Below, piece by piece: positions 1-60,813 of a stretch of 60,813 bases of DNA. A program made the translations under genes and the position numbers. Numbering within the stretch: the first letter of the stretch is position 1; each line of letters opens with the position of its first letter. The stretch comes from Acidobacteria bacterium 28-9 (GTDB lineage: Bacteria > Acidobacteriota > Blastocatellia > Pyrinomonadales > Pyrinomonadaceae). Under the pieces are notes generated by a model, which was not told where the DNA came from, made no database searches, and saw nothing but the letters and a program-made list of their open reading frames with translations. Location: NCBI GenBank assembly GCA_002050355.1, contig MWYY01000042.1, forward strand, positions 1 to 60,813, given 5' to 3'.

Positions 1-146
1 GGTATAGTGAAGACAGTTAAAAATTATCTAAAGAAAAGAATTGTAAAGCCGTAACGAAATAACGGCGGTAAGATAATTTGTTTGTGAATTGCCAATTTGA
101 TTTGGTCGGAAAAAAGTTTTGTTCGTTTGAATAATTATAATTGAAA

Positions 147-1985
147 ATGAAAAATCTGCTGTTTTTGAAAATTTTGACATTAATTACGTTATCGGTTTTT
201 ACGCTAGCGGCAAAAGCCCAATCCGTGCCGCGCCCCGAATATCCGCGTCCCGATTTGGTTCGCGGCGAATGGCAGACGTTAAACGGCGCGTGGCAGTTTG
301 AATTTGATGATGCGAATCGCGGATTAAAAGAAGGTTGGTATAAAACACCGACGAAGAAGTTTTCGCGTCAGATACAAGTTCCCTTTGCGTTTCAGACGAA
401 ACTTTCCGGCATCGGCGACACGAGTTATCACGATGTCGTCTGGTATCGGCGCAATTTGGATGTTCCGGCAAATTTTCGCGCCGGAAATAAGCGCGTGATG
501 CTCAATTTCGGCGCAGTTGATTACGAAGCGATTGTCTGGATTAACGGAGAAAGAGCAGGCGAGCATCGCGGCGGCAACGCTCCGTTTGCGCACGATATTA
601 CCGATTTACTGCAGCAGAGCGGAAACTCGGTCGTTGTCCGCGTCTTTGACCCTTCAACCGACCGCACGATTCCGCGCGGCAAACAATTCTGGGAACCGAA
701 ATCGGCGGCGATTTGGTATACGCGGACGACCGGCATATGGCAACCGGTTTGGATTGAAACCGTCGCGCCCTTTTATGTCAAAAGATTACGCATCACACCC
801 GACATTGATAATAGTCAAGTCAAAATCGAGACAATTCTCAATCAAGCGGTCAGCGCAGGCGAAAAACTTCGCTTCACGGCAACGTTTCGCAATAATCCGG
901 CGGCGATGACCGAAGTTTCGGCGCAGACGCAGGGCGGCGCGAATCCGCTTGCCACTTTGCATTTGAATAATCAGGAGCCGTGGAGTCCCGAACGACCGAA
1001 TTTGTATGATTTGCGTGTTGAATTAGTCGGCGCAAACGGTTCTGTGATTGACCGCGTGGATAGTTATTTCGGTCAGCGCAAAATCGCCGTGCAGGGCGAT
1101 AAAATCTTTTTAAATAACAATCCGTATTACCAAAAACTAGTTTTAGATCAGGGCTACTGGCAGGACAGCACGATTACGCCGCCGACCGACGAAGCGATAA
1201 AATACGACATCGAAATGGCGAAAAAATTCGGTTTCAACGGCGCGCGTAAACATCAGAAAGTAGAAGATCCGCGCTGGCTTTACTGGTGCGACAAACTCGG
1301 TTTTCTCGTCTGGGGCGAGATGGCAAACGCCTTTGACATTTATACCGACGATTATGTCGCCCGTTTTACGGACGAATGGCAGCAGGTTATCGTCCGCGAT
1401 TATAATCATCCTTCGATTATCGCGTGGACGCCGATTAACGAAAGCTGGGGAACAATCCGCATCGCCACCGACCGGCAGCAGCAGGAACACGCCAAAGCGA
1501 TGTATCATCTGATTCACTCGCTCGACACAACCCGTCTTGTGCAGGACAACGACGGCTGGGAACACACCGACACGACCGATATTTTCGGCATTCACGACTA
1601 CGGACGCGGTGAAGAATTAACGGAAAAATATAAAATTTTAGAAACCGACCGCTCGACGATTCCGCGCAACGGCAAGGAAGCGCTGGCTTTCGGCTATAAA
1701 TACAACGGCTCGCCGATTATCGTTACCGAATTCGGCGGTATTGCCTATCGTATCAACGCGCCGAAAAAATCGAATGAATTCGGCTACGGCAACATCGAAC
1801 CGACCAAAGAAGCGTATTTGAAACGACTCGACGCGACCGTTACGGCTTTGCGGACGAACAAAGCGATTGTCGGCTACTGCTACACGCAATTAACCGATGT
1901 CGAACAGGAAATCAACGGCTTGATGACTTACGACCGCAAGCCGAAGGTCTCTCCCGAAGAGTTCGCGCGGATTTTTAATAAATAA
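147..1985 (+). CDS. Secreted glycoside hydrolase family 2 protein (beta-galactosidase/glucuronidase-like)
   Basis: Exported GH2-type glycosidase of about 612 residues. A hydrophobic signal peptide ends near AAKAQS. Next come the jelly-roll sugar-binding domain (LNGAWQF, VWINGERAGEH), an immunoglobulin-like domain, and a TIM barrel carrying WGEMANAF, the acid/base motif PINESWG (Glu about residue 432) and the nucleophile motif VTEFGG (Glu about 528). Both catalytic glutamates are present, so the enzyme should be active. Substrate cannot be decided from sequence: beta-galactoside, glucuronide and mannoside specificities all occur in GH2. I prefer ATG at 147 over TTG at 141; neither has a strong ribosome site. 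It converges on a GH127-like gene, suggesting plant- or microbe-derived glycan use in the periplasm or outside the cell. Confidence 0.9.
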   Translation: MKNLLFLKILTLITLSVFTLAAKAQSVPRPEYPRPDLVRGEWQTLNGAWQFEFDDANRGLKEGWYKTPTKKFSRQIQVPFAFQTKLSGIGDTSYHDVVWYRRNLDVPANFRAGNKRVMLNFGAVDYEAIVWINGERAGEHRGGNAPFAHDITDLLQQSGNSVVVRVFDPSTDRTIPRGKQFWEPKSAAIWYTRTTGIWQPVWIETVAPFYVKRLRITPDIDNSQVKIETILNQAVSAGEKLRFTATFRNNPAAMTEVSAQTQGGANPLATLHLNNQEPWSPERPNLYDLRVELVGANGSVIDRVDSYFGQRKIAVQGDKIFLNNNPYYQKLVLDQGYWQDSTITPPTDEAIKYDIEMAKKFGFNGARKHQKVEDPRWLYWCDKLGFLVWGEMANAFDIYTDDYVARFTDEWQQVIVRDYNHPSIIAWTPINESWGTIRIATDRQQQEHAKAMYHLIHSLDTTRLVQDNDGWEHTDTTDIFGIHDYGRGEELTEKYKILETDRSTIPRNGKEALAFGYKYNGSPIIVTEFGGIAYRINAPKKSNEFGYGNIEPTKEAYLKRLDATVTALRTNKAIVGYCYTQLTDVEQEINGLMTYDRKPKVSPEEFARIFNK

Positions 1986-2021
1986 TTTTGGACATTTAAA
2001 TTTAAGAACTAGCGAGAAAGA

Positions 2022-4103
2022 TTAATTTCCAGTAACGAACGGAAACGCTGTAATTCTGAGTTTTGCCGCGCCGTACGGAATTAGCGTAACGGTTTCTGTT
2101 TTCGCATTGCTAGTAACCGGCGACGGCGGCGGAGTCCCGGCGGAGTTCATTGCCTCTTTCCACTGCGGCAGACGCTTTGCTTTGACGCGCAGTTCGACGG
2201 GCGCGCCTAGCGTCGTGAATGGATATTCGCCGATTGGTTTGTTGACGACTTCGACATTTTTTTCAATACCGCCGTTTGGAATCAACAATCCGTAATTCCA
2301 AGCGCTTGTCGGTTCGATTTTGTAATCGGCGGCTTCGGGCGGCGCGGGGTTGTTCATCTTGACCATTTGGCGACTGACTTTTTCGCCGATTCTAAGCGAG
2401 AAAATCAGTGGTCCACGTTCGACGGCAATTGAATCGTTGAACCAGCTTGTCGTGCGGGTTTTTAAGGGAAAATTAATTTCAACTTTATCGTTCGCCTTCC
2501 ACTGGCGGTCAAGACGGTGAAACGTTCCGGCTTGAACATTTGTCTGCCTCACGCCGTTGACTTTGACAATCGCGCCGTCTGCCCACGCCGGAATGTGCAG
2601 CACGAGCGGAAATCGGGTTGGCTTATGCGGATTAACCGTCAATTTGATGTCGCCGCGAAACGGATACTCGGTTTCTTCGACGATTGAGACGGGTATTTTA
2701 TTGGCAATGAAAATTCTTACTTCCGACGGCGCGTAGGCGATTGCCGCAATCCCGCCGTCGCCCGTCGCCATCCACAGATTCGCCGTAAATTTTGGAAAAC
2801 CCTGATGCTGATTCGCCGTGCAACAGCCGAACCACGGTTCGAAGCCGAATACATTCGATTCGTCGCCGTTGGTTGACCATCCGCGCGGCGCTTTGTCCGC
2901 CCTGATTTGATTCGGCTGCTGGTCGTATTGATGCGCCGACATATCGCCCGTAAACGCGCCGGGCAGAGCGTTGAAAGCGATTTTCTCCAGACGGTCGGCA
3001 AGCGCCGGATTGCCGCTGACGGAAATAAGTTGTTCGAGCGAAAACATCGTTTCGACGACGGCGCACGTCTCGACGCCCTGCGACGGATTTGTTCCGGCGA
3101 GATGCTCATCGCCGCTGAACAAACCGTTCGGCAAACCGTGGTATTTGTCGAGCGTATCTAGCATCTTTTGACCGGCAGCGCGGTCGTTTTCGTCTCTGGA
3201 AAGCTGTGACCAAATCGTTTCGGTCTTTAAAGCCATTCCATTATTTACGCCGTGAACGCTCAAAGCCAGTTCGTTATTGTTGGACAATTCCTTGTTGAGT
3301 CCGAGTTTTTCCGCGGTCATTTTTTCCTTAAACGAAAAATCGTCAAACTGCGCGCGCCAGTCGAATCCCTGTTCGTGCAGTGTGCGAGCGAGGTCGAGAA
3401 GTTTTTTGTCGCTTGTGCGGTTATAGAGCCACAGCAAGCTCATCACTTCATCGCCCCAGCGATATTTCGCCCATTCATTAAGCGGTTTTTCTTTAGCGCG
3501 GGCAAGATGATAATCGGCGTATTTCGACAGCAGCGGAATGACGCGCTTATCGCCGGTCGCTTCGTAATACTGAATTAAAACCTTCATCATAATCATCCGC
3601 GACCACCATGCGTCGTTTTTGACCGGACCGATTGAGCCGTCGGCGCGTTGGTTCGCCAAAGTCCAGCCAACCCACTTATTCGCTTTGGCAGTTAGTTTCG
3701 GATCGTCGAGCAGAAATGCGAGCGGCACGAGTCCGTCCATATAATACGGACCGCGCTCCCAATCTTCGCCCGTTCCGCCGAGCCAGCCGCTGTTGGCATT
3801 CAAATCCTTCCAGAATTCGTCAATTTTTCCCGTTACGCCGACGGCTTGAATTTGTAGTTGACGTTTCAGCCAGCCGCGCGGTTTGACTGAGGTAAGCGGC
3901 AGCGGATAAAAAGGTATGGCGGGCAATGGCGAGCGATTTTTAACGATTTGCAAGTTTTCCGGCGCAAAAGTTAAAGTTTTATTTATTTTCAACGCCGCGC
4001 GCGGAAAAGATTTTTGACCTGCCGCCGTCGAAGACAACCCGTTCAACAGCAGCGCGTATAAGCAGAGCGCGGCGAAGAGATGATTTAATTTAAATTTTTG
4101 CAT
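2022..4103 (-). CDS. Secreted GH127/DUF1680-like beta-L-arabinofuranosidase-family protein
   Basis: 693 residues with a signal peptide, then an (alpha/alpha)6-barrel of the GH127/DUF1680 type. Motifs seen are GWLKRQL near 77, the W-rich segment NDAWWSRM near 163, GVETCAVVE near 343 and FGCCTANQ near 426. In characterised GH127 enzymes a zinc-bound Glu and three Cys form the active site with Cys as nucleophile. Here Glu345, Cys347, Cys427 and Cys428 reproduce that E-x-C...CC pattern, so the catalytic set looks intact. The C-terminal part is beta-sandwich-like. Arabinofuranosidase activity is family inference; related families remove other L-sugars. It converges on the GH2 gene with a 36-bp gap. 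Confidence 0.87.
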   Translation of the reverse strand: MQKFKLNHLFAALCLYALLLNGLSSTAAGQKSFPRAALKINKTLTFAPENLQIVKNRSPLPAIPFYPLPLTSVKPRGWLKRQLQIQAVGVTGKIDEFWKDLNANSGWLGGTGEDWERGPYYMDGLVPLAFLLDDPKLTAKANKWVGWTLANQRADGSIGPVKNDAWWSRMIMMKVLIQYYEATGDKRVIPLLSKYADYHLARAKEKPLNEWAKYRWGDEVMSLLWLYNRTSDKKLLDLARTLHEQGFDWRAQFDDFSFKEKMTAEKLGLNKELSNNNELALSVHGVNNGMALKTETIWSQLSRDENDRAAGQKMLDTLDKYHGLPNGLFSGDEHLAGTNPSQGVETCAVVETMFSLEQLISVSGNPALADRLEKIAFNALPGAFTGDMSAHQYDQQPNQIRADKAPRGWSTNGDESNVFGFEPWFGCCTANQHQGFPKFTANLWMATGDGGIAAIAYAPSEVRIFIANKIPVSIVEETEYPFRGDIKLTVNPHKPTRFPLVLHIPAWADGAIVKVNGVRQTNVQAGTFHRLDRQWKANDKVEINFPLKTRTTSWFNDSIAVERGPLIFSLRIGEKVSRQMVKMNNPAPPEAADYKIEPTSAWNYGLLIPNGGIEKNVEVVNKPIGEYPFTTLGAPVELRVKAKRLPQWKEAMNSAGTPPPSPVTSNAKTETVTLIPYGAAKLRITAFPFVTGN

Positions 4104-4650
4104 AATCTTTTCCGAAGCGAGTTTTTATTTTCCAAATCGGACGCAGCTTAATAATACTGCTTTTGGCAGGAAGCACAAAAATCCTGTTCGTCGAGCAACG
4201 GTTCGATTTTCTAAATTTCTCCAGCATCGCTCTAAATAATTGAAGCCGGTAAGAAACTGTTCAATAATGATGACCGCCTTTCTTAAATTTGTTTTAGGTA
4301 TTAGTTTCTTTTTAACTTTTAAGTCCAAATGATTTCACCGAAAACATTGTATATACTCATATTTGTGTAGAAACATTAACCTTCGTTTGTTTTTTAATAA
4401 TTTCTCCGATTAATTTAAGTATGATTGTAAAATAGACATCGGTAGAAAATTACTTTCGTATGGTACTGCAGAAATGGATTGGCGGCAAGTTTTTCTCGAC
4501 CGCCGGATTGAATAAATAACCATTCTGACAAAATCAATGTTTTTGTTTTCGGATAAAAATTATGTGGTAATGACAATCAATTTTAATGTTGCAGATTGCT
4601 TTAATGTGCAAAGTTTTAATAAAGTTAAATTTTTATTGGCTTAAAAAGAG
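4104..4650. other. 547-bp intergenic region without convincing gene
   Basis: AT-rich divergent spacer between the GH127-like gene and the first FG-GAP gene. It should contain both promoters, but I cannot single out a convincing -35/-10 pair. A possible minus-strand reading frame of 67 codons (4125-4328) has no ribosome site or recognisable domain and I do not call it. Confidence 0.6.
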
Positions 4651-6453
4651 ATGAAAAAGACATTGTTTTTTTTAATTTTGTTGTTTGGCGCAACAAGTTT
4701 CCCGCACGCCCAAAAGCCTCAAATGGGCGGCTCGTCAACCGGCGAAGCGAAAACGTACGCAACCAGACGAACCACGGGTATTGTTGACGAAAAAGCCCGC
4801 AAAATTTATGTAGACATGACGGCAAACACTGCGCTCAAAAATTTCCGTTGCGTTTCAGGCGGCAAAGAGAAAAACTACATCATTGAAACAACCGCCTGCA
4901 CAACCGCCGTTTTCGATTATGACAATGACGGCAAGCCGGACATTTATCTCCTGAACGGCTCGACGATAAACGCCGAACGCGGCACGGAAAAACCGGCGAA
5001 ATCCGCGCTTTTCCGAAATTTGGGGAACTGGAAATTTGAAGACGTGACGGAAAAAGCGGGCGTTGCAAACGAGCGTTGGGGAATGGGCGTGACAATCGCC
5101 GATTACGATAACGACGGCGACGCGGATTTATTCGTCGGAAATTACGGCATTCCGAGACTTTACCGCAACAACGGCAACGGCACTTTTACCGATGTCGCCG
5201 AGAAAGTCGGGCTGGCGAACAAAGGCTGGCACACGGGCGCGACATTCGGCGATTACGATAAAGACGGACGGCTCGATTTGTTTGTGCCGGCTTATCTGGA
5301 TTTCGATTTTAACAATCTTCCGCCTAGTCCCGATGGCAAAGGAACGGGCGGCGACAAAAATCCGTGTCAGTTTCGCGGACAGCCCGTGATGTGCGGACCG
5401 CGCGGATTGAAAGGCGCGAAAGATAAACTTTTTCATCAAAAGGCGGACGGCACATTTGAAGATGTTTCCTCCAAAACGAATGTGACGGACGAAGGCGATT
5501 ATTACGGTTTCTCCTCGGTGTTTGTTGACGTTGATGACGACCGCGATTTGGATTTGCTGGTCGTCAACGATTCCACGCCGAAACAGCTTTATATCAACAA
5601 GGGCGACGGCACGTTTGAAGAAACGGGTTACGCTTCGGGCATCGCGCTTAATGAAAACGGGCGCGAGCAAGCCGGAATGGGTTTAGCAATCGGCGATTAT
5701 GACAACGACGGGCGCGTTGATTTTCATATCACGAATTTTTCCGACGATTCAAACACGCTTTACCGTAACGACGGCGACGGAAACTTCGCCGACGTAACTT
5801 TTCAAGCCGGAATCGGCGAGCCGACGATTCCCTTTTTAGGTTGGGGAACTTCTTTTTTAGATTTCGACAACGACGGCTGGAAGGATATTATCGTCGCCAA
5901 CGGTCATGTTTATCCGGCGGTTGATAATTTTCAATGGGGAACGAGTTACGCCCAACAATTGCTGCTTTTCAAAAACATCAGGACCGCAAACAACGGACAA
6001 ATCAGATTTGAACGAGTCGCCGCCGCGCCGAACAGCGGTCTGACTCTTTCAATCAACGCCCGCGGAATGGCGATTGCCGATTTCGACGCGGACGGAAAAC
6101 TCGATGTCATCACCGCCAATGCAGGTTCAACTCCGACACTTTTGCGAAATGTATCGGAGGCGAAAAACAATTGGCTGAAAATTAAACTCGTCGGCGATGT
6201 TTCAAAGCAAACGCCCAAAGACGCAATCGGTTCGGCAGTTTTTGTGACAACCGGAAAACTTCGCCAGCGTTTCGATTTAACGAGCGGCGGAAATTATGCT
6301 TCGCAGGATGAGCAGACGATTCATGTCGGACTCGGCGAATCGCTCAAAATTGACAAACTCGAAGTCTTTTGGGCAAACGGACAAACCGAAATCTTTCCGG
6401 TTGACGGCATCAATAAAGTTTTAACAATAAAACAAAACGACCGAGCAAAATGA
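4651..6453 (+). CDS. Exported CRTAC1-family protein (FG-GAP/VCBS repeats + ASPIC/UnbV domain)
   Basis: 600 residues. A signal peptide (MKKTLFFLILLFG...) is followed by a seven-bladed-propeller-type series of FG-GAP/VCBS repeats. Each has a calcium-loop-like D-x-D-N-D-G signature (for example FDYDNDGKPDIY, DYDKDGRLDLF, DFDADGKLDVI). A C-terminal ASPIC/UnbV domain begins near residue 500 (AIGSAVFVTTG ... HVGLGE). Two cysteines about nine residues apart near 245 (NPCQFRG, VMCGPRG) sit in an inter-blade loop and may form a disulfide. Such proteins are exported and probably mediate surface or carbohydrate binding, but no molecular function is established for this subgroup. It is convergent with a similar gene, with stop codons 20 bp apart. 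Confidence 0.88.
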   Translation: MKKTLFFLILLFGATSFPHAQKPQMGGSSTGEAKTYATRRTTGIVDEKARKIYVDMTANTALKNFRCVSGGKEKNYIIETTACTTAVFDYDNDGKPDIYLLNGSTINAERGTEKPAKSALFRNLGNWKFEDVTEKAGVANERWGMGVTIADYDNDGDADLFVGNYGIPRLYRNNGNGTFTDVAEKVGLANKGWHTGATFGDYDKDGRLDLFVPAYLDFDFNNLPPSPDGKGTGGDKNPCQFRGQPVMCGPRGLKGAKDKLFHQKADGTFEDVSSKTNVTDEGDYYGFSSVFVDVDDDRDLDLLVVNDSTPKQLYINKGDGTFEETGYASGIALNENGREQAGMGLAIGDYDNDGRVDFHITNFSDDSNTLYRNDGDGNFADVTFQAGIGEPTIPFLGWGTSFLDFDNDGWKDIIVANGHVYPAVDNFQWGTSYAQQLLLFKNIRTANNGQIRFERVAAAPNSGLTLSINARGMAIADFDADGKLDVITANAGSTPTLLRNVSEAKNNWLKIKLVGDVSKQTPKDAIGSAVFVTTGKLRQRFDLTSGGNYASQDEQTIHVGLGESLKIDKLEVFWANGQTEIFPVDGINKVLTIKQNDRAK

Positions 6454-6473
6454 TTTGTCGTTGAGAGTTAAAA

Positions 6474-8222
6474 TCATTTTTCATTGATTAAATGATAGCG
6501 GTCAATCGCAGGATTTACGAGCGTTTGAGATTTTCCGCTTGTCCAGCGAATTTCGATTTGCCTGACCGAAGCCGCATTGCCTAAGCCGACAAGGATTCGC
6601 GCATCGTTTGCCGCCAGATAACTGCCGGAATTGCTGGCATCAAAAAATTGTTTTCTGCCGTTCGCGTCCGTCACAATAATTCTTGCGCCTTCGCCGTTCG
6701 CCGCGCTCTTTGCACCGCCGCGCAAATCTAGTCCGAGCCAGTGATTTTTCGTACCGTTGTTTCGCAAAACGACGGGCGCGCCGTTAATCTGTGAAATAAC
6801 GACATCCGTGTCGCCGTCATTGTCAAAATCGCCCGCCGCCATTCCGCGCGCCGCAAAATCCGTTTTAAAAACATCGCCTGCCGCCAGCGAAATGTTTTGA
6901 AAACCTTTTTCCGTATTTCGCATCAGGAGCGGCGATTGTTTATATTTCAAAAGCGAATTGGTTTTCTCAATCGTGTCGAGAACGTGGCTCTGCGCAACGA
7001 ACAAATCGCGCCGTCCGTCGTTGTCGGCATCAATCCATTTAACGCCCCAACCCGCTCCGAGAATCGTGATTTGCGCCACGCCGCTCGACTGCGTAACGTA
7101 ATCGAAAATTAATTCGCCCGTATTTCGATACAGCGGGTAAGTTTCGTTCGACAAAGCTGTAATGAAAACGTCCTGCCTGCCGTCGCCGTCGTAATCGGCA
7201 GTGTCCACGCCCATTCCCGAAAAATATTTTCCTTTGTCGTCAAAAGCGACTCCGGCGGCGAGCGCGGAATCTTCAAATCGTCCGTTGCCGAGATTACGCA
7301 AAAGCTGTTGTTCGCTGTTGTCATTAGCGATAAAAACGTCCGTCCAGCCGTCATCGTCAAAATCGGCGAACGCAACGCCCAAAGATTTTCCCTTTGTCTG
7401 CATTATGCCCGATTTTTCCGAAACATCTTCAAAAGTTCCGTCCGATTTTTGGTGAAACAAAAGCGCGGTCGAGCCTTTGAAATTGTCGGGATGACAGTAA
7501 GCGTGATAGCCGGGACGCGCATCGCCGCAGACTAACGCGCCCTTTTCGAAATCCCAGACGACGTAGCGCGTGACCAGTAAATCGAGCCGACCGTCACGGT
7601 CGTAATCGAAAAATCCCGCGCTCGTCGCCCAGCCGTCAACGTTGATGCCGAGTTTTGCGCCCGCGTCGGTAAAAGTGCCGTTACCATTGTTGCGATAAAA
7701 AACCGCGCCGCCGTAATTGGTGACGAACAAATCTGCAAAACCGTCTTTGTCATAATCGCCGACGGCAACGCCGAAACCGTAACCCGTTCCTTTCACGCCC
7801 GCTTTTTCCGTCTGGTCTTCAAAACTGCCGTCCGCTTTTTGCCGATACAAACGATTCCAAAATTTCGGATTCGATTTATCGGGCATTTTCCCTTTCGGCA
7901 TCGGGTCGAGCAATTGCGCGCCGTTGGTAAAAAAAACATCAAGCCGACCGTCATTGTCGTAATCGAGCAAACCGACACCCGCGCCCATCGTTTCAGGTAA
8001 ATATTTTTGCGTGGTCGGCGAAGCCTCGTGTTTAAAATTTATTCCGCTCTGATTGCTAATATTGGTAAAAGTAACGGGCGAAGGAAACTGCGGCGCGGTC
8101 GTTGTGGGACGTTCAGGTTTATTTGAGCTGTAGGATTTGCCCGTCGGTGTTTGTGCGTCAATTGCAAAAGGCGCAAGACAGAGAGCAAAAAAGAATAAAA
8201 ATTTTAATAAACGACCAAGCAT
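6474..8222 (-). CDS. Exported CRTAC1-family protein (FG-GAP/VCBS + ASPIC/UnbV)
   Basis: 582 residues, same architecture as the gene facing it. A signal peptide (MLGRLLKFLFFFALCLAPF) and a short Pro/Thr/Ser-rich linker precede FG-GAP repeats beginning NISNQSGINFKHEAS. Repeats carry DNDGRLDVFF, DKDGFADLFV, DRDGRLDLLV and DFDNDGDTDVV. The ASPIC/UnbV domain is near 490-570 (GEGARIIVTDANGRKQFFDASNSGSY, ILVGLGN, IRWTSGK). A two-Cys loop (CGDARPGYHAYCHPD, about 240) matches the position of the Cys pair in the facing protein. The two genes are clearly paralogous but diverged. They may be exported together; no enzymatic motif is visible. Confidence 0.87.
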   Translation of the reverse strand: MLGRLLKFLFFFALCLAPFAIDAQTPTGKSYSSNKPERPTTTAPQFPSPVTFTNISNQSGINFKHEASPTTQKYLPETMGAGVGLLDYDNDGRLDVFFTNGAQLLDPMPKGKMPDKSNPKFWNRLYRQKADGSFEDQTEKAGVKGTGYGFGVAVGDYDKDGFADLFVTNYGGAVFYRNNGNGTFTDAGAKLGINVDGWATSAGFFDYDRDGRLDLLVTRYVVWDFEKGALVCGDARPGYHAYCHPDNFKGSTALLFHQKSDGTFEDVSEKSGIMQTKGKSLGVAFADFDDDGWTDVFIANDNSEQQLLRNLGNGRFEDSALAAGVAFDDKGKYFSGMGVDTADYDGDGRQDVFITALSNETYPLYRNTGELIFDYVTQSSGVAQITILGAGWGVKWIDADNDGRRDLFVAQSHVLDTIEKTNSLLKYKQSPLLMRNTEKGFQNISLAAGDVFKTDFAARGMAAGDFDNDGDTDVVISQINGAPVVLRNNGTKNHWLGLDLRGGAKSAANGEGARIIVTDANGRKQFFDASNSGSYLAANDARILVGLGNAASVRQIEIRWTSGKSQTLVNPAIDRYHLINEK

Positions 8223-8243
8223 TATTTGAAGTTATGTTACTGG

Positions 8244-9278
8244 CTAATTTTCTGAATCTTTGGCGTTCACCGCTCGAAAATCAATTTGACGTTTCGATTC
8301 GTCAATCAACTCGTTATTTTTTTCATAAGAGAGCATTTCTTCGTCGTTATCTTTTAATTGCGGCGGATAAAAATGTTTACGGTAAACCGGATAAGCCTCG
8401 GTGCGAAGATGCGCGATAAAAGAATGACCGCGCCGAGTGCTTCGTTCGTGGCGAAGCGCTGTGACATCAATCGGTGCAACGACGATTCGCTCGCCAGGAC
8501 CCGGAGATGCGTCGGCAAGCAGTCTGCCGTCAAAATCAACAATCTGACTGCCGCCCGACCACGAATATGGAGGGTAATTTTTAAGGCTCGCGGCTTGATT
8601 GGCGGCGACAACGTAAGCTGTGTTTTCAATGGCGCGGCAGCGATTGATAATCGTCCACCAATCCATCGGCGCGGTTGCGTTCCACGGATCCATATAAGCG
8701 GAAACTCTTAACAAAACTTCCGCGCCGTTCGCGGCGAGTTGTCGCAGCACTTCAGGAAATAGCCAATCATAACAAATCGCCGTTCCGATACGTCCGACGG
8801 GAGTGTCAGCGACCGGAAACAGCGGCTCGTCATAGCCTTCGATGTCGTGCGGACTGGTGTGGACTTCATACGGGATCCACGTATTTACTTTGCGGTATTT
8901 ATACAAAATGCCTTCAGGTCCGATTAAGCAAGTCGTATTAAAAAGCGCGTTTTTATATTTCTTATCAACTTCGAGCATCGAGCCGGTTTGAATATAAATG
9001 TTAAGCTCTTTGGCTTTTTCCCAAATGCGTTCGGTGTGTTCGTTCGGAATTTCGACGGCTAGTTTTTCGATTAATTCTTTCGCCGTTGGGAAAACCGGCG
9101 CAGCGTGCGCGAATTCAGGAAAGACGACTAATTTAACCGGCAAAAACGGCGCGGCTCCGGCGACTGCCGAATCAATTATCGAAAGAAGGCGGTCGGTATT
9201 TCGGCGCATCCCGCGACGGTCAACAGGATTCGGCTGGTCGGTCTGGCAAGCCGCGGCGGAATATCTGATATGTTCCAT
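8244..9278 (-). CDS. Nitrilase-superfamily amidohydrolase
   Basis: Carbon-nitrogen hydrolase of about 344 residues, cytoplasmic (no signal peptide). The Glu-Lys-Cys triad is visible: Glu in VVFPEFAH (about 55), Lys in YKYRKVNTW (about 130) and Cys in TAICYDWLFPEV (about 169). The family hydrolyses nitriles or amides through a cysteine thioester. Similarity is to the aliphatic-amidase/N-carbamoyl hydrolase branches, but substrate is not readable from sequence. ATG at 9278 is preferred; an in-frame TTG lies 9 bp upstream. Only 21 bp separate it from the FG-GAP gene downstream on the same strand, so the two may be cotranscribed. Confidence 0.88.
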   Translation of the reverse strand: MEHIRYSAAACQTDQPNPVDRRGMRRNTDRLLSIIDSAVAGAAPFLPVKLVVFPEFAHAAPVFPTAKELIEKLAVEIPNEHTERIWEKAKELNIYIQTGSMLEVDKKYKNALFNTTCLIGPEGILYKYRKVNTWIPYEVHTSPHDIEGYDEPLFPVADTPVGRIGTAICYDWLFPEVLRQLAANGAEVLLRVSAYMDPWNATAPMDWWTIINRCRAIENTAYVVAANQAASLKNYPPYSWSGGSQIVDFDGRLLADASPGPGERIVVAPIDVTALRHERSTRRGHSFIAHLRTEAYPVYRKHFYPPQLKDNDEEMLSYEKNNELIDESKRQIDFRAVNAKDSEN

Positions 9279-9325
9279 AAAACTCAATTATTGATTACGA
9301 TTTAATTACTAATCGTTAAAGCGAA

Positions 9326-12300
9326 TTATTTTATCAAAGCCGTTTCCAAACGGGGCAAAAAGCCTTTGACCGAGCGTGTTGTATATTCGTTATAGATTCG
9401 TCGTTTTTCCTCGGTCATCGGAAACCGCTCGTTCGCCGCGTATGGATATTTACTCATTCCTTTAAATGGCAGCGGAAACACGGCTTCGGGACTGCCTGAA
9501 TTGATGTCCATCTCTTTGCTGTAACCGTCGGCAAAAAGTAAAAACGTATATTTTTTATTTTTCGCGGGTTCGGGCAAAGCTTCGAAACTTAAAACCAGTT
9601 CGTCGCCGGTTTTCGAGATGACGAACTGGTCGTCAATTGCTTCGAGCAGCGTATTGACCGCGCCGAGTTTTGTAAATGCGCCGCTGAAATACTTCCAGCG
9701 TCCGTCGCGTAAAACCGTATCGTAGTTAGCTGTAACCATCTCGCTGTATTTGATTTCTTCAGAGAATCCGCGCTCGCGCAAGTCGGATTGCGAGGGTTTT
9801 GTTTCAATCGTTTTCACGTCCGTTTGTTCGCTTGTGTCAACTTCAATTTTATCCCAGTAAGTTTTGAAATTCGTCACGATGCGGACTTCGCGCGAGTCGG
9901 GCAAAAACTTGCCGGTCAAATCTACTACTAAAGTCTGCGGTCGTCCGACTGAAATCCCGATGCTGTCAATCGCCGTTTGCCATTCGCCCTTTTCGTTTTT
10001 AACTTGCAGTTTCGGTAGAAACAACGATTTTCCGCTTTGCGATGCAGCGAGATTGTCCGACGAAAAAGCGTAATCCGTCCAGCCTGTCAGAAGCAGCAAA
10101 GTTCTGCCTTGGTAACCCTTTTTGTTATCCAGATTCAAAGTCAGATTGTGCGTTTCGGCGTAACCTCGAATATTTAGCGATTTGAAACGGTCGTAGAATT
10201 TTCGGTCAAGATTTTTAATATTTTCCAAAACGCTTTTTCCGTTTGTATCAACTGCCGAAACCGGCGCTTGCGCCGCTCGCGTCGTATATAAAATTCGCTT
10301 TCCCGCCGTCGGAACTCCTAAACCTTCGTTCGGATAAATTTCCTTATCGGCATCGTGTTCGACGGCGATGAGTTTCAAATGATCGAGAAACAAAACTTCT
10401 TCGAGTTCGTTTGTCACGCGGATTTCGTATTTTCCGCTTTTCGGTTTCAATTGGTCTGAAGTAATCCGCACGAACTCGTCCGAATCGGGATAATGATACG
10501 CGCTCGCTTCCTGCCAATTTCCCATCTCGCCGCCGCCGAGAAAATCTGTGATGAATTCAAATCGCTCGCCGTTCCAGGTGTAAAGATACGGACACGAAGA
10601 CGGTTTGCGGTCTAACTCTTCGATTTTCAGCCAGGCGAAGTTTTTCGCCGTTTGGATTTTAAGTTTTTGGGGAAATTCTGTTTCCGCTTGAACGATTCCC
10701 GAAGTCCAAATCACTCGCACGGCATCGGGTTTTTCGCGCTGTCCGAGTCCGAAATGAATTTGTGATGGCGCGGGCATCGGACTTGCCGAATAGCTCTCTA
10801 ATTTTTGTGCGAGACTTCCCGCCCGCATATCAACTTTCGCGCCGACGGCGGTTCTGTTTGAAACGCGCCCTTGCAGACGCAAAATTTCGGCGTTGTTGAC
10901 GCTGCCGCCGTCATTGCGCAGAAGGCGACCGCCAATAATCAAATCTAAATCACCGTCATTATCGAGGTCAGCGGACAAAATTTTGGCTGCGCCTGCAAAG
11001 CTTGCGGATTGTTTAAAAGGTTTTGCAGTCGCCTCGGCAAATTCACCGCCTAAGTTTCTGGAAATCAAAAGCCCTTTTGCGGTCGCAACAATTAAATCCA
11101 GCAAGCCGTCGTTATCGTAATCCAAAAACTGCGATGCGGTCGCATTTTCCGTTCCATTCGGAGCGTCTTTGATCGTAAATTTTCCGCCGCCGTCTGAAAC
11201 CGCCAAAACTCCTTTCGCTTCATTGCTCCAGCCTTTAACTTTGCCGAAGAAAAAATCAACAAAATCGTCTTTATTAAAATCGCCGACCGCCAGACAACTC
11301 CAATTATCAACCGCATCTAACCCGACTTCACCGGCGACATCCTTGAAAGAACCGTCGCGCAGATTACGCAGAAGATTCGGCTTGTCCTGATGATTTAAGA
11401 CGAGCAAATCAACGTCACGGCGATTATCATAATCGAGCGGCACGATCGCCACGGACTTACCTTCAAACGCGGCTTTACCTGTGTCGCCCTTTGATTGGTT
11501 TATCTTCGCCGCCTCAGAAATGTCGCTGAAAGTGCCGTCGCCGTTGTTACGCAAAAGCAAATTGGGAACCGCCTTAAACTCGTTCGGAAAAGCAAAGTCG
11601 TTGAGTTCGGATTTGCCGTCGTCAATACCTGCAAATCCGGCAACGAAAACGTCTAAATCGCCGTCGTGGTCAGCATCCACAAAAGCGGTGGAAACGGATA
11701 AATGCGGGTATTTCGATAATTTTGCCTGCTCGGAAACATCTTTGAATTTGCCTTTTCCTTCGTTGCGGTAAAGCCGTAATTCCTTATAGCCGACAAACAA
11801 AAGGTCCGGGAGATTGTCGTTGTCGAAATCACCGGCGACGAGGCTCGTGCCGATTGAATTAATGGGCGTTACCAAATCTCCCGCAGCGATTGAAACATCC
11901 GTGAATTTACCGCGAATATTACGATACAACGATATTTTGCTAACCGTTTTTGCCGACGAATTTCCCTGTGCATTCTTTTGAAAATTCGCGAGCGTATTGT
12001 CAATTCTGGCTAAATCCAGATTGCCGTCGCCGTCAAAATCAATCAGAGTTTCGCCGCCTTCAAACGCTCGCAAAATTTGATATTTTGATTGTGGCTTTCC
12101 GCTAAACGGTTTAAATATTGGAAGCCCAAGAACGATTGAAGATTTATTTTTAATGCCGACGGGCATCTCAATAAAAGTAACTTTCGGCTCGGTTTTGTCA
12201 ACGAGTTCGCTTTCCGCACCGGTCGATGTAATCGCTTCGGCGTAGCGTCCCTGTTCGAGATAATTCTGACCGATGCTCGTCGCCGCGCCACTTTGTCTTA

Positions 12301-12919
12301 ACGTCTGAAAGCGCCTCATCAATTGCTGTCCTTCTTCGCGCGCGCCGCCGCGAAGGAGCGCGGTGGCTAAGTTATACAAAGCCGTCGCGTTATACGGTTC
12401 GGCTGCGATTGCCCGGCGAAAAGCGGCTATTGCTTCCGTGTATTTGCGCTGCTGAACATAAATCTGTCCGAGATTGACGTTTGCGCCGACATCTTCCGGG
12501 TCAATCGCCAAAACTCGTTTGAAAGCAGCAGCGGCATCGTCGGTGCGATTTTGATTTTTGGCAATCAGTCCGAGAATGTAGATTGGCTGCGGGCTTTCCG
12601 GCACGTTTTTAGCCGCCGTTTGCGCCGCCGTCTGCGCCGCTTCGATGTCCTGCAAGTTAAAAAGCGCGATTGCCAAATTGATTTGCCCGATTTTCAGTTG
12701 CGGAGCGAGCACGAGAGCGCGGCGGAAAGCCTCCGCGCCTTCTTTGTAATTGAATTGTTCGAGCTTCGCTACGCCGAAATTGTTGGCGTGATAAGCGTCT
12801 TCACGCTGAACGGCGGAAATTTGCCTGACTGTCTGCGCCGAAACCCGCAAAAAATGCGGCGCAAATAAAACGGTGGATAAAACAATAACGGAAACGAAAA
12901 GACGCAGCTTCAACTTCAT
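9326..12919 (-). CDS. Large exported TPR + FG-GAP/VCBS + ASPIC/UnbV protein
   Basis: 1197 residues. After a signal peptide (to about 28, SAQ) come tetratricopeptide repeats (about 40-230; NLGQIYVQQRKYTEAIAAFRRAI, YNLATALLRGG). FG-GAP/VCBS repeats follow (about 290-690; DFDGDGNLDLA, DADHDGDLDVFV, DLDNDGDLDLII). An ASPIC/UnbV module is near 690-760 (GAKVDMRAG ... IHFGLGQ). A C-terminal beta-rich region of about 430 residues begins CPYLYTWNGERF near 800 and recurs in large acidobacterial TPR/FG-GAP proteins, to my recollection. It is probably a periplasmic or surface assembly protein. It is the longest of the four FG-GAP genes here and heads the strand leading to the nitrilase gene (39-bp gap or more). 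Confidence 0.86.
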   Translation of the reverse strand: MKLKLRLFVSVIVLSTVLFAPHFLRVSAQTVRQISAVQREDAYHANNFGVAKLEQFNYKEGAEAFRRALVLAPQLKIGQINLAIALFNLQDIEAAQTAAQTAAKNVPESPQPIYILGLIAKNQNRTDDAAAAFKRVLAIDPEDVGANVNLGQIYVQQRKYTEAIAAFRRAIAAEPYNATALYNLATALLRGGAREEGQQLMRRFQTLRQSGAATSIGQNYLEQGRYAEAITSTGAESELVDKTEPKVTFIEMPVGIKNKSSIVLGLPIFKPFSGKPQSKYQILRAFEGGETLIDFDGDGNLDLARIDNTLANFQKNAQGNSSAKTVSKISLYRNIRGKFTDVSIAAGDLVTPINSIGTSLVAGDFDNDNLPDLLFVGYKELRLYRNEGKGKFKDVSEQAKLSKYPHLSVSTAFVDADHDGDLDVFVAGFAGIDDGKSELNDFAFPNEFKAVPNLLLRNNGDGTFSDISEAAKINQSKGDTGKAAFEGKSVAIVPLDYDNRRDVDLLVLNHQDKPNLLRNLRDGSFKDVAGEVGLDAVDNWSCLAVGDFNKDDFVDFFFGKVKGWSNEAKGVLAVSDGGGKFTIKDAPNGTENATASQFLDYDNDGLLDLIVATAKGLLISRNLGGEFAEATAKPFKQSASFAGAAKILSADLDNDGDLDLIIGGRLLRNDGGSVNNAEILRLQGRVSNRTAVGAKVDMRAGSLAQKLESYSASPMPAPSQIHFGLGQREKPDAVRVIWTSGIVQAETEFPQKLKIQTAKNFAWLKIEELDRKPSSCPYLYTWNGERFEFITDFLGGGEMGNWQEASAYHYPDSDEFVRITSDQLKPKSGKYEIRVTNELEEVLFLDHLKLIAVEHDADKEIYPNEGLGVPTAGKRILYTTRAAQAPVSAVDTNGKSVLENIKNLDRKFYDRFKSLNIRGYAETHNLTLNLDNKKGYQGRTLLLLTGWTDYAFSSDNLAASQSGKSLFLPKLQVKNEKGEWQTAIDSIGISVGRPQTLVVDLTGKFLPDSREVRIVTNFKTYWDKIEVDTSEQTDVKTIETKPSQSDLRERGFSEEIKYSEMVTANYDTVLRDGRWKYFSGAFTKLGAVNTLLEAIDDQFVISKTGDELVLSFEALPEPAKNKKYTFLLFADGYSKEMDINSGSPEAVFPLPFKGMSKYPYAANERFPMTEEKRRIYNEYTTRSVKGFLPRLETALIK

Positions 12920-13042
12920 AAAATTAATTGTAACAGTTTCGTTTCGATGCGGTTAGCCGAAATCCGGCTGCCGTCAAAGCGCGGTTAGTCGAAAGTTTCA
13001 ATCGTTCAAAATTACATTCGACCAAAAAAGTAATAACTTTTT

Positions 13043-14164
13043 TCACTGCTGATTACACAATTTTTCCAGCGTCGCGCAGACTTCTTCAATTTGCTCGTTT
13101 GTAATGCGGTTGAAAAAAGGCAACGCGATGACTCGTTCGGCGGCGTGTTCGGCAACCGGAAAATCACCTGGTTTGAAGCCGAATGTTTTGACGTAAAAAG
13201 GCTGAAGATGAATCGGCGCGAAATAGCGTCCGCAGCCGATTCCGGCGCGAATCATCTCGCCGACAATCGAGTCGCGTCGCGCTCTCGTAAAATTTTCTTT
13301 CAATCGCACGACGTAAACAAACCAACTGTTGCGCCCGTTTGAAAAATCAATGTCCGGCAGAATGAGATGCGGATTATTAAGCAGCCGCGCGTTATATTTT
13401 CGCGCGATTGATTCTCTTTGATTCAAGATAAATTCGAGCCGTTTGAGTTGTTCGATACCGAGCGCGCAATTGATGTCGGACAAGCGGTAGTTATAGCCTA
13501 ATTCGATGTGTTCAAACCATTCGGATGATGCGTCGCGTCCTTGATTTCTCAGCATTTCGGCTTGTTCGGCGATTGAATCGTCATTCGTTACAATCATTCC
13601 GCCTTCGCCCGTCGTGATTTGTTTGTTCGGATAAAAGGCGAAAACTCCCGCATCGCCGATGCTTGCGGCTCGTCGGTTTTCGTATTCCGCGCCGATGGCT
13701 TCGCAGGCGTCTTCAATCACTTTCAGATTGTAACGGTCGGCGATTTCCATAATCTCGCGCATCGGCGCGGGACGACCGAAAACGTGGACGATTACAATCG
13801 CTCTGGTTTTGGCGGTTATCGCCCCTTCGATTTTGTTTGCGTCAATATTGAGCGTCTTTAAATCAATATCTACGAAAACCGGCAAGGCTTTTTCATACAA
13901 CAGAACATTGGCTGAGGCGATGAAGCTGAACGGCGTGGTGATAACTTCGTCGCCCGCTTTTAAGCCGAGAGCGCGAACGCAGAGATGCAGACCGCTCGTG
14001 CCGGAATTGACCGCGACCGCGTGTTTTGTTCCGGCGTATTCGGCGACGCTATGCTCGAATTCTTTGAGCTTCGGACCGAGACTCAAGCGCGGCGAGCGCA
14101 GAACTTCGACGACGGCGTTGATTTCATTTTCGGAAATGTCGGGCGCGGCGAGCGGAATTTTCAT
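13043..14164 (-). CDS. DegT/DnrJ/EryC1/StrS-family sugar aminotransferase
   Basis: 373-residue PLP enzyme of the fold-type I sugar aminotransferase family. N-terminal IPLAAPDISENEI, the phosphate-binding NSGTSGLHL (about 53-60), EDACEAIGA (about 151) and the Schiff-base lysine in FYPNKQITTGEGG (Lys181) are all present. These enzymes transaminate nucleotide-linked keto-sugars to amino sugars for glycans. Its ATG overlaps the stop of the NeuC-type epimerase by 4 bp, so the two are translationally coupled and probably act in one sugar pathway, such as a nonulosonic acid or modified amino sugar. The other enzymes of such a pathway are not in the window. Confidence 0.9.
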   Translation of the reverse strand: MKIPLAAPDISENEINAVVEVLRSPRLSLGPKLKEFEHSVAEYAGTKHAVAVNSGTSGLHLCVRALGLKAGDEVITTPFSFIASANVLLYEKALPVFVDIDLKTLNIDANKIEGAITAKTRAIVIVHVFGRPAPMREIMEIADRYNLKVIEDACEAIGAEYENRRAASIGDAGVFAFYPNKQITTGEGGMIVTNDDSIAEQAEMLRNQGRDASSEWFEHIELGYNYRLSDINCALGIEQLKRLEFILNQRESIARKYNARLLNNPHLILPDIDFSNGRNSWFVYVVRLKENFTRARRDSIVGEMIRAGIGCGRYFAPIHLQPFYVKTFGFKPGDFPVAEHAAERVIALPFFNRITNEQIEEVCATLEKLCNQQ

Positions 14165-15378
14165 AAACCTTTAACCGTTTCCTCCTGCCGCAGATTGGCG
14201 TTTTCGAGCGGCACGGCGCGTTTGATTAAAAGTTTGTCGCCCAAAGGCGTTTGGCATAAAATTTCCGCGATTCTTTCCGAAGCGTGTCCGTCGCCGTAAG
14301 GATTCGTCATTCCTTTCAAAGATTCTCTGAAATCCGCGCTTAATCCTTTCTCGATTGCATCGAGAATCGAATCGGTTTCGGGCGCGGCATTGATAACATT
14401 ACGTGCCTGCTCGCGCCCCTTTTGACGAATTCCGATGTTGACGGTGGGCAAACCGAGCGACGGCGTCTCCATAATTCCGCTGCTCGAATTGCCGACTAGT
14501 AAATCCGCGTAAGACAATAAACTCCAGTATTTCAAATGGTTTAGGTTAACGAATAAACGGGAGTTCGGATGATTGCGGCAAAATTCTCGAGCGCGTTCAA
14601 TTAGCTGATGACTTCCGGCGTCGGAGTTCGGATAGCAAAAGACAATCTGCTGCGGAGTTTTCTCCAGAGCGGCGAACACCTCGCCGGCTTCGGAAACCGT
14701 ATCGCGCGTCAGCGTTACCGGATGATACGCGACCACAATAGTTGGTTGATTGAATTTCAATTCTAAATCCGCTTCTATTTCAGCGCGTGAAAACAAAGTT
14801 CGGCGGCGCAGATTATCGAGCGACGGCGAACCGACTAGGTGAACGCGCCACGCTTCTTCGCCCATCGCCAAAACTCTGAGGCGCGAATTTTCGTTGCTCG
14901 TAAAATGAATGTGGCTCATTTTCGTCAGCGCGTTTCGCACCGCGTCGTCAATCGCGCCTTCGCTGATGTCGCCGCCTTCGATATGCGCTATCGGAATTCT
15001 AAGCGCGAGCGCCACCGAAGCCGGTGCGAGCATCTCGTATCGGTCGGCAATCAGCAGTAGAATATCCGGTCTCATTCTGCCTAAAACGTCTGCCAAACCG
15101 ATTGCTGCAACGCCAATTGTTTTCGCCATTCCAACGTCGCTGTCCGAACTGATTAAACATTCGACGCGCTCGTCAATCGTGAATCCGTCGGCTTCGATTT
15201 CCTTAAAAGTATTTCCGAATTCAGGAGAAAAATGCGCGCCCAGCGCAATCAGTTGAAGATTGATTTGCGGACGATTTTGCAGCTCTTTGAGCGTCCAGTA
15301 AAGATGTCCGTAATCAGCCCGCGAGGTGGTAACGACCGCGATTTTACGCGGCGAAAATTTTTCCGACGGTTGAATCAT
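14161..15378 (-). CDS. neuC: UDP-N-acetylglucosamine 2-epimerase (hydrolysing), NeuC-like
   Basis: 405 residues with the GT-B-like epimerase fold. KIAVVTTSRADYGHLYW near the N-terminus, ADRYEMLAPASVA (about 120), HIEGGDISEGAIDDAVRNA (about 143) and the C-terminal VGNSSSGIMETPSLGLPTVNIG are characteristic of the hydrolysing NeuC/LegG branch rather than WecB. The reaction is UDP-GlcNAc (or a derivative) to ManNAc (or 6-deoxy-diamino analogue) plus UDP, the entry step to sialic-acid-like sugars. It is upstream of and overlaps the DegT aminotransferase by 4 bp. A neuC name is tentative because LegG-type enzymes look alike. Confidence 0.85.
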   Translation of the reverse strand: MIQPSEKFSPRKIAVVTTSRADYGHLYWTLKELQNRPQINLQLIALGAHFSPEFGNTFKEIEADGFTIDERVECLISSDSDVGMAKTIGVAAIGLADVLGRMRPDILLLIADRYEMLAPASVALALRIPIAHIEGGDISEGAIDDAVRNALTKMSHIHFTSNENSRLRVLAMGEEAWRVHLVGSPSLDNLRRRTLFSRAEIEADLELKFNQPTIVVAYHPVTLTRDTVSEAGEVFAALEKTPQQIVFCYPNSDAGSHQLIERAREFCRNHPNSRLFVNLNHLKYWSLLSYADLLVGNSSSGIMETPSLGLPTVNIGIRQKGREQARNVINAAPETDSILDAIEKGLSADFRESLKGMTNPYGDGHASERIAEILCQTPLGDKLLIKRAVPLENANLRQEETVKGL

Positions 15379-15425
15379 TAAAAATTTTTCGCGCTTTTGC
15401 CGGCAATAAAAGATTGTTGAAACCG

Positions 15426-16559
15426 TTAGCGTTTTTGGTTAGCTTTCGTCGACACGGTAGCAGTATTTGATTTAACCGTCTCGCCGCCGACTAACAGATT
15501 GAATTTGCGCTGCGTCTCCTGAGACCAGCCGGGAATCAGTTCTTTGACGATGCCTTTGTCGTCAACCAGAATCGTCAGCGGTACGCTTAATTCGTCGGTC
15601 GCGTAAATATTTTCGATTGCCGCGACGCCGCCGATTAAAATCGGGTAAGTAACGCGTTTGTTTGCCAAGTAGCCTTTGATGTTCGCGCCTCTTTCGGTGT
15701 CAACATTGATGCCGATTAAATCAACGCCGCGAGTCGCAAATTGCGGACGCATTCGTTCCAGTTCCGGCATTTCTTTGGCGCACGGCACGCACCACGTCGC
15801 CCAAATGTTTATCAAAGTCTGTCGTCCCGCTTTCATCTGTTTTTTCACCGAACTCGCCGCGCCGTTCATCGTTTTGACCGCAAAATCCGGCAGTGGTTTG
15901 CCGATTTCGATTTTCAACCCGCGCGCTAAAATTTCGGTTTTCGTCAGCGGATTCGGTAAATTGGCTTTGCTGACCGAAATGCTGTTCACCTTTCCGCTTC
16001 CCTTTTTCAGAAGCAGCGTCGAACCAGACGCAGCATTGGCGGCAAATCGTTCGACTTCGCCGTTTGCCCAGGTAACTTCAATCGATTCGGCTTCTTTATC
16101 TTTGCCCAAACCGAACAGCAAACGCGAATCGTGCTGCGAGATGAAACCAGAACCGCCCGATTTAATTTTCGTCAGCGTTCCGGCGGAAGTTTTTACGCGG
16201 ACGACTGCGCCGTATGCGTCTGTTCCGGTTTTCGCATCGCCCTCCAAACCGATTCGCAAAAAATTATTATCCTGCCCGACGTTGTTTCTGAAAAGCAGAT
16301 GCGCCTGATTTTGAATCGTCGTCGAGAAAACGTCCAGATCGCCGTCGTTGTCAAAATCGGCGAATACTCCGGCGCGTCCGTCGGTTATCGAATCGATGCC
16401 CGACACGCCCGAAATATCGGTGAATTTCTTGCCGCCTAAATTCAGGTAAAGCGGGTCTCGCTCGTAGCCGCTGAAGGAAAATCCCTGACCGAACATCAGT
16501 TGATTTTGATCCGAACGCAGCGCTCCTTTTTCATCTTTCCCGTCGTTTGAATGCGTCAC
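15426..16559 (-). CDS. C-terminal part of split FG-GAP/UnbV protein, ending in TlpA-like thioredoxin domain
   Basis: Open frame of 377 codons starting formally at GTG 16559. It is not a normal start: no ribosome site precedes it, and the frame continues upstream through SQFWRQV to a TGA at 16583-16581 that closes the preceding gene. It therefore looks like the second part of one 983-residue protein. It contains a last FG-GAP unit (DFDNDGDLDVF), an ASPIC/UnbV domain (about 100-185 of this part) and a thioredoxin/TlpA domain with the redox motif WCVPC (Cys257 and Cys260 here). A basic tail follows. The TlpA fusion suggests periplasmic thiol-disulfide chemistry attached to the propeller. Confidence 0.75.
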   Translation of the reverse strand: MTHSNDGKDEKGALRSDQNQLMFGQGFSFSGYERDPLYLNLGGKKFTDISGVSGIDSITDGRAGVFADFDNDGDLDVFSTTIQNQAHLLFRNNVGQDNNFLRIGLEGDAKTGTDAYGAVVRVKTSAGTLTKIKSGGSGFISQHDSRLLFGLGKDKEAESIEVTWANGEVERFAANAASGSTLLLKKGSGKVNSISVSKANLPNPLTKTEILARGLKIEIGKPLPDFAVKTMNGAASSVKKQMKAGRQTLINIWATWCVPCAKEMPELERMRPQFATRGVDLIGINVDTERGANIKGYLANKRVTYPILIGGVAAIENIYATDELSVPLTILVDDKGIVKELIPGWSQETQRKFNLLVGGETVKSNTATVSTKANQKR

Positions 16560-16583
16560 AACTTGACGCCAGAACTGACTTCA
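16553..16583 (-). promoter_or_regulatory. Candidate UGA recoding site with SECIS-like hairpin
   Basis: On the minus strand the TGA (16583-16581) is followed after 11 nt by a perfect 6-bp inverted repeat, GCGTCA (16569-16564) and TGACGC (16558-16553), enclosing the 5-nt loop AGTTG. The apical loop starts 17 nt after the TGA and has a G at its second position. Bacterial selenocysteine insertion elements, as I recall the published consensus, need a 4-16 bp upper stem, a 3-14 nt loop with a G in the first two positions, and 16-37 nt from UGA to loop; this site meets each. Selenocysteine is inference: selC, selA, selB and selD are not in the window. Confidence 0.5.
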
Positions 16584-18377
16584 GGTGTCTTTCATCGACT
16601 TGCCGGAAATAAAGCCGTTCGGCGTGTAGATATCTTCCCAGCCGTCGTTGTCGAAATCGATAAATCCGCCGCCCCACGCCCAGCCGCCGCCGAAGCCGCC
16701 GACTTCCGCCGTTACGTCCTTGAATTTTCCGTCGCCGGTGTTTTCAAATAGATTGTTGCCTGCCGCGAGTTTTTTTAAGACGTTATCTTTCGCGCTCGAA
16801 TTCGGAAACAGTCTTGAAAGAATTCGATTGCCCGCCGTCGAACTCATATTCGAGGCATGAATGTCTAGCCGCCCGTCGTTGTTATAATCGCCGAACGAAA
16901 CGCCCATTCCGTTGCCGGGGTCGAGAACGCCGCGCTCTGTCGCTTCGTCAACGAAATGGTCGCCTTTGTTGATATACAAAACCTTTTCGCCAAAATCGTT
17001 GGCGACATATAAATCAATTTTGCCGTCAGCATTCACATCCGCAAATTCCGCCGCGTAACTCCAGCGCTTGTCGTCAACCCCCCATTTCTTCGCTTCTTCG
17101 CGGAAAGTTCCGTCTCGCTGGCTGATAAATAATAAATCGGGTGTGCCATTCGTCGCCTTAAACCACGAATCGGGCGTCACTTGTCCGTAGCGATTATACG
17201 AAGTGACGTAAACGTCCAAAAAACCGTCGCCGTTGACATCGCCTGCGACCGCCGAAAAACCGATGGCGTTTTTCGCCACGCCGCTTTCCAACGATACGTC
17301 GTCGAATTCGAGTCTGCCGGTTTGTTTGAAAGTATTTCTTAAAAGTATTTGCTGCCCGACCGACGAAATGAAAACGTCCACATCGCCGTCGTTGTCGTAA
17401 TCCAAAACGAGCGGTGCGGTTCCCGCAGATGTAATCCTTACGCCCCCTTCGTCGGAGGCGTCTCGGAAACCGCCTTTTTTATTGTTTAAATATAAATAAT
17501 TGCGATTCGCGCCGACGACGAAAAGGTCAATCCAGTTATCGTTGTTGAAATCTCCGGCAGCGGCGCCGTGCCAGACGAAGCCGCTGTTTTCCGGCGTTCC
17601 GAAACTGGGCAAAGTCGCGCCGACTCCTGCCGGAATAGCCACTTCGGAAAACAAATCTTTTTCAGCGACGAGCGAGTCGAAGCTGACCAACTCGAACGAA
17701 TCAAATTGCCAGTGTTTATTTTTATCGGCGCGGACATTTGCCCAAAAAGTTCCGCGCGCCCATTCGCGCTTGCCCTCCGTATCACGCCCGATGACGTAAA
17801 AAGCAACGCGCGACCGTCCCACCGCGCCTATGACAGCCGTCGGTTGCTCTGCGCCCAGAACGGCTTTTGCCGAGTCATCAAAGTTAGCTTCCTTAACTTT
17901 GAAGCGCGCGTCTTCGATTTCAGAGAAATGTGCCAAAAAACCCGCCCAATTGTTTAAGAATGTCTTGCCCGTTATTTTGCCCGCGCCAATAGCTTTATTC
18001 GAGACACTCAGGGCAAAATTTTCCGGCGTTTCCCAATTATGCGCGCCAACCCACTTAACTTGATTTTTTATCACCGTCGGACGCGACGGAAAAGGTTTAG
18101 CGGCAATTAAAGCTGGAAAAAATTCAGCCATCAATTGTAGATCGCGGTCGCGCGCGGCAAGGGAAAGTTCCAGCAAATCATTGGCAAACGATTCTGAGAG
18201 TTCTTCGATTACCTCCAAACGGTTATGGTCAACCTTTTGCGTTTTATTAGTTGGCAGAGTTATCGTTTGCGCCGACGCTCTATACTCAATTGCACCGATA
18301 GCCGTTAATAGAATTAACACACAAATCAATATTGTTAGGGAAAGCGTATGAATATGGTAAAAATTGGAGTGACTCAT
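16581..18377 (-). CDS. N-terminal part of split FG-GAP/UnbV-thioredoxin protein, ending at in-frame TGA
   Basis: 598 sense codons from ATG 18377 (an in-frame TTG lies at 18401). A membrane-spanning signal segment (about 12-30) is followed by an alpha/beta region of about 200 residues of NTF2-like character. FG-GAP/VCBS repeats start at WHGAAAGDFNNDNWIDLF and run through DNDGDVDVFI, GDGFLDVYV, NADGKIDLYV and DFDNDGWEDIYTPNGF. Reading stops at TGA in the middle of the propeller (GKSMKDT-stop-SQFWRQV). The downstream frame is the same frame and is fully conserved in character, so this is neither a frameshift nor a decayed gene. Either the TGA is recoded (see recoding site) or it is a fresh nonsense change or a base error. 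Confidence 0.78.
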   Translation of the reverse strand: MSHSNFYHIHTLSLTILICVLILLTAIGAIEYRASAQTITLPTNKTQKVDHNRLEVIEELSESFANDLLELSLAARDRDLQLMAEFFPALIAAKPFPSRPTVIKNQVKWVGAHNWETPENFALSVSNKAIGAGKITGKTFLNNWAGFLAHFSEIEDARFKVKEANFDDSAKAVLGAEQPTAVIGAVGRSRVAFYVIGRDTEGKREWARGTFWANVRADKNKHWQFDSFELVSFDSLVAEKDLFSEVAIPAGVGATLPSFGTPENSGFVWHGAAAGDFNNDNWIDLFVVGANRNYLYLNNKKGGFRDASDEGGVRITSAGTAPLVLDYDNDGDVDVFISSVGQQILLRNTFKQTGRLEFDDVSLESGVAKNAIGFSAVAGDVNGDGFLDVYVTSYNRYGQVTPDSWFKATNGTPDLLFISQRDGTFREEAKKWGVDDKRWSYAAEFADVNADGKIDLYVANDFGEKVLYINKGDHFVDEATERGVLDPGNGMGVSFGDYNNDGRLDIHASNMSSTAGNRILSRLFPNSSAKDNVLKKLAAGNNLFENTGDGKFKDVTAEVGGFGGGWAWGGGFIDFDNDGWEDIYTPNGFISGKSMKDT

Positions 18378-18660
18378 TTTGCCCAATTGAACGAAAATCA
18401 ATTCAAAAAAAGGAAGTTTGGTTTCAAAAATGTAGATACTTTTTCAAAATTATATAAAATTCTCTGTTAATTTTAACTGGTCTATCGTGAATTTGACAAT
18501 CTTCAAGCAAAAGAATTGTGAGTTTGATAAATATAATAGTTGAGTTTTCAGGCTTTGACACATACTTTAATTAGGAGAATTTGCGCTACGCACCTGAGAT
18601 GAAATGTAATAAAAATTTCAATTACTAAATCTTTTTTACCAACCCAGAATAGAGCAGCAA

Positions 18661-18691
18661 AAAGGGTTTCAGCTTAAAGCTGAAACCCTTT
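18661..18691 (-). terminator. Rho-independent terminator downstream of tRNA-Leu
   Basis: Perfect 15-bp inverted repeat around a single central base (AAAGGGTTTCAGCTT and its complement), followed on the minus strand by a T run. It lies 9 bp beyond the 3' end of tRNA-Leu and should end that transcript. Confidence 0.85.
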
Positions 18692-18699
18692 ATTTATAA

Positions 18700-18784
18700 T
18701 GGTGCCGAGGACGAGACTCGAACTCGTACGGTTTACACCACACGCCCCTCAAACGTGCGCGGCTACCAATTACGCCACCTCGGC
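18700..18784 (-). tRNA. tRNA-Leu (anticodon GAG)
   Basis: Acceptor arms GCCGAGG and CCTCGGC pair perfectly. The D arm, a long variable arm typical of a class II tRNA, and the T arm with GTTCGAGTC are present. The anticodon loop TTGAGGG within the CACGT/GCGTG stem gives GAG, reading CUC/CUU leucine codons. Discriminator A and an encoded CCA end the gene at 18700. It follows secG on the same strand and has its own terminator. Confidence 0.95.
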
Positions 18785-18863
18785 TTACCGGAGGGTTAAA
18801 GGACGTTAAATTAATAACTCCCTTATTTAAATTATCTATAAAAAACCAGACCGTTTTCTAAAA

Positions 18864-19403
18864 TCACTTATTATTTGCGTTCGCAGAAGTTGTGTTTGCA
18901 TTAACGACACTAGTTGTCGATGTTTGCTGCCCGTTACTATCGACAACAACTTGAGTTGTTTGATTGCCAGCCCCGCCAACATTAACTTTCATCGGTGAAT
19001 TTGTGTTTACAACAATCGCTGTATTCGAAGCTACACCTGCATCAACATTCGTTTTTACATTTGTAGTTGTATCTGCATCAACGTTTGCGTTCGCATCGAC
19101 ATTTGAATTGCTTTCTGTTGCCGGTACGGTTTCTGTTGTCGAATCGGGAGAACTCGTTTGCAGTACCGATACGTTACCGGTCAACGCGGGCATTGCTAGA
19201 AAGAGCGCAGACAACATAAAAAGGGTTGCCGCGCCGATTGTTATTTTGGACAAAATCGTCTGCGCGCCGCGCGGCTGAAACGCCGTGCTGGAAATATTAC
19301 TGGTAAAAAGCGCACCGGCGTCGGTCTTGCCCGGCTGCAGCAAAACACTCGCTATCAGTAAAACGCAGGAAACAAAAAACAATGTATATAAAATATAAAC
19401 CAA
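18864..19403 (-). CDS. secG: Protein-export membrane protein SecG with long Asn/Thr-rich tail
   Basis: 179 residues. The first 75 form the SecG core: TM1 (YILYTLFFVSCVLLIASVLL), the conserved LLQPGKTDAG turn, the SSTAFQPRGAQTILSK loop and TM2 (ATLFMLSALFLAMPAL). SecG assists SecYE in preprotein translocation. The remaining about 100 residues are a low-complexity tail rich in Asn, Thr, Val and Asp, longer than in the usual 70-120-residue SecG and probably disordered. The start is TTG with AGGCGG upstream. It lies 18 bp after tpiA on the same strand, a common pairing. Confidence 0.93.
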   Translation of the reverse strand: MVYILYTLFFVSCVLLIASVLLQPGKTDAGALFTSNISSTAFQPRGAQTILSKITIGAATLFMLSALFLAMPALTGNVSVLQTSSPDSTTETVPATESNSNVDANANVDADTTTNVKTNVDAGVASNTAIVVNTNSPMKVNVGGAGNQTTQVVVDSNGQQTSTTSVVNANTTSANANNK

Positions 19404-19421
19404 TCTTTTTATCCGCCTAAA

Positions 19422-20177
19422 TTATTTATAATTAACGATTTTCGCAAAACTCTCGGCTTCTAAACTCGCGCCGCCGACTAATGCTCCGTCAATGTCCGCA
19501 TTGTTCATCAAGCCTTTTATATTATCAGGCTTGACCGAACCGCCGTAAACGATTCGCGTTGCCTCGGCAATTTCTTTGCCTTGGGTTTCAGCCAATGTTT
19601 TACGAATGAATGCGTGCATTTCTTGAGCCTGTTCGGGCGTCGCGGTTTGACCCGTGCCGATTGCCCAGACAGGCTCGTAAGCGATTATGATACGTTCCAT
19701 ATCGGTAACTGTCAAACTGTCCAATGCGCCCAGAAGTTGCGTTTTAACGATATCTTCAGCTTCGCCCGCTTCTCTTTCCGCGAGTTTTTCGCCAATGCAG
19801 ACAATCGCCGTCAGACCGACTTCTAAACAAGCCTTTGTTTTCAAGTTTACCGTTTCGTCCGTTTCACCATAAAATTGCCGCCTCTCTGAATGACCGACAA
19901 TAATGTGCGAACAGCCGACATCTTTTATCATATCGGCGGCGATTTCGCCCGTATGCGCGCCGTGTTTTTGTTCAATCGAACAATCCTGCGCCGCAACTTT
20001 TATAATCGAGCCTTCGAGCCGGTCGCAGACGGTTTTTAATGCCGTAAAAACCGGCGCGATGATTACTTCACAATGTGTGGCGTTGGCAACAAGAGGTTTT
20101 AAAGAAACAGCCGTTTCAATCGCTTCGCCGAGCAGTTTATACATTTTCCAATTTCCCGCAATTACAGATTTTCTCAT
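19422..20177 (-). CDS. tpiA: Triosephosphate isomerase
   Basis: 251 residues, full length for the family. Interconverts dihydroxyacetone phosphate and glyceraldehyde 3-phosphate in glycolysis and gluconeogenesis. Signatures: GNWKMYK (substrate lysine), VGHSERR (catalytic His), [11 protein letters not shown] (catalytic Glu and start of the mobile loop) and YGGSVKPDN near the C-terminus. Every catalytic residue is present. It is first in a short tpiA-secG operon. Confidence 0.97.
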
Positions 20178-20230
20178 AATTTTTTCAACGTTAACGCAAT
20201 CAAAAATAAAACCGAATGTTTATTAATCGA

Positions 20231-21745
20231 CTAATTCGTTAAAAACTTTTCTTCAAAAATATTTCCACGCCCCAAAATACCTTTCGGATCGAACGCACGT
20301 TTCAATTCTGCCATTTCGTTTAAAAACCGCTCGCCAAACATTACGTGCAGATAATTTTTTTTGAGTTTTCCGATGCCGTGTTCGGCTGAAATTGTGCCGC
20401 CCAGCATTACGGTTTGCGCGACGAAATGCCCGTAGAGACGTTTTGCTTTTGCGGCTTCAGCTTCTGTTTTCGGCAAAATATTCGCATGCAGATGACAATC
20501 GCCGATATGCCCGAAAATAACGTAGTCGAGCGCGCTTTCGTCGAGTTTTTGTTTATAATATTTCAAAAAAGAAACAAAATTTTCGTCTGGCACAGCCATA
20601 TCCGTCCCGATTTTGCGTTGCTTATACCGAACGATTCGTTCATTTACCGAAACCGGCAAAGCGTGACGAAACTCAAGCATTTTATGCAAGTCATTTTCTG
20701 TCGTTGTAAACCAGGAACTTTCCAAATCTGTATTGTATTTTTCAAGCAGCGCATTCCAAAGTTCAAAAAGCCCGTCTTCGTTTTCCGCATCTGTTTCCTG
20801 TTCAAAAAATATCGCGCCCGCCATATTTTCAGGCGTTTTGGGAAATTTTTCTCTGATAAAATCTAACGAATTACTGTCAAAGTATTCTAATAAAGTTGCG
20901 TCAATTTGATTTTGGATTTTGGATTTTGGATTTTGGATTTGATTTCGTCTGGTTTCAAATGAAAGAGATTTTGCTTCATTTACAAAACACAATAAATCTT
21001 TTTCACCCTTAAAAAAAACGATTCCGCTCAGAAAACCTTCGGGCTTCGGCAAAATTTTTAATTGGATTTCGGTTATCGCGCCCAAAGTTCCTTCGCTGCC
21101 GACGAATAAATCTATCGCGTCCGTGTTCGCGGACGTAAAATAACCGGAAGCGTTTTTTCGGGTTTTTGGCTGAAAATAAGTTGGAATTTTGGCGCGAATT
21201 ATTTTCCCCGCCCGAGTTTGTAATTCGATAAAACCATTTTCCGCAAAAGTTTCGCCGCGTTTTAAGTCTAAAAATTCTCCGCTCGTCAAAACGATTTCAA
21301 GTCTTTGGACAAACGCTCTGGTCGCGCCGTATTTAAAACTTTTTGCGCCGGAAGCGTTTGTCGCAACAGTTCCGCCGATTTGACAACTCCATTCGGTCGG
21401 GTCGGGCGGATAAAACAAATTTCGCGCTCCGAGTTCTTTTTGCAAATCGGTTAAAAGAACGCCGCAGCCGACGACGGCAAAAAGATTTTCCTCGTTTATT
21501 TTTTTTATTTTATTTAACCTTTCGAGAGAAATTAAAAATCCCCCGAACGGAATCGCACCGCCGACGGTTCCAGTTCGCGCGCCGCTGATTGTAACCGGAG
21601 TTTTTTCATCGTTCGCTTCGCGCAAAACCGCCGCCAGTTCTTCAGCCGTTTCGGGAATGAAAAGTTTTTCGGCGTGTCCGCCTTTTATATTGCTGGCGTC
21701 GGTCAAATAATTTTGCAGCTCGTCCGTCTGAGTTTTTACTTGCAT
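20231..21745 (-). CDS. FAD-linked oxidase, GlcD/D-lactate dehydrogenase type
   Basis: About 504 residues from ATG 21745 (MQVKTQTDEL; an upstream in-frame start at 21784 would overlap uvrB). The N-terminal PCMH-type FAD-binding domain shows PVTISGARTGTVGG and CQIGGTVATNASGAKSFKYG. The C-terminal FAD-linked oxidase domain has GHIGDCHLHANI and SAEHGIGKLKK. The family oxidises 2-hydroxy acids such as D-lactate or glycolate; the exact substrate is open. A run of short tandem heptamers inserts about 11 residues (NQIQNPKSKIQ) in the second half. It follows uvrB by 13 bp. Confidence 0.9.
   Translation of the reverse strand: MQVKTQTDELQNYLTDASNIKGGHAEKLFIPETAEELAAVLREANDEKTPVTISGARTGTVGGAIPFGGFLISLERLNKIKKINEENLFAVVGCGVLLTDLQKELGARNLFYPPDPTEWSCQIGGTVATNASGAKSFKYGATRAFVQRLEIVLTSGEFLDLKRGETFAENGFIELQTRAGKIIRAKIPTYFQPKTRKNASGYFTSANTDAIDLFVGSEGTLGAITEIQLKILPKPEGFLSGIVFFKGEKDLLCFVNEAKSLSFETRRNQIQNPKSKIQNQIDATLLEYFDSNSLDFIREKFPKTPENMAGAIFFEQETDAENEDGLFELWNALLEKYNTDLESSWFTTTENDLHKMLEFRHALPVSVNERIVRYKQRKIGTDMAVPDENFVSFLKYYKQKLDESALDYVIFGHIGDCHLHANILPKTEAEAAKAKRLYGHFVAQTVMLGGTISAEHGIGKLKKNYLHVMFGERFLNEMAELKRAFDPKGILGRGNIFEEKFLTN
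20908..20940. repeat. In-gene tandem heptamer repeat (GGATTTT unit)
   Basis: About 4.7 copies of the 7-base unit GGATTTT lie inside the FAD oxidase gene. Because 33 bases are an exact multiple of three, the frame is kept, and on the coding strand they specify a QNPKSKIQN-like stretch. This resembles the short tandemly repeated repetitive heptamers familiar in cyanobacteria and seen in other phyla. Confidence 0.85.
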
Positions 21746-21758
21746 ATTTACTAATGGA

Positions 21759-23747
21759 TTATCTGACTTGCAGTTCCCTTTCACGCAGATAATTTATTCT
21801 GTCTCGTATTTCAGCGGCTTGCTCAAATTTCATTTCCCTTGCTGATTGGCGCATTTCCAATTCGAGATTTGCGATTGTTTCGCGTAATTTCTGCGGCGTA
21901 TACTCTTCAAATTTGTCGAATTCGAGCGGCACTTTGAAATAGTCGGCTTCGTACGCCGTAACCAAAGTCGCGTCAATTGATTTTACAATTGTCGTCGGCG
22001 TAATTCCGTTTTCCAGATTGTATTCTTCCTGAACTTTTCTGCGCCGCTCTGTTTCATCAATCGCCCTTTTCATCGAATCGGTAATGCGGTCAGCGTAGAG
22101 AATCGCCTTGCCGCCCGCGTTTCGTGCGGCGCGTCCCATAGTTTGAATCAAGCTCCGTTCACTTCGTAAAAATCCTTCTTTGTCGGCATCCAGAATGGCA
22201 ACGAGCGACACTTCCGGCAAATCTAAACCTTCACGCAAAAGGTTAATACCGACCAGAACATCAAATTCACCGCGCCGAAGGTTTCGCAGAATTTTTATGC
22301 GTTCCAGAGTTACAATATCTGAGTGAAGATATTGAACTTTGACTCCGACTTCCGAGAAATACTCGGTCAGAGATTCCGACATTTTTTTCGTCAGAGTCGT
22401 TACCAAAACGCGCTCGTTTCTTTCCGTGCGGAGGCGGCATTCTTCCAGAAGATTATCAATTTGTCCTTTGACCGGGCGTACTTCAACAATCGGATCAAGC
22501 AACCCGGTCGGACGAATTATCTGCTCGACGACTTCGCCGCCGGTTTTTTCCAACTCGTAATTTCCGGGCGTGGCTGAAACAAAAATTGTCTGACCGATGC
22601 GCTGGTTAAACTCGTCGAAATTGAGCGGTCGATTGTCCATCGCCGACGGCAGACGAAAGCCGTATTCGACCAAATTCCCTTTGCGCGAGCGGTCGCCCTT
22701 ATACATTGCGCCGAGCTGCGGAACGGTTTGATGCGATTCATCAATCACGATAATAGAATTGTCCGGTAAATAATCGAGCAAAGTCGGCGGCGGCGAACCG
22801 GCAGATTTCCCCGTCAAATGACGCGAATAATTTTCGATGCCCCGGCAAAATCCCATCTCTTTTATCATTTCCAGGTCGTACATCGTGCGCTGATGCAGGC
22901 GCTGTGATTCGACGATTTTGCCTTGTTTGATAAGTTCTTCTTCCCACCAGTTGAGTTCGTCTTTGATGGTTTTAAGCGCGCGTTTAACGGTCGGTTTCGA
23001 CATCACGTAGTGAGTTTTCGGATAAATCGGCAGGCGCGAATCGTGTTTGTGAATTACCTCGCCCAAAAGCGGGTCAATCGTCGAAACCGAATCAATTTCG
23101 TCGCCCCAGAATTCTATGCGATAAGCCCGGTCTTGATAACTCGGGTAAACTTCGACGACATCGCCGCGCACGCGAAAAGTGCCGCGCTCGAATTCGATAT
23201 GCGAGCGTTCATACTGTAATTCAACAAGTCTTTTCAAAAAATCCTCGCGTTTTAATTGCTGTTTCGGTTCGACAAACAAAATCATACCGAAATATGCGTC
23301 CGGATCGCCGAGACCGTAAATGCACGAAACCGATGCGACGACAATCACGTCGCGCCGCTCGAACAGAGCGCGCGTCGCGCTAAGCCGAAGACGGTCGATT
23401 TCTTCATTTATCGTCGCTTCTTTTTCTATGTAGAGGTCGGACGCCGGAACGTATGCTTCGGGTTGATAATAATCGTAATATGAGACGAAATATTCGACTG
23501 AGTTTTCGGGGAAAAAGGTTTTGAATTCTTGATAAAGCTGCGCGGCGAGGGTTTTGTTATGAGCTAAAACGAGCGCCGGACGCTGAACTTGTTGAATTAC
23601 ATTGGCGATTGTAAAAGTTTTTCCGCTTCCCGTAATGCCCAGCAAAACCTGATCTTTCGTGCCGCCGTTTAATTCACTGACAATTTGTTTTATTGCCTGC
23701 GGCTGGTCGCCTTTCGGTTCATTTTCGGAAGTTAAGTTAAATTGCAT
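21759..23747 (-). CDS. uvrB: Excinuclease ABC subunit B
   Basis: 662 residues, standard UvrB length. Damage-verifying helicase-like subunit of nucleotide excision repair, loaded by UvrA and cleaving with UvrC. Walker [10 protein letters not shown] is at about 40-48. The beta-hairpin signature [12 protein letters not shown] is near 93, the DESHQ box is near 338, and helicase motifs include [17 protein letters not shown] and QTMGRAARN. The C-terminal UVR domain ([15 protein letters not shown]) binds UvrC. The gene is intact and heads the minus-strand group with the FAD oxidase. Confidence 0.98.
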
Positions 23748-23953
23748 CGATAAAAAAATTTGTTGAATTTTTATTATTTTACTGCGTATCGGTTCGGTCT
23801 GTCATTTACGAAATTAATATTTTAGCAATAGTTCAGAGACTTACATTTCCTTTTTCTTTTCGCGAAAAAAATTACTGCCAACCTTTACCATTTAAGATTT
23901 TCATAATAAAGTTACTAATTCGGATTTATTCAAACCAAAAACAATAAAAAGTA

Positions 23954-24865
23954 ATGTCAGAGATTCAAACTGTCTCGATAACAAGTTTCGTCAGTCTGCC
24001 GCTCGTCCATCGAGGCAAAGTCCGCGATGTTTATCAGGTGAATGAAGAAGAACTTCTTCTGGTTGCGACCGATAGAATCTCCGCTTTTGATTATGTATTA
24101 CCGACGCCGATTCCCCAAAAAGGAGCGATTTTAACAGCGCTTTCTGCTTTTTGGTTTGAGAAGTTAAAAAGCATCGTGGAAAACCATTTTATAAGCTGTG
24201 ATTTTGATGAATTTCCCGCAGCTATTCGTCAACATGAAGAATTACGCGGTCGTTCGACGCTTGTAAAAAAAACTAAAGTTTTTCCGGTTGAATGCGTCGT
24301 GCGCGGTTATTTGGAAGGTTCGGGTTGGAAAGATTATCAAGTGACGGGAAATGTTTGCAATTATAATTTGCCGGAAAATCTACGGCAATGCGAAAAACTT
24401 CCCCGCCCGATTTTTACACCGGCAACCAAAGCCCAAACCGGACACGACGAAAATATTAGTGAGTCCGAATTCGCAAATATTGTCGGCGCCGAAACGGCTG
24501 AACAATTGCGTTCGATTTCCTTCGAAATCTACAAACAAGCAAGCAGTTACGCTTTAACACGCGGAATAATCATTGCCGACACGAAATTTGAATTCGGTCT
24601 GGATGAAAATGATAATATTTTATTGATTGACGAAGTTTTAACGCCTGATTCTTCGCGTTTTTGGTCGCTTGATAACTACGCGCCGGGCGCTTCGCAGTCT
24701 TCTTTTGACAAACAATTTGTGCGCGATTATTTGGAGACTTTGGATTGGAACAAACAGCCGCCGGCGCCTGAACTTTCGCCGCATATCGTCGAAGCGACAA
24801 CAGCCCGATATTCAGAAGCATATCGTATTTTGACCGGAAAAAATTTAGAAATAAATGAAAAGTAA
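23954..24865 (+). CDS. purC: Phosphoribosylaminoimidazole-succinocarboxamide synthase
   Basis: 303 residues, the longer SAICAR synthase type. It joins aspartate to CAIR with ATP in purine synthesis. Visible motifs are HRGKVRDVYQ at the N-terminus (ATP-binding strand), DRISAFD, VECVVRGYLEGSGWKDYQ, TPATKAQTGHDENIS and the metal/ATP segment LIDEVLTPDSSRFW. No other pur gene is adjacent. A perfect 9-bp inverted repeat follows the stop, before the Fis-like gene on the same strand. Confidence 0.96.
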   Translation: MSEIQTVSITSFVSLPLVHRGKVRDVYQVNEEELLLVATDRISAFDYVLPTPIPQKGAILTALSAFWFEKLKSIVENHFISCDFDEFPAAIRQHEELRGRSTLVKKTKVFPVECVVRGYLEGSGWKDYQVTGNVCNYNLPENLRQCEKLPRPIFTPATKAQTGHDENISESEFANIVGAETAEQLRSISFEIYKQASSYALTRGIIIADTKFEFGLDENDNILLIDEVLTPDSSRFWSLDNYAPGASQSSFDKQFVRDYLETLDWNKQPPAPELSPHIVEATTARYSEAYRILTGKNLEINEK

Positions 24866-24868
24866 GCC

Positions 24869-24887
24869 TGTAACAAATTTTGTTACA
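24869..24887. promoter_or_regulatory. Perfect palindrome between purC and fis-like gene
   Basis: TGTAACAAA and TTTGTTACA flank one central base. The 19-bp symmetric site begins 3 bp after the purC stop and ends 13 bp before the ATG of the Fis-like protein, where it could bind a dimeric regulator or fold in mRNA. It lacks a following T run, so it is not a typical terminator. Confidence 0.5.
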
Positions 24888-24900
24888 AGCTACTGAAAAT

Positions 24901-25146
24901 ATGCAACTACGAACTCAAATGGAAATTTTGATAGAAGAAATGCTCAATGGGCAGATTCTGCTTAATGAAGCCCTTTTAGAATTTGAAAAAATTTATATTC
25001 AAAAGGCTTTGCAGCGATATGACGAGCATTTTTCAAACACCGCCAACGCTCTCGGTATTCATCGCAACACGCTATCAAAAAAAGCAGCCGCTTATCAAAC
25101 CGAAACCAGAACGCCTAAACGTCTCTTAGCACGACGTTCCCGCTAG
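24901..25146 (+). CDS. Small Fis-type helix-turn-helix protein
   Basis: About 81 residues from ATG 24901 (an in-frame TTG lies at 24880 inside the palindrome). The N-terminal half is helical (NEALLEFEKIYIQKALQRY), and the C-terminal half is a Fis/NtrC-type HTH (FSNTANALGIHRNTLSKKAA). It resembles the stand-alone DNA-binding domain of Fis: the N-terminal helices match the Fis/NtrC dimerisation segment. It probably acts as a nucleoid or transcription factor. It is 35 bp behind purC and its TAG stop overlaps the stop of the convergent MOSC gene in a CTAG palindrome. Confidence 0.8.
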   Translation: MQLRTQMEILIEEMLNGQILLNEALLEFEKIYIQKALQRYDEHFSNTANALGIHRNTLSKKAAAYQTETRTPKRLLARRSR

Positions 25147-25961
25147 TTTTTCAGTTCGAGTATCTCGATTTTATTGCCCACTTTTATTTCTTCTCCGGCA
25201 TTTTCAGCAATCAGATTTTGCCCGAATAAAATCTTTTTCTTGATGCTTCTTTTCGGTATTCGATATGTCGCCAGAGTTTTGAGCGGTTCCATTCCGTCGG
25301 AAATTCCGGTTTCCTGGTCAATGGTCGTTATTACACACCGGGCGCACGATTTGACTACGTGAAAAACGGTTTTGCCGATTTTAATTTTCTTCCAAGTATC
25401 TTCTTCAAAAGGTTCGCTGTCGGAGACTACAAAATTCGGACGAAAGCGATTCATCGGAATTTTTTTTCCAAGTCTATTATTTAAATCCGCAAGTGAACTT
25501 TCGCCGATTAAAAGAAACGGATAACCGTCGGCAAAACTTACGATATCTTCTTTGTGAACGGCATAAAAATAATTCACTTTTCGTTTTGTTTCTTCCGGCA
25601 TTGAAACGAGTTTACAATTTGTTTGCAAAACGTCGGAAAACCATTTGTTTATTTTATCTCCATAAACATCAGCGCGAACTTTGCTGCTCCAAATCCTTAC
25701 TCTCACGGTGTCTCGGATTGAAGGCAAAATCGCAAATTCAATACTGTTTTCATTATCAAACACCCGCAAATTATTCTCAATAATTTTTACATCTAAGGTC
25801 GCCATTTTCGGATGCTCGCGTTGTGTTAAAAATTCGTTCTTTTCACTGACCAACATCCAACGTCTATCCAGTTGCAAACCTCTAGTTTCGACAATAGAAG
25901 TTCTCAGCGAAATCCCGCTAAATGATTTGATTGGATAAATATTTATTTCAATAATTTCCAT
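25143..25961 (-). CDS. MOSC domain-containing molybdenum-cofactor enzyme (YcbX/mARC-like)
   Basis: 272 residues. The N-terminal MOSC beta-barrel (INIYPIKSFSGISL, RGLQLDRRWMLV) and the C-terminal MOSC domain (SLADLNNRLGKKIPMNRFRPNFVV) are both present. Cys in VKSCARCVITTIDQETG is at the position of the Mo-ligating cysteine in mARC/YcbX proteins. These reduce N-hydroxylated compounds; a 2Fe-2S domain as in E. coli YcbX is absent, so it would need separate electron donors. It is divergent from groES with 190 bp between them. Confidence 0.87.
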   Translation of the reverse strand: MEIIEINIYPIKSFSGISLRTSIVETRGLQLDRRWMLVSEKNEFLTQREHPKMATLDVKIIENNLRVFDNENSIEFAILPSIRDTVRVRIWSSKVRADVYGDKINKWFSDVLQTNCKLVSMPEETKRKVNYFYAVHKEDIVSFADGYPFLLIGESSLADLNNRLGKKIPMNRFRPNFVVSDSEPFEEDTWKKIKIGKTVFHVVKSCARCVITTIDQETGISDGMEPLKTLATYRIPKRSIKKKILFGQNLIAENAGEEIKVGNKIEILELKN

Positions 25962-26024
25962 ATATTTTATTTATGAAATTTGATGGTGTTCATATCAGAT
26001 TTTGTGATATCAATGTCACCAGAC

Positions 26025-26054
26025 TTGACTAATATGTAATCTGCATTGTATATT
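26025..26054 (+). promoter_or_regulatory. Predicted sigma-70-type promoter of groESL
   Basis: TTGACT (26025-26030) and TATATT (26049-26054) are separated by 18 bp and sit immediately upstream of, and overlapping, the CIRCE operator, as expected of an HrcA-repressed housekeeping promoter. Confidence 0.7.
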
Positions 26055-26079
26055 AGCACTCATAGGGTGTGAGTGCCAA
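26053..26079 (+). promoter_or_regulatory. CIRCE operator (HrcA binding site)
   Basis: TTAGCACTC, nine bases, then GAGTGCCAA. This matches the CIRCE consensus TTAGCACTC-N9-GAGTGCTAA with one mismatch, about 75 bp before groES. It implies HrcA-mediated heat-shock repression; hrcA is not in the window. Confidence 0.95.
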
Positions 26080-26152
26080 ATAAAGGAATAACTTTGGTAA
26101 ATCACATCTGATGTATTTCATTTTAAAACTATTTACAGGAGTTAAAAACATT

Positions 26153-26470
26153 ATGGCAACAAACATTAAACCTTTACACGACCGAGTTATTGTGCGTCGG
26201 ATTGAAGACAGCAACGATAAAACTGCAGGCGGACTTTATATTCCGGACACGGCAAAAGAAAAACCGCAAGAAGGCGAAGTCGTCGCGGCAGGCGAAGGAA
26301 AATACAAAGAAGACGGTTCGCGTCAAACTTTGGATGTAAAACAAGGCGACCGAGTTCTTTTCGGTAAATACAGCGGCTCGGAAATCAAAATCGACAACGA
26401 GGAATTGTTGATTATGCGCGAAGACGAAATTTTAGGTGTTATCGAACGCGCCGGAGCAAACGCAAGCTAA
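26153..26470 (+). CDS. groES: Co-chaperonin GroES
   Basis: 105 residues. Heptameric lid for GroEL. The start ATG 26153 is set by the ribosome site AGGAG 8 bp upstream; a longer frame from 26111 lacks one. [34 protein letters not shown] (mobile loop) and [11 protein letters not shown] are typical. First gene of a groESL operon under CIRCE. Confidence 0.98.
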
Positions 26471-26481
26471 TTAAAAGTTCA

Positions 26482-26516
26482 AAAGTTCAAGGTTGTGAAA
26501 ACAAACATTGAACTTT
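26482..26516. repeat. Inverted repeat between groES and groEL
   Basis: AAAGTTCAA and TTGAACTTT can pair with a 17-base loop. Further copies of the same unit lie on both sides. It could be a processing or attenuation stem inside the groESL mRNA, or relic short repeats. Confidence 0.4.
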
Positions 26517-26561
26517 GACTAATAAACTTTGAACAAAAGATTTTAATAAAGGAGATTATAA

Positions 26562-28214
<1,653 letters not shown>

Positions 28215-28248
28215 TTCGATTTTAGATTTCCTATTTCTAAATTGTAAG

Positions 28249-28283
28249 AGAAAGGCTTTGCTGAATTTCGGCAAAGCCTTTCT
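28249..28283 (+). terminator. Terminator of groESL
   Basis: 13-bp perfect arms AGAAAGGCTTTGC / GCAAAGCCTTTCT with a 9-base loop, followed by TTATTTAT, 35 bp after the groEL stop. Confidence 0.85.
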
Positions 28284-28419
28284 TATTTATATGATTTGTA
28301 AATGGTTTGCGATTCAATAAAGTTTGATCCAAGCAAAACTTTGGGAGTTAAAGCTCTGGCGTGCAACTAAGTGTATCAACCAATCCGAATTAATAAAATT
28401 TTTGGCTTTAGAAAAATGT

Positions 28420-28674
28420 TTAAGGTTTTTTGTCTTTTATCTTTGCTTGTTCTCGTCCTTGCGGGGTATCTACGGTTTGACTACTGCCTAAAATATCGCG
28501 GCTGTCGGCGTCACCTTTGCTTTCATCGCCGCGCAACACCTGTCGAAGAATTTCATCAGGCATTTGGTTGGAAGATTCCTCGGAAAGTTGCTCGACACTC
28601 CATTCATCTCGTTTGGAATCAGATGTTTGTGCAGTCTCAGCTTTTTTATTCGGTAGCATTGCTTTGTCACTCAT
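28420..28674 (-). CDS. Small acidic hypothetical protein
   Basis: 84 residues, highly charged (rich in Glu, Asp, Lys, Ser and Gln), no Cys, no membrane segment and no domain I recognise. A good ribosome site (AAGGAAGG, 7 bp before ATG) supports it as a real gene. The sequence (SVEQLSEESSNQMPDEILRQVLRGDE) suggests a mostly disordered protein with one helix. Monocistronic. Confidence 0.6.
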   Translation of the reverse strand: MSDKAMLPNKKAETAQTSDSKRDEWSVEQLSEESSNQMPDEILRQVLRGDESKGDADSRDILGSSQTVDTPQGREQAKIKDKKP

Positions 28675-29000
28675 ATCGAAACCTTCCTTGTTATTAAAAT
28701 TTCTTGTTAGTAAAAAACCAACCGTCGTTCCTCAAGATTGTCGCCATTTTACTCGTTATAAATAAGCCTTGCGCCTCATAAATTTGTATGATTTCTACGG
28801 AAACATAGATGAAATTCAAACTGAAGTTTCACTCTAAGGGTTATCTCTTCTAAATAGTTTAACATAAGTTGCGACTCCAACTCTTATTTAAACCTCCTAC
28901 CAAAAACTTTAAACAGAGACGATTATTTCCTTGTCGATCTTAATGCTTGGTCATCAATCACCTGCATCGTTTCCAAACATACGATTGTATGAAAACGAAA
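28675..29000. other. Intergenic region, nothing recognised
   Basis: 326 bp upstream of the small acidic gene (minus strand) and ending at the terminator of the next minus-strand gene. It should hold the promoter of the acidic protein. I see no RNA gene or repeat. Confidence 0.5.
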
Positions 29001-29028
29001 AAAGGGGGCGAATCAATTCGCCCCCTTT
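29001..29028 (-). terminator. Terminator of the glycine-zipper protein gene
   Basis: 13-bp perfect arms (AAAGGGGGCGAAT and complement) with a 2-base loop; on the minus strand a T run follows. It lies 21 bp beyond the stop of the gene at 29049. Confidence 0.85.
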
Positions 29029-29048
29029 CCTTTATTTGTAAATTGTAT

Positions 29049-31013
29049 TTAGCGATTAGAGTTTAAGTTGTTCGGGGCTGATGCCGTAATCATGACTTCA
29101 GTGCCAGGGGCTAGTTCTACATCATCTCGTCCCTGTAGAACCACAGTTCCGGCTCCGGCTCCGGCGCCGATAGCTGCACCGATTGCCGCTCCCGAACCAC
29201 CACCGGCTATTGCACCGATTAAAGCACCGACGGCAGCGCCGATACCCGCGCGGGTGACGGTCTTTGTGGTTTGATTTTTATCACGAACGGTACCTTCATT
29301 ATTGACCGTTACCGTTTCACCGTTCGCTAGTCTAACTTGGTCGACTATACCGGCAAAGCGATAAGAACTACCGTTACGCAGTCTAATCGTATCAAATTCA
29401 AGCGAAAGATTAGCTCTGCCCGAAACTTGACCGGAACGCTGCGTGTTTGTAACTCGACCTTCAATAATAGCGCCGTTAAACTCGTTCGGCGACGTAACCT
29501 CCATCGTAAACCTATCGCCGTTTTGACTGGTTTTAGTTGAAACCTGCGTTCTCAAAACGGTCGTCAAGCGCGTATTGTTCGGAATGACAAAATCCGTGGT
29601 TGTAGTATTTTGTCCGTAATTTTGATCGTTGTTATTAACGTTTGAAAATTGAGCAGTGTTACTGACTTTATCGTAAACGCTCGCTACCGTTACCGTATCA
29701 TTTCTGTTTTCGAGATAAACGCGGCGTATGACTTTCAATTGTCCATTGCTCATCGGGATAAAATTAACGTAAAAGTCATTAACTCTGTCGCCTTCGTAGT
29801 TCAACGCAACGCCGTCATAAGTCGTGTTTGCCGTAATTTTAATCGTGCGACCGCTGGAAGTCGTTTCGGTTTTGGCAACGCCATCAGCGTTGAAGGTTAC
29901 TTGCGGCGAATTATTCGAAGCCACCGTAACTTGTCTGTCGCGTTTTTCGATTACTAAAGTCTCTGGCGAAGTAAGGCGTCTTTCGAGATTAGAACGGTTT
30001 CTACCGCCTTGCGCGCCCGGGTAATAAGCCGAACCTGCTCTGCCGACAACATCACTGACATTATCGCTTTGATTGATGTTTAAGCGGTAAGTACCCGTCA
30101 ACATTTGGTCAAAACGGCTGGTCGGAGCGTATTGCCGATTCCAGTTCCAGCTAACGCTATAGTATTTTGTCAAAGTATCCAAATCCGTGCGAATAAGTCG
30201 CCATTGATTTTCCGCATTTGTCGTCAGACGGTAATCACGCATAAAGCTGTCAATAGCATAAGCGCGGTTTAAAACTTCTTCCACGTCTGCGGATGTCGAA
30301 CGACGAGCATCAAAGTTTTGTCTCAACCTGTCGGTGGCATTTTCAAAATCGGTGATGTAAGTAACAACCGTTTCTTCGCTTCGGGTGTTGTTCAAAACAC
30401 TTCGGTCGAGCGACAAATTAATTTCCCGTTTGTAAGCATCCGTGCGCGTCTCAAGTCGCCTGATAATAGTTTGAACGTCTCTGTCATTGGCGCGGTATGT
30501 AGAATTGTTTCCGCCCGTCGCCGGTATTCCACCCGTTGACGGTATGCCTCCGATATTATTATCCGTCGAACTGTTCAAATTCCAGCTAATATTAAAATAA
30601 TTCGCAAGCGTCGATAAATCCGTACGCAAACTTGCCCACTCTCTCTGCGCCGCTGGATTCAAGCGGTTACTTTGAACATATGCGTCAATTGCCGCAGCGT
30701 CATCCAAAACTTCCCGAACGTCTCGGGTAGCATTTCGGCGAGCGTCAAAACTCTGCTGTAATCTATTCGTATCCTCTTGAAAACTGGTAATAGAAGCAGT
30801 GATATTGTCTGAACTGCCCGTTGAATCGCGTCTCACTGCGCGCTCGACGGCGGTTCTAAACGTTTCGGTGCGAGTTTGGATTCTGACCAAAAGTGTTCTC
30901 ACACTATTGTCAGAAACACTGGCAGAGCGATTTTGCGCATTTATGTTGTTTACCGAAGCAAAGCCCAACACAAATAACGCAAAGGTAATTAATTTTACAG
31001 ATTGCATTTTCAT
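29049..31013 (-). CDS. Exported protein with duplicated N-terminal domain and C-terminal glycine zipper
   Basis: 654 residues; ATG 31013 with a strong site (GGAGG, 6 bp upstream). A signal peptide ends near NINAQN. Residues about 35-155 and 175-305 are two copies of one helical unit (VRTLLVRIQTRTETFRTAVERAV ... RLQQSFDARRNATRDVREVLDDAAAIDAYV, and VQTIIRRLETRTDAYKREI ... RLRQNFDARRSTSADVEEVLNRAYAIDSFM). A beta-rich middle follows. Near 590-625 is a glycine zipper (AAVGALIGAIAGGGSGAAIGAAIGAG) of the type that packs in membranes or forms oligomers. The central segment resembles envelope proteins but I do not recognise the family. Confidence 0.82.
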   Translation of the reverse strand: MKMQSVKLITFALFVLGFASVNNINAQNRSASVSDNSVRTLLVRIQTRTETFRTAVERAVRRDSTGSSDNITASITSFQEDTNRLQQSFDARRNATRDVREVLDDAAAIDAYVQSNRLNPAAQREWASLRTDLSTLANYFNISWNLNSSTDNNIGGIPSTGGIPATGGNNSTYRANDRDVQTIIRRLETRTDAYKREINLSLDRSVLNNTRSEETVVTYITDFENATDRLRQNFDARRSTSADVEEVLNRAYAIDSFMRDYRLTTNAENQWRLIRTDLDTLTKYYSVSWNWNRQYAPTSRFDQMLTGTYRLNINQSDNVSDVVGRAGSAYYPGAQGGRNRSNLERRLTSPETLVIEKRDRQVTVASNNSPQVTFNADGVAKTETTSSGRTIKITANTTYDGVALNYEGDRVNDFYVNFIPMSNGQLKVIRRVYLENRNDTVTVASVYDKVSNTAQFSNVNNNDQNYGQNTTTTDFVIPNNTRLTTVLRTQVSTKTSQNGDRFTMEVTSPNEFNGAIIEGRVTNTQRSGQVSGRANLSLEFDTIRLRNGSSYRFAGIVDQVRLANGETVTVNNEGTVRDKNQTTKTVTRAGIGAAVGALIGAIAGGGSGAAIGAAIGAGAGAGTVVLQGRDDVELAPGTEVMITASAPNNLNSNR

Positions 31014-31147
31014 AAGTTTCCTCCAAAGGATTTAAGAAGTTTTTGCAAGATTCGGGGGGAAACAATCTTGCAGTTTGGTTAGATGCAAACACAGCAAAAA
31101 GTATGCCTTAAATTTATTATCACCTAAATACTTGGTAAATAAATTTT

Positions 31148-31177
31148 CCGGCTACTCTGAAATGAGTCGTTTGCCGG
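31148..31177 (-). terminator. Possible terminator after histidine kinase
   Basis: CCGGC/GCCGG arms enclose a second ACTC/GAGT stem; AAAATTT follows on the minus strand. It lies 38 bp past the kinase stop. Weak. Confidence 0.35.
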
Positions 31178-31214
31178 GATTTTAAAAATCTTTTACGATT
31201 ACAATTTTTTGCTG

Positions 31215-33053
31215 TTACAGTACTTTTGTTTCACGAATTATAGGTACTCGAACCGTAAAGACCGAGCCTTTGCCTTTTCCGTCGCTGTTAGCTTCTATCG
31301 TGCCGTTATGTAGTTTGACTATATGATTCGATATTGCCAAACCCAAACCCAAACCGCCAAAGTTTCTCGTAATTGAGTTATCGGCTTGTCTGAAACGTTC
31401 AAAAATGTGCGGTAAAAATTCCCAACTTATACCTTTTCCGTTATCCTTTATACTCATTAAAACGCTGCCTTGGTCTTCTGAAACAACCGCCAAAATTCTC
31501 CCGCCCGTATCGGTGAATTTCACGGCATTTGAAAATAAGTTGTGTATAACCAGTTTGATCTTCTCGTCGCCCAAAATCATCTGTCCGTTTAAACGATTAT
31601 CCTTGATTAATTCAATACTTTTTTCCTCTGCTATGGGCGCAAATTCCTGAAATACATTTTCAAACATTTCCGAAAAATTTATCTGGCTGTCTTCGAGGTT
31701 TGTCGTTCTGGAAATAATCTGCGAATAATCCAACAGCTCTTCCACCAGTTTTGTTTGAGAGCGTAGATTTTTTTCTATTTTTTCGAGAGCTAAATTTTTC
31801 GTATTCAACGAAAGATTTTCCATTTTCAGGATATTTGACCAACCGGCAATTGCATTGAGCGGGGTGCGAAGTTCGTGCGAAACGATGGCGATGAATTCGT
31901 CCTTTGTTCTATTAGCTTGTTCGGCTGATAATCGGGCTTTTTGTTCCTTTTCCAGCAAAATTTGTTTTTGTCCCTGAAGCTCGAACAATTCCGCCGCTGT
32001 TTTCTGTAAAGTTGTACGTGCCGATACTTCCCAGTAAGTAATGGCAAAAAGCAAAAGGCTAAAAATAAGCCCGCTGAGAAATATTAAAATTGTCCAACCG
32101 ACGCTTGATTGTTGAGCAAAGGTCGGCAAAGTACCGTATTCAAGAATCCATTTTCGGCCGGCGATTTCAAGTTCTTTGACGGAAGAATAATTTCCTTCCA
32201 TATTATTGTCGGAATTTTGGTTGTCGCTCAAAACCGTCTGCGCCAGTAAATTTTCTTTTTTGTTCTCGGCATCATAAATTCTTATTGCAATATCATAAGT
32301 CGTCGTATTCTTTTGGATTTCGCTCAAAAAGTCATTAGCCCGAAACGAACTGTAAATATACCCGGTAAGATTTTTTCTTCTTTCTTCAAGGTTTTCCGGC
32401 GCTCCGCCGTTTTTATAAATCGGAAGAAAAATTAAAAAACCAGTCTTTGCATTTTCTTCGTCTTCTTCAACCAGTTTAACTCTTGCGCTTGCCACTGCCG
32501 TTCCCGTATCTCTTGCCTGTTCCAATGCCGCACGCCGACTGGTTTCGGCGGACATATCAAAACCGACTGCTTTTTTGTTCGCTTCATTCTGTGGTTCAAG
32601 GTAAATTACGGGATGATAGTATTTCTTATCCGCTTCGGGGAAGATTCTAAAATTGGTATAACCTTCCGCCAACATACGATCCGTCAAATTAACCTGTTCA
32701 TTCGGCGAAATAATTTTGATATACCCGGTGCCTTGCATACCGCCGTAATTTCTCTCAACTTCGAGACTTTCAATATATTTGGAAAAACTTTCTCGATTCA
32801 AATCCGTTGCCGATTCGACAAAACCTCGCCCGCCTTTTAGCAATGCGACATACAAATTTATTTTATTTTCGATTTGGGACTGAACGCGCCCGACCTCGTT
32901 GGCAAATCTTATGGAATCTTTATTGAGTGCGTTTTGATAAAAATTATAAGTTAGGGCAAAAGTCAAAAAAATAGATATTGCCAAAACCCAGTAAGGAAAG
33001 TTGGCATTTCTTTTATTTTCTCCATCCTTTAGCTTTTCAATGTAATCCGGCAC
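31215..33053 (-). CDS. CHASE-domain sensor histidine kinase
   Basis: 612 residues, GTG start with AGGGAT upstream. TM1 about 21-40; periplasmic CHASE domain about 55-260 (GFVESATDLNRESFSKYIESL, GTGYIKIISP, PVIYLEPQNEANKKAVGFDM); TM2 about 318-342; coiled coil 350-385. The HisKA dimerisation domain carries the phospho-accepting His393 (VSHELRTPLN). The HATPase domain shows an N box (HNLFSNAVKFTD), DNGKGI and GGLGLGLAISNH. CHASE domains sense small extracellular ligands, as in cytokinin receptors. The kinase has no receiver of its own. An NtrC-type regulator on the same strand lies 476 bp beyond its start, separated by a small plus-strand gene. Confidence 0.93.
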   Translation of the reverse strand: MPDYIEKLKDGENKRNANFPYWVLAISIFLTFALTYNFYQNALNKDSIRFANEVGRVQSQIENKINLYVALLKGGRGFVESATDLNRESFSKYIESLEVERNYGGMQGTGYIKIISPNEQVNLTDRMLAEGYTNFRIFPEADKKYYHPVIYLEPQNEANKKAVGFDMSAETSRRAALEQARDTGTAVASARVKLVEEDEENAKTGFLIFLPIYKNGGAPENLEERRKNLTGYIYSSFRANDFLSEIQKNTTTYDIAIRIYDAENKKENLLAQTVLSDNQNSDNNMEGNYSSVKELEIAGRKWILEYGTLPTFAQQSSVGWTILIFLSGLIFSLLLFAITYWEVSARTTLQKTAAELFELQGQKQILLEKEQKARLSAEQANRTKDEFIAIVSHELRTPLNAIAGWSNILKMENLSLNTKNLALEKIEKNLRSQTKLVEELLDYSQIISRTTNLEDSQINFSEMFENVFQEFAPIAEEKSIELIKDNRLNGQMILGDEKIKLVIHNLFSNAVKFTDTGGRILAVVSEDQGSVLMSIKDNGKGISWEFLPHIFERFRQADNSITRNFGGLGLGLAISNHIVKLHNGTIEANSDGKGKGSVFTVRVPIIRETKVL

Positions 33054-33293
33054 GACTAATCCCTAGTGAACAAATAAAAATTCTCGAAAATAAACGTATG
33101 AGACGTATGTTTATTTTCCTCTTACTTAAACTTTAGTTTTATTTGCAATACTTATGCCGCGTGATTTTTTTGATCAATAATTTATTGAAGATCTTAATTT
33201 CCAAACAGATATATTTACTTTATTTAATTTATTTGGCATTATTGCTTCGAGGCGATTAAATACTTTAGAAATTTATTATCGAAGGAGAAAAAT

Positions 33294-33461
33294 ATGTCCG
33301 AAGAAAATAGTACGGGTAACAATTTAATCTGGGCGATTACGACTATGATTATTGTTGCCATTATTGCAGGTGCATTATATTACAGTGGTTTTTTGAGCGG
33401 CAATACCACCAGGAAAGAAGACGTTCATATAAACGTAACTGCTCCCGCTGCAAATAAATAA
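33294..33461 (+). CDS. Tiny single-pass membrane protein
   Basis: 55 residues: MSEENSTGNN, one strongly hydrophobic segment (LIWAITTMIIVAIIAGALYY, about 11-30), then SGFLSGNTTRKEDVHINVTAPAANK. A strong ribosome site (GAAGGAG, 6 bp before ATG) and a terminator after the stop support it. It is oriented opposite to the two-component genes on either side. The C-terminus, probably periplasmic, has alternating polar and hydrophobic residues that could form a beta strand. No known family recognised; a stress or envelope small protein is one guess. Confidence 0.72.
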   Translation: MSEENSTGNNLIWAITTMIIVAIIAGALYYSGFLSGNTTRKEDVHINVTAPAANK

Positions 33462-33484
33462 TTTGCTACAGTCTTAAAAAATAA

Positions 33485-33524
33485 AAAAAACGTCCGGTAA
33501 TTAATGGAACCGGACGTTTTTTTT
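33485..33524. terminator. Bidirectional terminator
   Basis: AACGTCCGGT and ACCGGACGTT arms flanked by A and T runs on both sides. It can end both the 55-residue protein transcript (plus) and the NtrC-type gene (minus). Confidence 0.85.
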
Positions 33525-33529
33525 ATTTT

Positions 33530-35035
33530 TTAAACTTTTTCTTCGATGTTGTGGCGTTTAATCATTCCGTATAGTCGCGGACGATAGAGACCTAAGAGAT
33601 TAGCTGCGGCTTGTTTATTACCTTTTGTGCGCCGGAGAGCAGCTGTAACAATTCCATTTTCCAGTGAATCAAAAATGTCTTTTTGTTCGGCGCCGTCTTC
33701 GGGTTCAGGAAGTTTCTCAACAATAAATTTTCCGACTTCCGTAAATAAAGCATCACCATCCAAATTCGTTTGATTAAACCAATCGTTATTACTTGATTCC
33801 AAAGAAGTTCCATTTCCAGTTGCAACCGAAAGCATTCCATTTTTTGAAATACTTGCCATTGAAACTTGACTACTGAAATTCTGCGGAATATTCAATTCGC
33901 TAATCTTGCCGCCTTTGCAAAGTAAAATGGCTCTTTCAATGACGTGCTGAAGTTCACGGACATTCCCGCGCCAGTTATAATTCAACATTTGGTCGTATGC
34001 CTTCTCGGAGAAATCGCAATGTTTATTATATTTTTCTACATAAATTTGCAAAAAATGTTCCGCCAACATCGGAACGTCTTCCATTCTCTCGCGGAGAGGC
34101 GGTATTTTTATCTCAATTGTATTGATGCGATAATACAAATCTTCTCGCAGGTTTCCGTCCTGGATCGCGTCGAAAGGATTGCGATTTGTCGAGGAAATAA
34201 GGCGAAAATCAACTTCCTGCGGTTTGTCGCTGCCGACCGGATAATAAATTCTTTCCTGCAAAACACGAAGAAGTTTCGGCTGCAAGCCCACCGGCATTTC
34301 TCCGATTTCATCCAGAAGCAGACTGCCGCCGTTTGCGCGACCGAGAAATCCTTCCTTATCTCCGGTTGCACCCGTAAACGCGCCTTTTTTATGACCAAAA
34401 AGTTCCGACTCGATTAGGTCTTTAGGAAGCGCAGAGCAATTTAATTTTACAAACGGTTTCTTTGAGCGATGACTTTTATAATGAATGGCGTTGGCAATAA
34501 CTTCTTTGCCCGTGCCGGATTCTCCCAGGATAAATATGTTGGCGTCTGATTCGGCGACGCTTTCAATTATTTCGTAAATGTCTTGCATTGAACGGCTGCC
34601 ACCGATAACGCCTTGATAAGACGCGCGGCTCGACAGTTTTCCGCGCAGTTCTTTGATTTCTTTTGCTTGTTGTTTTCGCTCGATGGCTTTTTCTATTAAA
34701 ACGAGCAATTCCTCAAACTCAACCGGTTTTTCGACATAATAAAACGCTCCCGCCTTTGTCGCTTCAATTGCCTTTTCGACCGAACCGAAACCGGTAACCA
34801 TAATAATTTCCGTATCCGGTGAAACTTCCTTGCTGCGCTGAACCATTTCAATACCGCTTATATCTGGCAGATTAAGATCGGTTAAAATAATATCAAACTC
34901 GTTTTCCTTGATAAAATCCAGCCCCTTCTGACCTGTTTCCGCGGTTATTATTTCAAAACCTTCCGCGTCTAATTGAAATTTCATCAACTCCAGCGTCGCC
35001 AAATCATCATCAATCAGTAATGCCCTTTTTGCCAT
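33530..35035 (-). CDS. Sigma-54-dependent NtrC-family response regulator
   Basis: 501 residues. The receiver domain (1-120) has acidic pocket Asp9-Asp11, phospho-acceptor Asp53 (LTDLNLP) and Lys103 (VEKP). The AAA+ domain has Walker A GESGTGKE (171-178), the sigma-54 contact loop GAFTGA (218-223) and Walker B LLLDEIGEM. A Fis-type HTH ends the protein (NKQAAANLLGLYRPRLYGMIKRHNI). Phosphorylation would trigger ATP-driven opening of RpoN promoters. It is the likely partner of the CHASE kinase nearby, with no ORF on the same strand between them; regulated genes are unknown. Confidence 0.95.
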   Translation of the reverse strand: MAKRALLIDDDLATLELMKFQLDAEGFEIITAETGQKGLDFIKENEFDIILTDLNLPDISGIEMVQRSKEVSPDTEIIMVTGFGSVEKAIEATKAGAFYYVEKPVEFEELLVLIEKAIERKQQAKEIKELRGKLSSRASYQGVIGGSRSMQDIYEIIESVAESDANIFILGESGTGKEVIANAIHYKSHRSKKPFVKLNCSALPKDLIESELFGHKKGAFTGATGDKEGFLGRANGGSLLLDEIGEMPVGLQPKLLRVLQERIYYPVGSDKPQEVDFRLISSTNRNPFDAIQDGNLREDLYYRINTIEIKIPPLRERMEDVPMLAEHFLQIYVEKYNKHCDFSEKAYDQMLNYNWRGNVRELQHVIERAILLCKGGKISELNIPQNFSSQVSMASISKNGMLSVATGNGTSLESSNNDWFNQTNLDGDALFTEVGKFIVEKLPEPEDGAEQKDIFDSLENGIVTAALRRTKGNKQAAANLLGLYRPRLYGMIKRHNIEEKV

Positions 35036-35245
35036 ATTTTAAGTTCAACTTTCCCTGAAAAATTCTAACAATATTATATTTTCATTGGGAAAATAATCTG
35101 ATGGTTTATTGTAAAATTACTTTTTATATCTCAATCATTGTATCAAAACAAAACAGTTTTTCCTATCCAATTTACTTTCGTAAAATGAAACTTGGTATTA
35201 AATTTTTGTATTCATTAAATTTGAAATTCTTATCATTTAAAAATA

Positions 35246-35275
35246 AAAAGAGCGACTTAGAAAAATCGCTCCTTT
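35246..35275 (-). terminator. Terminator of tRNA-Arg
   Basis: GAGCGA/TCGCTC arms with a 10-base loop and a following T run on the minus strand, 23 bp beyond the tRNA 3' end. Confidence 0.7.
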
Positions 35276-35297
35276 TAAAAATTGTTAAAGTTTTGAA

Positions 35298-35371
35298 TGC
35301 ACCCGGCATGATTCGAACATGCGACCCCATGATTCGTAGTCATGTACTCTATCCAGCTGAGCTACGGGTGC
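35298..35371 (-). tRNA. tRNA-Arg (anticodon ACG)
   Basis: Acceptor GCACCCG pairs CGGGTGC; D arm AGCTCAGCTGGATAGAGT; anticodon loop CTACGAA gives ACG (A34 likely edited to inosine); T arm GTTCGAATC. 74 bases including discriminator A. No CCA is encoded, unlike the tRNA-Leu in this window. Confidence 0.95.
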
Positions 35372-35460
35372 GTAAAGTGAATTTTAAGACTACAAATCTT
35401 GTCTGTTTGTGTCAAGCGTCTAAACAAAATTCCAATTTAAAACTAAACCGGAAACTTAAA

Positions 35461-36453
35461 TTACCTGGCAAAATAACCTGGGCGAGTTCTTGAGATGAGT
35501 TCGGCGCTGTTAACTTCGATTTTTATCTTTCGCCATTTGCCGTCGCGTTTCGTCTCAGTCGGCGCGTATTCAACCGTGTAAAGCGCGCGCAAATCCGCCG
35601 CAACCGAAGCGTAAAGTTTCCCCATATCTTCCAAGTGATTGATAGCATTGAAAGTTCCACCGGTTCTGTCGGCAAGAATTTGAAGACGTGCGCGAGATGC
35701 GCTATACATCGCCATCTGCAAAGGCGTCGGTTCGGGTAGCTTTAACGGATCGCCGGTCGGAAGCGCCAGCGGATAAATTGTCACACCCTGGTTGTCAGAT
35801 TTATTCAATATTCTATTGAGCGTTTCATTATTTTCCGGCTTAATCGCGCTGGTAATATCGTTTTCGTTAACTTTCCCCAAAAAATTGCGGTCATTATCTC
35901 GTAATTCTGAATCAGCTCCATCAGTTAAAACGATAATTGCTTTGCGACGCTTACCTTCTTTTGCAAGTTTACCGAGCGCAAAATCCAGAGCCTTATAAAG
36001 CTGGGTCTTACCGCGTCCGCTGGCAACGTTTATTGAATTGATTATTGGTTTTCGCTTGCTCGTAAAATCATTTAGCAGATTTGGCTTATCATAAAATTCG
36101 ACAACGGCGACGCGGTCTTCAGGCGAAAGCGCATCTACAAAACGAAAAGCGGATTGGCGGATAACTTCTCGAAAGCCGAGCGTCGAACCGCTCATATCGA
36201 GAAGCATCACGACGCTAAACGGCGCAACCGTCGGCTCAAAAAGCGAAATGTCTTGCTTCACGCCGTCTTCATAGAGGGTAAAATTTTCTTTTTTTAAATT
36301 TGTAATCGGTCTTCCCTGCCGGTCGGCGACGCCGACGTTTAAGCGTACGATTGAAGAATCAACTTTGATTACATCATCTCCGCTTTGCGCAAAATTAGCC
36401 GCGCAGCTTAAAAGTAAAAATAAAAGCAGGATTGAAAACTTCTTGAATCGCAT
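35461..36453 (-). CDS. Exported VWA-domain protein, acidobacterial VWFA-related family
   Basis: 330 residues from ATG 36453 (MRFKKFSILLLFLLLSC, signal peptide; a longer frame from 36489 would not start with one). The beta-strand region VRLNVGVADRQGRPITNLKKENFTLYEDG precedes the VWA domain with the MIDAS motif DMSGS (about 97-101) and LTDGADSELRDND. The arrangement is that of the VWFA-related proteins abundant in Acidobacteria (known as a dedicated family). It probably binds ligands at the cell surface through a metal. No gene neighbours suggest a partner. Confidence 0.88.
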   Translation of the reverse strand: MRFKKFSILLLFLLLSCAANFAQSGDDVIKVDSSIVRLNVGVADRQGRPITNLKKENFTLYEDGVKQDISLFEPTVAPFSVVMLLDMSGSTLGFREVIRQSAFRFVDALSPEDRVAVVEFYDKPNLLNDFTSKRKPIINSINVASGRGKTQLYKALDFALGKLAKEGKRRKAIIVLTDGADSELRDNDRNFLGKVNENDITSAIKPENNETLNRILNKSDNQGVTIYPLALPTGDPLKLPEPTPLQMAMYSASRARLQILADRTGGTFNAINHLEDMGKLYASVAADLRALYTVEYAPTETKRDGKWRKIKIEVNSAELISRTRPGYFAR

Positions 36454-36637
36454 AGTGAAATCAGTTGAGTAAGACGCCTGATAATCCAAGGCGGTTGCAC
36501 GCGCTTTGGTTGTAATTTATCTTAACATTAAGAAAATAATGATTTATAATGAGAACATCTAAATTTTGAAACTTGTAAAATATCCAAATTTACAGTTGCG
36601 TTTTGTTCCCAGCCTTTGTCTCATAAGGAACGAATAT

Positions 36638-37207
36638 ATGTCTTATAAACCAAAATATTGCTGCCAGTGCGGGGAGAAAGTCGAAAGGGCAAACTGGCGA
36701 ATTTGGACAAACCGGCGTTTTTGCGAGCTTTGCGAGACGGATTTTGGGCTTTATGATTGGATACCGACGCTTGTTTTAGCAGTCGGGTTAATTTTAGGGG
36801 TTGTCGGAATTGGTAATTTAGGGCGGAAACAGGAAAGAGATTTAATTGTTTTATCAAATCAATCGCCGGGCAATTTACAGAATTCAAACAAAGGTTTTAT
36901 CGCTCAGTCAAGCGAAGCGACAAATTCCAATCAAATAATTGCTCAACCTTCGGTTGCGACAAAAGCAAATAATTCATCGGTGCAAATAAAATCGCCGGTC
37001 GCGCCTGTAGCTTTCAAAACAAATGAAAAGAGCAAATCATTTGAGAATCAACCGGACACAACGCGGGAAATTGTTTATTTTTGCGGCGCGCAGACAAAAA
37101 AAGGAACGCCTTGCTCGCGGCATATAAAAAACGCGGGCGGAAGATGCTGGCAACACGTCGGTCAAACGGCAATACTGCCGCCGGAAAAATTGATTGCAAA
37201 CCAGTAA
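36638..37207 (+). CDS. Zinc-ribbon membrane protein with C-terminal Cys-rich motif
   Basis: 189 residues from ATG 36638 (AAGGAACG upstream; a longer frame from 36566 is less likely). N-terminal zinc ribbon: CCQCGEKV ... RRFCELC. One membrane segment follows (IPTLVLAVGLILGVVGIG), then a Ser/Asn/Lys-rich linker of about 80 residues. The C-terminus carries CGAQTKKGTPCSRHIKNAG and RCWQH, a Cys/His cluster seen alone in small phage and bacterial proteins. Both ends may bind zinc on opposite sides of the membrane. Function unknown. Confidence 0.75.
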   Translation: MSYKPKYCCQCGEKVERANWRIWTNRRFCELCETDFGLYDWIPTLVLAVGLILGVVGIGNLGRKQERDLIVLSNQSPGNLQNSNKGFIAQSSEATNSNQIIAQPSVATKANNSSVQIKSPVAPVAFKTNEKSKSFENQPDTTREIVYFCGAQTKKGTPCSRHIKNAGGRCWQHVGQTAILPPEKLIANQ

Positions 37208-37337
37208 AACAATTATCGCAAGGTCGGTAAAAAACTTTTTCGTAAAAATAATTTTTGACATTAAAAACACCTTAAATTACAAATCTCGAATTTAGTGTCC
37301 GATATAAATCAAAGTTCGGCTCTTCATTGTAAAAATT

Positions 37338-37910
37338 ATGTTTTACCTAAATAAACAAAAAATAGTAATCTCATTTGTCATTTGCTTGCTTTTAAGTGCA
37401 ACCGAAGTTTTCGCCTGCAGTTGTGTTTCTATACCGAATGAAGATGTCAATGATGCCGTTCAAAATGCCGCTAAACATTCAACAATGGTTTTTGCCGGGA
37501 AAGTTGTCGGTTTTGAGTATCGCAAAGGCATCCCGAATCAATATTTGGAATCGCACGAGAAAGATTCGGGCAAGCACAATGACTATGAAACCAAGGTTGT
37601 CAAATTCCAAGTTGAACGATGGTGGAAAGGCGAAGCTACGACTGAAGCTTTTCTGGTAACGGATGAAACAAAAAATTCTGACGGAATTGTGACTGTTTCG
37701 AGTTGTGATTATCATTTCAAAGAAGGCGAAAGTTATTTAGTGTATGCCTATGGTAAAGAAAACGAATTGCGAACGCACGCTTGCACGAGAACGAGACTGC
37801 TGAATAAAACTGAAGATGTAAAGATTTTAGGCGAAGGAAAAGAACCCGTCGAAAAGAAGCACAAGCCGAACAAGTCGTTGGATGTGAGAGCAAAACAGCG
37901 ACTCTTTTAA
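37338..37910 (+). CDS. Secreted NTR/TIMP-like protein
   Basis: 190 residues. The signal peptide would be cut after TEVFA, leaving a mature N-terminus Cys-Ser-Cys. NTR-fold proteins such as tissue inhibitors of metalloproteinases begin exactly so: their first Cys chelates the protease zinc, and CxC disulfides pin the N-terminus. A CSSxx-type internal Cys (VSSCDYHF) and an additional one (THACTRTR) could provide the disulfides. Beta-rich throughout. The bacterial members have no proven target. The last 21 codons lie in the 728-bp duplicated block, so a copy of this tail recurs at 38575. It is upstream of a Ser/Thr kinase on the same strand. Confidence 0.7.
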   Translation: MFYLNKQKIVISFVICLLLSATEVFACSCVSIPNEDVNDAVQNAAKHSTMVFAGKVVGFEYRKGIPNQYLESHEKDSGKHNDYETKVVKFQVERWWKGEATTEAFLVTDETKNSDGIVTVSSCDYHFKEGESYLVYAYGKENELRTHACTRTRLLNKTEDVKILGEGKEPVEKKHKPNKSLDVRAKQRLF

Positions 37911-39302
37911 AAACGTCGATTGTTATACTTGAAGTGCGCTATGGCGGTATCGCCCGCATCAACTTCGCCGCTATAAAGCCGAATGAAATTAATAGCTTCC
38001 AATACATTGCTGCAAAACCGCTATCTGATCGTGCATTTAATCGGAAATGGCGGAATGGGCGAAGTTTATCTGGCGGTTGACCAGCGCTTGGGGAGTCCTG
38101 TGGCACTAAAGCGTACTTTCTTTTCAGACAATGAAATGCTTGGTAATGCTTTTGAACGCGAGGCAAAAACTCTCGCCCGACTGCGCCACAATGTTTTGCC
38201 AAAGGTGAGCGACCATTTTATCGAAGGCGACCACCAATATTTGATAATGGAACATATTGCGGGCGAAGATTTGGCTAAACGCCTTGAAGCGTTGAACAAA
38301 CCTTTTCCCTTGAGTTGGGTTATGTATTGGGCAGACCAATTGCTTGACGCACTTAATTATCTACACTCGAACGAGCCGCCGATTATTCACCGCGACATAA
38401 AACCGCAAAACCTGAAATTAACTAATGAAAACTCTATTGTTTTACTTGATTTCGGTTTGTCGAAAAATTCACTTGACGTCTCGCAGATTGCAACAACGAC
38501 AGGCAGCATCGTCGGCTACACGCCGCATTACGCTCCGATGGAGCAGATCCGCGGCACTGGAACAAACGCGCGCTCGTCGAAAAGAAGCACAAGCCGAACA
38601 AGTCGTTGGATGTGAGAGCAAAACAGCGACTCTTTTAAAAACGTCGATTGTTATACTTGAAGTGCGCTATGGCGGTATCGCCCGCATCAACTTCGCCGCT
38701 ATAAAGCCGAATGAAATTAATAGCTTCCAATACATTGCTGCAAAACCGCTATCTGATCGTGCATTTAATCGGAAATGGCGGAATGGGCGAAGTTTATCTG
38801 GCGGTTGACCAGCGCTTGGGGAGTCCTGTGGCACTAAAGCGTACTTTCTTTTCAGACAATGAAATGCTTGGTAATGCTTTTGAACGCGAGGCAAAAACTC
38901 TCGCCCGACTGCGCCACAATGTTTTGCCAAAGGTGAGCGACCATTTTATCGAAGGCGACCACCAATATTTGATAATGGAACATATTGCGGGCGAAGATTT
39001 GGCTAAACGCCTTGAAGCGTTGAACAAACCTTTTCCCTTGAGTTGGGTTATGTATTGGGCAGACCAATTGCTTGACGCACTTAATTATCTACACTCGAAC
39101 GAGCCGCCGATTATTCACCGCGACATAAAACCGCAAAACCTGAAATTAACTAATGAAAACTCTATTGTTTTACTTGATTTCGGTTTGTCGAAAAATTCAC
39201 TTGACGTCTCGCAGATTGCAACAACGACAGGCAGCATCGTCGGCTACACGCCGCATTACGCTCCGATGGAGCAGATCCGCGGCACTGGAACAAACGCGCG
39301 CT
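37847..39302. repeat. Tandem duplication 1: 728-bp unit, two copies
   Basis: Copies 37847-38574 and 38575-39302 are, as far as I can compare, identical. The junction has 2 bp of shared sequence (CG). The unit covers the end of the NTR gene, the spacer and the first 197 kinase codons. Confidence 0.95.
37983..38615 (+). pseudogene. Truncated first copy of Ser/Thr kinase
   Basis: 210 codons. The first 197 equal the intact kinase through HRDIKPQN, LLDFGLS and the activation segment to GTNARS. The frame then enters duplicated NTR-tail DNA out of frame (SKRSTSRTSRWM) and stops. The C-lobe, membrane segment and tail are missing, so no working kinase is expected. It exists only because of duplication 1. 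Confidence 0.85.
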
Positions 39303-40288
39303 CGGATATTTTTTCGCTTTCCTCGACTCTCTACCAACTTCTAACCAACACTGTTCCGCCAGACGCTTTAACTCGCGCCGATGCGCTGCTCGGCGAAATG
39401 CAAGACCCTTTGAAACCGATAAACGAAATCAACCCGGAAGTTTCCGCTTTAGTTTCACAAACTATTCTAAAGGGAATGGAAGTCAGTCGTGATAAAAGAT
39501 TTTCAACCGCGAGTGAAATGCAAAGAATTTTACGCGAGGCTTATGCACAAACGGAAAATCAAATCTCGGTTCAAGCCGTTGCCGTTAATTCTCTAAATCT
39601 GCCGACGGCAAATGAAGTTATTTCAGCACCGGCAACTGTTTTTTCTTCTGAAGTCGAAAACACTTCACATCAATTGTCAAAAAATACAGGGCAGTTCGAT
39701 TCTTCTGCACCTGCCGAAGTAAACTCCGACCGTTTCGCTACTTTTACACCGCCCAAAACATATTCGCGCACGGATTCTCAAACGGACAGAGAAATCCCCG
39801 GGAAATCATTTTCAGAACCTTTTCCGAATATCGTGCCTCCGGCTTTTAATGAAAAGAAATCGAGGCAAAAGCCGTTATTTATTTTTGGCGGAATCGGCGT
39901 CTTTTTGCTGGCAATTGCTGCTGTTGCCACAGCCTTTTATGGATCTAATTCTTCGAAAACATTTACCGATTCAGATTCTGTAATAAAACCTGAAGCGACA
40001 ATTGAATTTACGCCTTCCCCGGCAATAGAAAGCGTTACTAAAACTGACGTAAATTCTAATTCGATTAACGAAAAAGCTCCAAACACAAATTCATCTGCCG
40101 GTGCTGTTGAAAAGCCGAACCTTAAAACATCTGAAAGCTATAATAATGTAAAACCCGTGCAACGGACCGCAATAAAAGTAAATCCAAAACCATCGCCGAA
40201 GGCGGTAGTAACAGCACCGAAACCGCCTGCAAAACCGACGCCAAAAGCAATGACGAAAGCAACGCCGCTTCCAAGGATTTTGCCGTAG
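38711..40288 (+). CDS. Transmembrane Ser/Thr protein kinase (PASTA-less, PknB-type)
   Basis: 525 residues; the intact copy. The kinase domain (about 14-275) has glycine loop GNGGMGEVYL, VALK with Lys43, catalytic HRDIKPQN (Asp138), DFG (156-158) and an APMEQ segment in place of APE. A Ser/Thr-rich juxtamembrane region leads to one TM helix (about 375-395, FIFGGIGVFLLAIAAVATAFYG). The outside tail of about 125 residues is low complexity, ending in Lys/Pro repeats (KPPAKPTPKAMTKA). The kinase would phosphorylate Ser/Thr of cytoplasmic substrates. It precedes the TPR gene, probably an operon. Confidence 0.9.
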   Translation: MKLIASNTLLQNRYLIVHLIGNGGMGEVYLAVDQRLGSPVALKRTFFSDNEMLGNAFEREAKTLARLRHNVLPKVSDHFIEGDHQYLIMEHIAGEDLAKRLEALNKPFPLSWVMYWADQLLDALNYLHSNEPPIIHRDIKPQNLKLTNENSIVLLDFGLSKNSLDVSQIATTTGSIVGYTPHYAPMEQIRGTGTNARSDIFSLSSTLYQLLTNTVPPDALTRADALLGEMQDPLKPINEINPEVSALVSQTILKGMEVSRDKRFSTASEMQRILREAYAQTENQISVQAVAVNSLNLPTANEVISAPATVFSSEVENTSHQLSKNTGQFDSSAPAEVNSDRFATFTPPKTYSRTDSQTDREIPGKSFSEPFPNIVPPAFNEKKSRQKPLFIFGGIGVFLLAIAAVATAFYGSNSSKTFTDSDSVIKPEATIEFTPSPAIESVTKTDVNSNSINEKAPNTNSSAGAVEKPNLKTSESYNNVKPVQRTAIKVNPKPSPKAVVTAPKPPAKPTPKAMTKATPLPRILP

Positions 40289-40303
40289 TCGGTCGGAGAC
40301 AAA

Positions 40304-40798
40304 ATGCAAATAAAAAGAAAGATTATTTTTAATTTTGTTTATTTCTGTCTGCTGCTTTCTGTTTTTTTCAGTTTGCCTGCAGACGCAGACGGACAGAATA
40401 AAAATCAAACAAAACAAGCCGCGAAGTTAGTTGCCGAAGCGGACGCCGTTTTTCGGCAGAAAGACTACCGTGCGGCAATAGATAAATACACCGGAGCAAT
40501 TGCTTTAATCCCAAGCCTTTCTAAAGCACATTTCGGAAAAGGAAACGCACACATACAGCTAAATGAATACGACCAAGCCATTTCCGAGATGGATGCAGCT
40601 TTAGCCGGTGGTTACAAACCTATCGAGATTTATAAAATTCGTTGGGTTTTGTATCTTAAGAAGAAAAACTATGATTTGGCTTTGCAGGACGCTCAAAAGG
40701 TTTTGCAGCTTGAACCGAGAAATACGGATTTAAACCAAGCAATCGGGGAAATTCAACTTGCCAGAGGTTCTTATCAAGAGGCTTTGGATATCTTCTAA
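40304..40798 (+). pseudogene. Truncated first copy of TPR gene
   Basis: 164 codons, starting as the full TPR protein (signal peptide MQIKRKIIFNFVYFCLLLSVFF) and cut at QEALDIF by duplication junction 2. The fragment contains about three TPR motifs. Confidence 0.85.
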
Positions 40799-40803
40799 AG
40801 GGA

Positions 40804-41616
40804 ATGGAAGTCAGTCGTGATAAAAGATTTTCAACCGCGAGTGAAATGCAAAGAATTTTACGCGAGGCTTATGCACAAACGGAAAATCAAATCTCGGTTC
40901 AAGCCGTTGCCGTTAATTCTCTAAATCTGCCGACGGCAAATGAAGTTATTTCAGCACCGGCAACTGTTTTTTCTTCTGAAGTCGAAAACACTTCACATCA
41001 ATTGTCAAAAAATACAGGGCAGTTCGATTCTTCTGCACCTGCCGAAGTAAACTCCGACCGTTTCGCTACTTTTACACCGCCCAAAACATATTCGCGCACG
41101 GATTCTCAAACGGACAGAGAAATCCCCGGGAAATCATTTTCAGAACCTTTTCCGAATATCGTGCCTCCGGCTTTTAATGAAAAGAAATCGAGGCAAAAGC
41201 CGTTATTTATTTTTGGCGGAATCGGCGTCTTTTTGCTGGCAATTGCTGCTGTTGCCACAGCCTTTTATGGATCTAATTCTTCGAAAACATTTACCGATTC
41301 AGATTCTGTAATAAAACCTGAAGCGACAATTGAATTTACGCCTTCCCCGGCAATAGAAAGCGTTACTAAAACTGACGTAAATTCTAATTCGATTAACGAA
41401 AAAGCTCCAAACACAAATTCATCTGCCGGTGCTGTTGAAAAGCCGAACCTTAAAACATCTGAAAGCTATAATAATGTAAAACCCGTGCAACGGACCGCAA
41501 TAAAAGTAAATCCAAAACCATCGCCGAAGGCGGTAGTAACAGCACCGAAACCGCCTGCAAAACCGACGCCAAAAGCAATGACGAAAGCAACGCCGCTTCC
41601 AAGGATTTTGCCGTAG
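40804..41616 (+). pseudogene. Duplicated C-terminal fragment of Ser/Thr kinase
   Basis: 270 codons equal to residues about 256-525 of the intact kinase: the end of the C-lobe, linker, TM helix and Pro/Lys tail. A natural methionine codon near the junction gives an apparent start, but there is no ribosome site. Confidence 0.85.
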
Positions 41617-41631
41617 TCGGTCGGAGACAAA

Positions 41632-42603
41632 ATGCAAATAAAAAGAAAGATTATTTTTAATTTTGTTTATTTCTGTCTGCTGCTTTCTGTTTTTTTCAGT
41701 TTGCCTGCAGACGCAGACGGACAGAATAAAAATCAAACAAAACAAGCCGCGAAGTTAGTTGCCGAAGCGGACGCCGTTTTTCGGCAGAAAGACTACCGTG
41801 CGGCAATAGATAAATACACCGGAGCAATTGCTTTAATCCCAAGCCTTTCTAAAGCACATTTCGGAAAAGGAAACGCACACATACAGCTAAATGAATACGA
41901 CCAAGCCATTTCCGAGATGGATGCAGCTTTAGCCGGTGGTTACAAACCTATCGAGATTTATAAAATTCGTTGGGTTTTGTATCTTAAGAAGAAAAACTAT
42001 GATTTGGCTTTGCAGGACGCTCAAAAGGTTTTGCAGCTTGAACCGAGAAATACGGATTTAAACCAAGCAATCGGGGAAATTCAACTTGCCAGAGGTTCTT
42101 ATCAAGAGGCTTTGGATATCTTTCAAAAATCCATCCAAATCGACCCGAATAATGCTGACACTTATTATTATATCGCTTCGGCAAATGCCGGTTTGGGTAA
42201 CACTGAACAGCAGATAATTGCTGCGACCGAAGCAATCAAAAGAAACACGAGATATTTAGGTGAATCGAATTTTTTGATTGCCGAAGCTTTGCGTAAAAAC
42301 AAAAAAAACGTGGAGGCTCTCGAATTTTATCAAAAAACCATCAGCGCCAAACCCGAAATTTATGCTGCTTATCATAATCTTTCTGATATTCATCGCACGC
42401 AAAATCAATTGAAAGAAGCTATCGAGGTTACGAAAAAAGGTTTGCAGGTTTTACCCGAAGACGGAAATCTTTACATTGATTTGGCACGTTATTACAGTTT
42501 ATCCAATAGTAATTTCGAAGCAATTATCGCTGCAACTTGCCAGAGGTTCTTATCAAGAGGCTTTGGATATCTTTCAAAAATCCATCCAAATCGACCCGAA
42601 TAA
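41632..42603 (+). pseudogene. 5' part of disrupted TPR protein gene
   Basis: Second copy of the TPR gene start. Native sequence runs from 41632 to 42532; the frame then changes because the 451-bp duplicated unit is not a multiple of three, and ends after 23 unnatural codons at 42603. Signal peptide, then TPR motifs (AAIDKYTGAIALIPSLSKAHFGKGNAHIQLNEY..). Removing one copy of the repeat (joining 42532 to 42984) gives 466 codons and restores one open frame of 465 residues through 43480. Confidence 0.8.
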
Positions 42604-42983
42604 TGCTGACACTTATTATTATATCGCTTCGGCAAATGCCGGTTTGGGTAACACTGAACAGCAGATAATTGCTGCGACCGAAGCAATCAAAAGAAACACG
42701 AGATATTTAGGTGAATCGAATTTTTTGATTGCCGAAGCTTTGCGTAAAAACAAAAAAAACGTGGAGGCTCTCGAATTTTATCAAAAAACCATCAGCGCCA
42801 AACCCGAAATTTATGCTGCTTATCATAATCTTTCTGATATTCATCGCACGCAAAATCAATTGAAAGAAGCTATCGAGGTTACGAAAAAAGGTTTGCAGGT
42901 TTTACCCGAAGACGGAAATCTTTACATTGATTTGGCACGTTATTACAGTTTATCCAATAGTAATTTCGAAGCAATTATCGCTG
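42082..42983. repeat. Tandem duplication 3: 451-bp unit, two copies
   Basis: Copies 42082-42532 and 42533-42983, apparently identical, with 1-bp shared sequence at the junction. Within the TPR gene; causes a frameshift. Confidence 0.95.
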
Positions 42984-43480
42984 CCCGGCAAGCCGTCAAA
43001 TTACTTCCCGAACAACCTTTCGGTTACTCGATTCTATGCCGTGCTTATTACGAAACGAAGCAATATCAAATGTCGCTCGAAGCCTGCAATTCCGCGCTCA
43101 AAATAAATCCGAACAGCGGCGAAACCAATCTTTATTTGGGTTTTACACAATTGTCGCTCAATAAAGACGACGCTGCAAAGGATTACTTTAAAAAAGCGGT
43201 TAACGGAATGCTCGAATTTACAAATGCAAATCCCGAATATTTCGACGGTTTTTATTCGCTTGGAAATGCCTACTATTACGTCGAACAGCCGCAAAAAGCT
43301 ATCGAAGCGTATCTGAAAACTCTCGAATTAAATCCAAATTTCACGAAAGCCAGATTTAATCTCGGTTTAGCTTACTTCGTCAATGGAAATTTGCCCGCCG
43401 CCCGCGAACAGTACACAATTTTATTGAAAACCAATAAGGATCTAGCCGACAAGCTGAAACAGACAATTGATAAAAAATAA
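42533..43480 (+). pseudogene. 3' part of disrupted TPR protein gene
   Basis: Open frame with multiple TPRs: YHNLSDIHRTQNQLKEAIEVTKKG, AYYETKQYQMSLEACNSALKINP and FSLGNAYYYVEQPQKAIEAYLKTLELNP. It ends with the normal stop of the gene. Frame is open from 42476 but the true protein starts at 41632 in the unduplicated arrangement. Probably a periplasmic partner of the kinase; not translatable as one protein in the sequence given. Confidence 0.8.
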
Positions 43481-43536
43481 ATTTTTAGTAAAAAGTGAAT
43501 CGTAAATGGTTTTTTCTTTATATTTATTGTTTACCA

Positions 43537-44748
43537 TTAACTAAAAAAGGATTTCGAGGGAAATTCAAAAGAATTTCCCATCAAAAAATAAGCCAGATTC
43601 GGCTGTTCGTGCGAGCGGTCGTAGCCGACCAGTTCAACGTAAGCACGTCCCAAAATATCTTCTTTTTTTATTTTCCCTTTCACATCGCACGCGCCTTCCC
43701 AGTAAATAATCATAGTTGTTCCGCGCGTATCGAGTTCCTGGTCTTGCAAAACGGGCGTAACTTCCAAATCCATATCGAATTTCGGAACTGTCAAACGCCA
43801 GCCGCTCGGATACGTCGCCTGCGTACGCGAACTTTTCCAAAACCCGGTCGGCTCGATTGTAAAATCGGCGTGTCCGAGCGGCGTAAAATTGCCGTCTTTT
43901 TCAACGTAATTTCCGCTTGAAAATGTTGAAATGCCGCCCGTGCCGTTGCGAATCTGGTAACACATCAATTCCGCGCCGTTTGAGAGTTGAATCGAAAACC
44001 AATCCCAGCCTTTTTGATTTTCCGTCGGTGTCCACGTGCCGAATTCCCTGTCCATCCAAGCCGAGCCGTGAAAATGTTCGGTTTCGTCGTTCCAAACAAT
44101 ATCGCCTTCCATTTCCATTCTCGTATAGGAAAAATAACGCGATGCCTGACCTTCGTCTTTGAATGAAACGCCGTCTTTTGCGATGCCGTTAAGAATCGGC
44201 TTTTTTGTCGGCTTCAAAGTCGCCTCAAAAACTTCGTCATCGCCGATTGTCGCCCGAAGCACGTGCGCGCCCTGCGATTCGCGCAGAGACCAATCTCCGA
44301 GTCGCAGATGAAAATGATTCTCGCTTGCCGAAGCCGGTGAATCAAACCAGCCGTTAGCGCTTTTGCGGTGCGCGTAGCGAAATTCCTTGTTGTCGTAATC
44401 GGTTACGGCAAAATGAGCGAAGTAAATCGGATTGCCGAAAAGCCGCAGCGGAACGAGCGAAAATTTATCCAAATCTGTCCGTCTTTTGAAAAAAACAAGT
44501 TCGAAACCGAAACGTTTTCCTGAAACCGTCTCGCCGTAACCGGTGTAATACCACCATTCAGTTTGCACGTTTTTATGCGCCGCCAAATCTCGCGGCAAGG
44601 AGACCGGTTCAAATTCCGTTCCGTCGCGCAAAGTGTCGGCTTTACCGACGAATGTATCGGTCACAGTTTCAAAAAAATCACCTGCGGTTTTTTCAAATGT
44701 TTTCAGGTAATCCCAAACGTCGTCAGTGAAATTATTTTGTTTACTCAT
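43537..44748 (-). CDS. AttH/CrtC-like lipocalin-fold protein
   Basis: 403 residues from ATG 44748 (the frame is open to 44820). The two-domain lipocalin-like fold of the AttH/carotenoid 1,2-hydratase family is indicated by TEWWYYTGYGE, FELVFFKRR, NPIYFAHFAVTD and HFHGSAWMDREFGTW. CrtC adds water to carotenoids; most AttH proteins have unproven substrates. No signal peptide is obvious from the preferred start. It converges on the TPR gene and lies downstream of PlsC on the same strand. Confidence 0.85.
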   Translation of the reverse strand: MSKQNNFTDDVWDYLKTFEKTAGDFFETVTDTFVGKADTLRDGTEFEPVSLPRDLAAHKNVQTEWWYYTGYGETVSGKRFGFELVFFKRRTDLDKFSLVPLRLFGNPIYFAHFAVTDYDNKEFRYAHRKSANGWFDSPASASENHFHLRLGDWSLRESQGAHVLRATIGDDEVFEATLKPTKKPILNGIAKDGVSFKDEGQASRYFSYTRMEMEGDIVWNDETEHFHGSAWMDREFGTWTPTENQKGWDWFSIQLSNGAELMCYQIRNGTGGISTFSSGNYVEKDGNFTPLGHADFTIEPTGFWKSSRTQATYPSGWRLTVPKFDMDLEVTPVLQDQELDTRGTTMIIYWEGACDVKGKIKKEDILGRAYVELVGYDRSHEQPNLAYFLMGNSFEFPSKSFFS

Positions 44749-44841
44749 CCAAAAAGTTCTTCCCTTTTTATCAAATTCTTTAAATATCATAGTCGTTTGA
44801 AAAAGCATCGGCAATCGCAATGTAATAAATAAAAATTCAGG

Positions 44842-45741
44842 CTAAGTTTTCAATGTTTTTGTTTCAATTTTGCCAAACAATTTTTTATCCGCTTCGGCGA
44901 GTTCACCGATTTTGAGCATTAAAAAGTCTGCAATTTCCTTGTGCGTGCGGAGCGAATCGCGCTTTTCGTAAAATTCCGAAAGCTCAATCGCCGCGCCGAA
45001 ATGAATCCGGATTTTTTCGCCGCCGCGCCAGTTTCCCAGAATCTGTTTGGGTAAATCGTTGCCGAGTCCGGCGAGAAAAACCGGTATTACCTGCGGGCGC
45101 GCAGCCATAATTATTTTGCCGACACCGGTTTGCGCCGGCAAAAAATCATACGGATTGTCGGAAAGATTGCGCTTGCCTTCGGGATGAAAACCGATAATGT
45201 GTCCGCTGCCTTCGGTGCAGATTTGAATCAGACGGCGCATCGAGTATTTATCAAAGTTGCGTTTTTTCTCTTCTTTCGTTTCACGGAAAAACGGCGGATA
45301 CATTGACCACCAGCCCATCACCAGATTAACAAACCAACCGAGCGGCGAAGTGTAAAAAAATTTGCCGCGAACCGGGAAAAATAATTTTATCGATCGTGTC
45401 GTGCGTCGAAACAAAACGCTCGAAACCGTGTACATATCAAAAAACGAACGATGATTGGCAACAATCAAAACAGGTTTTTCGACGTTTGTGTTTTCGACGT
45501 TTTCCAGCCCGAAAACATTCATCAAATTGTAAGTCGCCAGACGAATCCAAAGCGAACCGATGTGTCGCTGGCAAAAAGTCCAAAACCTTTTCCATACGCC
45601 TTGATTCATTCGGTGAGTCAATCGAAAACCGATTTTTTCGGTTGCTGAAAGAACGGAAAGTTCTTCGACGGTCGGCGTTAAAACGGAAGATTTTTTCGCA
45701 AGATGAGATTCCTGATTGCTTTCTAAAGTGTTTTCGGACAT
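44842..45741 (-). CDS. PlsC-type 1-acylglycerol-3-phosphate acyltransferase
   Basis: 299 residues from ATG 45741 (MSENTLESNQ; the frame is open to 45786). The acyltransferase motif NHRSFFD (about 96-102) and block FHPEGKRN fit glycerolipid acyltransferases that make phosphatidic acid or related lipids at the inner membrane. It is 94 bp upstream of the AttH-like gene on the same strand. Confidence 0.88.
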   Translation of the reverse strand: MSENTLESNQESHLAKKSSVLTPTVEELSVLSATEKIGFRLTHRMNQGVWKRFWTFCQRHIGSLWIRLATYNLMNVFGLENVENTNVEKPVLIVANHRSFFDMYTVSSVLFRRTTRSIKLFFPVRGKFFYTSPLGWFVNLVMGWWSMYPPFFRETKEEKKRNFDKYSMRRLIQICTEGSGHIIGFHPEGKRNLSDNPYDFLPAQTGVGKIIMAARPQVIPVFLAGLGNDLPKQILGNWRGGEKIRIHFGAAIELSEFYEKRDSLRTHKEIADFLMLKIGELAEADKKLFGKIETKTLKT

Positions 45742-45862
45742 TTCGGGAAAATTATAACGCAAAATTAACCGGTCGCTAACATGCAAAAATTATAAACAAA
45801 GGAGATTCAGAAAGAATTAGCCATCTATGAACAATAGTAATCCGTTCTCTGCTTTTGCGCGG

Positions 45863-47029
45863 TTAGTTTTGCGTTTCATAAACTTGGCTGACGAAATTTC
45901 CGCCGATAAATTCTTCGGGATTTAACTGGCTTTGCAAAACAACGCCTTTATATTTTCCCGATAGTAATAATACTGCGGCTTGACAGAGTGGCGCGGCGGT
46001 CGTCGTTTGTATCGCCCGCAAACGGTGTCCGTTGATTTTCAAAGGCTCTACAAAATATGCTTTTTCAATCATTTGCCGTTTTCCGTGGCTGTCAAAACCG
46101 TCAACCGCAGCGTGAGCCAGCACAAAATCGTCTTCAACAGCGGGAACTTCGCGCAGGAATTCGGCTAAAATTTTATCGGGCAATTCTTCGTGTTCAAATT
46201 TATTTAAAATATTTTCCTCTACCGCTATCTGTGCGATAACCGTTTCAACCCAACTGTAATGTCCGACGTGGCGCAAAGTTTTGTAATCGAGCGATTTTGC
46301 TTTGTGACGAAAAAAATCGGGCAAATCCGCCGCGCCGCCCGACGTTAAATCTGCTTCATAAGTTCTGCCGCCGATAACGATTGTTTCTCTGTCAGACAAG
46401 GCTGGAACTTGCCGGATTTCAAAATCACGAATAATGCGCGCCGGTTTGACGTATTCGGTTGCTACACCAATCGGCGACCACGTAAAGCCGTAAAAATGCG
46501 GACGATGCGCGTGTGCCGTCAGCGCGCCGACTTTCATTTCGATTTTTTCAACTGTTTCAACGCCAAATTGCGCTTGAAACTTTTGATAAAGAGACATCGC
46601 CAGAACATTAATAAAACCGGGCGCAAGTCCCGTCTGCAAGATAAAACCGGTTTCGGCATCTTTGGCAAGAGCGATAATTTCGTCGGTTTCGGCAACGTAT
46701 TCGGTAAGATTCGCGTAGTGCATTTTGAAATCTTTCGCAAAACGAGCCATTCGCGGCGCTTGCGCTCCCGGAGAACAATCAAGCAAAACGTCGCAGATTT
46801 CGAAAGCGGATTTCATAACGTCGCTGATTCCTTCCTTCGGCATCAAAACGGTTTCGACACTAAAAGTTTTGTCGGAATTTTTGAGAACAAAATCCTTTGC
46901 TTTGATTAAATTTTCATCGCTGACATCGCCGAGAAAAATTTCCGTTTCAAACTCAGACCATTCGCGCAAAAGAATAGCTGCTGCTTCTCCGATTCCGCCG
47001 GAACCGGCAATAAAAATCATATTTTTCAT
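45863..47029 (-). CDS. Saccharopine dehydrogenase-like NAD(P)-binding protein
   Basis: 388 residues from ATG 47029 (MKNMIFIAG). A Rossmann fold with the nucleotide loop GSGGIGEA is at the N-terminus, followed by LLDCSPG and a C-terminal catalytic-type domain. Family members range over saccharopine dehydrogenases and homospermidine or carboxynorspermidine synthases. The sequence does not tell which; lysine or polyamine metabolism is possible. Monocistronic, upstream of PlsC. Confidence 0.8.
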   Translation of the reverse strand: MKNMIFIAGSGGIGEAAAILLREWSEFETEIFLGDVSDENLIKAKDFVLKNSDKTFSVETVLMPKEGISDVMKSAFEICDVLLDCSPGAQAPRMARFAKDFKMHYANLTEYVAETDEIIALAKDAETGFILQTGLAPGFINVLAMSLYQKFQAQFGVETVEKIEMKVGALTAHAHRPHFYGFTWSPIGVATEYVKPARIIRDFEIRQVPALSDRETIVIGGRTYEADLTSGGAADLPDFFRHKAKSLDYKTLRHVGHYSWVETVIAQIAVEENILNKFEHEELPDKILAEFLREVPAVEDDFVLAHAAVDGFDSHGKRQMIEKAYFVEPLKINGHRLRAIQTTTAAPLCQAAVLLLSGKYKGVVLQSQLNPEEFIGGNFVSQVYETQN

Positions 47030-47252
47030 AAAATGTTTGATATTTAACTGCAAAATATATAGTTTTTTCGGGACAGAAAATTATAGCAAATACTTAACCT
47101 CAAGACTGCCTCAAGTTTTTCTCAAGTCACTATTAATATAGTTAAACTCGTCAAATGGTATAAAACTTTTACTGTTTGATTTAACAAATAAGGTCAAAGC
47201 TATTCGGCGAAAACTTTGACCAACAAAAAATCAAATAATGGAGAAAGACGAG

Positions 47253-49913
47253 ATGAACACGAGAAAATTACAAAACACTAAATTAAACAATCGAATTGGT
47301 TTATTTTCATTGGGCGCTATTGTCGCGCTTTTTATAGTTGCGGCTTTTTTAATGCCTTTAACAATTGTGCGGGCAGCAAATCCCGCCTCGACAACTCTTA
47401 GCCCAAATTCTGCGGCTTTGAATTGGAACGGAACGGCTACCGGCGGCGGGGCTTTGAATGTTACATCAGATACAGTCCCAGCCGAATCTCTTTGTACAGA
47501 AGGTGTTACCTGCGACACTTTCACTTTAACACTTTCCGGTACACCGGCTGATTGGTCGGGAAAGCTTGCTCACGTTGAAATAAACTGGACGCTTCCGGCG
47601 AGTGATTACGATCTGTATGTTCACAGAGATTCAAATAGCGGTCCGGTGGTGGCGCAATCGGGAAACGGCGCTACCGAACCGACCGGACCTTTAACGAGTG
47701 AAAAAGTAGATTTAGACCCGGCATCGGTCGGCACGGGCGTTTTCAGCGTTCACGTAGTTTATTATGCGGCGACAAGTGCCGACCAATACAAAGGAACGGC
47801 AGCCGTTCAGGCAGTCGCCGTAGCCGGTCCCGCGCCCACTCCGCCGATTGTTTCAAACGCTACGCCGCCGACTTACGATAACTTTGTTCCACCATCAACA
47901 TTAGGTCAACGCGCCGGGGAGCCGACTATCGGACTCAACTGGGCGAGCGGCAGAGCAATGTTTATGGCGAGTTTGCAAACACTTCGCGTTACTTTCAACG
48001 ACAGTGTTTCACCTTCGACAGCGACTTGGGAAAAGAAATCGGCACAAAACACTTCCATTTTAAGTTTTGACCCGCTCCTTTTTACCGATACGGCAACAAA
48101 TAGAACGTTTGTTTCGCAATTGCTTCCGTCCAAAATCAGCTTAATGTCTTTTACGGACAATGATGGCGACACGTGGACGCCAAGCCAAGGTGCCGGTATC
48201 AACTCAGGTGTTGACCACCAGACAATCGGCGCCGGTCCGTATGCTAAGAACGCCGACGGCAGCTTGAAAGGGGGAGCCATTCAAAGATCAGGCGTTGACG
48301 GCAAAATCTATCCGAATGCGGTTTATTACGCTTCGCAGGATATTGGTTTAGCTGAAATCGCCCGCAGCGACGACGGCGGTTTAACTTTCGGCGTTGCTGT
48401 TCCGATGTATGATTTAACGACTTGTACAGGAATACACGGACATATCAAAGTTTCGGCGAAGGGAACGGTTTATGTTCCGAACAAATCCTGCGGCGGTCAA
48501 CAGGCAGTCCTTGTTTCTAACGATAACGGTTTGACCTGGACTGTTCGCAAAATTCCCGGCAGCACTTCTGGACGCTCCGACCCGTCGGTTGGAATCGGTG
48601 AAGACGGCACGATTTACGTCGGTTATGGAAACGGCGACGGCAAAGCCCGCATCGTTGTTTCACACGATGAAGGTAAAACGTGGGAAAACGACCAGGATGC
48701 CGGTTATTATCAAGGCATTAACAGATCGGTCTTTCCGGCTGTAACAGCCGGCGACAGCGACCGCGCCGCTTACTTTTTTATCGGCACGACAACTTCAGGT
48801 ATCGCCGCCACCGGGACCGACCAGACATCGCCTTATGTCAACGCTGTTTGGTATGGTTTTATTTCGACAACTTATGACGGCGGTAAAACATGGGTAACAG
48901 TCAATGCTACTCCGAATGATCCTGTTCAGCGCGGAGTTGTTTGCACAAACGGAACAACCTGTCCGGATGGCACGCGCAATTTACTCGACTTCAACGATAT
49001 GGAAGTTGATAAACAGGGACGCGCCGTCGCAGCCGTTGCTGACGGCTGCATCACGGACAAATGTTTGCAGGGACTGGATTATAATGCAGACGGTCAATTA
49101 AACACCCGGTTTGATAATGACGGCGCAAGGCGCGCTTTGATTCTCAGACAATCGAGCGGTCTCGGATTGTTCCGCGCCTATGACCCGGTAACAACCGTTT
49201 CAACCACGCAGATTGAAGATGACGATTCACGGATTGCATATTCAAACGGCTGGCATCTTATCAATGATGCAAAAGCGAGTGCAGGACACTTCCGACTCAA
49301 TAACGCTACGGATGTAACACACTTTGCACGTTTAAGTTTTGATGTTACCGGTCAAAAAGGTTCTATCACCTACAACTATGCAAAAAGTACAAAAGGCGGC
49401 AGCGCTGAAGTCGTGCTTGACGGAGTTTCAAAAGGAGTTGTCAGCTATAAGGGAACACAAGGCTCGATGCGCACGCCGGAATACGGTTACAATGTGAAAT
49501 TTGACGGACTGCCTAATGGCGCACACACGCTTGAGTTAAGAAACATCAACGGTTCGGTTTATGTTGACGGCTTTACCTTGGAAAGCGCCAGCACAAATTC
49601 GACTCCGTTTTCAGGACCCGGAAAAACGACCAGCAGTACAAATACCGTAAATGCTGGAAGTGAATTGCTGCAGAGTGTCAATGTCGAAAAAGGCGCGACG
49701 GCTCTTTCGGTTATCGCCGAATCGAATGCTCCGATACGACTTGTTGTAGTTGACCCGTCGGGAACGATTTTGGGACTCAGCGACGCTTCAAACGGCTCGG
49801 CTTTGGTCGAAATGCCGGTTACGCAAGGCGGAACTTACCTTGTAAAAGTAGTGAACTTAAATGTCGGACCGGTTCAAGTGTTTACCGCTTCGACTGCGCT
49901 CGTCGCAAGGTAA
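47253..49913 (+). CDS. Secreted BNR/sialidase-fold repeat protein
   Basis: 886 residues from ATG 47253, chosen because GGAGAAAG lies 6-13 bp upstream (an in-frame ATG at 47238 precedes it). A signal peptide (LGAIVALFIVAAFLMPLTIVRAA) leads to a beta-sandwich domain (about 35-190). A six-blade BNR (Asp-box) propeller follows, with boxes TDNDGDTW, SDDGGLTF, SNDNGLTW, SHDEGKTW and TYDGGKTW. C-terminal jelly rolls end the protein. The sialidase catalytic residues are not obvious, so a binding role is as likely as hydrolysis. Confidence 0.85.
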   Translation: MNTRKLQNTKLNNRIGLFSLGAIVALFIVAAFLMPLTIVRAANPASTTLSPNSAALNWNGTATGGGALNVTSDTVPAESLCTEGVTCDTFTLTLSGTPADWSGKLAHVEINWTLPASDYDLYVHRDSNSGPVVAQSGNGATEPTGPLTSEKVDLDPASVGTGVFSVHVVYYAATSADQYKGTAAVQAVAVAGPAPTPPIVSNATPPTYDNFVPPSTLGQRAGEPTIGLNWASGRAMFMASLQTLRVTFNDSVSPSTATWEKKSAQNTSILSFDPLLFTDTATNRTFVSQLLPSKISLMSFTDNDGDTWTPSQGAGINSGVDHQTIGAGPYAKNADGSLKGGAIQRSGVDGKIYPNAVYYASQDIGLAEIARSDDGGLTFGVAVPMYDLTTCTGIHGHIKVSAKGTVYVPNKSCGGQQAVLVSNDNGLTWTVRKIPGSTSGRSDPSVGIGEDGTIYVGYGNGDGKARIVVSHDEGKTWENDQDAGYYQGINRSVFPAVTAGDSDRAAYFFIGTTTSGIAATGTDQTSPYVNAVWYGFISTTYDGGKTWVTVNATPNDPVQRGVVCTNGTTCPDGTRNLLDFNDMEVDKQGRAVAAVADGCITDKCLQGLDYNADGQLNTRFDNDGARRALILRQSSGLGLFRAYDPVTTVSTTQIEDDDSRIAYSNGWHLINDAKASAGHFRLNNATDVTHFARLSFDVTGQKGSITYNYAKSTKGGSAEVVLDGVSKGVVSYKGTQGSMRTPEYGYNVKFDGLPNGAHTLELRNINGSVYVDGFTLESASTNSTPFSGPGKTTSSTNTVNAGSELLQSVNVEKGATALSVIAESNAPIRLVVVDPSGTILGLSDASNGSALVEMPVTQGGTYLVKVVNLNVGPVQVFTASTALVAR

Positions 49914-49988
49914 ATTTAACTTACTGACTTGTAACTCTGACCGAGCCGAGGAAGCGTTACACGATACAAAAAATGTATCAAAGTCAAT

Positions 49989-50036
49989 AAAGAAAGCGAC
50001 TCAGCAATCATCTCGTCTTGCTGGGTCGCTTTCTTT
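49989..50036 (+). terminator. Terminator of BNR protein gene
   Basis: 19-base arms (AAAGAAAGCGACTCAGCAA with its near-perfect complement) with a 10-base loop, 75 bp beyond the stop; U-rich 3' arm. Confidence 0.8.
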
Positions 50037-50120
50037 TAAAGACTTCAAATCGGGTTGCTCTTTTCAAATTAAAAAGTAGTATAATTCGACGAAAATGAAA
50101 TAAATAATCGAGGAAATTCT

Positions 50121-50609
50121 ATGCTAAAAAATTTACTGGCTTTGTTATTGTTGTGTTTGATTGCTTTCGGTTGCTCAAATTCATCGAAAACTCAATCTGC
50201 TTCGGATATTTTAGGTATAAGAATCGGTATGAGTAAAGAAGACACGATTAATCGCCTGAATGAAATCGGAAAGTTAGACCATGAGGAAAGAAAACAGCAG
50301 GAGATTTGGACTCTAAATAACGACCCTCATTATTCTCACTTGATTCTAGCTTTTGATAAAGAAAAACAAGATGTCCGTTATATCACGGCAAAAGCGCGCG
50401 AAAAAGGAAGCCGCGTGCGTTACAGCGATGTTATTGACATCAAAAAGGCTCAACAGAGAAGTTCAGCCAATAATTATAAATATATTGAAGAAGTGCCGGC
50501 GACCGAATCAACTCCCAGTTATACAAGAATTGCCAGCGGAACAGATTCTAATTATTTGACTTATTTTTCTCTCAAAGAATTAAATTTACCTGAGGAAGAA
50601 TCAAAATAA
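50121..50609 (+). CDS. Small lipoprotein, unknown function
   Basis: 162 residues with a lipobox (LIAFGC, Cys about 18), then a beta-rich domain (ILGIRIGMSKEDTINRLNEIG, HSHLILAFDKEKQDVRYIT). The repeat-like SKEDTINRLNEIG resembles SmpA/OmlA-fold lipoproteins, which help outer-membrane assembly; that is weak inference. Ribosome site GAGGAA, 9 bp upstream. Confidence 0.72.
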   Translation: MLKNLLALLLLCLIAFGCSNSSKTQSASDILGIRIGMSKEDTINRLNEIGKLDHEERKQQEIWTLNNDPHYSHLILAFDKEKQDVRYITAKAREKGSRVRYSDVIDIKKAQQRSSANNYKYIEEVPATESTPSYTRIASGTDSNYLTYFSLKELNLPEEESK

Positions 50610-50623
50610 AACAGACAAGTTCA

Positions 50624-50951
50624 TACCTGAAATACCAACTCGAAATTGCTAAAAAGGTCGTCGAAGCTGAAAGGGAAACAGACCCGGTAGAAGAGCAGGA
50701 CCGAGCTAAAACGGCTCTTAACCGAATTATTTCAGGAAACGCGTAGCGGCGAGACGTCCGTTATTGTTGAGCGAATCGTCGAGGATATCGACTCGATCGT
50801 GCGGATTGTTCGCTTTCCCGGCTGGCAGCAGACTTCAGCAGGAGAGCGGGAGGTGCAAAAAGCCCTTCGCAAAACTCTGCTCAAATACAAACTGCATCAT
50901 GAACAGGAGCTTTTTGACAGGGCATACGCTTATATCAAACAGTATTATTGA
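50624..50951 (+). pseudogene. C-terminal relic of type I restriction enzyme subunit HsdR
   Basis: Coding remnant in two frames. Frame A (50624-50746) reads KYQLEIAKKVVEAERETD and RAKTAL. Frame B (from about 50721 to the TGA at 50949) reads TELFQETRSGETSVIVERI, DIDSIVRIVRFPGWQ, GEREVQKALRKTLLKYKL and ELFDRAYAYIKQYY. This is the C-terminal region of HsdR (the part contacting the methylase complex). One extra base near 50719-50721 separates the two frames. The translocase, nuclease, hsdM and hsdS are absent, so nothing functional remains. Confidence 0.8.
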
Positions 50952-51240
50952 TTCGATTTCTTTACTTTGAATTTAGCAGAAAAGAGCAATCGAGCAGAGT
51001 CATCCGGCTTGAAATAGATACATCTTTCGTATAGATGATAAATCGGATGAACAAAGCCTACGCATCTTTCCGCAGTGAATAACTTCAAGGGGGCAACGAA
51101 ATCTTTACACAAAAGATTCGGGCTAGTTGTTTTTCAAAAGTTACATTGTTCCGCTTGAAATTTTCGCTTCGTCTATAACCTCACCGCCTTAGCTTTCAGT
51201 ATTTGATTTAATCAAATCGAGAATAACCGTTTTGTGATGG
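50952..51240. other. 289-bp spacer between two gene relics
   Basis: AT-rich, no coding or RNA signal seen. It lies between the HsdR relic and the IS3 relic. Confidence 0.5.
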
Positions 51241-51516
51241 TCAAGAAAAACAAGAGACAAAACTCTCTCTACTCCTTTGATTTTTAACTGTTTTTCGCGC
51301 CTCCAGCGGGATCAAATAACCTAGACTTGAATGCCGACGAATCCGATTGTAATAGCCTCCAATGTAACTGAAGATTTCCGACCGCGCCTGTTCGACCGAT
51401 TCAAAAATGCCGCCTTCGACAAGCTCCGCCTTAAATCTGGAATGGAAGCCACGCTATGACCGTCCAAATATTTCTTGATCGCTTTCTCTCTTAAAATCTT
51501 AATCGTATTTTTTCAT
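51241..51516 (-). mobile_element. Internally deleted IS3-family transposase relic
   Basis: Minus-strand fragments of both IS3 proteins. Upstream end: MKKYD, a stop, DFKRE, then in another frame AIKKYLDGHSVASI, matching the HTH start of OrfA. Downstream: FHSRFKAELVEGG, SVEQARSEIFSYIGGYYN and RRHSSLGYLIPLEA, the end of the OrfB DDE transposase. The central part, including the catalytic DDE residues, is missing. Terminal inverted repeats were not identified. Confidence 0.8.
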
Positions 51517-51762
51517 CCTCTCATTTTACAGAGAGTTTTTTCTCTTGAAAAATTAAACCATCTCACTTAAACATGGCGGAAGAAAAAAGACGAATATGTT
51601 GAAAACAGCAATCGCCAATCTTTAACGATGAGTAGAAGTGGCAAACTAATTATATTTTCGCCCAAAATATAATTGCCTTAAGCTTGATATTGCGATGATT
51701 TTTTGTTATTATTGTGATTTATATAAGTTATTGCCGAAAAATTAGAATTCAATAAAACATTT

Positions 51763-54720
51763 ATGCGATCTTGCCGAACATTTGTCTGTGTATTGTTGCT
51801 TTTAATGTTAGGTTTAAATTCGACCTACGCCGGAATTCTTGTTTCAAAAACAGACGGAATTACCTTCACCGGTGCCGATGGAATTACTTTTACTGGCGCG
51901 GACGGGATTACCTTTACCGGGGCTGATAATTTTCTCAGCTACAAAGCGAACGGAATCACATTAACCGATACTAATGGGATTACGTTTACAGGTGCTGATG
52001 GAATTACTTTTACTGGTGCGGATACTTCTACTTATACAGGGACAAATGGAATTACCTTTACCGGCGCCGATGGAATTACCTTTACCGGCGCCGATGGAAT
52101 TACCTTTACCGGCGCCGATGGAATTACCTTTACCGGCGCCGATGGTGTAACTCGTCAAGCCGATTCGGTTGTTGTCCGTCGTCCTAACGGAATAACCTTC
52201 ACCGGAGCGGACGGAATTACCTTAACGGGCGCCGACGGGTTTGAACAAGTTGGCTCAAACGGAATAACCTTCACCGGAGCGGACGGTATTACCTTCACCG
52301 GTGCCGATGGAATTACTTTTACTGGCGCGGACGGGATTACTTTTACTGGCGCTGATGGAACAATTTCTAATATCCTATCGCCAAGCGGAATTACCTTCAC
52401 CGGTGCCGACGGGATTACACTTACCGGTGCCGACGGGATTACCTTCACCGGTGCCGACGGGATTACCTTCACCGGTGCCGACAAATGGAACAATCAAACA
52501 AGCGGTTTTCAAAGTGTTGACCCAGAACTTTTGATAAAACTCAATGAAATGACCGATGACAGTAATATTAATGCCGTTATCGTTTTTCATCATTACCCGA
52601 CCGATACTGATTTTGCTCAATTAAGGAAAATTGGTATTGTCGGTGGTACGCGATTTCGCCATTTACCTTTTGTCTCCATCACCGCTCGACGCGACCAACT
52701 AATCGCCGTTTCACATTTATCTGGAGTGCGTTCAATTTTCGGCAACCGCTCTCTGAGTTTTGATTCAGATCCTTATTTTAACACCACCGGAATCACGCGG
52801 GTTGCTCCTGATCAGGAGTTGCAAACGCATAATCGCAGTTTGCCAATTTCAGGTCGCAGCGTCACCGTTGCCGTTTTAGATACAGGTGTGAATGGACAGC
52901 ATAATGATCTCGCCGGGCAGGTGGTGCAAAATGTCCGCCTTGCCGACACGCAGAGTGCAGGCGTTGGTTTTCTTTATCCCGCACCGATTGAAAATGTCTC
53001 TAACACCGATCCACTAAGCGGGCACGGAACTTTTGTCGCTGGAGTAGTTGCCGCCACTGGCACAGCTTCGGGCGGAAAATATAGCGGCGTTGCGCCGGGA
53101 GCAAAAATTCTCGGTTTGAGTGCCGGGGATGCCAACTTAACTCACGTACTGTCGGGCTTTGATTATTTACTAGAGCGCGGTTCAGCTTACAACGCGCGAG
53201 TTGTTAATTGTAGTTTTTCGGCAAACACAATTTTTGATTATAACGATCCGGTAAATGTCGCCACCAAGATGTTAACGGAAAAAGGAATTAATGTTGTTTT
53301 TTCGGCAGGAAACACTGGCTCGGGCAATGCGACATTAAACCCGTACGCCGCCGCGCCGTGGGTAGTTAGTGTCGGTGCAACCGATGATAAAGGTCGATTA
53401 GCAAGTTTTTCTTCGCGCGGCGTTTTTGGAAATCGCCAGTTTAGCCCTTCGCTCGTCGCCCCGGGCGTGAACGTTGCCAGTCTTCGCAGTTCAAGTTCAC
53501 AAACCGGAGCTCTAGGCGTGGCAGCCGGAGCAGATGCCAGCCGTCTGACCCCTGGCGAAATACCTTTTTACACGACTGCTAGCGGTACCTCCTTTTCCGC
53601 ACCGCAGGTTGCCGGAGCTATCGCTTTGATGCTTGAAGCAAATCCAAATTTGAATCCGGCGCAAGTCAAAGATATTTTGCAGCGAACGGCAACACCTCTG
53701 CCGCCGTTTTATTTACACGAAGTCGGGGCGGGGATGTTAAACGTCCACGCTGCGGTTTTGGATTCAGCTTTTCCTGCGCGTCGAATCGGACTTTTTCGAG
53801 CTTCTTTAGATCAGAAACAAGTTAAATTTATTACAGATTCAACCAAATATTTTGACGGCATAAATTCTGCAGGCGTGCTTTCCAATATCAACGTCAACAT
53901 TCCAAACGATGCGGTACAGACGACTGTTCATTTGGCTTGGGGTGGCTCGCTTTCTCCAAATGATTTGGCTTTGAAGCTTTTTGATTTTGGAGGTATTCTG
54001 CGCGGTGAATCAAATTATCTGAATTTGCCGGGATTAACTGGACGGCGTGAAAAAATTTCGGTCAGCAAACCCTCTGCCGGCATTTGGAGAGCGTCGATCA
54101 ATCATACCGGCGGTGTCGGTACAAATCAAGAATTTTTCGGCGCGGTCGAAACGGCGCGCGTTGAATTTGCGCCCTTGAGCGATGTACAAAATCTTTCGCC
54201 GCAAATACAAATGGCAGTCAAAGATAGTTTGAGTTCTTTTGTAATGTTACCGATCGGAAAGCATTTCCGCCCCACGTTCCCGGTTTCACGCGCTGAATTG
54301 GCGCAGACGCTTGTTCGCGGCGGTCGCGTTCCACAATATGTCGCGTCAACGCCGCTTTTTACCGATGTTCGTGACTTAACAACGCGGCAAGCAGTAGAAA
54401 GTGTACAGAAGTTTCCAAATGATAAGCTCTTTTTTGATGCTTTGACCGGCGGCGCGTTTCGCCCTGACGAATCTGCCACGAGACTTGTTGCAGCAGTGGC
54501 GATTGTCAAAGCGGCGAATTTGCAGTCGCTCACTTCCTCAACGCCTTTAACCGTCACGGATGCCGCGCAAATCCCCGTTCATTGGCGAGGTTATGTCGCC
54601 GTAGCCTTACAACAAGGTTTGCTTATGACTGACGGTACTAGTTTCGTGCCGAATCGCTCTCTAACACGTCTTGAACTAACCCAAGCTATGAATAAGTTAA
54701 ATAGTTTGGCAATTCAATAA
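51763..54720 (+). CDS. Secreted subtilisin-like S8 protease with GITFTGAD octapeptide array and SLH-like C-terminus
   Basis: 985 residues. A signal peptide (about 1-23) is followed directly by residues 32-240, an array of octapeptides (see repeat). Next comes an I9-like propeptide (about 265-325, INAVIVFHHYPTDTDF). The S8 domain has Asp373 (VLDTGVNGQHND), His421 (GHGTFVAG), oxyanion Asn517 (SAGNTG) and Ser610 (SGTSFSAPQVAG), so it is catalytically complete. A beta region (about 660-810) precedes a C-terminal part with SLH-like segments (FRPTFPVSRAELAQTLVRGG, FTDVRD, FVPNRSLTRLELTQAM). It is likely exported and attached to the envelope. The array between signal and propeptide is the unusual part. 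Confidence 0.92.
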   Translation: MRSCRTFVCVLLLLMLGLNSTYAGILVSKTDGITFTGADGITFTGADGITFTGADNFLSYKANGITLTDTNGITFTGADGITFTGADTSTYTGTNGITFTGADGITFTGADGITFTGADGITFTGADGVTRQADSVVVRRPNGITFTGADGITLTGADGFEQVGSNGITFTGADGITFTGADGITFTGADGITFTGADGTISNILSPSGITFTGADGITLTGADGITFTGADGITFTGADKWNNQTSGFQSVDPELLIKLNEMTDDSNINAVIVFHHYPTDTDFAQLRKIGIVGGTRFRHLPFVSITARRDQLIAVSHLSGVRSIFGNRSLSFDSDPYFNTTGITRVAPDQELQTHNRSLPISGRSVTVAVLDTGVNGQHNDLAGQVVQNVRLADTQSAGVGFLYPAPIENVSNTDPLSGHGTFVAGVVAATGTASGGKYSGVAPGAKILGLSAGDANLTHVLSGFDYLLERGSAYNARVVNCSFSANTIFDYNDPVNVATKMLTEKGINVVFSAGNTGSGNATLNPYAAAPWVVSVGATDDKGRLASFSSRGVFGNRQFSPSLVAPGVNVASLRSSSSQTGALGVAAGADASRLTPGEIPFYTTASGTSFSAPQVAGAIALMLEANPNLNPAQVKDILQRTATPLPPFYLHEVGAGMLNVHAAVLDSAFPARRIGLFRASLDQKQVKFITDSTKYFDGINSAGVLSNINVNIPNDAVQTTVHLAWGGSLSPNDLALKLFDFGGILRGESNYLNLPGLTGRREKISVSKPSAGIWRASINHTGGVGTNQEFFGAVETARVEFAPLSDVQNLSPQIQMAVKDSLSSFVMLPIGKHFRPTFPVSRAELAQTLVRGGRVPQYVASTPLFTDVRDLTTRQAVESVQKFPNDKLFFDALTGGAFRPDESATRLVAAVAIVKAANLQSLTSSTPLTVTDAAQIPVHWRGYVAVALQQGLLMTDGTSFVPNRSLTRLELTQAMNKLNSLAIQ
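51856..52482 (+). repeat. 24-bp coding tandem repeats specifying GITFTGAD octapeptides
   Basis: Six blocks hold 17 exact GITFTGAD and 2 GITLTGAD units, plus degenerate octamers in register (GITLTDTN, TSTYTGTN, NFLSYKAN, GFEQVGSN). Breaks are short linkers of 15 and 10 residues. Codons vary between most units, so the array is old and under selection for the peptide. The four units at 52048-52143 are identical at DNA level, so they are a recent expansion. Confidence 0.97.
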
Positions 54721-54747
54721 AATTATTTCTGGACGTTGTAAAAAAGT

Positions 54748-54783
54748 AAAAACCACAAACATAGCAAAGTTTGTGGTTTTTTT
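54748..54783 (+). terminator. Terminator of the S8 protease gene
   Basis: AAAAACCACAAAC / GTTTGTGGTTTTT arms with an 8-base loop and T run, 28 bp after the stop. Symmetric enough to act from either side. Confidence 0.85.
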
Positions 54784-54992
54784 ACCTTCTCAAACATTTG
54801 TTCTCTTCAAGATTATTGGAGAGTATATCAAACTTCGTCTAGCTGAAAAGTTTGTAGATTGTAAATCGCCAGAAGTCTGAGCCGAACTCCTTAGTTATCG
54901 AAAAATCGTCAAACGCATCAACGAAATTCGAATGCGTATTTTTAAATTTGTTTACAAATATATTGTTCCTAGACCAGATTTTAAATTGCTTC

Positions 54993-56831
54993 TTACCACT
55001 TTGCCGGGTCGCGCTCTAAATATACGAATTTCCAGGCGTGTAAAGTCAATGCATTCGGATACATTCCTTTAACATATGGTTTTTTGAGCCAATTTGTCGA
55101 TGTTGTCGTGAGCGGAATAATCGGTTGCTCGCTCATCAATAAACTTTCTGCTTCCGACAAAAGCCGGTTACGCTCGCTCGCGTCAAGCGTTTGATTCGCC
55201 GTGTCAAGCATTTTGGCGTAGCTTTCGTTTGACCAACCGGTACCGTTATCGCCTTCGGCAGTGGCAAAAACTCCCAAAAGACTATACGGGTCAATATAAT
55301 CTGCGACGTAACCAAAGCGTGCAAAACCTTTATATTCAAGTTTTGTGGTAAGACTGATAAAGGTTTTGGTTTCCATATTTTTGAGCGGCACGGTCAAGCC
55401 CAAATTTTGTTTCCACTGAGATTGAATAATCTCCGCGAAAAAGCGATTACCGTCACTGGTGTTGTAAGTAATAGCGACTTCGTCGAGTGGAAATTTATTG
55501 GCGTCGTAATTGCCATCTGCGTCCGCGTAGCCAGCTTCGGCAAGCAACTTTTTAGCAAGCTCTGGATTAAACTCCGGCGGCGCAGGCGACGGATAACCAA
55601 AAAAAATGCCCGGCGGAATCAGCGACGAGAGAGGTTTTGAGTTGCGACGCTGGGCAGTTAAAATTTTTTTATCAATCGCGAGGGCGAAAGCGCGCCGAAC
55701 GCGAACATCATTCATCGGCGGCTTTGTGGTATTAATAATGTAGTATTCAACTGATGCTTCAAATGCGTCCTGGTAATCACGTTTTTTCTGCATCATAAAA
55801 AGCCAGGAACGCGGGACCGAACGATTATAAGTTGCATCAATCGCACCCGCTTTGTAGAGATTCATCACCGTTGCCTGCTCCTCTACCGGATAAAAATAAA
55901 TCTCTTTCAACTTCACGTTTCCGGCGTCCCAGTAATTCAAATTTTTTTCAACCGCGATTTCGTCATACGGATTCCATTTTTTTAAACGAAAAGCTCCGCT
56001 CGATACGATATTTCCCGGCTGTGTCCATTTCCTGTCGAATTGCTCAATAGCTTTTTCAGGAACAAAACGAAAGAAATTATGCGGCAGAATTTTGACGAAA
56101 AACGGAACCGGTTGCGACAAAACGATGCGCACCGTGTAATCGTTAACAGCTTCCACTCCAATGTCTTCGGCTTTCACCGGGACTAGATTTTTTCCTTCAA
56201 TTATCGCCTGCAGTTCAGGTTTTGCTTTTAGTAACGCGGCTTTTTCTTTTTCGCTTTCCGGCACAGTCAAGCGCGGTTGCGTAGCCGACTCTTTATCAAT
56301 TAAAAATTCGCCGTCTTCTGCGTTTTGTACAAACGACGCGCCTTCGTTAAAAGCCTTCGCATTTTTGATGTAAAAAGCTTGTCCGGCAGCGCGTGATGCC
56401 AGTTTCGGATCGAGTCCGCGCCGCATCGTATAAACAAAATCCCGGGCGGTAATTGGTTCACCATTTGACCATTTCGCATCGCGGCGCAAGTAAAAGATGA
56501 ATTCAGTGGAATCGGCATTTGTTTCCCAGCGCTCGGCAATTGCCGGAATGGGTTCGAGCGTTTGCGGGTGATATTCGACCAAACCTTCAAATAACGCGAG
56601 ATAAATTCGCTGTTCAACTTGTCCGGTGCCAACTTGCGGGTCAAGCGATTCGGGTTCGGGACCCGAAATATAACGCAAAACATCTTTTGACGGCGGCGTT
56701 GTTTTTCCGAAAAACGGGTCGTTTTCATTGGGAATCCAGCAAGCTGTAATTATCGCAGCGAATAAAAACAAGCCACAAATAACAGGTAAATGAGTAGTCA
56801 AACAAAAATGTTTGTGAATTGTCTTTTGCAT
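54993..56831 (-). CDS. OppA-like peptide-binding lipoprotein (ABC transporter substrate-binding)
   Basis: 612 residues from ATG 56831 (MQKTIHKHF; the frame is open to 56921 but the signal begins here). Lipobox IITAC. SBP_bac_5 features are LRYISGPEPESLDPQVG, FVYTMRRGLDPKLAS and RVRRAFALAIDKK. It binds oligopeptides (or other ligands) in the periplasm for an ABC permease that is not in the window. It is divergent from the MalT-like genes, with the promoter region between 56832 and 56978; the two could be coregulated. Confidence 0.9.
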   Translation of the reverse strand: MQKTIHKHFCLTTHLPVICGLFLFAAIITACWIPNENDPFFGKTTPPSKDVLRYISGPEPESLDPQVGTGQVEQRIYLALFEGLVEYHPQTLEPIPAIAERWETNADSTEFIFYLRRDAKWSNGEPITARDFVYTMRRGLDPKLASRAAGQAFYIKNAKAFNEGASFVQNAEDGEFLIDKESATQPRLTVPESEKEKAALLKAKPELQAIIEGKNLVPVKAEDIGVEAVNDYTVRIVLSQPVPFFVKILPHNFFRFVPEKAIEQFDRKWTQPGNIVSSGAFRLKKWNPYDEIAVEKNLNYWDAGNVKLKEIYFYPVEEQATVMNLYKAGAIDATYNRSVPRSWLFMMQKKRDYQDAFEASVEYYIINTTKPPMNDVRVRRAFALAIDKKILTAQRRNSKPLSSLIPPGIFFGYPSPAPPEFNPELAKKLLAEAGYADADGNYDANKFPLDEVAITYNTSDGNRFFAEIIQSQWKQNLGLTVPLKNMETKTFISLTTKLEYKGFARFGYVADYIDPYSLLGVFATAEGDNGTGWSNESYAKMLDTANQTLDASERNRLLSEAESLLMSEQPIIPLTTTSTNWLKKPYVKGMYPNALTLHAWKFVYLERDPAKW

Positions 56832-56978
56832 AATTTTACGGAAACGACCCAGCAACAGTTGATTCTGTGCATCTTCGGCAGATGTTTTTAAGTTTTTAAC
56901 ACAATCTGGCGAAAGCAACAAGACTCACCAACTCAAAATTCAAGTTTTACTCAAGTCTGTTGTCTTATATTGAAATCT

Positions 56979-57785
56979 ATGATGACTTTCGGTACATATG
57001 ATTCAAGCGAATGGCGTGAAACGAGTAATAGCTTTGAATACGTTTCCTCCAAACCTACAATCAAAACCCCAACCGATTCGGTAAAACTGTTTGCCGATAA
57101 GATGTGCATTCCGCAAAATTCGGCGGGAATCAATCGTCCCCGACTAATCGCGCACTTGGAAAAATCTCTTGAGCAATTTTCGGCAACGCTCGTGACGGGG
57201 CGCACCGGAACAGGAAAAACTACGCTGGCAGCAGATTTTGCGCGTCAGACCAGTTATGATGTTGCCTGGTATAAAGCGGAGACGACCGACTCTGACTGGA
57301 AAGTTTTCCTGAGTTATTTTGCCGAAAGTTTGCGGCAATCCAGACTTGATTGCCAGCCGTCAGAAGTTTTCAGTTTAGAACAAAACGACGAAACTGAAGG
57401 TTTATCGGTTACCGAATCTTTAGCCGCACAATTCGCCGCGCTCGAAAATGAAAAACCCCTTCTGATCGTCATCGACGATTTACACTCGGTTTTTGATGCT
57501 GAGTGGTTTGCCGAATTTTTTAACGCCTTGTTGTCTTTGCGGACTGAAAATATTCAATTGCTGCTCCTTGTCCGCACTGCGCCACCATTTCCGCTCTGGC
57601 GACTTCGTTCAAAACAAGTTTTAGGAGTGATGGACGAAAAATTATTGGCTTTTAACCCGGAAGAAACAATCGAGTTTTTTGCCAAATTTGGATTAGGCGC
57701 AAAAGCGGCGCTGGCAGCGAATAAATTGGCTTATGGCAGAATCGGCAAATTAAAACAAATTGCTGAGGAAAGGTCTGTCGAATAA
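56979..57785 (+). CDS. Solitary MalT-type P-loop NTPase domain protein
   Basis: 268 residues from ATG 56979 (an in-frame TTG is at 56970). After an N-terminal leader (to about 47), the NTPase domain has Walker A GRTGTGKTTLAAD (about 75-87) and Walker B LLIVIDDLHSV (about 160). The sensor-like LLLLVRTAPPFPLWRLR resembles the MalT/LuxR ATPase. There is no TPR or DNA-binding domain. It may be a truncated copy of the neighbouring regulator or a trimmed partner subunit. It precedes the full regulator by 120 bp on the same strand. Confidence 0.82.
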   Translation: MMTFGTYDSSEWRETSNSFEYVSSKPTIKTPTDSVKLFADKMCIPQNSAGINRPRLIAHLEKSLEQFSATLVTGRTGTGKTTLAADFARQTSYDVAWYKAETTDSDWKVFLSYFAESLRQSRLDCQPSEVFSLEQNDETEGLSVTESLAAQFAALENEKPLLIVIDDLHSVFDAEWFAEFFNALLSLRTENIQLLLLVRTAPPFPLWRLRSKQVLGVMDEKLLAFNPEETIEFFAKFGLGAKAALAANKLAYGRIGKLKQIAEERSVE

Positions 57786-57905
57786 AAGCTTTTGCAGAGT
57801 CAACAAGTTATTTGTTAAAATTTATAAACTCGATAGAATTAAGAAACTCATTGATAATAAATCGCCGAACACACAGAAACGAAAGATATTTTGTTGGGAA
57901 GGTTG

Positions 57906-60813
57906 ATGGACAGAGCGAATTTTTTTCTGCGGACAAAACTTTTGCCGCCGCGTCATGTGCCGGAAATTCTACCCCGCCCGCGCTTGACCCAAAAATTGCA
58001 AGCCAACCTCGATTTGCCGGTAACACTGGTAATGGCTGATGCCGGTTGCGGAAAAACCACTTTGGTCGCGGAATTTCTTCATCAACAACAGCGCCAAACC
58101 GTCTGGTACCAACTTGACCATACCGACGCCGACCCTTTTGTTTTCCTTGGTTATATCTGCCACGGCATCAAACAATTTTCCAAAAATTTCGGTGAAACTT
58201 TCCTGCCTTATTTAAATGAAGCAACCGATGATTTACTGGCTCACCCGGAACGCGCTATTGATTTATTGCTCAATGAAATCCTAGAAAATATCGAACAGCC
58301 CTTTATTTTAATTCTTGACGATTATCATCACATCGGACACGACACAATTGTCCACCAAATGGTTGATCGTCTCCTGCAGTATTCATCCGATATGCTGCAT
58401 TTGATAATTACGACGCGCGATTTGCCGCCGCTCGCGATTATGCGCCTGCGTTCTAAATCCACGGCGCTGATAATTCGCCGCGAAGATTTACTTTTTACCG
58501 ACGACGAAGTGCGCGAACTTTTTCGCACAACGTTAAATCTTGAACTTGACGCCGAAGAAATCGCCGAGTATCGTGCCCGTACCAACGGTTGGATTACAGC
58601 TTTGCAGCTGGTGCGGCAACTTACGGAACAGGAACTCGATTCGCATACCGGCACCTTCCATCCGCCGAATTTGCGCGAGATGCTTAAGCAATCTGAAAAA
58701 GACATCTTTGATTATTTTGCCGAAGAAGTTTTTTCGGGCGAACCGGCAGAAACCCAAAATCTCCTTCTTCATTTGAGCTTGTTAAATTCTCTGCCGCTTG
58801 ATGTGTGCAGCCGGCTTTTCCCTGAGATGCGATGCGCGGCGGTTCTGCCGACGCTTGTTCAAAGAAATGTTTTTTTAACAGTAGCGGGTGACCACATTAG
58901 CGAAGAGTACCGGCTTCATCCGCTTTTTCGTGATTTTCTCGCCAGGCGTCTGAGAACTGAACTCGGACGCGCCGCTATTGCCCGCGAGCGCAATCGAATC
59001 GCCGAATTTTTTCTTGAAGGGCAACATTGGGAAAAAGCTCTGCCGTATCTGCTCGAAGCAGAAAATTTTGAGCGGGCGGCACAGACTATTGCCGAACGTG
59101 GCAGTGAATGGATAGCCAGCGGTGCGATATCTGCACTTGGAACTTTTGCAGAGAAAATTCCCGATGCTTGTCTTAACGAATATCCGCGCACTCTTCTCTA
59201 TTGGGCGGAAGTTGCAAGGCTGCAGGGTGACGACGAAAAAGCTTCGGGTTTACTACATCGGACGGTTAATTTTCTGCACCAGTCTGCCGATACTGAAGGT
59301 GAAGCCGAAGCCCTGCACTCGCTCGCCAGCATCGCCCGGCGAAAAGGCAATAGCACCGAAGCATTGAATTTTCTTAAAAAAGCAGAAATTTTAGCCGCTG
59401 AAGATTCCGAGGTGCAAATGAAATGCGGGAATACGCGTGGGCTGTGCCTTATCGCGGGCGGGGCGTGGACTGAAGCGGAACAACAATTTCGCCTGGCACT
59501 GGCACTTGCTGAAAAACACTCGAACGAGCGGTATATTCGCCTAATTACGCATAATCTAGCGCTGCCGCCGGCTTTTCGTGGTGATTTCGGCGAAGCCCTG
59601 CGCTGGTTTAACCGAATTTTTCGGGCGGATAAACCCGAAGCGCAGTTGCCCCAAGAGGCAATCGGACATTTAAACGTCGCGCGGCTGCATCTTTACCGCG
59701 GTAAATTTCAAGAGACTGAAACGCATCTGGGAAAAGCTCTAGAGCTTTGTCAGCTGTATAATTTGAACGCGTTGCGCGGCGAGATTTTCGAATGTTACGC
59801 AAATTTTTATCGTGACAAAAAAGATTTTGCACGCGCCGATGAATATTACGAACGGGCGCGAAAATCTTATGAGGAATCCGGCATTGACCCGGGTGAGCGC
59901 GAGTTGGACGAAGAACTGGCGGTTCTTGCAATGCTGCGCGGCGATGCGGCAAAGGCGCGCAGTTTGCTCGAAAATTTGCTTGAAATTCGGCAGAAAAATA
60001 AAAATGAAATTGGCTGGCAAATTGTTCGATTAAACTTGTGCCGCGTTCGCCTGGAACAAAAGGAGTTTGCCGGTGTAACAGCCGAGCTTGAAGAAATCCG
60101 GGCTTTTTTTAACGCTCAAAATCTGTATTACTACGAAGCTTTGGCGACGCTTGTTCTCGCCCGCGCGCTCGTTTTAAACGGTGAGCGCAAAGAAATGCTA
60201 CTACACATTCAGAGAGCTTTAGATCTGGCTGCGCGCTTTGATTACGAATACTGGCTGCGTGAGGAAATCAAAAAAAATCCCGCTTTGTTTTCCGATGAGG
60301 AAATCCTTGAAAAACTGCCGCTCGATTTGCGTGAAAGCGTTGAAAAAAGTCGAAAGCCTATCTTGGAGAGTCCAAAAGACGAAACTGTCACAGATAGTCG
60401 AGAATCACAAATAGAAACCATCTCGGTCACCGATTCTCTACACTCAAATGCTCCGTTAGTTGATTTGAATCTCAAGCTGCTTGGTCACGTGGAGATTTAC
60501 CGCGATATTTCAAAGCCTTTTGCGTCCGATGCGTGGACAACCCGGCGCGCCCGCGATATCTTCTGCTTTATCGCCACGAGCCGCCACCGCCGCGTCGAAA
60601 AGGATACGCTGGTTGACGCTTTTTGGGGAGATGCGGAACTTTCGGTGATTGAGAAAAATTTTCACCCAACAATTTCGCTGATCCGCAAAGCTCTTAACAG
60701 CCGTCAGCCGTTCAAACAAAACTTTTTGTTGTTCCGTGAGGGCGCCTATCAACTTAATCCTGAACTTTCCTATTCAATTGACACTGAAGAGTTTAGTTAT
60801 TATATCGCCGAAG
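57906..60813 (+). CDS. Large MalT-like NTPase-TPR regulator with C-terminal winged helix (partial, runs off window)
   Basis: At least 969 codons, open to the window edge. Start ATG 57906 (TTG 57903 is possible), with GGAAGG before it. N-terminal motif RTKLLPPRHVPEILPRPRL and P-loop ADAGCGKTTL (about 45) belong to the MalT/STAND ATPase, with Walker B FILILDDYHHI (about 136). A helical arm and TPR-type repeats run from about 360 to 800. A Ser/Thr-rich linker (about 810-850) leads to an OmpR/SARP-type winged helix (TTRRARDIFCFIAT, DTLVDAFWGDAE). A BTAD-like segment may follow outside the window. The order NTPase-TPR-wHTH differs from LuxR-tailed MalT. Confidence 0.88.
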   Translation, partial: MDRANFFLRTKLLPPRHVPEILPRPRLTQKLQANLDLPVTLVMADAGCGKTTLVAEFLHQQQRQTVWYQLDHTDADPFVFLGYICHGIKQFSKNFGETFLPYLNEATDDLLAHPERAIDLLLNEILENIEQPFILILDDYHHIGHDTIVHQMVDRLLQYSSDMLHLIITTRDLPPLAIMRLRSKSTALIIRREDLLFTDDEVRELFRTTLNLELDAEEIAEYRARTNGWITALQLVRQLTEQELDSHTGTFHPPNLREMLKQSEKDIFDYFAEEVFSGEPAETQNLLLHLSLLNSLPLDVCSRLFPEMRCAAVLPTLVQRNVFLTVAGDHISEEYRLHPLFRDFLARRLRTELGRAAIARERNRIAEFFLEGQHWEKALPYLLEAENFERAAQTIAERGSEWIASGAISALGTFAEKIPDACLNEYPRTLLYWAEVARLQGDDEKASGLLHRTVNFLHQSADTEGEAEALHSLASIARRKGNSTEALNFLKKAEILAAEDSEVQMKCGNTRGLCLIAGGAWTEAEQQFRLALALAEKHSNERYIRLITHNLALPPAFRGDFGEALRWFNRIFRADKPEAQLPQEAIGHLNVARLHLYRGKFQETETHLGKALELCQLYNLNALRGEIFECYANFYRDKKDFARADEYYERARKSYEESGIDPGERELDEELAVLAMLRGDAAKARSLLENLLEIRQKNKNEIGWQIVRLNLCRVRLEQKEFAGVTAELEEIRAFFNAQNLYYYEALATLVLARALVLNGERKEMLLHIQRALDLAARFDYEYWLREEIKKNPALFSDEEILEKLPLDLRESVEKSRKPILESPKDETVTDSRESQIETISVTDSLHSNAPLVDLNLKLLGHVEIYRDISKPFASDAWTTRRARDIFCFIATSRHRRVEKDTLVDAFWGDAELSVIEKNFHPTISLIRKALNSRQPFKQNFLLFREGAYQLNPELSYSIDTEEFSYYIAE

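Follow-up and report, generated by a model that had tools for sequence, protein, structure and literature searches.

The window analysed here, a 60,813-nucleotide stretch of DNA from Acidobacteria bacterium 28-9 (contig MWYY01000042.1), in all probability contains a selenoprotein gene, in which UGA codon 599 is predicted to be read as selenocysteine (Sec) to give a single product of 983 amino acids; this reading draws on the recoded frame, a SECIS element, the Sec machinery of the genome and the conservation of the codon. In the mechanism that we propose, SelB carrying Sec-tRNA(UCA) would bind a hairpin starting 12 nt after the UGA, and ribosomes would read through that codon as selenocysteine to make one 983-residue protein. 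The predicted product is a FG-GAP repeat protein of the CRTAC1/UnbV type whose repeat core contains the Sec and to which a TlpA-like thioredoxin is fused here; this domain may keep the Sec reduced in those members that have it. The features concerned are:

15426 to 18377, minus strand: gene for the putative Sec-containing FG-GAP/UnbV-TlpA protein, 983 aa with U599 (read-through translation and Pfam domains).
18267 to 18377, minus strand: hydrophobic N-terminus ending in ASA-Q, read by eye as a signal peptide (protein sequence).
16278 to 17570, minus strand: FG-GAP repeats, approximate span by eye, with the Sec inside (Pfam FG-GAP_3).
16581 to 16583, minus strand: UGA codon predicted to be read as selenocysteine, U599 (TGA in 12 of 12 aligned orthologues).
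16553 to 16569, minus strand: bacterial SECIS hairpin with a 6-bp stem, the loop AGTTG and 17 nt from UGA to loop (single-sequence fold, synonymous-recoding test and one covarying pair).
16032 to 16217, minus strand: UnbV_ASPIC domain, residues 721-782 (Pfam PF07593).
15516 to 15905, minus strand: TlpA/ResA-like thioredoxin domain with WCVPC, residues 825-954 (Pfam Redoxin; ResA/TlpA structures by sequence).
9329 to 12919, minus strand: TPR, FG-GAP and UnbV protein without an in-frame TGA (neighbourhood comparison).

The initial annotation had noticed two open reading frames that share one frame with only a TGA between them, and it had both the coordinates and the frame right: the ORFs 16581-18401 (with an ATG at 18377) and 15426-16559 are separated solely by the TGA at 16583-16581 of the minus strand. 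The limits given for the upstream ORF need one correction, as the mechanically called frame really begins at a TTG at 18401 (minus strand). Translation through the TGA yields, as had been claimed, a CRTAC1-type protein with a TlpA domain bearing WCVPC, and all three of its domains exceed their Pfam cut-offs: FG-GAP_3 scores 142.6 bits against 26.9 (six stretches, the best being residues 447-506), PF07593 (UnbV_ASPIC) 54.4 bits against a gathering score of 23.4, and Redoxin (Redoxin/AhpC-TSA) 65.3 bits against 26.6, with WCVPC as its CxxC. With PF07593 and FG-GAP both above the Pfam gathering scores, the protein belongs to the CRTAC1/UnbV group, and the Redoxin/AhpC-TSA domain with a CxxC makes it a TlpA/ResA-type thioredoxin protein; the NCBIfam models for TlpA and ResA score it below their cut-offs (64.4 versus 230 and 79 versus 170, respectively). 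The signal peptide read by eye suggests that the protein is probably exported. The Sec itself lies in the repeat core within a conserved stretch of the form D-(T/L)-U-S-x-x-W-R, whose D-x-U positions (D58 and U60) are invariant across all 20 rows of alignment A2.

Among 59 genomes including the source, we recovered a long orthologue in 11 others, every one of them with the in-frame TGA; that of G015 has an extra TAG, which ends its gene. The 12 orthologues aligned (source included) are 54-84% identical to the source protein and differ at 43-78% of their synonymous sites, and the site is the only column with TGA in 12 of 12, which is more than chance would produce. As had been claimed, the part downstream of the TGA is undecayed: pN/pS is 0.22-0.42 before the codon and 0.18-0.46 after it, indicating similar purifying selection on both sides. 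A 111-residue query run against 162 genomes of the class matched in 25, namely 22 TGA orthologues (source included), two TGA paralogues and a single Ser form (L065, codon TCG).

For the wider family, a scan of genome contigs retained the best 80 loci of 537 relatives, and the site column was anchored by a profile over the loci fetched; L077 yielded no row and has a frame shift near the site. The resulting 126 rows comprise 97 with TGA and 29 with a sense codon, and none with TAA or TAG, so that the in-frame UGA is conserved among homologues well outside the 12 orthologues. Distinct rows number 109, of which 80 carry TGA, giving at least 80 TGA genes in the family. These TGA rows come from Acidobacteriota, Planctomycetota, Verrucomicrobiota, Myxococcota, Latescibacterota and, with one locus, Gemmatimonadota; of 19 matches in a single Akkermansiaceae genome, 18 are TGA members and the remaining one falls short of the column. 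The named records among the best 80 of 537 relatives are nearly all metagenome-assembled genomes, and TGA forms also occur in the single-contig genomes G265, G352 and G376. In the phylum of G175 (288 genomes, 13 candidates scored in each, which makes absence weak evidence) G175 was the sole match, suggesting that the family is patchy there or was missed. The initial annotation had proposed that homologues with an unrelated sense codon and no TGA would count against a selenoprotein; some relatives are of this kind, whereas the 22 TGA orthologues of the class are not. A quick tree of 105 of the 109 distinct rows requires at least seven changes between Sec and sense forms (five forced by well-supported branches) versus 25 with shuffled labels, and places several sense groups within Sec groups, parts of it being unsure owing to long branches.

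The hairpin following the TGA had been described as a 6-bp stem with 17-nt spacing and a G at loop position 2, and its coordinates agree with ours (minus strand): GCGTCA at 16569-16564, the loop AGTTG at 16563-16559 and TGACGC at 16558-16553. The bSECIS model in the Fig. 2 legend of PMC13188914 has a loop of 3-9 nt, a stem of 4-16 bp, a G at loop position 1 or 2, a distance from the UGA of 16-37 nt and an MFE of at most -7.5 kcal/mol. The hairpin at U599 lies within every one of these limits (a loop of 5 nt on a 6-bp stem, G second in the loop, 17 nt of spacing, -11.4 kcal/mol), in agreement with the initial annotation, and on comparison the SECIS is conserved. The single-sequence fold is modest (40 nt, -11.4 kcal/mol, z -1.71, with 13 of 200 shuffles folding as well), and the force of the SECIS case comes from the comparison; a search of Rfam gave no SECIS family match at the site.

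Folding by free energy alone separates TGA from sense rows weakly (p<0.05 in 17 of 80 versus 0 of 29), and for this reason we used a targeted hairpin score, chosen after seeing the sequences, which requires a G at one of the first two loop positions and holds the protein fixed via synonymous recoding. By this score the 80 distinct TGA rows average 16.1 against 8.0 in their recodings (Fisher combined p 3e-27, a value that is too strong since the rows are related), and the 29 sense rows 5.0 against 4.8 (p 0.996, with 1 of 29 at p<=0.05). Taken individually, 35 of the 80 TGA hairpins reach p<=0.05 over their recodings and 45 do not, five of them having p > 0.5. Loops among the TGA rows include GGTC (n=29), GGTCG (n=15) and AGTTG (n=10); the SECIS loop of E. 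coli fdhF also has GGUC. Three hairpin registers accommodate all but 17 of 86 sequences. In the class I hairpins (33 distinct sequences), 99.0% of cells pair versus 91.5% in shuffles, a signal that is lost when the partners are slid, and 15 cells are changed on both sides versus 3.5 in shuffles, all 15 in one pair; these counts are biased towards pairing, since inclusion in class I required at least 5 of 6 pairs. One of the six pairs of this stem strongly covaries and four are invariant, and the count of pair types in the class I stem is not above that of shuffles (reached by 88 of 500). The covarying pair, 15-25, joins the synonymous third base of an Arg codon to position 1 of a codon for Thr, Ala, Ser or Pro, and shows five pair types while being paired in 33 of 33 class I sequences. 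In the Glu forms L105 and L124 a six-pair stem still folds at the site with a loop that has no early G, the state that one would expect of a SECIS in decay.

The source genome, a draft assembly of 117 contigs, has the Sec machinery that the initial annotation had proposed to look for: selA (544 bits), selB (404 bits), a tRNA-Sec with the anticodon TCA, and two selD places above cut-off, each of which has an in-frame TGA in VSCAG-U-VAKLAP and thereby offers a second witness of UGA recoding in this genome. Within the class, selA is found in 21 of the 22 TGA-orthologue genomes (the exception being G069), and its presence there says little, as 145 of all 162 genomes have it. In the phylum, a search of 396 Acidobacteriota genomes, with nine candidates scored per genome so that absence is weak evidence, gave a strong family match in 74, and selA is present in 45 of 48 TGA-form genomes versus 14 of 26 sense-only genomes (Fisher p 1e-4). 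Among genomes at least 94% complete, a line that we set ourselves, the counts are 31 of 31 (one of them, G557, by a partial selA match below the curated cut-off) versus 12 of 23 (p 1.4e-5); both p values are optimistic, given that the genomes are related. The three TGA-form genomes with no selA match, which are 72, 75 and 91% complete, are counted against the Sec reading. Of 49 named genomes, 41 have a selB above cut-off, both among TGA and among sense forms, and five of the eight below it hold a TGA locus (L068, L074, L082, L084 and L094, the last with 235 bits versus a cut-off of 242). Gene neighborhoods add to this link: in the planctomycete locus L194 (the same place as L107) genes for tRNA-Sec, a SelD fusion, SelA and SelB stand next to one another and are oriented divergently to the Sec gene, and selA lies downstream of the Sec gene about 0.4 kb on in L192 and about 3.7 kb on in L193 (same genus).

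Several other explanations of the TGA have to be weighed against selenocysteine. That the gene comes from one draft assembly would suit a nonsense mutation, a pseudogene or a base-calling error confined to a single genome, a caveat raised in the initial annotation; we regard this as exceedingly improbable, since the TGA recurs at the same codon in independent assemblies, including 22 class orthologues and distant members such as those in single-contig genomes, and the downstream part is under similar selection. The TGA could alternatively be a true stop, with a second protein made by re-initiation at a GTG eight codons downstream, which is present at that place in the source gene and 11 orthologues listed and is where the mechanical ORF begins. 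Nevertheless, the seven codons from the TGA to this GTG, which would lie outside any second ORF, keep S-x-F-W-R amid synonymous change, the eighth codon is CTG in some TGA members (L073 and L088), the sense-codon relatives form one continuous frame, and TGA is never replaced by TAA or TAG in the 126 rows or in 92 rows of a second set; there is thus very little to recommend two proteins. We attach just as little credence to the insertion of another amino acid without selenium, be it by a code change, a suppressor or plain read-through. The varied residues of the sense relatives would be compatible with it, but TGA also terminates family genes (L015, L016, L019, L021 and L023), and both the SECIS signal and the link to selA speak for selenocysteine.

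The residues that replace the predicted Sec set this family apart. The sense rows of the 126-row set have chiefly Asn and Glu, and Cys in 0 of 29, though the column placement of some of these rows is probably wrong (for example, that of the minus-strand row of L105 and of rows of L122, L138 and L147 on long branches). The second column set combines 40 no-stop matches fetched (27 of 35 from the Acidobacteriota search and 13 of 20 from the search covering the Akkermansiaceae genome) and three more at loci L158, L188 and L190 with loci from the Akkermansiaceae-, Acidobacteriota- and G175-phylum searches; some of its rows repeat those of the 126-row set, among them at least two of the 43 no-stop matches (L158 and L243). 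Its 92 readable rows comprise 49 TGA, 40 sense and 3 gaps, with no TAA or TAG, and the sense residues are Glu (13), Gly (6), Val (5), Cys (4), Asn (3), Ser (3), Ala (2), Asp (2) and Met (2). The Cys rows (L226, L227, L232 and L240) have the common motif D-Y-C-T-x-F-W-x-H-D-I, which is found with Glu too, and across both sets the sense rows retaining the FWRQVV of the Sec forms carry Asn, Gly, Ser, Ala, Asp, Glu or Met, and never Cys. A formulation that the family has no Cys homologues at all was dropped once 4 of 40 sense rows in the second set proved to have Cys. Thus, of the two states proposed for this column in the initial annotation, TGA is conserved and Cys is seldom seen; this scarcity of Cys, unlike the pattern in described selenoproteins, counts against the Sec reading. 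From its codon distribution, the site seems to be required solely in its Sec form, an argument for a distinct function. It is an evenly balanced question whether Sec arose early in a large CRTAC1/UnbV branch in which Cys cannot substitute, such that loss of Sec led to drift to Asn, Glu, Gly, Ser and others with the activity lost. If so, an exported calcium-loop repeat protein would hold a hitherto unknown kind of selenium active site.

The initial annotation knew of no described selenoprotein in this family, and we likewise found none in the open literature searched or in the covered parts of the 2026 inventory of 119 bacterial selenoprotein families or subfamilies (PMC13188914). FG-GAP, CRTAC1 and VCBS have no entry in its text or table, as covered by parts 1-2 of 3 of its section 7 and a term search; the bacterial selenoproteins at large in these parts have the UGA, the SECIS, SelA/B/D and tRNA-Sec in common with the Sec family presented here. 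A groundwater-genome study cited there for candidate selenoproteins could hold members of it. Against NCBIfam (June 2026), no selenoprotein model was above cut-off for nine proteins scanned. Among the closest comparisons, the WAxxUGC_long or UGC-containing TlpA selenoproteins (NF041054) likewise have a TlpA-like domain in a selenoprotein; they carry a UGC motif, whereas here the motif is WCVPC with the Sec about 260 residues before it, and the score is 32.5 bits against a cut-off of 300. Human CRTAC1 (PDB 9etn) shares the FG-GAP repeats and UnbV domain, and its alignment leaves the Sec-bearing stretch (about profile positions 523-680) uncovered. The family terms are absent from the main texts, as far as covered, of PMC12013277, PMC9312934 and PMC4807772. 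In the open literature, to which the search was restricted, we found no paper on FG-GAP with selenocysteine and only unrelated ones for CRTAC1 with selenocysteine, and UnbV and selenocysteine occur together in none of the matches listed. The family has apparently not been described before.

Computational searches for bacterial selenoproteins commonly rely on Cys homologues, and the scarcity of Cys forms in this family may explain how at least 80 genes were missed. According to a 2025 paper, Cys homologues now seem to exist for all known selenoproteins (PMC12013277). The present family would place selenium outside the thioredoxin fold, in a repeat protein that is probably exported, would give a concrete use for Sec decoding in bacteria of soil and sediment that are known chiefly through metagenomes, and makes direct experiment possible.

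With respect to function, the initial annotation had linked the Sec with the thioredoxin domain, holding that a C-terminal domain of redox type makes it sensible, an argument that does not carry over to the family. In the source protein U599 lies about 260 residues before WCVPC (residues 862-866) and is not adjacent to it, and a Pfam scan of eight TGA members found a thioredoxin-type domain above cut-off in two, only below cut-off in two and absent in four, which makes the domain a partner at most. By a motif count, which misses domains visible to Pfam (L078), thioredoxin is present in 30 of 80 TGA rows and 0 of 29 sense rows. Our best guess would be a protein that is exported and handles redox chemistry or metals, with a TlpA-like protein, fused or separate, keeping its Sec reduced. 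The more specific proposal, that this is an extracytoplasmic redox protein in which the Sec serves in catalysis or metal binding and is reduced by the fused TlpA where present, we advance tentatively, rating it as somewhat short of even. That the Sec serves the repeat core as a metal ligand or structural group, and not as a redox residue of thiol type, is credible but rather doubtful: its position in that core, the four scanned members with no thioredoxin-type domain and the predominance of Asn, Glu, Gly, Ser, Val and Asp as replacements all point this way, but the existence of a Cys group (4 rows) and the TlpA-like domain's CxPC, unchanged across the 12 aligned orthologues, count against it. 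In another setting, a CRTAC1-family gene is reported to lie between homologues of hydrazine synthase subunits, and the main text of that report, as far as covered, has no mention of selenocysteine (PMC12758564). In 7 of 15 related loci, the Sec gene has a homologue of the TPR-FG-GAP-UnbV gene downstream of it; several of the others end too early to show one.

The Sec gene, which codes for the FG-GAP/UnbV-TlpA protein with the in-frame TGA, is accompanied in the window by three further FG-GAP/UnbV genes, all situated less than 14 kb from it, so that four CRTAC1-type genes are clustered in the window. The neighbors of the Sec gene are:

4651-12919, three FG-GAP/UnbV genes without an in-frame TGA
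13046-15378, a UDP-GlcNAc 2-epimerase gene and a DegT-type aminotransferase gene

The latter two genes separate the Sec gene from the TPR-CRTAC1 gene (9329..12919, minus strand), whereas in several relatives the Sec gene and the TPR-CRTAC1 gene are neighbors. Within the Sec protein encoded in the window, residues about 50-240 make up a conserved N-terminal region that has no Pfam family of its own. This region may resemble a SnoaL/NTF2-like domain.

Two forms from Verrucomicrobiota with Glu in place of Sec (loci L105:7057 and L124:2893) retain a SECIS-like stem devoid of the early loop G; Sec was likely lost recently in both. In an Akkermansiaceae genome (loci L081, L097 and L130), we observed 18 TGA-bearing members of the Sec-CRTAC1 family. 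A planctomycete locus (L194:416-10043) is a compact Sec island with tRNA-Sec, genes for an oxidoreductase-SelD fusion, SelA and SelB, and a divergently oriented Sec-CRTAC1 gene. The genome from which the window derives has two selD genes that are very much alike and both carry a TGA in frame (L161 and L162; contigs C29 and C97); they represent either two copies or a single assembly stretch that was duplicated.
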